Shown: positions 1-34,339 of the stretch, in pieces
Numbering within the stretch: the first letter of the stretch is position 1
Layout of the letters: every line of letters begins with the position of its first letter
Assembly (NCBI GenBank): GCA_021814695.1
Contig: JAKAHY010000008.1
Coordinates: 1 to 34,339, forward strand
Direction: 5' to 3'
Length of the DNA stretch: 34,339 nt
Source: a bacterium
GTDB lineage: Bacteria; Patescibacteriota; Minisyncoccia; UBA6257; JAGOQP01
Notes under the pieces: model-generated
The model's input: only the letters and a program-made list of their open reading frames with translations
Told to the model about the DNA's origin: nothing
The model's database searches: none
Translations under genes and position numbers: made by a program

Positions 1-367
1 CGATCGCTCCCAGCATCATAAATACATAAAAATACATCATTCCAAATACGCCCTCGGCCCGCTCAACGTCTCCAAAAAACGCCCGAAAAGTATCTAAAGC
101 AAATACCGAACTGATTATAAATATCGCAAAGAAAGACAGGGTAAATATCGTTATCGGGTTTTTTATTATTTTTTTGAAGCGCGCATATTGTTCTTTTCTG
201 AACTGGTCGGAAAAAAACAGATATGAAGCGTAAAGGATGGCAGCAATTGAAACCGCCAGCCGGACCAACATAGTTTTTCCGGTTATGTACGGAAAATAAA
301 CCGAAGAGTCGACTATAAGAGGCGTGAAGGCTAATAAATACAAAAGCCATTTGATCGCTGTTTTCAT
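1..367 (-). CDS. O-antigen ligase-like / Wzy-like polytopic membrane protein, N-terminal part, truncated by the left window edge
   Basis: Reverse-strand frame from ATG at 367 stays open to the edge: MKTAIKWLLYLLAFTPLIVDSSVYFPYITGKTMLVRLAVSIAAILYASYLFFSDQFRKEQYARFKKIIKNPITIFTLSFFAIFIISSVFALDTFRAFFGDVERAEGVFGMMYFYVFMMLGAI. Hydrophobic helices and an SSVFALD..RAFFGDVERAEG motif resemble the O-antigen ligase family. Not in the ORF track because it runs off the edge. Confidence 0.8.
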   Translation of the reverse strand, partial: MKTAIKWLLYLLAFTPLIVDSSVYFPYITGKTMLVRLAVSIAAILYASYLFFSDQFRKEQYARFKKIIKNPITIFTLSFFAIFIISSVFALDTFRAFFGDVERAEGVFGMMYFYVFMMLGAI

Positions 368-437
368 ATGGACAAATGATATTACAAAAGAGAGTCTCTA
401 TCAAATAGCGATTACTTGTCATCCTAGCGCTTTTTCT

Positions 438-513
438 TGTCATTCTGGATTAAATCCAGAATCCAGGATTATATCTTTTGACTCTGGATCCTGAATCAAG
501 TTCAGGATGACAG
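438..513. repeat. Intergenic composite inverted repeat (two nested hairpins with TGTCAT/ATGACA ends)
   Basis: TCTGGATT-A-AATCCAGA (444-460) and ATCCTGAA-TCAAG-TTCAGGAT (488-508) are 8-bp-arm hairpins. Outer TGTCAT (439-444) pairs with ATGACA (507-512). Confidence 0.65.
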
Positions 514-544
514 AGGGAGATTAGAATGACAGAAGTATTTTATT

Positions 545-680
545 CCTCCTTTGTTAAAGGAGGTGGCGAGTCAACGAGCCGGAGGATTTGTATTGATAAA
601 TCCCTCCCTGCTTTACAGCAGTACTCCCTTTAGAAAAGGGAGAATAAATCCCCCCGCCCCCTTTAGAAAAGAGAGAATAA
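545..680. repeat. Second intergenic cluster of short perfect hairpins and near-duplicate CCCTTTAGAAAAG(G/A)GAG units
   Basis: CCTCCTTT-GTT-AAAGGAGG (545-563), CTCCCTTT-AGA-AAAGGGAG (624-642) and a near-duplicate CCCTTTAGAAAAGAGAGAATAA (659-680). Confidence 0.55.
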
Positions 681-687
681 TACAAAC

Positions 688-714
688 AAAAAACTCCCCG
701 AAGGGAGTTTTTTG
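688..714 (-). terminator. Rho-independent terminator (bidirectional in appearance) after the S-layer-like gene
   Basis: AAAAAACTCCC-CGAA-GGGAGTTTTTT directly downstream of the stop at 739 on the minus strand. Confidence 0.8.
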
Positions 715-738
715 TTTATGGCTTTCGCCATTACAACA

Positions 739-3700
739 TTACTGAACAATCACGACAGGGTTGGTAGAACCCGGAATCGCGTTGGTCGGCAAGTTGTATG
801 AAGCTGACGGAACCTGTCCGGAGACTTGTCCATCGCCCCATTTCCAGCTGGTCAGGTTGACCTGAGCAGTGATTGACGCTGTCGCGCTGGCTGGCTTGGT
901 CGTGAAGTTGTTCACGTCTGCGTAGACGTAAAGGGTCTTCGTCTGACCAGGAGTCAACGTTTCACCAGTCAACGCAAGCGTTGTGGTGACTCCGTCAACA
1001 GTGCTTGTCGCACCTGCCGAGCTAACAGTCAAACCGAGGCTCGGATCCCAAACTGAGATCGTGGTCGTGGTGTTTGACGTGCTGGCATTGCTGATTCTCA
1101 ATCCAAGGTCGATTGAAGAGAGCGAAGCTCCGTTGCCGCTTCCAGCGGTAAAGCTGTAAGCACCAACGAGGTAGTTGCTGTACGAACCACCGTAGGTAAC
1201 ACCGGAACCGGTAGCACCGTTCAAAGTCGTTCTAAGAGCAGTGAACGTCTTGCTAGCATCGGTTGATGTGACTGAAGCGGTTTGCGATGAAGCAACACCC
1301 TGGTAATCAACTTGGCTGATATTGACAGTGGCTGTCGGAGCGGTCGAAGTTGAAGTATAAACGCTGCTCAAATTGTTGTAGCTATTTGCATCAGCGATGA
1401 CATCAACGTAGACAGTTCCTCCAAGCGCAACCGGAATGTTAACTCCGGCCCATTCAAGTGAGTACGGAGAGGCTGTACCGGTAAGGTTAAGCGTTCCGCC
1501 GTACTGAGTTGAACCAACCATCAATTTGAAGTTGGTGAACAAACCGGTCAAGGTAGACGTCGATTTCAGCCAAACGTTGTTGACGTTGACAGCTTCGGAC
1601 GTGTTTCCAACTAACTGGTAGGTCGCCAATTTGATTCCGGTGGTACCCATACCAACCTGCGTAGCAGCTGGCATGTTGTATCCGGCATAGGAAAGCGTAC
1701 CTGCAGCAACAATGCTCGCGGTTTGGGAAGCAAGCGGGCTTCCAAGGCCAGTCACCGAAGTGATCGACTGATTGGTAGCTGTTGCAAGAGCCGAAACGCT
1801 CGACAAGCTAACTGCAGTTGACGTAGTAACAGACAAGCCAGTCTTGGCATCAGCATAGACGTCAAGAATGAGCTGTCCTCCGGCAGGAATCGTTATCGGT
1901 GCGCCGGCGCTGACTGTGAAGGATCCGCTGTTGACCGGAGTCGACTGGACGGAACCAATCACGGTTGAGCCGTTCTTAACCGTTACGTTCTGGAAGAGGG
2001 TAGCAGCATTGCTGCCGTAGTTGAAGCTGAAGTTTGACACCTGCACCGCTGAAGCGGCACCGGCAGTCAAAGTGAATGAACCAACTTTAGCTGCGAGCTG
2101 TCCTGATACAACGTTCATATTTGACACACCGCTGTTTAAGGCAGCCGTCAAAAGCGCAGTTGAAGCGCTCAAAGCATTACCATTGCTAGCCAATGTTCCG
2201 GATGTCGGAATTGCCACCAATGAGGTGTATCCTTGTCCGCTAACAGCCGTCACTCCACCAGTCAAAGTACCGGTCGCTGTTGAAGCGATATCGGCAATGA
2301 TTGATACGACGCGAGTCGTGTTGGCGGGGATCAGGTAGTTAAGGTTGGTGTAAGCAGTCTGGTTACCAAGCGCCGAAAGGGTCGCAAAGGTAGTACCAAT
2401 CTGCGTTCCCTGGTCATCAACCGCTTTAAGGTTGGTGATCTGGCTAGCAGCTAATCCGTTAGCACCAGTCTGGACCAATGTTAAGTTGGTGACTCTGACA
2501 GCTTCTCCAGCTGAGGCAAAGTCAATCTTAGCAATCGTCTGGTTGGTACCTCCGGGCAACAAGTAGTTTACCGGTGACGCTGAGTCACGAGTCAAAGTCA
2601 AAGTTCCCTGCTGAACGTTGACATAAGCCATGTTCATCGGGAAAGCCGTGTTTCCAGTCTGCGTCGGCAAAATGCCGATGTTGAACATCAAGTCCTGCGC
2701 AACGATATCATAGTTGTGCTGAACCGAGAACTGGAAGTAGCGGTTAACTCCGCCGTTAACATCAGTGTACAAGTAAAGCTGAGCAGTTTGTCCCGAGCTC
2801 AACTGAAGCGGGTTTGACGTAAGGTCAAATACCACTTGGCTACCCGAAACTACACCAGTGCCAAGCTGATTGGCTCCGTTGTAAAGGTAGATGTTGCCGA
2901 GGTCGGAAGTCTGCAAGCTGGCCGTCAAAGTGAAGGCAAGCGAGCGGAGCTGAACTGCCTGGTTGTTGGCCTGAACAGTGAACTGACCTGCCAAGAACTT
3001 TTGGGTTCCGGCATTAACAGTCAAAGCCGAGCCTGACGTGTTGTTTGCGGTTGAGCCGTTGGTAAGAGTGATTCCACCGAGGTTAGAAACGACGGCTGAA
3101 GTCATTATATTTCCGGCAACCGGGAACGAACCGGCCACAGTTGCTGAACCCGCGTTTATATCGGAAGCAGCATTAACTGAGAACTGATAAGTTCCTCCTC
3201 CGCTGGTTATGTTGGAGGACAAGCTCATAGCAAAGGTGATTTCTTTGGTCGTTCCGGCTTTAACCGTGAACAAACCGCTGGGACTGTTGAAGTTAATAAC
3301 TCCCTGGTTGATTCCCAAGTTAGTCGTAACAACATGGCTGCCATCCATAAGATAGACGTTAGTCAAATCCTGGTCGGAGCCCAATCCACCACGCTTTACA
3401 TTCAATGAAGAAACAGTTACATCGCTGGAACCGGCCGTGAAGTTAAGTCTCAACATCGGGACTGCTTCGGCTGCTCCTGCGGGTGACGTCGGGTTAACCG
3501 GAATGCTTGAAGCAGCCGGGTTGTCCGATGCCAATGAAACGCTCAATCCACCACCAACCGGGGTAACAACACCACCAGTTGATCCTCCGGTTGAACCACC
3601 GGTTGATCCGCCGCTAACAGGCGCTCCCATTGAAGCGATGTAGGCGCGGGTTTTAGGACCGAAATATCCTACTGAAGGAGTAACTCCCATGGCCGCTTGC

Positions 3701-4035
3701 CACTTCGCCAAGGCTGTCTTGGTCATAGGACCAAAGTAGCCAGTCGGAGCGGAAACACCAGTGAGGTATCCTCCGTTAATTAACATTTGCTGAAGGGCAG
3801 ATACGTCTTCTCCCTTACTTCCGAGGGTGAGGTCCTTGGTGTAGTTATAGGAAGATGAGACGGTCGTGCCACTGTTTGCAGTAAGCTGCGCTTTCAATGC
3901 ATTGATCTGAGCGAGCAAAGCCGCGATTTGGGCCTGCAAGTCAGAAGTGGTCTGCGCTTTTGCCGAAGGCAAAGCGACGACAACCATAGCGATTGCTAAC
4001 GCAACGACTGCAAATTTTTTAAATGCAGTACTCAT
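739..4035 (-). CDS. Putative S-layer / surface protein: signal peptide, peptidoglycan-binding-like domain, repeated beta-sandwich domains
   Basis: 1098 aa. Signal peptide MSTAFKKFAVVALAIAMVVVALPSAKAQ, then LGSKGEDVSALQQMLINGGYLTG..GYFGPMTKTALAKWQAAMGV (PG_binding_1-like), a GGSTGGSTGG linker, and about 100-aa Ser/Thr/Ala/Val-rich repeats (e.g. SVSLASDNPAASSIPV...LTLVQTGANGL). Confidence 0.8.
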   Translation of the reverse strand: MSTAFKKFAVVALAIAMVVVALPSAKAQTTSDLQAQIAALLAQINALKAQLTANSGTTVSSSYNYTKDLTLGSKGEDVSALQQMLINGGYLTGVSAPTGYFGPMTKTALAKWQAAMGVTPSVGYFGPKTRAYIASMGAPVSGGSTGGSTGGSTGGVVTPVGGGLSVSLASDNPAASSIPVNPTSPAGAAEAVPMLRLNFTAGSSDVTVSSLNVKRGGLGSDQDLTNVYLMDGSHVVTTNLGINQGVINFNSPSGLFTVKAGTTKEITFAMSLSSNITSGGGTYQFSVNAASDINAGSATVAGSFPVAGNIMTSAVVSNLGGITLTNGSTANNTSGSALTVNAGTQKFLAGQFTVQANNQAVQLRSLAFTLTASLQTSDLGNIYLYNGANQLGTGVVSGSQVVFDLTSNPLQLSSGQTAQLYLYTDVNGGVNRYFQFSVQHNYDIVAQDLMFNIGILPTQTGNTAFPMNMAYVNVQQGTLTLTRDSASPVNYLLPGGTNQTIAKIDFASAGEAVRVTNLTLVQTGANGLAASQITNLKAVDDQGTQIGTTFATLSALGNQTAYTNLNYLIPANTTRVVSIIADIASTATGTLTGGVTAVSGQGYTSLVAIPTSGTLASNGNALSASTALLTAALNSGVSNMNVVSGQLAAKVGSFTLTAGAASAVQVSNFSFNYGSNAATLFQNVTVKNGSTVIGSVQSTPVNSGSFTVSAGAPITIPAGGQLILDVYADAKTGLSVTTSTAVSLSSVSALATATNQSITSVTGLGSPLASQTASIVAAGTLSYAGYNMPAATQVGMGTTGIKLATYQLVGNTSEAVNVNNVWLKSTSTLTGLFTNFKLMVGSTQYGGTLNLTGTASPYSLEWAGVNIPVALGGTVYVDVIADANSYNNLSSVYTSTSTAPTATVNISQVDYQGVASSQTASVTSTDASKTFTALRTTLNGATGSGVTYGGSYSNYLVGAYSFTAGSGNGASLSSIDLGLRISNASTSNTTTTISVWDPSLGLTVSSAGATSTVDGVTTTLALTGETLTPGQTKTLYVYADVNNFTTKPASATASITAQVNLTSWKWGDGQVSGQVPSASYNLPTNAIPGSTNPVVIVQ

Positions 4036-4179
4036 TTTACAGAATTAATAGGTAATCAATTTTATTTTTCGACAAAATTCAGATAATTTTTTGAGTTTCT
4101 GAAAGCCATCCTTTTATTATTATCGACCCGCTGCTTCATCGGTGAGGACGCATCAGCAAGCTAATAATCAGAACGACTC

Positions 4180-4462
4180 TTGTTATGAATTTAGGTACGG
4201 ATTAGTACCGATTAGACGGATTCATACGGATTTTTTATCCGTATCCGTATCAGTCCGTATTAATTTGTTCAATCCGTACAATTTCGTATTACTTTCTAAC
4301 GTTTGTGAGGCAACTTAAAACATTTTATCCGGTGCAACTTTGACTATCGTGCTTTCATTTGTTCGTGGGCCCGTAGGCCAATCATGACTGCTTTGCTTTT
4401 CGTATCTAATTGTTTTTTGTTCAATCCGTATCCATCCGTTTTGATCCGCATGAATCCGTATC
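4180..4462. repeat. Degenerate ATCCGTAT-type short repeat cluster in the S-layer upstream region
   Basis: ATCCGTA/TACGGAT occurs many times: ggtacggatt, catacggatt, atccgtatccgtatcagtccgtat, aatccgtac, aatccgtatccatccgtt, gatccgcatgaatccgtatc. Confidence 0.55.
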
Positions 4463-4464
4463 AA

Positions 4465-4597
4465 ATAAAAAACTCACTTTTCAGTGAGGCGCTCTAAACA
4501 CAACTCGCACTAGCTACTATAAATAGTGACTAGTTAAGAGGAGTAGTTCCGCCTCACCCCCCGCTTCATTGCAGGGGACAGAACTTATTCAGTTATA
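4465..4597 (-). ncRNA. Candidate structured small RNA (about 130 nt) or long-range attenuator
   Basis: Minus strand: consensus promoter (TTGACT-18 bp-TATACT, extended -10 TG), then hairpins CCCCUGC/GCGGGG and ACUAGUCACUA/UAGUAGCUAGU, ending in CTCACT-GAAA-AGTGAG-TTTTTTATTT. No ORF. Confidence 0.6.
4467..4488 (-). terminator. Rho-independent terminator of the small RNA candidate
   Basis: CTCACT GAAA AGTGAG followed by TTTTTTATTT on the minus strand. Confidence 0.75.
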
Positions 4598-4602
4598 TTT
4601 CC

Positions 4603-4632
4603 AGTATACACGCTCCCCATAAAATAAGTCAA
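4603..4632 (-). promoter_or_regulatory. Sigma70-type promoter of the small RNA candidate
   Basis: -35 TTGACT (revcomp 4627-4632), 18-bp spacer, -10 TATACT (revcomp 4603-4608) preceded by TG (extended -10). Confidence 0.65.
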
Positions 4633-4699
4633 TCCCGCACCTTTTTCCCGCTTGGGCCTCTGCCCAATATTTGAAAAATGCGGGCAAAAGGTGCGGGAT
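4632..4699. repeat. 68-bp imperfect palindrome with inner hairpin
   Basis: ATCCCGCACCTTTTTCCCGC ... GCGGGCAAAAGGTGCGGGAT with inner TTGGGC-CTCT-GCCCAA. Confidence 0.7.
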
Positions 4700-4765
4700 C
4701 AAGAAAAAGACCTATCTTTGGGAGTTCAAATTAATTAAACGAGGTAGAAGCAAGATTGTTACATC

Positions 4766-4789
4766 AAAAAAGGCCTAGCTAGCCTTTTT
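4766..4789 (-). terminator. Rho-independent terminator at the end of the wHTH gene
   Basis: AAAAAAGGC-CTAGCTA-GCCTTTTT abutting the stop at 4791. Confidence 0.6.
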
Positions 4790-4790
4790 A

Positions 4791-5726
4791 TTACTTTTTA
4801 AGCCTAAAGAAGGAATTGGGGCCACCGGTCCCTATCCGCTCTATAATACCCTTATCAACAAGCCTTTGGACGTCGTACCGGATGGTCCTTTCGCTGATTC
4901 CCGGCATGGATTGGATAACGTCTTTTATATGGCAGAGCGTCCGTTTGGAAAGAATCTTCACCAAAATCTCATTTCTCTCTTTAAAACCTATAGACGCCTC
5001 AAATCGGTTATTTCCGGGTGTTTTTGGCTGACTATCGGCCGACTGGCTCTTATTTTCATTCAGTTGAGCACTTGCCGGACTTTCTTGCCGGACTATTTCT
5101 TTGGATTTAGCATCCCTTGCCGGACTTTGATTTTGGCTGGGAGCCGGAGCATAAAATATCTCTTTTTTCTCAAAAACAGCTGCCGATTGAACCTCAGCTA
5201 TTGGAGTGGGGTTTGTTTTTGAAAATTGTTGAGGCTTGTCCTTGCCGGACTCTTGCCGGACTTGCTTGTTAACCTCCGGAACGTCTTTGGCTTCTTGGTT
5301 TAGAGGAGCCGAACCATCTGCCGGCTGTGATTTGTTTAGGGAATCGCTTATTGATCTGATTATCTCCGAAATCCTCATCGGCGGACGGGAAAATGACTCC
5401 TCTATATTTGGAGCGGTTTCGGGATTTTTTGCCGATTCAATCATCCGCATCTTGCAGTCATTGAGTTCCAATATCGCCGAACGCAAATTCCCTATTTCCC
5501 GAAGGATAACCGAGGAGTTGACCTTATTGATGTCTTTTACCTGAGCGCCAAGCCGAACCATTTCCTCAAGCCCGTCTAAAGACGCCAAATCTTTGGAAGC
5601 CAGGTAATCCACAGCCTTGTCCTCCAGGACCTGTTTTATTTTGAGGCGGGTGGCGTGTTCAGCAACGCGAAATACGGCCCACACGACCTCAAACGATCTT
5701 TGAACGAAAAATTCCTGGCTGAACAT
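4791..5726 (-). CDS. Winged-helix/DeoR-like HTH protein with long disordered linker
   Basis: 311 aa. C-terminal wHTH: FKERNEILVKILSKRTLCHIKDVIQSMPGISERTIRYDVQRLVDKGIIERIGTGGPNSFFRLKK. Helical N-terminus; Pro/Ser/Gln/Lys-rich middle. Confidence 0.75.
   Translation of the reverse strand: MFSQEFFVQRSFEVVWAVFRVAEHATRLKIKQVLEDKAVDYLASKDLASLDGLEEMVRLGAQVKDINKVNSSVILREIGNLRSAILELNDCKMRMIESAKNPETAPNIEESFSRPPMRISEIIRSISDSLNKSQPADGSAPLNQEAKDVPEVNKQVRQESGKDKPQQFSKTNPTPIAEVQSAAVFEKKEIFYAPAPSQNQSPARDAKSKEIVRQESPASAQLNENKSQSADSQPKTPGNNRFEASIGFKERNEILVKILSKRTLCHIKDVIQSMPGISERTIRYDVQRLVDKGIIERIGTGGPNSFFRLKK
5071..5262. repeat. Five exact copies of the 11-mer CTTGCCGGACT inside the wHTH linker
   Basis: Copies at 5071-5081, 5084-5094, 5116-5126, 5241-5251 and 5252-5262 (the last two in direct tandem). 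Confidence 0.85.
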
Positions 5727-5795
5727 GTTGGTCTAAATCTAAATCATTGATTGCCGCCGTGTCAATCTTTTCTTTTTTGATATTCCCTTTTTCCT

Positions 5796-5837
5796 TTTGT
5801 CCAGGTTATTTCACGATCGTGAAATAACCTGGACAAA
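5796..5837. repeat. Long perfect palindrome copy 1 (42 bp)
   Basis: TTTGTCCAGGTTATTTCACGATCGTGAAATAACCTGGACAAA, perfect about 5816.5. Confidence 0.97.
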
Positions 5838-5989
5838 GTACTTATCCACACAAATCAAAAGAAATCCAATGCCATGATTGTTATAATTAAATTAATCAGA
5901 TAAATCTCAGAAAATGACCTCACTTATAACAAAAATAAGTTGTGCCGTAATTTCATCCGAAATATCTATCACACAGACTTTTTAACCAC

Positions 5990-6017
5990 CCACCGTCCCG
6001 TCCGACGGTGGTTTTAT
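5990..6017 (+). terminator. Terminator-like hairpin in the leader upstream of the 6038 gene (possible attenuator or short RNA end)
   Basis: CCACCGTC-CCGTCC-GACGGTGG-TTTTATTATT; lies between an extended -10 (TGTTATAAT, near 5880) and the 6038 start. Confidence 0.6.
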
Positions 6018-6037
6018 TATTAATATTCATTTTGCAC

Positions 6038-6625
6038 ATGGACGATATCTCAGGCTATAAAATTAAAGACGATTCCGAGGACAACTCCCCCGACTCTCTT
6101 CCGCCAAAGATGAATAAAAAACGCTTATTTAAATTTACCCTTATTTTTGTCGGGATTATGATTTTGATCGGAGGTGGATATCTGGTTTGGAATAATTATC
6201 TAAGCCCATCGGCTCAATTTGCCCGCAGGGCGGCTGCAAACTATCAAAAATACCTCGACCAGCAGAGCAAGTACGAAGCGGCGATGACTGCTGATGCTTA
6301 TGGCGGCCAAACTCCGGAAGAGACCATATCTATGTTCAAAGAGGCTCTTATAAAAAAGGACGTTGAATTGGCCAGTAATTATTTTTTGCTGGACGAAGAC
6401 GGAGAAAAGAATCCGTTGATAAAACAAAATCTGCAGAAACTTTTTGACAACAACCAGATACAAAAAGTGCTTGATGTAATAAATAATTTAAAACCATCAC
6501 AGCGTGACACCGGAGATGGCGGGTTAAAAGAATTTGTAGTCTTGACCCAACAAGGATTTGTAGACTATTCAATGACATTAAAACTCAATAAATACTCAAA
6601 CGTATGGAAAATAGAAAGTTTGTAA
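6038..6625 (+). CDS. Hypothetical single-TM membrane-anchored protein
   Basis: ORF 6008-6625, probable start MDDISGYKIKDD at 6038. TM helix FKFTLIFVGIMILIGGGYLVW; soluble C-terminal domain. Overlaps the start of the next gene. Confidence 0.7.
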   Translation: MDDISGYKIKDDSEDNSPDSLPPKMNKKRLFKFTLIFVGIMILIGGGYLVWNNYLSPSAQFARRAAANYQKYLDQQSKYEAAMTADAYGGQTPEETISMFKEALIKKDVELASNYFLLDEDGEKNPLIKQNLQKLFDNNQIQKVLDVINNLKPSQRDTGDGGLKEFVVLTQQGFVDYSMTLKLNKYSNVWKIESL

Positions 6626-9600
6626 TATTTTTGGCCCCGGTAATCGCACTGGGGCTTTTTCTTGCCTGGCCGAAAATAAGCTTGGGATATGATACCGGAA
6701 CTCACGAGTTTTTGACCGATACAGCAATCCGACTTTATGACAAAAATTATCCCCAAAATAAAATAGATTCGGCTTTAAATTCATTTGTTTTGGATGGAAC
6801 AAGGAGAGAGGACGACCCTCCCCGGTGGATGAACCATTTTTATGACCCCGTTTATGAACGGGGACTTAGCCAGGATAATGCAATTGACCCTCTATATAAA
6901 CTTGGTAACTGGCAGGAATCAAAGCTTTGGGCGCAGGATGGGACAAACCAAAATAATATAAAATATTCTCCTATAATCGCGACAATACTTTCTTCAATTC
7001 AATCGGGAAAGATAGAAAAATTCTTTCCGACAGCTGATTTTACCTGGAACGAAGCTCTCCGTTATTGGATCCAGGGCGATAAGGAGATGGCAATGTTTAC
7101 CCTGGGCCACATTTTGCATTTAGTTCAGGATGTTTCAGTCCCGGACCATACCCGAAACGACCCCCATCCGGGAGATAGTCCTTATGAAAATTATTCGGCT
7201 CAATATACCCTTTCCAACCCCGATAACGATCTGTCTCAATCTGTATCCAAAAACCCCCTTGTTTCTCTTTCCGATTTAAATTCATATTTTGTTCAACTGG
7301 CAAATTATTCCAATAATAATTTCTACAGCAAAGACACTATAGGAATACAAAGCGGCTATTCTTCGCCTAGCTCAGAAGAGTATAATCCCGTAAATATTAA
7401 TGGTCAGATGGAATACTATGGTTTGAAAAAAGATAATTTAGGCAATGAATATCTATTGGTATTAAAAAAATCTCTCAATAATAATTTGGTAGTAACAAAT
7501 AATAACGATGTCATTATTGATGATGGAAAGATAGAGTATGACTACTGGAGACTCCTTTCTCCAAAAGCAGTTGAATACAGCGCCGGAGTAATAAATCTCT
7601 TTTTTCAAGACGTTGAAAAAAATAAAAATAATCCCGAATTTACACAAAAAGAAAAACCTTCTTTTTTGGGACAAGTTACCCAAACAGTTCAAAACGGATA
7701 CAATGCGGCGAAAAATTTTGTATTAGGAGTTTTTGGATCCGGACAATTTGAGCCGATAGCAGAAGTCAATGTTAACAACCCGGCCGATACCTCAAACGCC
7801 GACCAAAACACAAATCAGGGAAACAGTGCGATCACGTCGGAGAATCCACAACCAAACGGCCAAAATAATATCAGCGGAAATAAAACCGAAAAAACATACA
7901 AAGTAACCAGAGTGATTGACGGCGATACGATAGTTTTGGAAAACGGAACCGTTGTGCGCTATATCGGAATTGACGCTCCGGAACTTTCCGATACCGAAAG
8001 CAAAAGCGATTGCCTGGCAAAAGAGGCCCGGGAGAGAAACAAACAATTAGTGCTCAGTAAAGAAGTCCGGCTGGAATCTGGTCCGCAAAAAACCGATAAA
8101 TATGACCGAACTCTGGCCTATGTTTGGGTCCAGAATATAGACGCCAATGCCGTCCTTATAAAAGAAGGGTTCGCTTATGCCTATAATTTCAAAAATGCCC
8201 ATCCAAGAGAAGACGAGTTTGCCGAGCTCCAAGAAGAGGCCAAGAATGCAAAAGCTGGTATTTGGGGAGAATCCTGTGCCGCCTCGTCCACCAATAAAAG
8301 CAACAAAACATCAACCAGCACTCAAAGTGAGCCGCCCAAAACAACTGATCCCGCTAAACCCGTGGCATGTTTGTATTCAACAACTCAGCCCCCATCCCAT
8401 TCCGGAATTCAGATAAACGAAGTTGCTTGGATGGGTTCGGCAAATAGCGCCAGTGACGAGTGGATTGAGCTCAAAAATACCTCAAGCTCGGAAGTGAATC
8501 TTTCCGGATACTGGCTTATCGGCAGAGATAATCAGATAGAAATAAATTTAAGCAGCGGAAGCTCCACATCAATTGGGCCTTCGGCATTTTATTTGCTTGA
8601 GAGAAGCAACAATGAGTCCGTTCCCGGAGTCACGGCTGATATTATTTATTCGGGATCGCTAGGAAACTCAAATGAGGGGCTCAGATTATTTTCTCCAGGA
8701 TGTATCCTTGTCGATGAAGTTTTGGCATCATCCTCATGGCCAGCTGGAGATAATGCTACGAAAAAGACGATGGAAAGGGACCGACAAGGCTTTGGCTGGC
8801 ACTCATCGCTTGGAGCTGGTGGAACACCAAAACAAGAGAATTCAATTCCATCAGGAATCACTTGGACCGGGAGTGGCGGTGGATACACGTCCCAAACTAA
8901 TTCTGCGGCGTTATCTACCGCCTCTTCGTCTGATACCACTCCACAATTCTTTCCCGTTGCAATCAATGAAATAATGTATAACCCGGAAGGTACCGACACA
9001 AACCGAGAATGGATAGAAATCCTAAACACCGCATCAACATCTGTAGATATTTCCGAATGGAGACTTTTTGAGAATGACACCGCTCATAGACTAAATTTAA
9101 TCTCGGGAAATTTTGTGTTGCAACCCGGAGAATTTGCCATAATTGCCGATGATGGAGATCAGTTTAAAATTGATTATCCTTTTTTTTCGGGAAATCTATT
9201 TGATAGTTCATTCTCATTAAATAATGAAGGTGAGGTAATTTCTTTAAAAAACGGGGATCTGAAAATTGACGAAATTTCATACTCGCCTTCCGGCGGCGCC
9301 GATGGTAACGGAAAATCGCTTCAGAAATTTTCCGATAACTGGGAAGAGTCACTGCCCACTCCCGGAAAAGAAAATTTAATTGATGCCTCAACCGACCGCT
9401 TTTCACATGCCCCATCACATTTATTAATAAGCGAAATTCAGGTTGATGGCGAAGGTCCGGATGATGAATTTGTTGAAATTTATAACCCAACACTAAATCC
9501 CATTTCGCTTTCGGATTATTCGATCCAGTATATTAGCGGCAAAGCTACAACAACAAAGAATGTTTATAAAAAAATAATTGATGCTCCATTAACCGTCGCT

Positions 9601-11679
9601 CCTTTTGGTTTTGCTCTTTTTGCAAATAAAGCTGGAATTTTCTCTCAAAATTCAGATGTAAATTATTCATTTTCTCTATCCGGAGAATCCTCCGGTGGTA
9701 TAATTTTGCTTTCAAATTCTTCCGGAACAATAGAATCGCTGAATCAGAATGAAATAGTCGATTTAGTTGCATATGGAAACACGGAAATGCCCGGAATTAC
9801 TAAAGCTATAAAACCGGAAAATAACCAAAGCATCGAGCGTAAGGCATTAAGTAATGACTACTGCACCTCTTCTCAAAATAAAGGAGAGTTTCTGGGAAAT
9901 GCCTGCGACACAAATGATAACGAATACGACTTTGAATTACGTTTAAATCCCCGCAGACAAGGACTATCCAACCTTGCTGAACCCAGAACAGCTCCAAATC
10001 CGGCTCAAAACCTTTCTATTTCATATGCTCCTGGATCAACTAATATTTCAGCCTCATGGCAGGCTCCAGCCGAAAATGGCGCCTTTGGACCATTCACCTA
10101 CAAAATAATTGATTCCGATACCGATACTGTATTAGCAACAACTACCGCGCTCACAAATGAAACTTTAATTGATGAAGTCGGGAGAGATTATGCTATTGCA
10201 CTGACAGCTGCCGACAAAGAAGGATTGGAATCGCTGACAGCCACCAGCTCAATAACAGTCCCTAGTTACATAAAATCACTGAGTATATTCAAAAATCCCC
10301 AAAGTTCAAACGATTACGTATTGGAAGGAAGTTATGATCAGCTACCACTGATTTCCAATCCGAATGCAAACGGAGATATCCTCGTATTTTTTATAAACAA
10401 AGATGCCCCAAAAGAACCCAGCCTTGCGGGAGGCTATCCTTCAGGAGAATCTAGAGACGGACTGATTCAAGCCGACTATCGCCATTGTTCCGGAATTTCC
10501 GGAAGCCGTGATTTTTTGGCATTAACACAAAATCCTTGTCCCCAGGGAGGAATGATGACCGAAGCGCTACCGCAAGAGTATCTGGAGGATAAAATATTTT
10601 CCCTAAAAATTTCTCCGGAGAGCTCTTTAGTCTCATCGGATTATTTCACGATAGCATTCTATACGTTTGAACATTCCAATTTGTGGAGTGGAGGAACCGA
10701 TATTTACCGGATAGCGGCGGTCGATAAAACAAAATATTATTTTAGCGATATTACTCCTACACACTCATCTCCGATTCAAATCCAAAATTTTACTGCCGAA
10801 CTTCACGAACAGGATTCGACAAACAATTCCTATGCTCTGCTTAAATGGGATGACACGACCGATGCCGACAGCATCGATAAGTCTCTAATGTACGAATACA
10901 ATATTTCAAAAAATAATACCTCGCTAGATGACAGCGGGTGGATAGAAATTAAAAGAGAACTCGCTCAAACATCCGATGGACAAGGAGGGGTGACAACAAC
11001 TCAGATCGGACCGCAAATCCCCTTGCTGGAATCCGGCAATTACACTTTTTATCTGCGTGCTAAAGACGAGCTGGGACTCACATCGACGTCTTCAACTTCA
11101 ACCGTAGAAATTATTATTCCTAGTTTTATTACCGGAATTCAAGATGAGACTTGCAACTACTGTAACACAACAAATTTTGCCACCATTCAGGGATCGGCAA
11201 ATCCTTATATGGCAGGCCAAGTATTCACCCTGCAATCTCCAACTAAAATAAGCGAAATTCAGATAGAGCTTCACAACTTCGCTGCGCCAAGCGATATGAA
11301 TATCCCGCCATCAAACTTTGACGCAAAAATATCCATCAATTCCATGGACGACTCAAGTGATCCCAATGTTGGACTTCAGGAGATATTTTCAACAAACGTC
11401 ACAAATCTTCCGGCGCTGACGTTTCCAAACAAAAACTATACAACCGTCAAAATTCCGTCTCCAGTAAATCTGCAACCGGGAACTTATTTTATAAAATTAG
11501 AAACAATTGGAGGCTCCCTAAGTCATCCCTCACAAGGAATTGCTTTTTCAACGGTGGGATCGGACAAATATTCACAAGGACGGGCATATTTTGTCTATTC
11601 TACGGCCGAATATCCGCCTTCTTTATGGTCCCCGGTAGAGCTAAATATGTATTTCCGAATATTTGGCGCCAGTCAGTGA
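6604..11679 (+). CDS. Giant secreted multidomain protein: zinc-dependent phospholipase C/S1-P1-like, thermonuclease (SNase), three lamin-tail (LTD) domains, fibronectin-like region
   Basis: 1691 aa. Signal/TM; GYDTGTHEFLTDTAIRLYD..ILHLVQDVSVPDHTRND (PLC-like His/Asp pattern); YKVTRVIDGDTIVLENGTVVRYIGIDAPELSD..DKYDRTLAYVWV..YAYNF..ELQEEAKNAKAGIWGE (SNase). LTD motifs: IQINEVAWMGSANSASDEWIELKN, VAINEIMYNPEGTDTNREWIEILN, LLISEIQVDGEGPDDEFVEIYN. Confidence 0.85.
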   Translation: MENRKFVIFLAPVIALGLFLAWPKISLGYDTGTHEFLTDTAIRLYDKNYPQNKIDSALNSFVLDGTRREDDPPRWMNHFYDPVYERGLSQDNAIDPLYKLGNWQESKLWAQDGTNQNNIKYSPIIATILSSIQSGKIEKFFPTADFTWNEALRYWIQGDKEMAMFTLGHILHLVQDVSVPDHTRNDPHPGDSPYENYSAQYTLSNPDNDLSQSVSKNPLVSLSDLNSYFVQLANYSNNNFYSKDTIGIQSGYSSPSSEEYNPVNINGQMEYYGLKKDNLGNEYLLVLKKSLNNNLVVTNNNDVIIDDGKIEYDYWRLLSPKAVEYSAGVINLFFQDVEKNKNNPEFTQKEKPSFLGQVTQTVQNGYNAAKNFVLGVFGSGQFEPIAEVNVNNPADTSNADQNTNQGNSAITSENPQPNGQNNISGNKTEKTYKVTRVIDGDTIVLENGTVVRYIGIDAPELSDTESKSDCLAKEARERNKQLVLSKEVRLESGPQKTDKYDRTLAYVWVQNIDANAVLIKEGFAYAYNFKNAHPREDEFAELQEEAKNAKAGIWGESCAASSTNKSNKTSTSTQSEPPKTTDPAKPVACLYSTTQPPSHSGIQINEVAWMGSANSASDEWIELKNTSSSEVNLSGYWLIGRDNQIEINLSSGSSTSIGPSAFYLLERSNNESVPGVTADIIYSGSLGNSNEGLRLFSPGCILVDEVLASSSWPAGDNATKKTMERDRQGFGWHSSLGAGGTPKQENSIPSGITWTGSGGGYTSQTNSAALSTASSSDTTPQFFPVAINEIMYNPEGTDTNREWIEILNTASTSVDISEWRLFENDTAHRLNLISGNFVLQPGEFAIIADDGDQFKIDYPFFSGNLFDSSFSLNNEGEVISLKNGDLKIDEISYSPSGGADGNGKSLQKFSDNWEESLPTPGKENLIDASTDRFSHAPSHLLISEIQVDGEGPDDEFVEIYNPTLNPISLSDYSIQYISGKATTTKNVYKKIIDAPLTVAPFGFALFANKAGIFSQNSDVNYSFSLSGESSGGIILLSNSSGTIESLNQNEIVDLVAYGNTEMPGITKAIKPENNQSIERKALSNDYCTSSQNKGEFLGNACDTNDNEYDFELRLNPRRQGLSNLAEPRTAPNPAQNLSISYAPGSTNISASWQAPAENGAFGPFTYKIIDSDTDTVLATTTALTNETLIDEVGRDYAIALTAADKEGLESLTATSSITVPSYIKSLSIFKNPQSSNDYVLEGSYDQLPLISNPNANGDILVFFINKDAPKEPSLAGGYPSGESRDGLIQADYRHCSGISGSRDFLALTQNPCPQGGMMTEALPQEYLEDKIFSLKISPESSLVSSDYFTIAFYTFEHSNLWSGGTDIYRIAAVDKTKYYFSDITPTHSSPIQIQNFTAELHEQDSTNNSYALLKWDDTTDADSIDKSLMYEYNISKNNTSLDDSGWIEIKRELAQTSDGQGGVTTTQIGPQIPLLESGNYTFYLRAKDELGLTSTSSTSTVEIIIPSFITGIQDETCNYCNTTNFATIQGSANPYMAGQVFTLQSPTKISEIQIELHNFAAPSDMNIPPSNFDAKISINSMDDSSDPNVGLQEIFSTNVTNLPALTFPNKNYTTVKIPSPVNLQPGTYFIKLETIGGSLSHPSQGIAFSTVGSDKYSQGRAYFVYSTAEYPPSLWSPVELNMYFRIFGASQ

Positions 11680-11698
11680 TTAAAAAGCTGACTTATCT

Positions 11699-11738
11699 AT
11701 GTCCAGGTTATTTCACGATCGTGAAATAACCTGGACAT
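11699..11738. repeat. Long perfect palindrome copy 2 (40 bp)
   Basis: ATGTCCAGGTTATTTCACGATCGTGAAATAACCTGGACAT; identical 38-bp core to copies 1 and 3. Confidence 0.97.
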
Positions 11739-11805
11739 GACTAGAAATTAATTAAGATACTAAAAGTCGATAAATTATCATTAAAAATTAATCACTTGGA
11801 TAAAA

Positions 11806-12396
11806 ATGAAGAGAAAAAGAAACCATAAATATCTGCTACTCGAGGCTCTTTCGGAAGCAGCAGGAGAGACAATGGATTTTGCTACAGCTTTTATTTGTGC
11901 TGGGTATGGAGCATCGATGAGAAATTTGGAAATTACCAGAGATAAAATCAGCAGTAAAAATTTTAAATTAAAACAAGAACAAGAAAAAACCAGGGCTTCA
12001 AAAAAATGCCTTTATGAGCTGGTAGCTGATATGAAAAAAGATGGTCTTATCGAAAAGAACGGGTTAGGTAGAAAAAAATTGATCACATTAACACGGACTG
12101 GAAAAGAAAAAGTAAATAACGGCGACATCAAAAAACCAAGCACTTCTTACACGAAAGAAGTCAGTAAAGAGCCAATTATTTTTGTATTTGATATTCCGGA
12201 AAAAGAGAGGAAAAAGAGGGATTGGCTCAGAAGATCGTTGAATCATTTAGGATTTCATATGATCCAAAAAAGTGTCTGGATTGGATCCGTTAGATTACCG
12301 AAGGTTTTTCTTAGTGATTTGAGCGAACAAAATTTAATATCATATGTTGAAATTCTCTCGATTAATAAATCCGGGACTATCAAAAACGTATTGTAG
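11806..12396 (+). CDS. PaaX-like regulator with wHTH and Cas2-like ferredoxin-fold C-terminal domain
   Basis: 196 aa. HTH-like LYELVADMKKDGLIEKNGLGRKKLITLTRTGKEKV followed by EPIIFVFDIPEKERKKRDWLRRSLNHLGFHMIQKSVWIGS, a PaaX-C/Cas2-like core. Confidence 0.7.
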   Translation: MKRKRNHKYLLLEALSEAAGETMDFATAFICAGYGASMRNLEITRDKISSKNFKLKQEQEKTRASKKCLYELVADMKKDGLIEKNGLGRKKLITLTRTGKEKVNNGDIKKPSTSYTKEVSKEPIIFVFDIPEKERKKRDWLRRSLNHLGFHMIQKSVWIGSVRLPKVFLSDLSEQNLISYVEILSINKSGTIKNVL

Positions 12397-12418
12397 TTAG
12401 ATTTATTTATAGAAGTCT

Positions 12419-12460
12419 TTTGTCCAGGTTATTTCACGATCGTGAAATAACCTGGACAAA
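12419..12460. repeat. Long perfect palindrome copy 3 (42 bp)
   Basis: TTTGTCCAGGTTATTTCACGATCGTGAAATAACCTGGACAAA; identical to copy 1. Confidence 0.97.
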
Positions 12461-12493
12461 CATTTTTCTGCCTTTTTCAGACAAGCCCGTTTC

Positions 12494-12535
12494 AGACAAA
12501 CCCGCGCATTTGCGCGGGTTTGTTGTCTCTTTTTC
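12494..12535 (+). terminator. Strong hairpin terminator between convergent genes
   Basis: AGACAAACCCGCGCA-ttt-GCGCGGGTTTGTTGTCT followed by CTTTTTC; between the 12396 (+) and 12569 (-) stops. Confidence 0.8.
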
Positions 12536-12568
12536 AATTCCTTTTCGATTACTTTTTGTCGATTATGT

Positions 12569-13096
12569 TTATTCCTTTTTGCCTTTCTCGTGCTTCAAAG
12601 ACTTTATCAGCTTGACGGTAAAGACGACAATCAGAACCAGGATAGCAATAGGAATCGCCAGACAAAATATTCCGAAGATTGCCGCAATTATTCCGAAGAA
12701 CCAAATCCAGCCGGACAGGTGCCCGTCCCTCCACATCGGATTTTGGGCACTTATAAACCAATTTCCGAAATCTCCCTTGTTCCAACTGGTGCTTGTTCCA
12801 TACCCGTAATAGCCCATCATCGGCATTTCCCAATTTCCCTGATCCTTGGACCAAGCTCTGCCCATTACATCCCTCATTTGGTTGAAGAAGGAGTCGCCTC
12901 CTATCTGGCGCATATTTTGGACATATTGTTCGTAATTTGGGCCCATCATACTTTGCATCCACTGATCACCGATAGCGCCGTAGTCGGTTGAGGTGGCGGT
13001 GGTTCCGACATAACCCCAATTACCCATCATTTGAGCCGAAACAAGCATCGGCAAGGCCAACATAACCAATCCACTGATAATAAATAATTTTTTCAT
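12569..13096 (-). CDS. Small Met-rich secreted/membrane protein, possibly copper-related (next to copA)
   Basis: 175 aa. Signal peptide MKKLFIISGLVMLALPMLVSAQMMGNWG, repeated MM/MxxM motifs (QMM, QSMMGPN, PMMGYYGYG), C-terminal TM helix. Confidence 0.65.
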   Translation of the reverse strand: MKKLFIISGLVMLALPMLVSAQMMGNWGYVGTTATSTDYGAIGDQWMQSMMGPNYEQYVQNMRQIGGDSFFNQMRDVMGRAWSKDQGNWEMPMMGYYGYGTSTSWNKGDFGNWFISAQNPMWRDGHLSGWIWFFGIIAAIFGIFCLAIPIAILVLIVVFTVKLIKSLKHEKGKKE

Positions 13097-13131
13097 AATT
13101 TTTATAATTGATAGTTACTAATAATTCGACC

Positions 13132-15405
13132 CTATAATTGTACTCTTTTTAACCGCAAAGAGTTAAGGACAACCGAAAGCGAAGAAAATGCCATCGCTCC
13201 GCCGGCCAGAATAGGATTGAGCAGGATTCCAAACACCGGAAACAGAACTCCGGCAGCCACCGGAATCAAAATTATGTTATAAGCATAAGCCCAAAAAAGA
13301 TTTTGCTTGATGTTGGATAATGTTTTCCGGGAAAGCATAATGGATTTATAAATTCCCGCCGGATCTCCTGAGGCAAGAGTAATTCCGGCCGATTCAATGG
13401 CAATATCGGTTCCGGTACCGATGGCGATTCCGACATCCGCCTGAGTTAATGCCGGAGCATCATTGATTCCGTCTCCCACCATCGCCACGATTGCGCCTTT
13501 TTGCTGCAGTTCTTTTATTTTTAAAGATTTTTGCTCGGGAAGAACGCCGGCTAAAATATTTTCAATACCGACGTCTTTGGCGATATATTTGGCGGTTTTT
13601 TCGTTGTCGCCGGTTATCATCCAGACATCAAGACCCATATCTTTGAGCCGAGAAATAGCCTCTTTGGCTCCTTTTTTGATGGTATCGGCAATTCCGATAA
13701 TTCCTTTAGGACCGCTTCCATCGGCCAGGATAAGCGCGGTTTTTCCGCCCTCCTCAAGACCGATAAATATCTTTTCTATATCGTCCAAACCGATATTGGC
13801 GTCCGAAATAAGTTTTTTGTTTCCGAAATAATATTTTTTTCCTCCGACGGTTCCGAAAATTCCCTTACCCGGGACGGTTTGAAAATCATTTACCATCACG
13901 GACTTGATCCCCAACGATTCGGCTTTTCTTACTACCGCCAAATCAAGAGGGTGGTTCGTATTTTTCCCAAGGCTGGCGGCAATCTGCAAAACAAATTCCG
14001 GACCGGAAGATAGGTGAGGGACGATGTCCGTAACTACCGGTTGGCCGCTGGTGATAGTTCCGGTTTTATCCAAGACAACCACATTTGTTTTACCGGCAAC
14101 CTCAAGCGCCTGGGCATTTCTGATAATAATTCCTTTTTCGGCTCCTTTACCGGTACCGGTTATGACTGCAATCGGAGTTGCCAAACCTAATGCGCAAGGA
14201 CAGGCAACAACAAGTACCGCCACCATATTTACAATAGAATACGAAAGTCTGGGTCTGGGACCGAAAAACATCCATATAACAAATGTCGCGACGGCAATGG
14301 CAATCACTATGGGAACGAATACTCCGGTAATTTTGTCGGCTAAGCGCTGGATCGGGGCTTTCGATGCTTGAGCTTCTTCAACAACTTTTACTATCCTAGC
14401 CAAAAAAGTTTCGTTTCCGATTTTTACCGCTTTCATCTTAAAAAGTCCGCTCACGTTGATTGTCGCGCCGATAACCTTATCACCCTCTTTCTTATCCAGA
14501 GGCAGGGATTCGCCGCTAATCATAGACTCATCCAACGACGCGCTTCCTTCAATAATAATTCCATCAACCGGAACTTTTTCCCCTTGTTTGACCAAAAGCA
14601 CATCACCCACCTTAACCATAGCAATATCCATATCATGGACATTACCTTTGTCATCAACGTGATGAGCGGTTTTTGCCTGGAGCTTGAGTAATTTTTTTAT
14701 CGCTTTGGATGCCGAGCCTTTAGCTCTGGCCTCAAGATACTTTCCCAAAATAATAAGCGTAATAACGACAACAGCGGCATCAAAATATGGGCTAAATTGC
14801 GCAAGTAAAGACACGCTGAATTGAGGTACCAAACGCATAATCACAATCACCACACTGAAGAAAAAAGCCGCCCCCGTTCCAAGAGCCACCAAGCTATCCA
14901 TTCCGGGGCGCATATTTTTAAATTCAAAATACATTCCCCGCCAAAACTGCTTACCTACCCAAAACTCCACCGGTATCGCCAGCAAAAGCATTATAATCAA
15001 TGAAAGTTGCGAAGGGATAAATGCAGCTGTCCGGCCACCAAAACTCAAAAATAAAACGACGACAGACACTACCGCACCGATTATAAATTTTTTCTTGAGC
15101 AAAGATATCTGGCCCTCGCTTTCCATTTTGGCATGATCGTGTCCGGAATGTTCGCCATGATTCATCTCCATTCCATAGCTCATATGCTCATCACTTTTTT
15201 CTTCATCCAGAAAATAACCGACATCTTCAACTGTTTTTTTAACATCCTCTTTAGTAACCGTCCCATCGTGTTCAAGAAATACTTTTCCTGCGGCATAACT
15301 AACTTTTGCATCTTTAACGCCCTCAATATTCTTTAAGGCTTTTTCGATAGACGTAGCGCACGAAACGCAATCCATTCCCTTAACTAAATAGGTTTCTTTG
15401 GACAT
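13132..15405 (-). CDS. copA: Copper-translocating P1B-type ATPase with N-terminal heavy-metal-binding domain
   Basis: HMA GMDCVSCATSIEKAL; His/Met-rich linker MSYGMEMNHGEHSGHDHAKM; CPC (ACPCALG); DKTGTIT; TGDN; GDGINDAPALTQADVGIAIG. Confidence 0.93.
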   Translation of the reverse strand: MSKETYLVKGMDCVSCATSIEKALKNIEGVKDAKVSYAAGKVFLEHDGTVTKEDVKKTVEDVGYFLDEEKSDEHMSYGMEMNHGEHSGHDHAKMESEGQISLLKKKFIIGAVVSVVVLFLSFGGRTAAFIPSQLSLIIMLLLAIPVEFWVGKQFWRGMYFEFKNMRPGMDSLVALGTGAAFFFSVVIVIMRLVPQFSVSLLAQFSPYFDAAVVVITLIILGKYLEARAKGSASKAIKKLLKLQAKTAHHVDDKGNVHDMDIAMVKVGDVLLVKQGEKVPVDGIIIEGSASLDESMISGESLPLDKKEGDKVIGATINVSGLFKMKAVKIGNETFLARIVKVVEEAQASKAPIQRLADKITGVFVPIVIAIAVATFVIWMFFGPRPRLSYSIVNMVAVLVVACPCALGLATPIAVITGTGKGAEKGIIIRNAQALEVAGKTNVVVLDKTGTITSGQPVVTDIVPHLSSGPEFVLQIAASLGKNTNHPLDLAVVRKAESLGIKSVMVNDFQTVPGKGIFGTVGGKKYYFGNKKLISDANIGLDDIEKIFIGLEEGGKTALILADGSGPKGIIGIADTIKKGAKEAISRLKDMGLDVWMITGDNEKTAKYIAKDVGIENILAGVLPEQKSLKIKELQQKGAIVAMVGDGINDAPALTQADVGIAIGTGTDIAIESAGITLASGDPAGIYKSIMLSRKTLSNIKQNLFWAYAYNIILIPVAAGVLFPVFGILLNPILAGGAMAFSSLSVVLNSLRLKRVQL

Positions 15406-15451
15406 ATGATCATTATATATCGTTATACTATTATATCCCTAAAAACAAAGA

Positions 15452-15473
15452 TGACCCCAAAAAACTGGGGTCA
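15452..15473 (-). terminator. Hairpin terminator after the metG-tatD-HAD operon
   Basis: TGACCCC-AAAAAACT-GGGGTCA just past the HAD stop at 15480. Confidence 0.5.
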
Positions 15474-15479
15474 GATATC

Positions 15480-16142
15480 TCACAAAAATTTATCAGACTC
15501 CAAAAAATCTGAGATTTCTATAAAACTACCGAACGTCTTTTTTGCCCCGGAGCTTAAGAGCCGCTTGGAATCATATGAAGTGGTTATGCCGATAGGATAA
15601 GCTCCGGCGCTTTTAGCGGAAGCGATACCGCTTTCAGAATCTTCGATTACCGCACAACTGCCTATGGGAACACCTATGGATTGGGCCGCTTTTAAATAGG
15701 GCTCCGGATCCGGTTTTCCGTTTTTTACGTCATCTCCGGTAATAACGGAATCAAAATATTTATCCAGACCGAACATATCAAACATTAATTCCTGAATCAC
15801 CCGCTTACTGGAGGTAACCAGCGCCGCTTTGGATACCCGCGGACGCATCCACTCCAAGAATTGGGCCGACCCCGGTATTAATACGGCCTCTTTAGAAGCG
15901 AGTGCCAGATAATTTTCGGTTTTATGGCTTATGAGATATTCGATATCGAGAGGCGCTTTAGAATAATTGGAAACAATATATTCAAAAATAGTACGGGTAG
16001 TTTTCCCGCGAAAATAATCCCACTCGCTTAATGGCACGGAGAGATTGTTGGCGGCGCAGGTGGCCAGTTCCGCCTTGGAGTGGAGATGTTCGGTATCGAC
16101 GATAACTCCATCCATATCAAAAAGAATCGCTTTAAACTTCAT
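15480..16142 (-). CDS. HAD-superfamily hydrolase, beta-phosphoglucomutase-like
   Basis: FDMDGVIVDTEHLH (motif I), LVTSSKR, GKPDPEPYLKAAQSIGV, VIEDSESGIASAKSAG. Confidence 0.88.
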   Translation of the reverse strand: MKFKAILFDMDGVIVDTEHLHSKAELATCAANNLSVPLSEWDYFRGKTTRTIFEYIVSNYSKAPLDIEYLISHKTENYLALASKEAVLIPGSAQFLEWMRPRVSKAALVTSSKRVIQELMFDMFGLDKYFDSVITGDDVKNGKPDPEPYLKAAQSIGVPIGSCAVIEDSESGIASAKSAGAYPIGITTSYDSKRLLSSGAKKTFGSFIEISDFLESDKFL

Positions 16143-16927
16143 ATCGATAGGTTAAATAACCCCGTTGTGTTATTTAACGCCGTTTTGGAAGCAATTTCAA
16201 CAGAGACTTCTTTTATTTTAGCCAGTGCCTCAATCGTTGAAGTGATGAATGCCGGCTCATTGCGTTTTCCCCGATAAGGGACGGGGGTTACAAAAGGCGC
16301 GTCAGTTTCAACTAATATTTTTTCAAGCGGAATAAATTTTAACATATCGTCAAAAGAGCGGTTAAAAGTAATGAGGCCTCCGAAAGTAAATGAAAAATTA
16401 AGATTCAGTAATTGTCTGGCATTTTCGATTGTGCCGGTAAAGAAATGCAAAATACCCGGCTCAGGCAAAAGATCGTTTTTATTAGCCATTAAAACATCTA
16501 TTGTATCGACAAACGCCTCACGACAATGGATAACCAGAGGTTTTTTAACATTATTTGAAAGCCGGATGTGATTTTCAAAAATTTCTTTTTGTTTTTTTTG
16601 AATATCAAAATCTTTATCTCTGAAATAATCCAATCCGCACTCTCCTATCCCGACCACATTCGGGTCAGTGGCCAATTTTTTTATTTCTTCCAATTTATCG
16701 AAATCTTTCGGTTCTGTCGGATGAATTCCGACGGCAGCCCAAACTCCATTTTCGTATTTATACGATAAATCCACCGCATCTTTTGAAGATTTGAGGTCGG
16801 CCCCGGCGTTAATCATTCCTATCCCGCTCGCAAGCGCCCCGGCTATCATCTCATCTCTATCTTTGTCATATTGCTCAAATTGAACATGAGTATGAGCGTC
16901 AATTATTTTTATTCTATTACCTTCCAT
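16139..16927 (-). CDS. tatD: TatD family metal-dependent DNase
   Basis: IDAHTHVQFEQYDKDRDEMIA; VGIGECGLDYFRD; PLVIHCREA; ILVETDAPFVTPVPYRGKRNEPAFI. Overlaps the HAD start by 4 bp. Confidence 0.9.
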   Translation of the reverse strand: MEGNRIKIIDAHTHVQFEQYDKDRDEMIAGALASGIGMINAGADLKSSKDAVDLSYKYENGVWAAVGIHPTEPKDFDKLEEIKKLATDPNVVGIGECGLDYFRDKDFDIQKKQKEIFENHIRLSNNVKKPLVIHCREAFVDTIDVLMANKNDLLPEPGILHFFTGTIENARQLLNLNFSFTFGGLITFNRSFDDMLKFIPLEKILVETDAPFVTPVPYRGKRNEPAFITSTIEALAKIKEVSVEIASKTALNNTTGLFNLSI

Positions 16928-16933
16928 AGATAA

Positions 16934-18403
16934 CTATTCGAGTAGTTCAAAAAGTTTGGGGATATTTTTGAGCTGAACGTATTTTCCTTTAAGAGTGATA
17001 TTTTTGGTGATAGATTTTGAAGTTTCGGGTAGAAACGGAGAAAGTAAAATACCGACGCTGTTTAAAAGCGCAACCAAGTTGAATAATATCTTTTCTTTTT
17101 CGGCATCGGGAAGTTCTTTGCTCCAGGGTTTTTTGTCGTTGATATAAACATCACCGAAAGAAATCAGAGACCAGAGTTCCGAGAGAGCGTCGTTGAATTC
17201 AAACCGGAATAAGTGCTCGTCAATATTTTTTTGGACCGTTTTTATTTTCTGTTCGAGCAAAAGCTCCATATTTTTGAAATCGTTTCTGATAGGATGGCTG
17301 AATTTTCCAACCAATCCCGCTACGCGCGCAGCAAAATTTCCCAACCCATGCGCTAAATCGGCATTATGACGATCTTTAAATTTAGTCTCCGAATAATCAC
17401 CATCTTCAAACGGAGAAACTTCTCTCAAAAAATAATACCTGAAGGAATCGGTGCCATATTTTTCAACCAAGTCATTGGGAGAAATAACATTACCGATTGA
17501 TTTCGATATCTTCTGACCCTCAACGGTTATAAATCCGTGGGCAAAAATCTTTTTGGGAAGCGGCAATTTTGCAGAAAGCAACATAGCAGGCCAAATGGCG
17601 GCATGAAATCTGAGGATATCTTTGCCTATCGCATGGACATCTGCCGGCCACCACTTTTCGAATTCTTTTTCATCACGCGCATATCCGATAGCCGATATGT
17701 AATTGGTTAAAGCATCAGCCCAAACATAAATAACCTGAGTGTCGTCTCCGGGCACGGGAATTCCCCAGGAAAGCTTTTCTTTGGGCCGGGAAAAACTGAC
17801 ATCTTCAAGCCCCTTTTCCATTAGAGAAATTATTTCTTTGGACCTGAATTCCGGAAAGATTTTAAGTTCGCCTTCTTCTATCTTTTTTTTAAGTATTTTG
17901 GAATAAGCGGACAGACGAAAAAAATAATTTTCTTCTTCAACCAGCTCCGGCTCTTTATTATGAATGGGGCACTTTCCTTCGATTAAATCGCTTTCGGTCT
18001 TGAACGACTCACATCCCGTGCAATAAAGCCCCCGATAGGCACGCTTATAAATATCTCCCGATTTAACTAGTGCATCCCATATTTTAAACACACCGGGCCA
18101 ATGTTTTTTAGAATCGGTGGTTCTAATAAATTCATCCCAGGACAAATTAAGCACTTTTTTAAGGTCTTTGAATTTTTTGCTGTTGGCATCGGCTAATTTT
18201 TTTGGAGATAAACCCTGATCAGCGGCCATCTTTTGGATTTTTGTCCCATGCTCGTCGGTACCGGTGAGAAAAAAAACTTTATCTCCATTAACTCTGGCAT
18301 AACGGGCCAAAACATCCGCCTGAATTTTTTCCAAAGAATGCCCTATGTGTGGAGGGCCGTTAACGTAGTCGATAGCAGTCGTAATGTAAAACTTTTTGTC
18401 CAT
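16934..18403 (-). CDS. metG: Methionyl-tRNA synthetase
   Basis: MDKKFYITTAIDYVNGPPHIGHSLEKIQADVLARY (HIGH), GTDEHGTKIQ, CTGCESF, KISKSIGN (KMSKS-like). Start set at MDKK, 18403. Confidence 0.95.
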   Translation of the reverse strand: MDKKFYITTAIDYVNGPPHIGHSLEKIQADVLARYARVNGDKVFFLTGTDEHGTKIQKMAADQGLSPKKLADANSKKFKDLKKVLNLSWDEFIRTTDSKKHWPGVFKIWDALVKSGDIYKRAYRGLYCTGCESFKTESDLIEGKCPIHNKEPELVEEENYFFRLSAYSKILKKKIEEGELKIFPEFRSKEIISLMEKGLEDVSFSRPKEKLSWGIPVPGDDTQVIYVWADALTNYISAIGYARDEKEFEKWWPADVHAIGKDILRFHAAIWPAMLLSAKLPLPKKIFAHGFITVEGQKISKSIGNVISPNDLVEKYGTDSFRYYFLREVSPFEDGDYSETKFKDRHNADLAHGLGNFAARVAGLVGKFSHPIRNDFKNMELLLEQKIKTVQKNIDEHLFRFEFNDALSELWSLISFGDVYINDKKPWSKELPDAEKEKILFNLVALLNSVGILLSPFLPETSKSITKNITLKGKYVQLKNIPKLFELLE

Positions 18404-18445
18404 GATTGTGTACGTTACCACAGAAACCGGCATCTGTCACCATTA

Positions 18446-18472
18446 AAAATGCCCCGTCTTGCGGAGCATTTT
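18446..18472 (-). terminator. Terminator of the AI-2E transporter gene
   Basis: AAAATGCTCCGC-AAGA-CGGGGCATTTTT on the minus strand, between 18472 and the metG start. Confidence 0.65.
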
Positions 18473-19488
18473 CAGGAAACTTCTTTGGGATGATGTTTTC
18501 TCACGGACCACTCATCAATTACCTCTTCAAAAATTATACTCACGGGGACGGCTACCAATACTCCGACGATTCCGGCAATTTCTCCTCCGGCCAGCATTGC
18601 AACCAATATAACAACCGGATCGGTTCCTATCGCCTTACTCATAACTACCGGTACTAAAACATGTCCCTCCAACTGTTGAATGATGAAAAATACCATAACT
18701 GCCAGAAGCGCTGTCGTAACCGACTGAGGAAGTGAAATAAGAAATACTATAGTTCCCACCGCAATCGGACCCACATAGGGAACAAGTTCAAGAATCGCCG
18801 CCAAAAGCGCTATTACCAGAGCATAATCAATTCCGAGAATTATCAATCCGACAAAAGTCAGAGCGCCAACTATGAGGCTCAAAATTATCTGCCCCGAAAG
18901 CCAGCGTCCGAGCTTGCGACGCGTCCGAATATAGAGATTAACCGCATAATCTTCTTTTCCTAAAGGCAAAACGGCACGGATAAATCTCTCGACCCCGTCA
19001 CGATTTAATGTCAGATAAAAAGATAATATTAAAGATACCGCTATAAAGAATACGTTGCCGATAAAATTGGAAAAGAATTGGGTGAAGTCGGCTCCTCCGT
19101 AAAAAAGAGTGTTCAAAAGATTAGTGATGCTTTGGTCTATCTGGGAAACTATCTGAGAAGAACCAAACAAGTCCAAAATAGGAATCTTGAGGTCGTTTAG
19201 GTGAGTTAAAAGATATTTAAGCTGAATGAGCGTCACGGGGACGATGGTGTAGAGCAAAAGCGCGACAACTGCGGCGCCGACAAGATAGATCATGAGCACG
19301 CTTAAAACTCTGGGTATTTTTTTCTGCTCAAGATACGTCACCGGACCATGAAGGGCCGAGGAAAGAATTATACCCACCAAAAGCATGCCCAAAACATTGC
19401 GCATATAAAAAAGAGCTATAGCAAAAATCACCATAAGCAAAATGCGCCATAGCGTGCTCCAAGTTATATTCAGTCCGGTCTTGTCCAT
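18472..19488 (-). CDS. AI-2E family transporter / PerM-like permease
   Basis: 338 aa polytopic; LELVPYVGPIAVGTIVFLISL; QQLEGHVLVPVVMSKAIGTDPVVILVAMLAGGEIAGIVGVLVAVPV. Confidence 0.9.
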   Translation of the reverse strand: MDKTGLNITWSTLWRILLMVIFAIALFYMRNVLGMLLVGIILSSALHGPVTYLEQKKIPRVLSVLMIYLVGAAVVALLLYTIVPVTLIQLKYLLTHLNDLKIPILDLFGSSQIVSQIDQSITNLLNTLFYGGADFTQFFSNFIGNVFFIAVSLILSFYLTLNRDGVERFIRAVLPLGKEDYAVNLYIRTRRKLGRWLSGQIILSLIVGALTFVGLIILGIDYALVIALLAAILELVPYVGPIAVGTIVFLISLPQSVTTALLAVMVFFIIQQLEGHVLVPVVMSKAIGTDPVVILVAMLAGGEIAGIVGVLVAVPVSIIFEEVIDEWSVRKHHPKEVS

Positions 19489-19514
19489 TTAAACCAATAG
19501 TACTTCAAAAAACG

Positions 19515-20786
19515 TTACAAATAAAGGATTTTTTTAAATTTATCGGTCGATTTATAAGGGCCGACGATAGCAAAATTTAAGCGATTATTTTGAAGTATCT
19601 GCTTTGCTAAACGAGCGACTTGGCCTTTCGTTACCGATTTGAGCTTTGAGATAGCTTGAGATGGGGTAAGAATTTTTGAATTTTCAGCCTCCTGCTCTCC
19701 ATAATAGAATGCCAGGTCACTGGAAGTCTCCAGCGAAAGCATAAAAGTCCCGATTCTGTGCTCTTTTACGTGGGCTAATTCTTTGGCGGTGATGCCATTA
19801 TTGGAGATATCCCGTAGCTGACCCATAATTGCTTCTATAACCTGATAAACCTTGGAGTGGTTAACGCCGGCAGAAATATCCAGATATCCGTGGGTAGCAT
19901 ATAGATTCGTCGATGCTCCAATATAATACGCCGCTCCAAGTTCTTGGCGCACTTTTTGGAAAAGTCGGGAGGTCATACCTCCGCCCAAAACGTCCGCCAA
20001 AACTCCTAAGGCAAATCTCTTTTCCGAAGTAACCGGAAATGCTTTGAAGGCCAGGACGAGATGAGATTGATCCAACTCTTTATAGAGCGAAACCAATTTT
20101 TTGTTTTTCTGAAAGTCTGTTGTTTGTTTACTTTTTATAATCTTCCCCTTCTTTACCGAATTGAAATATTTACCCGTCAAAGATCTGGCTTTTTTTAAAG
20201 AAATATTCCCTGCCAAAATAATTATTGTCTTGGGACCGATATAATGTTTACTGCGGTAATCTATAAAATCCCTACGGGACATTCTTCTGATGTTTTCCTT
20301 AGTGCCGCTGACGCTCCATCCTGCCGGTTGATTTCCGTACATCGCAGCTTCTATCACTTGAGAAACTTTAACCTGTGGCTGATCTTCATACATATTAATC
20401 TCTTCTATAATTACGCCTTTTTCCTTTTCTATCTCTTCGGTTAAAAAAAGAGGATTTAAATACATATCGGAAATCAAGTCCATAATTTTCTCGGTATTGG
20501 GCCAGGCGACTTTGGCGTAGTAACCGGTCAAATCGCGGGAAGTAAAAGCATTATAAACCGCTCCAAGAGCTTCAAATTCCGTGGAAATATCTATCGGGCG
20601 CGGACGCTTTTTTGTGCCCTTAAAATACATATGCTCCAAGAAATGAGACAGGCCATTTGTGGATTTGCTTTCATAAGCCGTTCCTGCCTGAACCAATACC
20701 GCGGCAGTTACCGAGGGACTTTGGGGGTTAGGGATTACCAGGACCCTTATGCCGTTATTTAAAGTAAAATGTTTAAGTTTAACCAT
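19515..20786 (-). CDS. M16 family zinc peptidase (pitrilysin/processing peptidase-like)
   Basis: GLSHFLEHMYFKGTKKR (HxxEH); GGGMTSRLFQKVRQELGAAYYIGAS. Confidence 0.93.
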   Translation of the reverse strand: MVKLKHFTLNNGIRVLVIPNPQSPSVTAAVLVQAGTAYESKSTNGLSHFLEHMYFKGTKKRPRPIDISTEFEALGAVYNAFTSRDLTGYYAKVAWPNTEKIMDLISDMYLNPLFLTEEIEKEKGVIIEEINMYEDQPQVKVSQVIEAAMYGNQPAGWSVSGTKENIRRMSRRDFIDYRSKHYIGPKTIIILAGNISLKKARSLTGKYFNSVKKGKIIKSKQTTDFQKNKKLVSLYKELDQSHLVLAFKAFPVTSEKRFALGVLADVLGGGMTSRLFQKVRQELGAAYYIGASTNLYATHGYLDISAGVNHSKVYQVIEAIMGQLRDISNNGITAKELAHVKEHRIGTFMLSLETSSDLAFYYGEQEAENSKILTPSQAISKLKSVTKGQVARLAKQILQNNRLNFAIVGPYKSTDKFKKILYL

Positions 20787-20823
20787 GCTTCAATATTAAT
20801 GGAAAGATCCGAATATGAAAAGA

Positions 20824-20853
20824 TAAAAAAAGCGGCTCATCAATAGAACCGCC
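20824..20853 (-). terminator. Terminator overlapping the stop codon of the serine protease gene
   Basis: GCGGTTC-TATTGAT-GAGCCGC-TTTTTTTATC on the minus strand; the TGA stop lies in the loop. Confidence 0.65.
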
Positions 20854-21580
20854 ACATAATCCTGTCGAACCAATTTTGGACCACAACTTTGGAATAATAA
20901 CTTTCAAAATCCCGATCCCTGATTTTACCCAGGAAACTCCGGACGGCTTCAGGACTCGTTGCCGTTCCGTAAGTTGCAAAATAGGTAGGCCGTTTCGGGT
21001 CGGGTTGATGAGCATAAGGTATCTCATACCCTCCCGTAGCAATTCCGGAAAGTTGTCCTCTGGAATTAAACAGTCCGGCTCCCGACTCCCCCGGAATGAC
21101 GGGCTTGTCGATATCCAGAGAGCTGCCGTTATGACGCTTGACCAGATAACGATTCAGAGTGCCTTGCCGACTATTGGCGTTGGAACAATCGTACAGATCA
21201 TCAAACGGAAATACCGATTGTGCAATTTCCAAATCCTCCATCGTCTTCCGGTTGGTGTTCACCTTGAAAAGCGCGAGGTCGTCTTTGGCGTCAACTCCCA
21301 CGACGTGCAGCTTTTCGCCCTCAAGAAATACAAATTCACCATTCTCGAAAATATGCGCGCAGGACAAGACAAATTTATCATTGAGACGAACTCCACTGGC
21401 ATATGCGATATCATTTCCATGCTTGCCCTTAGTAACCAATACTACGCTGGAATTTTCCGCCGAAAGAATTCCTTTCGTAGGAGATCCCACAAAATAAGGA
21501 AGAGCTAGAAGGAAGATGGCCACAACCAGCAGAAAAATGGTTACAACCTGCAAGACACTAACCATCGGTAACCGTTTCAC
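20840..21580 (-). CDS. Membrane-anchored trypsin-like serine protease
   Basis: N-terminal TM; SGVRLNDKFVLSCAHIF (His), VGVDAKDDLALFKV (Asp), GESGAGLFNSRGQLSGIATGG (Ser). Confidence 0.8.
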   Translation of the reverse strand: MKRLPMVSVLQVVTIFLLVVAIFLLALPYFVGSPTKGILSAENSSVVLVTKGKHGNDIAYASGVRLNDKFVLSCAHIFENGEFVFLEGEKLHVVGVDAKDDLALFKVNTNRKTMEDLEIAQSVFPFDDLYDCSNANSRQGTLNRYLVKRHNGSSLDIDKPVIPGESGAGLFNSRGQLSGIATGGYEIPYAHQPDPKRPTYFATYGTATSPEAVRSFLGKIRDRDFESYYSKVVVQNWFDRIMWRFY

Positions 21581-21641
21581 GGGAGCCTCCTTTATGTCCT
21601 AAACGGATAATGAATTAAATTATGATTTATGTCAATAATAC

Positions 21642-21667
21642 AAAAACGGCGCCGGAAATGGCGCCGC
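21642..21667 (-). terminator. Terminator of glyS
   Basis: CGGCGCC-ATTTCC-GGCGCCG-TTTTTG on the minus strand. Confidence 0.8.
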
Positions 21668-21681
21668 CTATTATAATAATC

Positions 21682-23025
21682 TTATTTTAATTTATTTAAG
21701 AGGAACTCGGGCACTCTCTCCACTTCAATTCTTTCCTGGTTCATAGTGTTTCTGTCCCTCACGGTAACCGTATCGTCCTCAAGCGTCTGGAAGTCAACGG
21801 TGAAACAATAAGGCGTTCCGATTTCATCCTGGCGGCGATATCTCTTTCCGACATTCCCCCCATCATCAAACGCGATCGGATATACTCCGGATTTTTTGAT
21901 GCCATGGAAAAGGTCCTGTGCTTTTTTGACAAGCTCCGGCTTATTGGCCATAAGCGGAAATATTGCCGCTTTGTAAGGGGCGAGTTTGATGTCAAAATCC
22001 AGATAAACTCTAGTTTCTTTTTCGGTTTTTTCTTCTCTGTATGCCGAAATAAGCAGCGCCAACAAAGTCCGTTCAACGCCAAGAGAAGGCTCAATAACAT
22101 GCGGAAGAAATTTTTCACTTGCCTTTTCATCAAAATATTCCAGATTCTGGCCGCTGGCCTCCTGATGACTTTTTAGATCAAAATCCCCTCTGTAAGCGAG
22201 CCCGTAAAGTTCTTTTTTACCGAAAGGAAATTCAAACTCTATATCAATAGTTCTTTTTGAATAATGAGCCCTTTCGTGTTCGGGAACTTCAAGATATGAA
22301 ATTTTGGATTCATCCAATCCTACCAGCTTCATCCACTCCTTCATTTGCGAAAGCCAATATTCGAATCTATCTTCCCATTCGTTCGGTTTTATAAAATATT
22401 CTATTTCCATCTGTTCAAACTCCCTGGTTCGAAAAACAAAGTTTCCGGGGGTAATTTCGTTGCGGAAAGCTTTTCCTACCTGAGCGATTCCGAACGGAAG
22501 TTTGGGAGACATAGTATCCAAGATCTGTTTGAAATCGACAAACATCGCCTGAGCCGTCTCGGGACGAAAATAGACAATATGAGCTTCATCTTCGGCCGGA
22601 CCCAAAAAAGTTTTGAGCATGAGATTGAACTGTTTAGGCTCCGTAAATTCAATACCGCCACAGGAAGGACAAATATAATTTTCTTTTTTGTCCTTTTCAA
22701 GAATATCCGCCCTGTATCTCTCATGACACTTTTTACATTCCACCAACGCATCTGAAAATCCCCTCAGATGGCCCGATGCTACCCAGGTTTTGGGATTCAT
22801 CAGAAGAGCCGCATCCAGTCCGTACATATCATCACGTTTCTGGACAAAAAATTCCCACCAAAGTTTTTTAATATTATTTTTAAGTTCCACTCCAAGAGGC
22901 CCAAAGTCCCAGGCATTTGCCAAACCGCCGTAAATTTCGGAGCTGGGAAACACAAATCCCCGCCTCTTGGCAAGGCTGACTATCTTATCCATCAAATCAC
23001 CTTCTTTTTTATTTTCTTTTGTCAT
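21682..23025 (-). CDS. glyS: Glycyl-tRNA synthetase (class II, single-chain type)
   Basis: RRGFVFPSSEIYGGLANAWDFGPLGVELKNNIK; FNLMLKTFLGP; YFRPETAQAMFVDFK; RNEITPGNFVFRTREFEQMEIEYF; PHVIEPSLGVERTLLALL. Confidence 0.95.
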   Translation of the reverse strand: MTKENKKEGDLMDKIVSLAKRRGFVFPSSEIYGGLANAWDFGPLGVELKNNIKKLWWEFFVQKRDDMYGLDAALLMNPKTWVASGHLRGFSDALVECKKCHERYRADILEKDKKENYICPSCGGIEFTEPKQFNLMLKTFLGPAEDEAHIVYFRPETAQAMFVDFKQILDTMSPKLPFGIAQVGKAFRNEITPGNFVFRTREFEQMEIEYFIKPNEWEDRFEYWLSQMKEWMKLVGLDESKISYLEVPEHERAHYSKRTIDIEFEFPFGKKELYGLAYRGDFDLKSHQEASGQNLEYFDEKASEKFLPHVIEPSLGVERTLLALLISAYREEKTEKETRVYLDFDIKLAPYKAAIFPLMANKPELVKKAQDLFHGIKKSGVYPIAFDDGGNVGKRYRRQDEIGTPYCFTVDFQTLEDDTVTVRDRNTMNQERIEVERVPEFLLNKLK

Positions 23026-23076
23026 TTTTTATGATTCCTAATTCCTAATTACTGATTACTATTTACTGATTACTCC

Positions 23077-24960
23077 TTATGGCTGCACCTTGTCATATCC
23101 CAATGGAAGTGACGCATCGGAAATATCCTTAGTTTCGGTAGGATTAAGTGTAAAATCAACCTGTTTTCCAGTAAAGGCCTCCGTTGCGGTTACGTGAACG
23201 GAGGATACCAATTGCAGTCTGGCGCCGACTTGATTGACGGAAGGAGTTACCGAGACCTGAAAAACCGACTGCGGCCCCTGGCCTATCAAGCCTTGATTGG
23301 CATCAATAGAATCAAGCGCCCAGGTAACCTCCTGAGTTCTGGAATTGTAACTGGGAACATTGTTCGTATTGGCGGTAAATTTTCCGGTCCATTGGACCCC
23401 CGGCCCCAAAAAAGCGCTGACGGATATATTAGTAAAGTCCGCGGCGGAAGCAACAAAATTCCAATGAATCGTGTAATTGGTTTGCTGTCCGACTTGCGGA
23501 GGAATCGGTCCCGAATTCGTTATATCCTGAAGCGGTTCTTTATAATAGGCGGTCGGCATAAGTTTTAAAGTGCCGCCGATCTTATTTTCCAAAACAGCAT
23601 AGCCGATTGTTTTTTGGGCGATAACGCCGTAGGGAACGGTCGGTGAAGTTATCTGACCGGTGGCGTCTATAACGAAGTTTTTATCCGATAGTTTTGTAAT
23701 CGGATAATTTTGCCTTAATTTAACTTTAAAAGAAACCTGGTCTCCTGAACGCGATTTTATTTCTTTGAGAGTAGCGAGATTGGCCGCCGTCCATGTAATC
23801 GTACGCGACCCATAATCGAAGTACCCGGAGCTATCCACCGTAGAATAATCAAACATATCTCCTTTAAGAGCGACCGACAAAACCGCATCCGAAAGATTTA
23901 TGTCCGCATTATTATTAAAAGAAACTCTGTAGCTTAGCTCGTCTCCCGGATAAACAACCGGATCGGAATTATCCAATTCAATTTGAAGTGACAGCGGCGA
24001 GGGCTCAATCGAAAGCGATGCCGTTTTCACATTTATGTCATAATTTTGGCCGCCGATAGATACTTGAGCATGGGCTTCAATATTAAAAAAGGAAGACTCC
24101 TGGCCCATAACCGATCCGGAAAATGTAATATCATTTGATGCCTGGGGATCAATGGATCCCAAAAACAATCCGAAATTGGTGAGTGCAGGCTGGGAGTTGT
24201 TAATATGGAACGTATCGGGGACCTTAAACTGAATTTGGACATTCTGAAGAGGTTGATCGCTTACATTTTGATAATGAAGATTAACTTCAAAATCTTCTCC
24301 GTTTAAAACTTTATCCGGAGTCGATAGATCAAGAGCAATCACCGGATCGCGGGCAAGAACGCTGTAAGTAGCCGCCTTTTCAAAACGACTGGACAAAGCG
24401 GCCGCCTCATAACTATAAGAAACTCTTCCGGAAAACTGGTAGGTCTGGAGAGGTGACCCGATTATCGCCACATTAAAATCTTCTTTGATGGATTCTCCCG
24501 CATTAATCGCGTCGATATCGACAGTGACAATGCGCTTGGTGGAATCTGGAATATATATCACTCCATCAGGCAACGATAGCGTCACTTTGGGAGCGTTTAG
24601 AACTCTTGAAGCTAAATTGGTAAAAGTAACCGAAACGGTAAAAGGCGTCCCAACCATAACTTCCGAGGGGCCGGAAAAAGATACGGAAACATCCTTGGTA
24701 GTAAAGTATTGATACAGATAAAAACCGGAAAATCCTACCAGAATCAAAATTACCGCACTCAAAACGGTGATGATTACTTTACTGTATTTGGCGAACTTTC
24801 CAAAAAACCCACCGCCTTCGGAGACGGGTATTTTAGTAGATTTCCAAGGGTTTTTAATCTCGGACGAAATATTCTTTTGTGATTCCTCTACAACTTTAGA
24901 TTTATCCCGCTGATAACTTTTTTGGCCGTAGAGTTCTTTTTCCAAGTCCTCAAGAGACAC
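23077..24960 (-). CDS. Membrane-anchored extracellular protein with repeated DUF11-like beta-sandwich domains
   Basis: [25 protein letters not shown], then repeats such as [34 protein letters not shown] and [30 protein letters not shown]. Confidence 0.7.
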
Positions 24961-24982
24961 GTTCTTAAGAAAGCCAATTATT

Positions 24983-25021
24983 CGATTCCGATTTCTAAAG
25001 ACAATTAGCCGTCGGAATCGC
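24983..25021. repeat. Inverted repeat with 9-bp arms between recO and the surface protein gene
   Basis: CGATTCCGA ... TCGGAATCG separated by about 20 nt. Confidence 0.5.
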
Positions 25022-25032
25022 TTATGAGTCTA

Positions 25033-25581
25033 TTATAGATATAGTAACCTATCGGGCGGTAATTTTGAAGCGCAGGAGGAGCATAAAAAGATTTGGTCCG
25101 TTCCATGAAATGCGGCAATCTCCTTAGAATGACACGAGAGACAGTCGGCTTTAGCGGGATCAAATCCCATAATAACCAGTAACCCTTTAGCGACATCGGA
25201 ATATTCGTAACGCCGGCTAAAAACATGCCGGATATAAGCCCACAATTTTCTGTCTGTCTGGAATTCAAACAAAAATAAATTCAAAAAACCGACTATAGGA
25301 AGCATATCGGATCGACGCGGAGCGTCGAGGCCCGAAAAATCATCATCATAAAGACAATCCACAATAGCCCATCCATCCCTGGGGCCTTGGCGTTGAATAA
25401 ACCTTACTTTAATGAACGTAAGTGGCTGCAGATGTGCCGAAAGTTTTGAAGTTGGCTTGCGGACACTTTTGGCAAAGGCCACAATCTTGCCGAAATCTTC
25501 GGTAAATAAGGAAATGATGCCATCAACTTCGCCGGCATTTTTACGCTCAAGCACCAATGCTTTGGAATACAGTTCTCTCAT
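25033..25581 (-). CDS. recO: DNA repair protein RecO
   Basis: MRELYSKALVLERKNAGEVDGIISLFTEDFGKIVAFAKSVRKPTSKLSAHLQPLTFIKV and CLSCHSKEIAAFHGTDQIFLCSSC. Start at 25581 rather than the upstream ATGs. Confidence 0.85.
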   Translation of the reverse strand: MRELYSKALVLERKNAGEVDGIISLFTEDFGKIVAFAKSVRKPTSKLSAHLQPLTFIKVRFIQRQGPRDGWAIVDCLYDDDFSGLDAPRRSDMLPIVGFLNLFLFEFQTDRKLWAYIRHVFSRRYEYSDVAKGLLVIMGFDPAKADCLSCHSKEIAAFHGTDQIFLCSSCASKLPPDRLLYL

Positions 25582-25688
25582 GAGGTTCACTATACATAAT
25601 CTTAAAATAATCTTAAAGATTACCTTATTTTTTATTAAAACCCGCGTTTTTGCCATAAGGCCAAGCGCCGCCAATGGAACATTTTGAA

Positions 25689-25718
25689 TTGACTTCCAAA
25701 TGGATTAGTGCGTAGTAT
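25689..25718 (+). promoter_or_regulatory. Putative promoter for the AAA+ ATPase
   Basis: TTGACT (25689-25694), 18-bp spacer, TAGTAT (25713-25718). Confidence 0.45.
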
Positions 25719-25749
25719 TAAACCAGATTCTTTGACACGCGGAGGCAAT

Positions 25750-27060
25750 ATGAAGAACGACGGGGCGTTCGTGAATTTGGATCCTGATCTGTTGGGGGAA
25801 GAAGCGAGAAAGCTTCTTGATTTTCTCAAGAGCCGCGTCTTGTTTCAGAACGAAGCACTAACTCAGTTAGCGAGAGCGTATGATTTTGCCGAATCACCTT
25901 TGAGGCAACCTCATACAACTTTTCTTCAGATGATGTTTATCGGATGTTCGGGCGTGGGAAAGACCGAAACCGCCAGAGCGCTGGCAGAATTTCTCTTTGG
26001 AAGCAGGCTAGCAATGACAAAAATCGATTGCGGAAATCTTAACGAAAAATATAGCGGGAGCATGCTTGTAGGCTCTACTGCCGGATATATGGGATATGAT
26101 CACCCCACCGACCCTAGATACAGTAATCCGCCCCAATTTTCCCAAAAAGTGATCAACAAGCCTGCTCTTGACCATTTGATGAGAAATCTCAAATTCATCG
26201 ACCCGAATAAGTATTTGGAACTTGAGGATATCTCAAAACAGGCCAAAGAGATCAAGAAAGGCCTTGAAGGCACTCCAACTCCCGAAGTAGTTGTGGCCAT
26301 TGGACAACAAGTCACTATGCTTGAAGAGCGACGCAGAGGCGTAATTGAGCGCGCAGTTCTCCAGCACCCTCTCAAGCAAGTAATTTTACTGGATGAATTC
26401 GAAAAGGCCCATACGTCGATTCGCGATATGATTCTTCCAATTCTGGACGAAGGAAGAATCCAGATGGCTAATGGCGAATTTACTTCTTTTGAAAATGCTC
26501 TCGTGATTATCACAAGCAACGTCGGTTCCAGAGAGCTTGCGGAGAGCGCCAGAGGAAAGCATCCGATCGGATTCGGGGAGCATTCATCGAGTACGGAGGC
26601 CTCCGATATCGCAAGAAATGCCGCGCGGAATATATTTCCTCCTGAATTCATGAGCCGGATGGGAAACAACATATTTGTTTTTAATCCGCTTAACCGCGCA
26701 CAACGCCGGGCCATTCTGGAACAAAAGTTCCGGCAACTGCAGCGATTTTGCGACGAGAGGTTCCCGGTGACAATCTCCGTTTCGGAAGAGGTATTTGAAT
26801 TCCTTCTTAACCTCTGTGAAAGAAATCCGGAAGAGGGCGCCCGAATGCTGGAAAAGACTCTCCATCAGCACGTAACCAGCCTCATCGGGGGGCTCATCAA
26901 CTCCGGCCAGATCGATAAACAGGACAGGGTCGTACTGAGCCTTGAGGGAAGTCGGATTACAGCCATTCGCGACAACAGCAGCTCCAAATATGGGTCATTC
27001 GAATTTCAGGAAGCGCCTACTCTGCCAAACAGTGTCGCAGATGTTTTCGATTCCAACTGA
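25750..27060 (+). CDS. Orphan AAA+ ATPase, ClpA/ClpB C-terminal module-like
   Basis: GCSGVGKTETARALAEFLFG (Walker A), VILLDEFEKAH (Walker B), NALVIITSNVGSRELAE (sensor 1), FPPEFMSRMGNNIFVFNPLNRAQRRAILEQ, NPEEGARMLEKTLHQHV (small domain). GGAGG at 25741 upstream of ATG 25750. Confidence 0.88.
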   Translation: MKNDGAFVNLDPDLLGEEARKLLDFLKSRVLFQNEALTQLARAYDFAESPLRQPHTTFLQMMFIGCSGVGKTETARALAEFLFGSRLAMTKIDCGNLNEKYSGSMLVGSTAGYMGYDHPTDPRYSNPPQFSQKVINKPALDHLMRNLKFIDPNKYLELEDISKQAKEIKKGLEGTPTPEVVVAIGQQVTMLEERRRGVIERAVLQHPLKQVILLDEFEKAHTSIRDMILPILDEGRIQMANGEFTSFENALVIITSNVGSRELAESARGKHPIGFGEHSSSTEASDIARNAARNIFPPEFMSRMGNNIFVFNPLNRAQRRAILEQKFRQLQRFCDERFPVTISVSEEVFEFLLNLCERNPEEGARMLEKTLHQHVTSLIGGLINSGQIDKQDRVVLSLEGSRITAIRDNSSSKYGSFEFQEAPTLPNSVADVFDSN

Positions 27061-27074
27061 AATATATCAGCTCC

Positions 27075-27104
27075 AAGCCAACTCTTTATGTTGGCTTTTT
27101 ATTT
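27075..27104 (+). terminator. Terminator of the AAA+ gene
   Basis: AAGCCAA-CTCTTTATG-TTGGCTT-TTTATTTT. Confidence 0.8.
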
Positions 27105-27175
27105 TCTACCGGTAAAAATTAATTGACATATAATTAAATAAATGTTTTTCTACTATCAGAACAAGGGGGGTTGTA

Positions 27176-27535
27176 ATGGCTTTCTGTGAAAGCGACCTTT
27201 CGAAAGTGCTTTTTATCACAACCACCTGTGAAAGATGCGGTAATCCGTTTCCGCTCAGATATCTGGGGATTGAATTCCGATACACGCTGCGCGGGGAGTC
27301 GTCTTCCAAGCCGAACTCTCCGGAAAATAAGCTGGTTGCCGGGGAAATCATATTCTCGGTAGCGGGAAAATGCGAAACGGAAAATTGCGGATACCGGGAA
27401 GTTCAGAGGTTTAACTCCCAACAATTGCTCGAGGCCGCCAGTAAATTAGCGGAAGATGCCGAAAAAAGGGGCGTGGAAAGCTCTGATATCCTGATATCTT
27501 CCCACAGCACAAACGGAGGTCCTCAAATAATGTAA
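27176..27535 (+). CDS. Small zinc-ribbon-like hypothetical protein
   Basis: 119 aa; CERCGNPF and CETENC cysteine pairs; preceded by AAGGGGGG. Confidence 0.6.
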   Translation: MAFCESDLSKVLFITTTCERCGNPFPLRYLGIEFRYTLRGESSSKPNSPENKLVAGEIIFSVAGKCETENCGYREVQRFNSQQLLEAASKLAEDAEKRGVESSDILISSHSTNGGPQIM

Positions 27536-27598
27536 TCTTGCCGGCAATAGCCGGTATTATTATCAAAGAAACCGCTTATCACAGTGCTAAGCGTCGGG

Positions 27599-27626
27599 TT
27601 GACTTTTTGTAAATTAGGAGTATACT
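27599..27626 (+). promoter_or_regulatory. Putative promoter for the 3D-domain gene leader
   Basis: TTGACT, 16-bp spacer, TATACT. Confidence 0.55.
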
Positions 27627-27637
27627 TACTAGTAGAT

Positions 27638-27659
27638 CGTGCGAAAGGCGCGGTTTTTT
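27638..27659 (+). terminator. Promoter-proximal terminator-like hairpin (leader attenuator candidate)
   Basis: CGTGC-GAAAG-GCGCG-GTTTTTTG about 5 nt after the predicted transcription start. Confidence 0.5.
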
Positions 27660-27757
27660 GTTGCAAAAGATAAATTTCGCACTCTAAAAACAGAATAAAT
27701 CGGCCATTTAAGCCCTTTTTAGGCTTAAAAGCCGAGATGCATAATTAATAAATACAT

Positions 27758-28282
27758 ATGGGTAAACGCAGAAATTCAATAGTAGCGTCAATTCTTATTA
27801 TTGGTGCTTTAGTATCGGGATATTTAGCCAGAAACGTCAGTTCAAATGAGGTTATCTCCAGTTTTCAGGGCAGTGAAGCCAGGGCCCAAGAACTTAATCC
27901 CGACAGAACCATAGCTCTTGAAGCTAAATCCGGTTTTGCGGGTGATGCATTGGCAGAAAGAACGATAATCCCCCAGAATTCGGGGAATAGGTCACATCTC
28001 CAAGTCTGGGCTACCGCTTATTCAAGCGAGCCTTCACAAACCGACAGTACGCCATTTGATACGGCAAACGGAACCAGAGTTCACGACGGAATTGCCGCCG
28101 CCAACTTCCTTCCGTTCGGTACTCAATTCAAAATTCCCGCAGTCTACGGAGATAAAATCTTCACGGTAGAAGACAGGATGAATGCCAAATACAACAATCA
28201 AAGCATCATTGATATCTGGATGCCGACAAGAAAAGACGCTGTAATCTTTGGAAAGCAATCCCTCACGTTGGAATTGCTCTAA
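27758..28282 (+). CDS. Secreted 3D-domain protein (putative lytic transglycosylase-like double-psi beta-barrel)
   Basis: Signal/TM; VWATAYSSEPSQTDSTPFDTANGTRVHDGIAAANFLPFGTQFKIPAVYGDKIFTVEDRMNAKYNNQSIIDIWMPTRKDAVIFG. Confidence 0.8.
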   Translation: MGKRRNSIVASILIIGALVSGYLARNVSSNEVISSFQGSEARAQELNPDRTIALEAKSGFAGDALAERTIIPQNSGNRSHLQVWATAYSSEPSQTDSTPFDTANGTRVHDGIAAANFLPFGTQFKIPAVYGDKIFTVEDRMNAKYNNQSIIDIWMPTRKDAVIFGKQSLTLELL

Positions 28283-28317
28283 ATCAAAACCGCCTCAAAG
28301 GCGGTTTTGATTTTATC
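28281..28317 (+). terminator. Bidirectional terminator between the convergent 3D-domain gene and pnp
   Basis: AAATCAAAACCGCC-TCAAA-GGCGGTTTTGATTTT. Confidence 0.88.
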
Positions 28318-28337
28318 CGATATTTATCGTTTCAAAA

Positions 28338-30515
28338 TTAAATTTTATCGGCAATTGACGGATTTCCTCCGGACAATGCTTTAATGGAAAGTCCGATTTT
28401 TCCGTTCTCATCCACTTTAACGACTTTGGCTTTGACGGTCTGGCCTTGTTTTAGAACGTCGGTGATTTTATTTACAAATCCGTTTTTGACTTCGGAAATG
28501 TGAATCATTCCGTCCCGACCGCCTCCCAAGTCGACAATCGCTCCGAAATCCAAAAGTTTTATAACCGGACCTTCAATAATATCCCCGATTTCAAATTCTC
28601 TGGTCATTCCCTTAATCTGATCCACGGCTTCCTGAGCACTCTGCGGATTAGTTGCCGCAACAAATACTCGGCCGTCATCATCTATATCAATGGAAACAAG
28701 TTTATATTTTTCGATAAGACCATTAATCATTTTACCCCCGGGTCCGATTACCATACCTATCTGGTAGGGCTGAACTTGGACGGTCATAATAATTGGCGCG
28801 TAAGGAGAAAGTGCTTTTCTGGGTTCTGGCAAAACAGAAGTGATGACGTCCAAAATTTGAAACCGAGCTTTTTCGGCCTGGTCAATTGCCTTAACGAATA
28901 TTTCTTCGGTTATGCCTTCTATTTTTACGTCCATCTGCAGCGCCGTTACTCCAGTTTTGGTACCGGCCACCTTCAAGTCCATATCTCCATAGTGATCCTC
29001 GGGTCCTTGGATATCGGTTAGTATTTTATATTCTTCTTCTTTCCTGTCGGAATCATAACCCTGATGAGTCATAAGGCCCATAGCAATTCCGGCAACCGGT
29101 TGTTTTATCGGCACTCCTGCATCCATCAACGAAAGGCATCCGGCACAGGTTGTCGCCATTGAAGAAGAACCATTTGAGGCCAACACTTCGGAAACGACAC
29201 GGATAGTGTAGGGAAATTCTTCTTGGGAAGGAATCATGGATTCCAAAGCTTTTTTAGCCAACGCTCCGTGGCCGATTTCTCTCCGGCCGGGCATTCCCAT
29301 TCTTCCGGTTTCTCCGGTTGAATAAGGCGGAAAATTATAATGGAGCATAAAGCGACGCTTCATTGAAGTTTCCATGGTTTCAACCATTTGTTCGGATCCG
29401 GGCGCGGCTAATGTTGTGACCGCCAACGCCTGAGTTTGGCCCCTGACAAAGAGAGCCGACCCGTGAAGACGTTTGAAAAGACCGGCTTCGGCATAAAGTG
29501 AGCGCACCTCATCCAATTTTCTGCCGTCAGGCCTTTTTTCTGTTGCTAAAATATTTTTATGGACCACCTCATTAATCAGTTTTTCCCAAATAGCATCGAC
29601 GCCCGAGAGGTCTTCAATTTTAAGTTCGCGCAGATGGTCAAAAAGCTCCGCCTCAAGTTTTGTAAGAGCGCTTTCCCGCTCTTCTTTATGCGGCGTATAC
29701 AAATCTTCCTGCAAACGAGGGATAACAAAATTTCTGACGGTTTCTTCCATTGCCGGATCATCGGTTTTTAAAACAACTTCTGTTTTGGGACGGCCAATTT
29801 CTTTAACTATAGAATTTTGAAAAGATATAAGATTTTTTATCTGTTCAAAGCTTTGTGAATACGCTTTTTGGAGATTTTCCTTGGAAGCATTCTTTCCTCC
29901 AAGTTCAATCATATTGATCTTGTTCTGAGTTCCCGAAAAGAAAGATTCAAACCCCCCTTCTTCGGAAACGCATTCTGCAACCTGGGCATTGGTCGGATTG
30001 AAGATGAATCCCTTTGAAGGACTGAAAGCAATGCGAATTCCGGCTACCGGGCCTTTCCAGGGAATATCGGAAATGGAAAGCGCCAGAGATGCGGTTATGT
30101 GAGCTAAAAAGTCCGGGTCGATTTCCTCGTCATAAGACAAAATAGTGACCACCACTTGGACATCGCGCCTTAATCGTTCATCAAAAAGCGGCCTAATGGA
30201 ACGGTCAATGAGTCTTCCGGAAAGAACGGCAAAATCGGAAGGCCTGCCTTCGCGACGGATAAACCGGCTGCCGATAATTTTACCGGCGGCATAAAACCTC
30301 TCTTCATAATCGACTGTCAGCGGAAAAAAATCCGTAGATCTGTCGTTTCGGCCCATCACCGCGGTCACCAAAACGGAAGTATCGCCGTACTGGCCGATAA
30401 CCGAAGCATTAGCCTGATTAGCTACGTCCGATACGATAAATTTAAGTTCCCGACCATGGAGCGAAAGGGAGTACTCCTTTTTATTTTGTAGTTGCATATG
30501 TTTACTGGGCTCCAT
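28338..30515 (-). CDS. pnp: Polyribonucleotide nucleotidyltransferase (PNPase)
   Basis: 725 aa; FFPLTVDYEERFYAAGKIIGSRFIRREGRPSDFAVLSGRLIDRSIRPLF; two RNase PH cores; KH (IGMVIGPGGKMINGLIEKY); S1 (IGDIIEGPVIKLLDFGAIVDLGGGRDGMIHISEV). Confidence 0.97.
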   Translation of the reverse strand: MEPSKHMQLQNKKEYSLSLHGRELKFIVSDVANQANASVIGQYGDTSVLVTAVMGRNDRSTDFFPLTVDYEERFYAAGKIIGSRFIRREGRPSDFAVLSGRLIDRSIRPLFDERLRRDVQVVVTILSYDEEIDPDFLAHITASLALSISDIPWKGPVAGIRIAFSPSKGFIFNPTNAQVAECVSEEGGFESFFSGTQNKINMIELGGKNASKENLQKAYSQSFEQIKNLISFQNSIVKEIGRPKTEVVLKTDDPAMEETVRNFVIPRLQEDLYTPHKEERESALTKLEAELFDHLRELKIEDLSGVDAIWEKLINEVVHKNILATEKRPDGRKLDEVRSLYAEAGLFKRLHGSALFVRGQTQALAVTTLAAPGSEQMVETMETSMKRRFMLHYNFPPYSTGETGRMGMPGRREIGHGALAKKALESMIPSQEEFPYTIRVVSEVLASNGSSSMATTCAGCLSLMDAGVPIKQPVAGIAMGLMTHQGYDSDRKEEEYKILTDIQGPEDHYGDMDLKVAGTKTGVTALQMDVKIEGITEEIFVKAIDQAEKARFQILDVITSVLPEPRKALSPYAPIIMTVQVQPYQIGMVIGPGGKMINGLIEKYKLVSIDIDDDGRVFVAATNPQSAQEAVDQIKGMTREFEIGDIIEGPVIKLLDFGAIVDLGGGRDGMIHISEVKNGFVNKITDVLKQGQTVKAKVVKVDENGKIGLSIKALSGGNPSIADKI

Positions 30516-30614
30516 GACCAGTTCAAACCTCGGAATTGGATCTGTGCTTTGGCACCCGATGCAGTTCTGAGCTTTGACGCCTGTGTCCGAAACCCTGATT
30601 ACTTTTAATTTTTG

Positions 30615-31190
30615 TTAATTATTTTTTCGACTGTATTTCGTTTTTAATAATACTTTCGGATTCTGATCCAAGTCAATATACTCGTCAACCACCTCTTTTA
30701 GCCGGCCCGACGTGCTTCGTCCGAATGATGCCACCTCAACCTGTTTACCCTTGCCCCATTTTAAATATTCGACCAAAGGAACAAAGTCTCCGTCTCCGGT
30801 AACAAGAATAACAACATCCAATGCATCGGCCGCCCGAATCGCATCTACCGCCATTCCCACGTCCCAATCGGCTTTTTTGGCACCTCCGGCAAATATTTGG
30901 AGATCTTTAACGCGCAGTTCTATTCCGCTTTTTTCCAGAGCTTCAAAAAAATTAGCCTCCGGAGATTTGTTTGTAGGATCGGAAAATCTCGATTTTTCGG
31001 AACGAGGCCCTTCGCCCGCGGAGAGATCACTTTTAACCACGTAGCCGATAGCGCGTATCAATATGCGTGAACCGACAATGCTTTTGAGCATTTCCGAAAA
31101 ATTAACCCGCGCACCGTATAAGTGCTTGGCCGAATGGTAAAGATTTTGAACATCCACAAAAACACCAACTCTCTGGTCTTTATATCTCAT
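30615..31190 (-). CDS. NYN/PIN-like domain protein (LabA/DUF88 family)
   Basis: RVGVFVDVQNLYHSAKHLYGARVNFSEML; KKADWDVGMAVDAIRAADALDVVILVTGDGDFVPLVEYLKWGKGKQVEVASFG. Confidence 0.9.
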   Translation of the reverse strand: MRYKDQRVGVFVDVQNLYHSAKHLYGARVNFSEMLKSIVGSRILIRAIGYVVKSDLSAGEGPRSEKSRFSDPTNKSPEANFFEALEKSGIELRVKDLQIFAGGAKKADWDVGMAVDAIRAADALDVVILVTGDGDFVPLVEYLKWGKGKQVEVASFGRSTSGRLKEVVDEYIDLDQNPKVLLKTKYSRKNN

Positions 31191-31229
31191 TGGAAGTTAG
31201 AATTTAATATTTAAGATAACCGGCGAAGT

Positions 31230-31496
31230 TTATTTTTTGAGACCCAATTTTTTCACCAGTTTTAAATAGGCCTTTTCGTCTTCTTTGGCTAAAAATTCCA
31301 AAAGCTTTCTGCGGCGAGAAACCATTTTCAAAAGACCCCTTCTGGACGAATGGTCCTTGGGATTTTTCTTCAAATGTGATGTCAATTCGTCGATTCCGCG
31401 GGACAAAAGACCGATTTGAACTTGGGCCGAACCGGTGTCTGTCTCATGCGCCTGAACATCCTTTATGATTTTTGATTTAACTCGAGGTGTTAACAT
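31230..31496 (-). CDS. rpsO: 30S ribosomal protein S15
   Basis: 88 aa; DTGSAQVQIGLLSRGIDELTSHLKKNPKDHSSRRGLLKMVSRRRKLLEFLAKEDEKAYLKLVKKLGLKK. Confidence 0.97.
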   Translation of the reverse strand: MLTPRVKSKIIKDVQAHETDTGSAQVQIGLLSRGIDELTSHLKKNPKDHSSRRGLLKMVSRRRKLLEFLAKEDEKAYLKLVKKLGLKK

Positions 31497-31503
31497 TTCT
31501 TAT

Positions 31504-31532
31504 AAAATACCTTTTTTATTCCAAAAAGTCAA
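31504..31532 (-). promoter_or_regulatory. rpsO promoter, apparently giving a leaderless or near-leaderless mRNA
   Basis: TTGACT (revcomp 31527-31532), 17 bp, TATTTT (revcomp 31504-31509). Seven nt later is the start codon at 31496. Confidence 0.5.
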
Positions 31533-31562
31533 TAAAAAGAGCCGCTGGATAAACCATGCGGC
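31532..31562 (-). terminator. Terminator of the 110-aa hypothetical gene
   Basis: GCCGCATGG-TTTA-TCCAGCGGC-TCTTTTTATT on the minus strand. Confidence 0.7.
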
Positions 31563-31590
31563 ATAATACTGAAAGCTGGGCGTCTCATTT

Positions 31591-31923
31591 TCAGAACAAC
31601 CGGTCTTTGTCGAACATTTCGGCAAAAATTGCCTTCTCAACCTCCATTTGAAAAATAACCGGATTGAAATTTCCATCGGAATCGGTGGCTTCCTGCTTAG
31701 CCGCTCTGATTCTGCAGGCAAAAGGCGTCTGACGAGTGAGCTCAATCGCTCTTTCCTGAGTGATGCCCTTTTCAACAACCTCTTGATAAGCCGCCATCTC
31801 CGGCGTATACGCTTGGATAAATTCTTCCTCACTTGGATATGAAGTCCAAGTAATGATGCCGTGGTAACCGCCCGCTTTCTTTGTATAGCGGAAAACAACG
31901 ATGTAGCGGTTAGCGTCTTCCAT
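31591..31923 (-). CDS. Hypothetical small protein
   Basis: 110 aa MEDANRYIVVFRYTKKAGGYHGIITWTSYPSEEEFIQAYTPEMAAYQEVVEKGITQERAIELTRQTP; own promoter and terminator. Confidence 0.65.
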   Translation of the reverse strand: MEDANRYIVVFRYTKKAGGYHGIITWTSYPSEEEFIQAYTPEMAAYQEVVEKGITQERAIELTRQTPFACRIRAAKQEATDSDGNFNPVIFQMEVEKAIFAEMFDKDRLF

Positions 31924-31957
31924 CTATACTCTCCTTTTTGAATCTTATGCTGGAAAT

Positions 31958-31986
31958 AAAATACCATCGACCGTCACTCACGTCAA
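31958..31986 (-). promoter_or_regulatory. Putative promoter of the 110-aa gene
   Basis: TTGACG (revcomp 31981-31986), 17 bp, TATTTT (revcomp 31958-31963). Confidence 0.5.
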
Positions 31987-32138
31987 TGTGTTCAATATAT
32001 TTAGCGCAGATTGTTTTATCTGTCGCAAAATGAAAGGAAAGGATATAGAATTGATATATGTAGATATGAATTGAGATAGGCGGTTTAGATACAATCTATC
32101 TCCATTTTATATCGCAAAGCACGTCTCAATTTATATTT

Positions 32139-33053
32139 ATGAATTCTATCGACTCTTATATAAAAGAATATTTGGATTATCTTGAGGTTGAAAAAAATCG
32201 CTCTCCCAAAACGGTTGAAAATTACCGCCGATATTTGAATATGTTTGCAAAAACCGTCGGCGCTAAAGATTTAAAGGATATAAATCAGGACTCAATCAGA
32301 AGATTCCGTCTGACGCTGGCAAGAAAACCCGGGGAAGAGAGTGAGTTTCTAAAGAAATCTACCCAGAGCTACTACGTGATCGCAATCAGAAATTTTTTGA
32401 AATATTTGGTTAAAAATAACATTAAGGTTGCGCTCCTTCCCGAACAAATAGAACTCCCCAAAATCCCCCAGCGACAAATAGAAATAATAGAATATACGGA
32501 TTTGGAAAGATTTCTAAACGGTCCGCAGGGCGATTCTTTGCGGGCAATCCGAGACAAAGCAATCCTAGAAATGTTATTTTCTACCGGTTTACGTATTTCG
32601 GAATTGTGCTCGCTTTCACGTTATCAGGATTTTGAAAGAGGGGAGATTACCGTCAGAGGCAAGGGTAGTAAATTGCGGGTAGTGTTTCTGTCCGACAGGG
32701 CCCGTTCGGCGATAAAAAAATATTTGGATAAAAGAGGGGATGCCGATGAAGCTCTTTTTATAAGCTTGTCCAAAGCTAAAAATCCGAAAGTTTTGGGGAG
32801 AATCATTCCCCGCACGGTCCAACGCCTGGTCCAGTTTTATGCCAAGAAAGCCGGAATTTTAGGTAAAGTAACACCTCACCAATTGCGCCATCAGTTTGCC
32901 ACCGATTTATTGATGAACGGCGCCGATATCCGTTCGGTTCAAGCGCTTTTGGGACACGCCAATATTGCAACCACTCAAGTCTATACCCACGTCACTAATA
33001 AGGAGCTCAAAGAAATCCACAAATCCTTTCACGGAAGACGGAGGATACGCTAA
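32139..33053 (+). CDS. Tyrosine recombinase, XerC/XerD-like
   Basis: N-terminal SAM-like domain SIDSYIKEYLDYLEVEKNRSPKTVENYRRYLN; STGLRISELCSLSR (Arg I); HQLRHQFATDLL (HxxR); LGHANIATTQVYTHV (Tyr). Confidence 0.93.
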   Translation: MNSIDSYIKEYLDYLEVEKNRSPKTVENYRRYLNMFAKTVGAKDLKDINQDSIRRFRLTLARKPGEESEFLKKSTQSYYVIAIRNFLKYLVKNNIKVALLPEQIELPKIPQRQIEIIEYTDLERFLNGPQGDSLRAIRDKAILEMLFSTGLRISELCSLSRYQDFERGEITVRGKGSKLRVVFLSDRARSAIKKYLDKRGDADEALFISLSKAKNPKVLGRIIPRTVQRLVQFYAKKAGILGKVTPHQLRHQFATDLLMNGADIRSVQALLGHANIATTQVYTHVTNKELKEIHKSFHGRRRIR

Positions 33054-33058
33054 ATCCT

Positions 33059-33098
33059 TTGTCCATGTTAATTCACGATCGTGAATTAACATGGACAA
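33059..33098. repeat. Long perfect palindrome copy 4 (40 bp, variant with mirrored substitutions)
   Basis: TTGTCCATGTTAATTCACGATCGTGAATTAACATGGACAA; same CACGATCGTG centre and GTCCA/TGGAC arms as copies 1-3. Confidence 0.97.
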
Positions 33099-33144
33099 GA
33101 ACTGCCAAAAATCCGGGCGATAGATTCGTGGATTTAATTAATAT

Positions 33145-33160
33145 TGTGCTCCCGGGAGGA
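33145..33160. repeat. 16-bp duplication of the tRNA-Leu 3' end (att-like)
   Basis: TGTGCTCCCGGGAGGA, identical to 33301-33316 across the tRNA 3' end. Confidence 0.8.
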
Positions 33161-33264
33161 AATTTTCACACTTACCCCCGACCCCCATATAAGAAACCTT
33201 CCGGTTTCTTACGTCGCTTCGCTCCTATTTTCCAACACGGGGGCTCGCATTCAAACCTCGTGCT

Positions 33265-33304
33265 CACATAACAAAAATAGGCCGTCGCCTATTTTTGTTA
33301 TGTG
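33265..33304 (-). terminator. Long hairpin directly downstream of tRNA-Leu (terminator/processing element)
   Basis: CACATAACAAAAATAGGC-CGTC-GCCTATTTTTGTTATGTG, 18-bp perfect arms reaching into the tRNA 3' end. Confidence 0.7.
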
Positions 33305-33384
33305 CTCCCGGGAGGATTTGAACCTCCAACCCTTGCGGGACATGGTCCTAAGCCATGCGCGTATGCCAGTTCCGCCACGGGAGC
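33303..33384 (-). tRNA. tRNA-Leu (anticodon UAG)
   Basis: Minus strand GCTCCCGTGGCGGAACTGGCATACGCGCATGGCTTAGGACCATGTCCCGCAAGGGTTGGAGGTTCAAATCCTCCCGGGAGCA: 7-bp acceptor stem, GGTTCAAATCC T-arm, anticodon loop CTTAGGA, variable arm. CCA not fully encoded. Confidence 0.95.
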
Positions 33385-33426
33385 AAGTACGCTGGTATCG
33401 TAATCAAAAAATAGTTTTTGTGCAAC

Positions 33427-33453
33427 GCAAAAAGCCCTTTTGGGGCTTTTTGC
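33427..33453 (-). terminator. Terminator of the VirB2-like pilin gene
   Basis: GCAAAAAGCCC-CAAAA-GGGCTTTTTGC on the minus strand, after the stop at 33472. Confidence 0.75.
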
Positions 33454-33471
33454 AAAGGGTTCTAGATTTAA

Positions 33472-33849
33472 TTACTGAGTCAAACCCGACTGCAACGAAG
33501 TGCGGACCAAGGTTACAACTCCATACGCAAGAAGTGCCACGGCAATACCGACAACTGCATAAAGCAATTGTTTTTTGGCAGTCCCCGTCTTTACCGCGTC
33601 TCCTTTGCTGGTAATGAAATTAAATGCGGCCAGAAGAATAAAGAGCACTGCAACTATAAAGATGATGGTGTAAATCCATCTTACGATGGTGATAAGAACA
33701 TCAACCCATCCAGAAATAGATGTTGGGCCGACAGTATTTACGATCGGACCGGGAATATCTCCGGGGTTCACGGCAAAGGCGCTTGTGCCAATACCCAAAG
33801 CCAATACGGCAACCATCAATCCTATTGTAATAAGCGATTTTTTACTCAT
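33472..33849 (-). CDS. Small secreted two-TM protein, TrbC/VirB2-like pilin
   Basis: Signal peptide, then WVDVLITIVRWIYTIIFIVAVLFILLAAFNFITSKGDAVKTGTAKKQLLYAVVGIAVALLAYGVVTLV. Confidence 0.7.
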   Translation of the reverse strand: MSKKSLITIGLMVAVLALGIGTSAFAVNPGDIPGPIVNTVGPTSISGWVDVLITIVRWIYTIIFIVAVLFILLAAFNFITSKGDAVKTGTAKKQLLYAVVGIAVALLAYGVVTLVRTSLQSGLTQ

Positions 33850-33918
33850 AGTAATTCAATTTTTACGACCTTTCGTCTGTATTTTGATTATATAATAATT
33901 CTTAATAACTTAGAAGCC

Positions 33919-34302
33919 CTAAGCTCTCTGCTGAAGAAATCTCTGCAAAACAAGAGCCACTCCACTGGCAATCAAGGCTACTACGATAGCGATAACGGCA
34001 TATTTGAGCTGTGCTTTTGCCGTCTCAACTGCTTTGGGATTGCTTCCTCCCTGAACGAAGTTGTAAGCAGCTACGAGAATAAACAGAACGGCAACAATAT
34101 AAAAAATTGTGTACGCCCACTGCACAATACTGATGAGAAGACTGGCCGCACCGGTAACGCTTTGAATAGGCGATTGTGTATTGCCTGTATTGAACGGGGA
34201 AATAATATCACTCTGATTAGGATTGACCGTTATAGCATAAGCACCAGCCGCAAACATCGAAAACATTGAGAACATAATTGCGATTGCTAAAATTTTTTTC
34301 AT
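33919..34302 (-). CDS. Paralogous TrbC/VirB2-like pilin
   Basis: LLISIVQWAYTIFYIVAVLFILVAAYNFVQGGSNPKAVETAKAQLKYAVIAIVVALIASGVALVL; aligns with the 33472 protein over the two TM segments. Confidence 0.7.
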   Translation of the reverse strand: MKKILAIAIMFSMFSMFAAGAYAITVNPNQSDIISPFNTGNTQSPIQSVTGAASLLISIVQWAYTIFYIVAVLFILVAAYNFVQGGSNPKAVETAKAQLKYAVIAIVVALIASGVALVLQRFLQQRA

Positions 34303-34339
34303 ATTTTGAATATTTTATAAATTGGGATTTTTCTAAATT

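Follow-up and report, generated by a model that had tools for sequence, protein, structure and literature searches.

What does the short non-coding unit upstream of an S-layer-like gene in a member of the Patescibacteria do? This is a huge and mostly uncultured group in which gene regulation is almost unknown, and its surface layer faces the host. We analyzed a 34,339-nucleotide stretch of DNA (contig JAKAHY010000008.1, hereafter the window), in which this unit had been predicted to be a small RNA that forms either a terminator or a long-range stem. We consider it likely, with a probability of about 0.7, that the unit is a cis-acting attenuator of the S-layer gene, in which an anti-antiterminator, an antiterminator and a terminator would compete and a GUGAGG loop would serve as the sensor.

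The RNA unit in the window

A promoter, a non-coding stretch of approximately 130 nt and a canonical intrinsic terminator were present on the minus strand at positions 4632 to 4467, as had been predicted, and the parts of this unit and its neighbors are listed in Table 1. The promoter-like sequence, TTGACT-18-TATACT at 4632 to 4603 (-), would place the 5' end of the RNA near 4596 (-). This sequence made 10 of 12 matches and promoters were kept in relatives, where a -35/-10 match of at least 9/12 was found within the 70 nt upstream of the RNA at 43 of 88 loci compared to 12% of shuffles, but the score in the window alone was at the level of chance (5 promoter-like sites versus 5.3 expected in the 3-kb stretch scanned). 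The segment GTGAGGCG (4557 to 4550) was perfectly complementary to CGCCTCAC (4491 to 4484), which contains the left arm of the terminator. The minimum-energy fold of the window RNA consisted of this pairing with the terminator opened (-45.5 kcal/mol, z -4.2), none of 200 shuffles reached so low an energy, and the ACUAGU..GCUAGU hairpin was enclosed by the pairing, so that the original prediction was correct for each of these elements. It had not included P1 (4585 to 4579 with 4551 to 4545), which frames GTGAGG, nor P2 (4577 to 4558), nor the CCTCAC loop of the S-layer leader (4147 to 4142). With regard to a possible leader peptide, 11 family RNAs were inspected by eye: the window RNA has an AUG-initiated frame of 11 codons that begins in P2, a hairpin missing from most relatives.

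Table 1. Positions of the RNA parts and neighboring genes in the window
Feature	Position	Strand	Basis or remark
S-layer-like gene, signal peptide, PG_binding_1 domain, 1098 aa	739..4035	(-)	putative controlled gene
Conserved leader hairpin (model R2 match), CCUCAC 4147-4142 in apical part, GGGUCGA 4129-4123	4109..4174	(-)	
Intrinsic terminator, stem 4488-4473, right arm C (GUGAG, 4477-4473), then UUUUUU 4472-4467	4467..4488	(-)	
Segment B, CGCCUCAC, partner of A (antiterminator) or C (as terminator left arm)	4484..4491	(-)	fold and covariation
P3, variable linker hairpin between A and B	4509..4534	(-)	fold; sequence not conserved
P1 3' strand, CGGAACU; initial bases also lengthen A:B pairing	4545..4551	(-)	pairing and covariation
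Segment A, GUGAGG, within P1 loop	4552..4557	(-)	parsed relatives
P2, optional inner hairpin, CCCCUGC..GCGGGGG, missing in most relatives	4558..4577	(-)	fold and relatives
P1 5' strand, AGUUCUG, anti-antiterminator hairpin	4579..4585	(-)	pairing and covariation
-10 element, TATACT	4603..4608	(-)	promoter scan
-35 element, TTGACT	4627..4632	(-)	promoter scan; promoter enrichment upstream of RNA in relatives
DeoR-like HTH (PF08220) gene, upstream, syntenic in relatives	4791..5726	(-)	

The RNA had not been recognized as a member of any known family, and comparison with Rfam 15, including 6S RNA and the known riboswitches, agreed with this. At the gathering threshold the whole window yielded nothing but one tRNA, a local search to E<=10 at the RNA locus gave sub-threshold matches only, none of them relevant and all taken as chance, and the RNA loci of 18 relatives gave only tRNA at E<=0.1. 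No report of such an RNA was found in searches of the literature on riboswitches, non-coding RNAs, RNA motifs and S-layers of the Patescibacteria or CPR.

Occurrence across the order and linkage to the S-layer gene

DNA similarity searches within the family found one convincing relative, G007 (the match in G012 was 19 nt only), and the RNA was therefore tracked first with a sequence pattern and later with covariance models. S-layer orthologues were present in 11 of 13 family genomes, and all 11 of these loci had the RNA upstream as well as a second conserved hairpin shortly before the start codon. Each family RNA contained P1 (e.g., GUUCUG/CGGAAC) framing GUGAGG and a terminator with a left arm complementary to GUGAGG, P2 being an optional addition. 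A covariance model made from eight family RNAs (R1) detected the RNA in 19 of the 244 genomes of the order; 10 of the 11 new loci preceded the start of an S-layer-like gene by eye, and the contig of the remaining one ended too early. With a model made from nine of the loci from this step and with P2 left out (R3), the RNA was detected in 108 of the 244 genomes at E<=0.05, mostly once per genome and most commonly in the form GAUUCAG-A-GUGAGG-CUGAAUC ... CAGYCUCGC-loop-GCGAG-UUUU. Approximately 12 of the weakest matches were left out of the locus set, and of the 114 loci examined 86 passed a strict parser, corresponding to 88 RNAs in 84 genomes; 18 of the 28 rejected loci still had the S-layer gene. 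Tandem pairs of the RNA were found at two loci, L105 (G022), where both copies precede one S-layer gene, and L104 (G020), where the contig is too short for the gene to be seen. Second, weak matches in the same genome (G211, G144, G217, G240, G017 and G024) had no S-layer gene and were taken as false. Outside the order, R3 gave four matches among 383 class genomes, all with E values of 0.004 to 0.009, and three among 322 phylum genomes, each of these sets containing a few dozen order genomes. These are the numbers expected by chance at E<=0.01, and none of the four class-level loci had an S-layer gene, so an occurrence outside the order was rejected.

The position upstream of the S-layer leader was retained across relatives. 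The S-layer gene lay downstream of 83 of the 88 parsed RNAs on the same strand, at a median distance of 223 nt (112 to 793), and in four of the five misses less than 330 nt of DNA remained. Without the 11 family loci that had been picked via the S-layer gene, the gene was downstream of 72 of 77 RNAs. When the best S-layer match of each genome was taken instead, 93 of 143 had a same-strand RNA match upstream within 1.6 kb, compared to none in control positions, and the eight RNA-negative S-layer loci that were inspected by eye all had a variant GUGAGG hairpin, six of them with a terminator arm that was still complementary. In G001 and G008, inserted genes on the same strand separated the S-layer gene from the RNA (by eye).

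On its other side, the RNA was adjacent to a same-strand DeoR-like HTH gene in 42 of the 50 loci with enough DNA. The sequence TCCGGCAA occurred five times in the linker-coding part of this gene in the window (5072 to 5260, minus strand) and 12 times in the window as a whole versus 1.4 expected, and CCGGCAA was present in at least three copies in the upstream stretches of 16 of 48 relatives. Divergent from the HTH gene, positions 6604 to 11679 (+) encode a 1,691-aa protein that combines three lamin-tail domains with a staphylococcal-nuclease-like one.

Three pairings and the proposed switch

Five RNAs with an ambiguous P1 register were removed before pairs were counted, leaving 83 RNAs, 75 of them distinct. 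GUGAGR lay within the P1 loop in all 83, and segment A was identical in the parsed relatives except for G005 (GUGAGA), the parser having permitted GUGAGR only. Three pairings were supported by covariation: P1, which presents GUGAGG in its loop; the antiterminator, in which this loop and the P1 3' strand pair with the terminator left arm; and the terminator itself. The following figures are guides, since the shuffles ignore relatedness; the models, the alignments and the parser are also biased towards these structures. P1 was paired in 97.3% of cells across the 75 distinct RNAs, and each of the six standard pairs occurred at position 2 (6 of 7 pairs were demanded by the parser). In a parser-independent alignment (A7), P1 and the terminator were 94.9% paired and showed 11 double-sided cells, a number reached in 0 of 500 shuffles. 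Positions 1 to 5 of A:B were paired in 75 of 75 RNAs, position 6 in 71, position 7 in 64, position 8 in 54 and position 9 in 50. At position 8, which reaches into the P1 3' strand, pairing was as high in none of 2,000 shuffles, and at positions 7 and 9 pairing among the 75 RNAs was not above that of shuffles. Positions 1 to 5 of B:C were paired in all 75, which the parser imposed, with GC in 58 and AU in 17 at position 2. Double-sided changes within the family included GUGAGAC/GUCUCAC in G005.

These results support the predicted choice between a terminator and a long-range stem, of the kind made by attenuators or riboswitches, and the paired segments were conserved across the order. The antiterminator pairing that excludes the terminator was conserved with three exceptions: two of the eight A:B pairs were broken in G001, and at L206 (G099) and L212 (G100) the terminator arm had, by eye, little complementarity left to GUGAGG, with the leader CCUCAC retained. 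Upstream, the covarying hairpin P1 competes with the antiterminator, as one of its strands also takes part in A:B, and an intrinsic terminator lies between promoter and gene on the same strand.

A promoter match of at least 9/12 occurred within 70 nt upstream of the leader stem in only 1 of 37 loci, versus 4% of shuffles, in a test made on short-gap loci (the gap in the window is approximately 300 nt), and no minus-strand promoter-like site was found in the window between 4603 and the S-layer gene. As a promoter precedes the RNA and none was detectable before the leader, read-through is the simplest source of the S-layer mRNA, which is probably made in this way. Nearest-neighbor energies predicted the A:B state to be more stable than the P1 state before C exists in 79 of 83 RNAs and to beat P1 plus the terminator at full length in 74 of 83, which suggests that a factor able to hold A would be required for termination.

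Taken together, the three covarying pairings, the promoter before P1, the lack of a detectable one before the leader and the same-strand linkage to the S-layer gene support an attenuator at the level of sequence, and from them we infer that termination is regulated, in which direction, and what the sensor may be. Points that weigh against this reading are the predicted preference for A:B at full length, the shuffle-level pairing at A:B positions 7 and 9, the exceptions in G001, G099 and G100, and the inserted genes in G001 and G008. Transcription would begin just upstream of P1, which would fold first and keep GUGAGG in its loop as an anti-antiterminator. If A were free, it would pair together with the initial bases of the P1 3' strand with B, and with this antiterminator in place polymerase would read on into the leader and the S-layer gene itself. 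If A were instead held in P1 by something, the B:C terminator would form and an RNA of approximately 130 nt would be released. The original term "small RNA" would thus be half right: it fits the terminated product, and the evidence favors a cis attenuator.

The architecture has parallels in known systems. In the pT181-type attenuator (PMC4878617), a 5' hairpin likewise carries the antiterminator segment, which holds the 5' part of the terminator when there is no partner and gives it up when an antisense RNA kisses the hairpin loop to loop. The antisense RNA of pT181 is fully complementary, whereas the complement here, the only one examined, is a 6-nt loop within the gene's own leader; this gene is a chromosomal S-layer gene in Patescibacteria, and no sequence relation is claimed. 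The Listeria Rli51 element in the mpl 5'UTR (PMC11394854) is an attenuator with a more stable antiterminator; its terminated RNA is short, and premature termination requires a loop to which an RNA partner binds. Unlike in our case, that partner is a separate sRNA, the organism and gene are different, and the abstract reports no order-wide conservation. The leader of Bacillus subtilis rplJL (PMC4538822) makes the same three-way choice among anti-antiterminator, antiterminator and terminator and is bound by L10(L12)4, whereas a protein of this kind is not known for the present RNA, which precedes an unrelated gene. By analogy, the element would work like these three systems, and it belongs to none of them.

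Candidate sensors and alternative readings

The likeliest sensor would be the GUGAGG loop, recognized either by the complementary CCUCAC loop of S-layer leaders or by some small ligand or protein. In the interval from the terminator to the start codon, this complement, CCTCAC, was present in 64 of 83 leaders, including 54 of the 72 from outside the family, compared to at most 12 for each of its other 29 permutations and 4 for GTGAGG. It was mostly unpaired, with a mean of 0.83 (n=63) versus 0.43 for nearby GC-rich 6-mers (n=309), and the family leader hairpin itself covaries. Leader binding could act in trans, as self-sensing feedback, or through a fold within the read-through mRNA. In the first case, the CCUCAC loop of finished S-layer mRNA would kiss the nascent GUGAGG loop, block the antiterminator and halt transcription, and the terminated RNA could in turn bind the leader. 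We regard this self-sensing only as a tentative proposal. Pairing of the two loops was rejected as a universal rule, as CCTCAC was missing from 19 of 83 leaders, 8 of them in f2 (G011 has UUAACC), and no covariation was found between the two loops at the relatives' loci.

Other features of the leader were also recorded. GGUCGR occurred one to four times in all 83 S-layer leaders, the first copy often following CCUCAC at a distance of about 13 nt and others lying near the start codon, and seven of the nine window copies of TACGGAT (3.3 expected) were located in the spacer between terminator and leader (4196 to 4460). A hammerhead ribozyme, suggested by the resemblance of 4166 to 4112 to CUGAUG..GAA..GUC, was rejected, as its core letters vary in relatives and Rfam gave no match.

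It is possible, if doubtful, that the element is instead a true riboswitch or protein-binding leader, in which P1 and the GUGAGG loop bind a small molecule or a protein such as the product of the neighboring HTH gene or the S-layer protein, the leader complementarity being incidental. B varies among relatives (CUCAC, CUCGC, CUCAU) while A stays GUGAGG, and the loop therefore seems fixed beyond the need of pairing with B. The frequent HTH gene upstream and the precedent of L10(L12)4 on the rplJL leader (PMC4538822) point the same way. However, CCTCAC in the leader loops would then need a second explanation, P1 is small for a metabolite aptamer, and the gene product looks structural rather than metabolic.

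A free-standing small RNA acting in trans is an unlikely explanation. Its terminator would always work, and its GUGAGG seed would pair with the CCUCAC loops of an S-layer mRNA transcribed from a different promoter, altering the translation or stability of that mRNA. The unit does have its own promoter and terminator, the excess of unpaired CCTCAC in the leaders would fit a target site, and G099 and G100 kept this site although their terminators lost the complement. Such an RNA would, however, not need strict same-strand linkage upstream of one gene, no promoter signal precedes the leader in short-gap loci, and the leaders without CCTCAC would have no target; the covariation of B with the P1 3' strand at position 8 is explained by alternative pairing. 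We consider it very improbable that a transcription factor recognizes GTGAGG/CCTCAC at the DNA level, with the RNA folds arising as by-products, since the word, although it recurs as the same duplex in RNA, terminator and leader, is located in loops of hairpins with covarying stems. That an ordinary terminator resembles an upstream stretch by accident, as the chance-level promoter score of the window by itself would allow, is refuted by the order-wide conservation, the covariation and the fixed gene context, and the conservation of the RNA is not due to chance.

The cis-acting attenuator would be a widespread and undescribed RNA control element for the surface layer, for which models and coordinates are ready. 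If the self-sensing proposal is true, S-layer output would be set by the level of its own mRNA, without a protein, across this order of Patescibacteria, and an mRNA controlled through loop-loop contact with its own leader would represent an unusual, protein-free form of feedback.

What the first reader, a model, noticed from the sequence alone, without database searches (positions are those of the whole stretch)
5796..12460. Palindromes delimit two modules: the giant secreted nuclease operon and a PaaX/Cas2-like gene
Copy 1 and copy 2 bracket the 6038-11679 operon; copy 2 and copy 3 bracket the single PaaX/Cas2-like gene (11806-12396). Three identical boundaries in 6.7 kb, with none seen across the roughly 20.6 kb to copy 4, suggest a palindrome-bounded cassette or mobile unit. 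The enclosed protein has a Cas2-type fold and DNA-binding wHTH, so it might recognise the palindromes as a regulator or as part of a mobilisation system. This is the best candidate for an undescribed system in the window.
Basis: inference. Interest (0 to 1): 0.85.

Follow-up and report, generated by a model that had tools for sequence, protein, structure and literature searches.

The report
Cas2-like gene bracketed by matching palindromes
A small Cas2-like DNA-binding gene in this tiny-genome bacterium is framed by two copies of a perfect 38-letter palindrome, and about a hundred relatives show the same layout, each with its own palindrome that stays symmetric as it evolves; this looks like an undescribed gene-plus-recognition-site system hidden behind routine "Cas2" labels.

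Summary
The palindromes are real. The unit is P2-gene-P3 (11699-12460), not the operon. P1 is an extra solo copy: the nuclease operon exists without it in genus mates. The PaaX/Cas2-like gene is bracketed by palindromes far beyond this genome. Of 112 such genes in the order, 96 have a long loop-free palindrome alongside and 75 have one on both sides (control genes 32/202 and 5/202). Each unit has its own sequence: left and right copies are 92% identical within a unit, 39% between units. Symmetry holds for about 18 bp per arm and fades by about 21. Where left and right copies differ, 84 changes hit both arms and keep pairing; 76 hit one arm. A given palindrome was found only in genomes with the cognate gene, 3-8 copies each (G004, with a truncated homologue, is a partial exception). 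The gene is inherited vertically, so a mobile cassette is not supported; what varies is the solo palindromes. Closest analogue: REPtrons (TnpA-REP plus REPs), but the protein is winged-helix + Cas2 fold, not a HuH transposase. Best reading: an autoregulated, palindrome-recognising resident unit with rare palindrome dispersal. Binding, catalysis and dispersal are inferred.

The parts
11699..11738 (.). Left palindrome (P2) of the unit, 40 bp perfect, centre 11718/11719; its right edge TGGACA can serve as a weak -35 of the gene
11806..12396 (+). 196-aa winged-helix + Cas2-fold protein (PaaX_M PF20803; also over the NCBIfam cas2 cut-off); D129 and S156 invariant in 112 homologues
12419..12460 (.). 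Right palindrome (P3) of the unit, 42 bp perfect, in a convergent intergenic gap
5796..5837 (.). Solo extra copy (P1), 42 bp perfect, in the divergent gap upstream of the nuclease operon; absent at the orthologous place in two genus mates
33059..33098 (.). Solo variant copy (P4), 40 bp perfect, two symmetric substitutions per arm, centred 25 bp after a XerC/D-type recombinase gene

Best explanation
11699-12460 is one resident genetic unit: a gene for a winged-helix/Cas2-fold protein bracketed by two copies of the palindrome that this protein recognises. SHOWN: the bracketed layout recurs across the order; each unit has its own palindrome shared by left and right copies; the palindromes tested occur only in genomes with (in G004, formerly with) a cognate gene; symmetry over +/-18 bp is kept by paired changes; the gene is inherited vertically; solo copies come and go. 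INFERRED: the protein binds the palindrome as duplex DNA as a symmetric dimer. Conserved C/G at +/-3, A/T-rich positions 8-11 and K13/R15 fit helix and wing contacts about one helical turn apart. INFERRED: binding at the left copy, which overlaps promoter-like -35 hexamers, represses the gene's own promoter. INFERRED and weakest: the protein, with the invariant Asp and Ser of its Cas2 fold, or repair of DNA that it marks or cuts, occasionally copies the palindrome to new extragenic sites and keeps arms and copies matched, as TnpA-REP/REP systems are thought to do.
For: Association: 96/112 units with at least one adjacent palindrome and 75/112 with both, against 32/202 and 5/202 control genes; Fisher p about 1e-35 and 1e-37. 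It extends more weakly to the phylum: 14/29. A relaxed search finds a degenerate mate copy in over a dozen units scored one-sided. Cognacy: within-unit left/right identity median 0.92 against 0.39 between units. Specificity: G000's palindrome in 1 of 61 genomes; a second only in the 4 genomes with its gene, of 10; a third only in G234/G235, not G232/G233. Fixed size: pairing 0.87-1.00 at positions 1-18, falling to 0.30 by 24. Duplex reading: no G-T over A-C excess (38 v 32), and central positions that would be a hairpin loop still pair 0.90-0.94. Paired evolution: 94 both-arm differences against about 14 expected, 84 still paired. Autoregulation: promoter scores above shuffles at the left copy (8.57 v 7.71), not the right (7.33 v 7.54); strong -35s overlap the palindrome. 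Vertical inheritance: flanks syntenic across genera, often with different arms.
Against: No binding, cleavage or dispersal was measured. Solo copies number only about 1-6 per genome, far fewer than REPs. Some solo sites are conserved between species or genera (recG in G001/G002, rmuC/groES in G003/G009, an ABC-transporter gene in G234/G235), which also fits ordinary operators. No base-precise empty site or target duplication could be read because intergenic regions are too diverged. Paired changes could come from replication template switching with no role for the protein. The structure model is low confidence (pLDDT 59.8).
Confidence: 0.5

Rival explanations
1. Plain transcription regulator: the protein is an autorepressor whose two flanking palindromes are operators (perhaps looping across the gene), and the solo palindromes are a small regulon.
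For: wHTH + PaaX_M architecture; left copy overlaps promoter-like -35s; one solo abuts a strong promoter (L118 7177-7206); some solos are conserved and lie upstream of genes such as recG; P1 lies between divergent genes, and G004 has its own palindrome in the same gap.
Against: The right copy sits about 47 bp after the stop codon and faces a convergent gene as often as a tandem one (35 v 35). Several solos lie in convergent gaps with no promoter to control, e.g. G235 C6 in a 103-bp gap. Solo neighbours have no common theme: tRNA synthetases, GAPDH, ftsA, ftsX, ribosomal L25, ABC transporters. Operators do not need paired changes in both arms.
Confidence: 0.27
2. Palindrome-bounded mobile element: the palindromes are transposon or cassette ends and the Cas2-like protein is the recombinase that moves palindrome-to-palindrome segments.
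For: Gene bracketed by near-identical ends like IS200/IS605; up to 14 family members per genome in some relatives; invariant Asp/Ser of the Cas2 fold; solo copies polymorphic.
Against: Closely related units keep their flanks on both sides; none found in 2.9 million viral contigs; no target duplication or empty site seen; the operon occurs without palindromes.
Confidence: 0.1
3. Chromosome-organising sites: the protein binds a handful of palindromes to structure or segregate the chromosome (Noc/SlmA/ParB-like logic), with the gene carrying two of its own sites.
For: Few, long, high-specificity sites per genome, extragenic, near unrelated housekeeping genes.
Against: Patchy presence (137 of 244 genomes of the order); several different units in one genome; sites not at conserved positions overall. 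Positions relative to origin and terminus could not be tested.
Confidence: 0.08
4. RNA-level or protein-independent hairpins: the palindromes act as transcribed hairpins or terminators, or were spread by another enzyme, and are next to the gene for other reasons.
For: Many lie just after 3' ends of genes; they could fold strongly (mean -13.9 kcal/mol with DNA parameters).
Against: No G-U bias in mismatches (38 GT v 32 AC); the central tetranucleotide stays symmetric though it would be a loop; left/right cognacy and gene dependence.
Confidence: 0.05

Closest known systems
REPtron (TnpA-REP / RAYT with cognate REP palindromes), PMC8266576, PMC2817692
   Same: Resident, non-mobile gene bracketed by palindromes; cognate copies dispersed in extragenic DNA; protein and palindrome co-evolve
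   Different: Protein is wHTH + Cas2 fold without a conserved HuH motif; 36-38 bp loop-free fully symmetric sites without a GTAG tag; 3-8 copies instead of hundreds
IS200/IS605 insertion sequences
   Same: Small gene with palindromic ends
   Different: No Y1 transposase; no evidence that the unit moves; symmetry at the centre suggests duplex rather than single-strand recognition
PaaX-type transcriptional repressors (PF20803/TIGR02277; E. coli PaaX 8a39)
   Same: wHTH plus Cas2-like domain
   Different: About 196 aa instead of about 300; far below the TIGR02277 cut-off (20.4 v 264.55); no phenylacetate genes seen; bracketing palindromes
CRISPR Cas2 / VapD
   Same: Cas2-fold domain; above the NCBIfam cas2 cut-off, so would probably be named Cas2 automatically; invariant Asp
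   Different: Fused wHTH, and none of the other window proteins scanned is a Cas1 or other CRISPR protein

Membership tests
REPtron (TnpA-REP + REP) | Gene in immediate proximity to / bracketed by cognate palindromes | tested here: met
   75/112 both sides, 96/112 at least one
REPtron (TnpA-REP + REP) | Cognate palindromes dispersed in extragenic DNA, gene itself not mobile | tested here: met
   Solo copies in G000, G001, G002, G003, G009, G234, G235; syntenic units
REPtron (TnpA-REP + REP) | HuH/Y1 catalytic domain | tested here: not met
   No Y1 transposase Pfam hit; HuH-like motif in only 5/112, not conserved
REPtron (TnpA-REP + REP) | GTAG-type tetranucleotide at the palindrome foot; high copy number | tested here: not met
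   Flanks of copies share no tag beyond the palindrome; 3-8 copies per genome
IS200/IS605 or other insertion sequence | Evidence of movement (unrelated flanks, empty sites, target duplication) | tested here: inconclusive
   Close units always syntenic; no base-precise empty site obtainable
PaaX regulator | PaaX_M Cas2-like domain above cut-off | tested here: met
   50.9 bits v 24
PaaX regulator | Full-length PaaX equivalog | tested here: not met
   TIGR02277 20.4 bits v cut-off 264.55
CRISPR Cas2 | Cas2 model above cut-off | tested here: met
   TIGR01573 27.6 v 24.5; PF09827 24.9 v 23.8
CRISPR Cas2 | Cas1 and a CRISPR array nearby | tested here: not met
   No array-like repeats in the window; no other cas gene among the 19 window proteins scanned with Pfam; smaller ORFs were not scanned
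Sequence-specific transcription factor | Binds the palindrome and controls promoters | not testable with these tools
   Only indirect support

The most novel reading that the evidence does not exclude
A new class of DNA-processing system in this bacterial phylum: a solitary Cas2-fold enzyme with a winged helix, without Cas1 or HuH chemistry, that recognises, copies and keeps symmetric its own 36-38 bp palindromes, i.e. a Cas2-based analogue of REP dispersal or transposition.
Probability: 0.15. Interest if true: 0.92.

Novelty: new variant of a known kind. Interest (0 to 1): 0.72.

Why it matters
Genes of this family occur in 137 of 244 sampled genomes of the order and 122 of 380 of the phylum, and at least some would be auto-named Cas2, which hides them. 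If each is a protein with its own private, perfectly symmetric site, this offers a large natural set of protein-DNA specificity pairs, an unexplained force keeping 36-38 bp palindromes symmetric, and possibly a non-CRISPR role for Cas2-fold proteins in moving or marking DNA.

Tried and rejected
1) Operon as a palindrome-bounded module: rejected, it occurs without palindromes in G001, G002 and G005. 2) Mobile cassette: looked for related units with unrelated flanks, viral carriage (the first attempt with A2, could not be searched) and empty sites (G235 C6 solo against G232/G233; G001 C23 solo against G002); none gave a clean insertion, because gene content or long stretches also differ there. 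3) RNA hairpin reading: no G-U bias. 4) Common target function for solo sites: none. 5) Orientation of left v right copies: shared asymmetries 6 direct v 6 inverted, uninformative. 6) G004 cognate gene: only a truncated wHTH homologue and a non-bracketed PaaX-like gene found in the stretches read. 7) PDB sequence search: no relative; fold search gives Cas2 and PaaX despite a weak model. 8) Literature searches found no description of such units; the library holds only open-licence papers.

Full report
OBSERVATION. The window is contig 1 of a 748-kb, 16-contig, 99%-complete genome (G000). Four perfect loop-free palindromes lie at 5796-5837, 11699-11738, 12419-12460 and 33059-33098. Copies 1-3 share the same 38 bp; copy 4 differs by two changes in each arm, each matched in the other arm. 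Four more copies lie on other contigs (C3 with one central mismatch, C4, C7, and C14 with a symmetric change), and the reversed-pattern control gives none.

WHAT THE UNIT IS. The gene at 11806-12396 encodes a winged-helix protein with a C-terminal Cas2-like domain (PF20803 50.9 bits, PF09827 24.9 bits). It also exceeds the NCBIfam cas2 cut-off (27.6 v 24.5), so an automatic pipeline would probably call it Cas2. A two-sequence AlphaFold model is weak (pLDDT 59.8), but its best PDB matches are Cas2 structures and E. coli PaaX. I collected the PF20803 genes found in 60 relatives and the window's own genome, plus a second set of 41. Of 112 genes, 96 have a loop-free palindrome (score at least 11) in the flank, and 75 have one on both sides. 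Same-sized windows around 202 other genes in the same loci give 32 and 5 (Fisher p about 1e-35 and 1e-37). In the broader phylum 14 of 29 top-scoring homologues show it. Over a dozen units scored one-sided have a degenerate copy of the same palindrome on the other side. The left copy is centred a median 51 bp before the start codon and the right copy 47 bp after the stop.

EACH UNIT HAS ITS OWN PALINDROME. Left and right copies of a unit are a median 92% identical; copies from different units are 39% identical. G000's palindrome is in none of 60 relatives. The palindrome GTCAAGTATCTCACGATCGTGAGATACTTGAC is in G001, G002, G003 and G009 (3-7 copies each), exactly the genomes with its cognate gene among ten searched. 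A third is in G234 (3) and G235 (4) and not in G232/G233. Two partial exceptions: G005 keeps the syntenic gene without palindromes, and G004 keeps 8 copies of its own palindrome with only a truncated winged-helix homologue directly after its nuclease operon.

SYMMETRY. Across 171 palindromes, pairing is 0.87-1.00 at positions 1-18 from the centre, then 0.78, 0.61, 0.43 and down to 0.30 by 24. Only a few features are shared: C/G at +/-3 (97%), A/T at 8-11, G/T at 13, A/G at 15. When left and right copies differ, 84 differences change both arms and stay paired, 10 change both and do not pair, and 76 change one arm; about 14 both-arm changes are expected if arms changed independently. In G004 different copies even have different outer arms, symmetric within most copies. 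Mismatches show no G-T excess over A-C (38 v 32), which argues against an RNA hairpin. The central four bases, which would be a hairpin loop, still pair at 0.90-0.94, which argues for duplex recognition. Inference: a symmetric dimer reads the duplex. An extra process, either selection for symmetry or template-switch correction of quasi-palindromes (a known mutational process, from memory), keeps the arms matched.

INHERITANCE. Units are not jumping genes on present evidence. Every closely related pair keeps both flanks. In one family-level group six genera (G062, G063, G065, G070, G071, G073) hold a unit, most pairs sharing both flanks, with largely different arms. No relative was found in viral contigs. 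What varies is the solo palindromes. P1 is missing from the same gap in G001 and G002, a G235 solo in a 103-bp convergent gap is missing from G232/G233, and a G001 solo is missing from G002. Others are conserved. Diverged intergenic DNA prevented a base-precise empty site.

THE OPERON. The 6008/6038-11679 operon (LTD and SNase domains) is syntenic with its upstream neighbour in G001, G002, G004 and G005, so it is not a palindrome-bounded module. P1 is best read as a solo copy near the unit; extra copies within a few kb occur in other units too. A curious coincidence is that G004 carries its own, different palindrome in the same divergent gap and a truncated homologue after the same operon.

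FUNCTION. Promoter-like scores are raised at left copies (8.57 v 7.71 shuffled), not at right copies (7.33 v 7.54), and in 14 of 15 strong cases the -35 starts within 18 bp of the palindrome centre. In the window TGGACA at the P2 edge is such a hexamer, 9/12 overall. This supports autorepression. It does not explain the right copies, which face convergent and tandem neighbours equally, or the solos, whose neighbours share no theme and which often lie after 3' ends. The invariant Asp129 and Ser156 and nearly invariant Arg138/Arg142 coincide with the conserved Cas2-fold motif, so a nuclease or strand-processing role is possible but untested.

COMPARISON. The closest working analogue is the REPtron, a resident gene with cognate dispersed palindromes and a protein that co-evolves with them (PMC8266576). 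Membership fails on the HuH domain, GTAG tag and copy number. As a PaaX regulator it passes the domain model but fails the equivalog; as Cas2 it passes the model but lacks CRISPR context. I therefore call it a new variant of a known kind, with a smaller probability of something categorically new.

Noticed in passing
window 11806-12396 and homologues: NCBIfam TIGR01573 (cas2) scores these solitary wHTH-Cas2 proteins above cut-off (three of five tested), so 'Cas2' annotations without Cas1 in this phylum may often be this family.
   Followed up: partly
L114:13436-13858 (G004): Truncated winged-helix homologue lacking the Cas2 domain directly after the orthologous nuclease operon, while 8 copies of a G004-specific palindrome remain in the genome.
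   Followed up: partly
L108:12475; L124:716, 1420, 6160 (G001): Another repeated palindrome, ATCACGGTTTCAATATTGAAACCGTGAT, with a different centre (AATATT), several copies in G001, no gene assigned.
   Followed up: no
L109:7804 and L124:6252: AACGCGATTAATTAATCGCGTT palindrome present in both G002 and G001.
   Followed up: no
L077:3592-3733 (G054 C3 end): 142-bp perfect palindrome at a contig end next to a unit; assembly artefact or hairpin-like end.
   Followed up: no
G001 C4 / G002 C10 (L140, L143) and G003 C8 / G009 C1 (L145, L147): Solo palindromes conserved between species or genera sit beside recG and beside rmuC (groES on the other side in G003).
   Followed up: partly
window 4791-5726: 311-aa protein with a C-terminal DeoR-like HTH, adjacent and divergent to the nuclease operon in the relatives read.
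   Followed up: no
L118:7177-7206: Strong sigma-70-like promoter (11/12) starting directly at the edge of a solo palindrome in G000.
   Followed up: no
G001 C16 near 4112 (L141): Solo palindrome about 25 bp after what reads as a tRNA 3' end.
   Followed up: no
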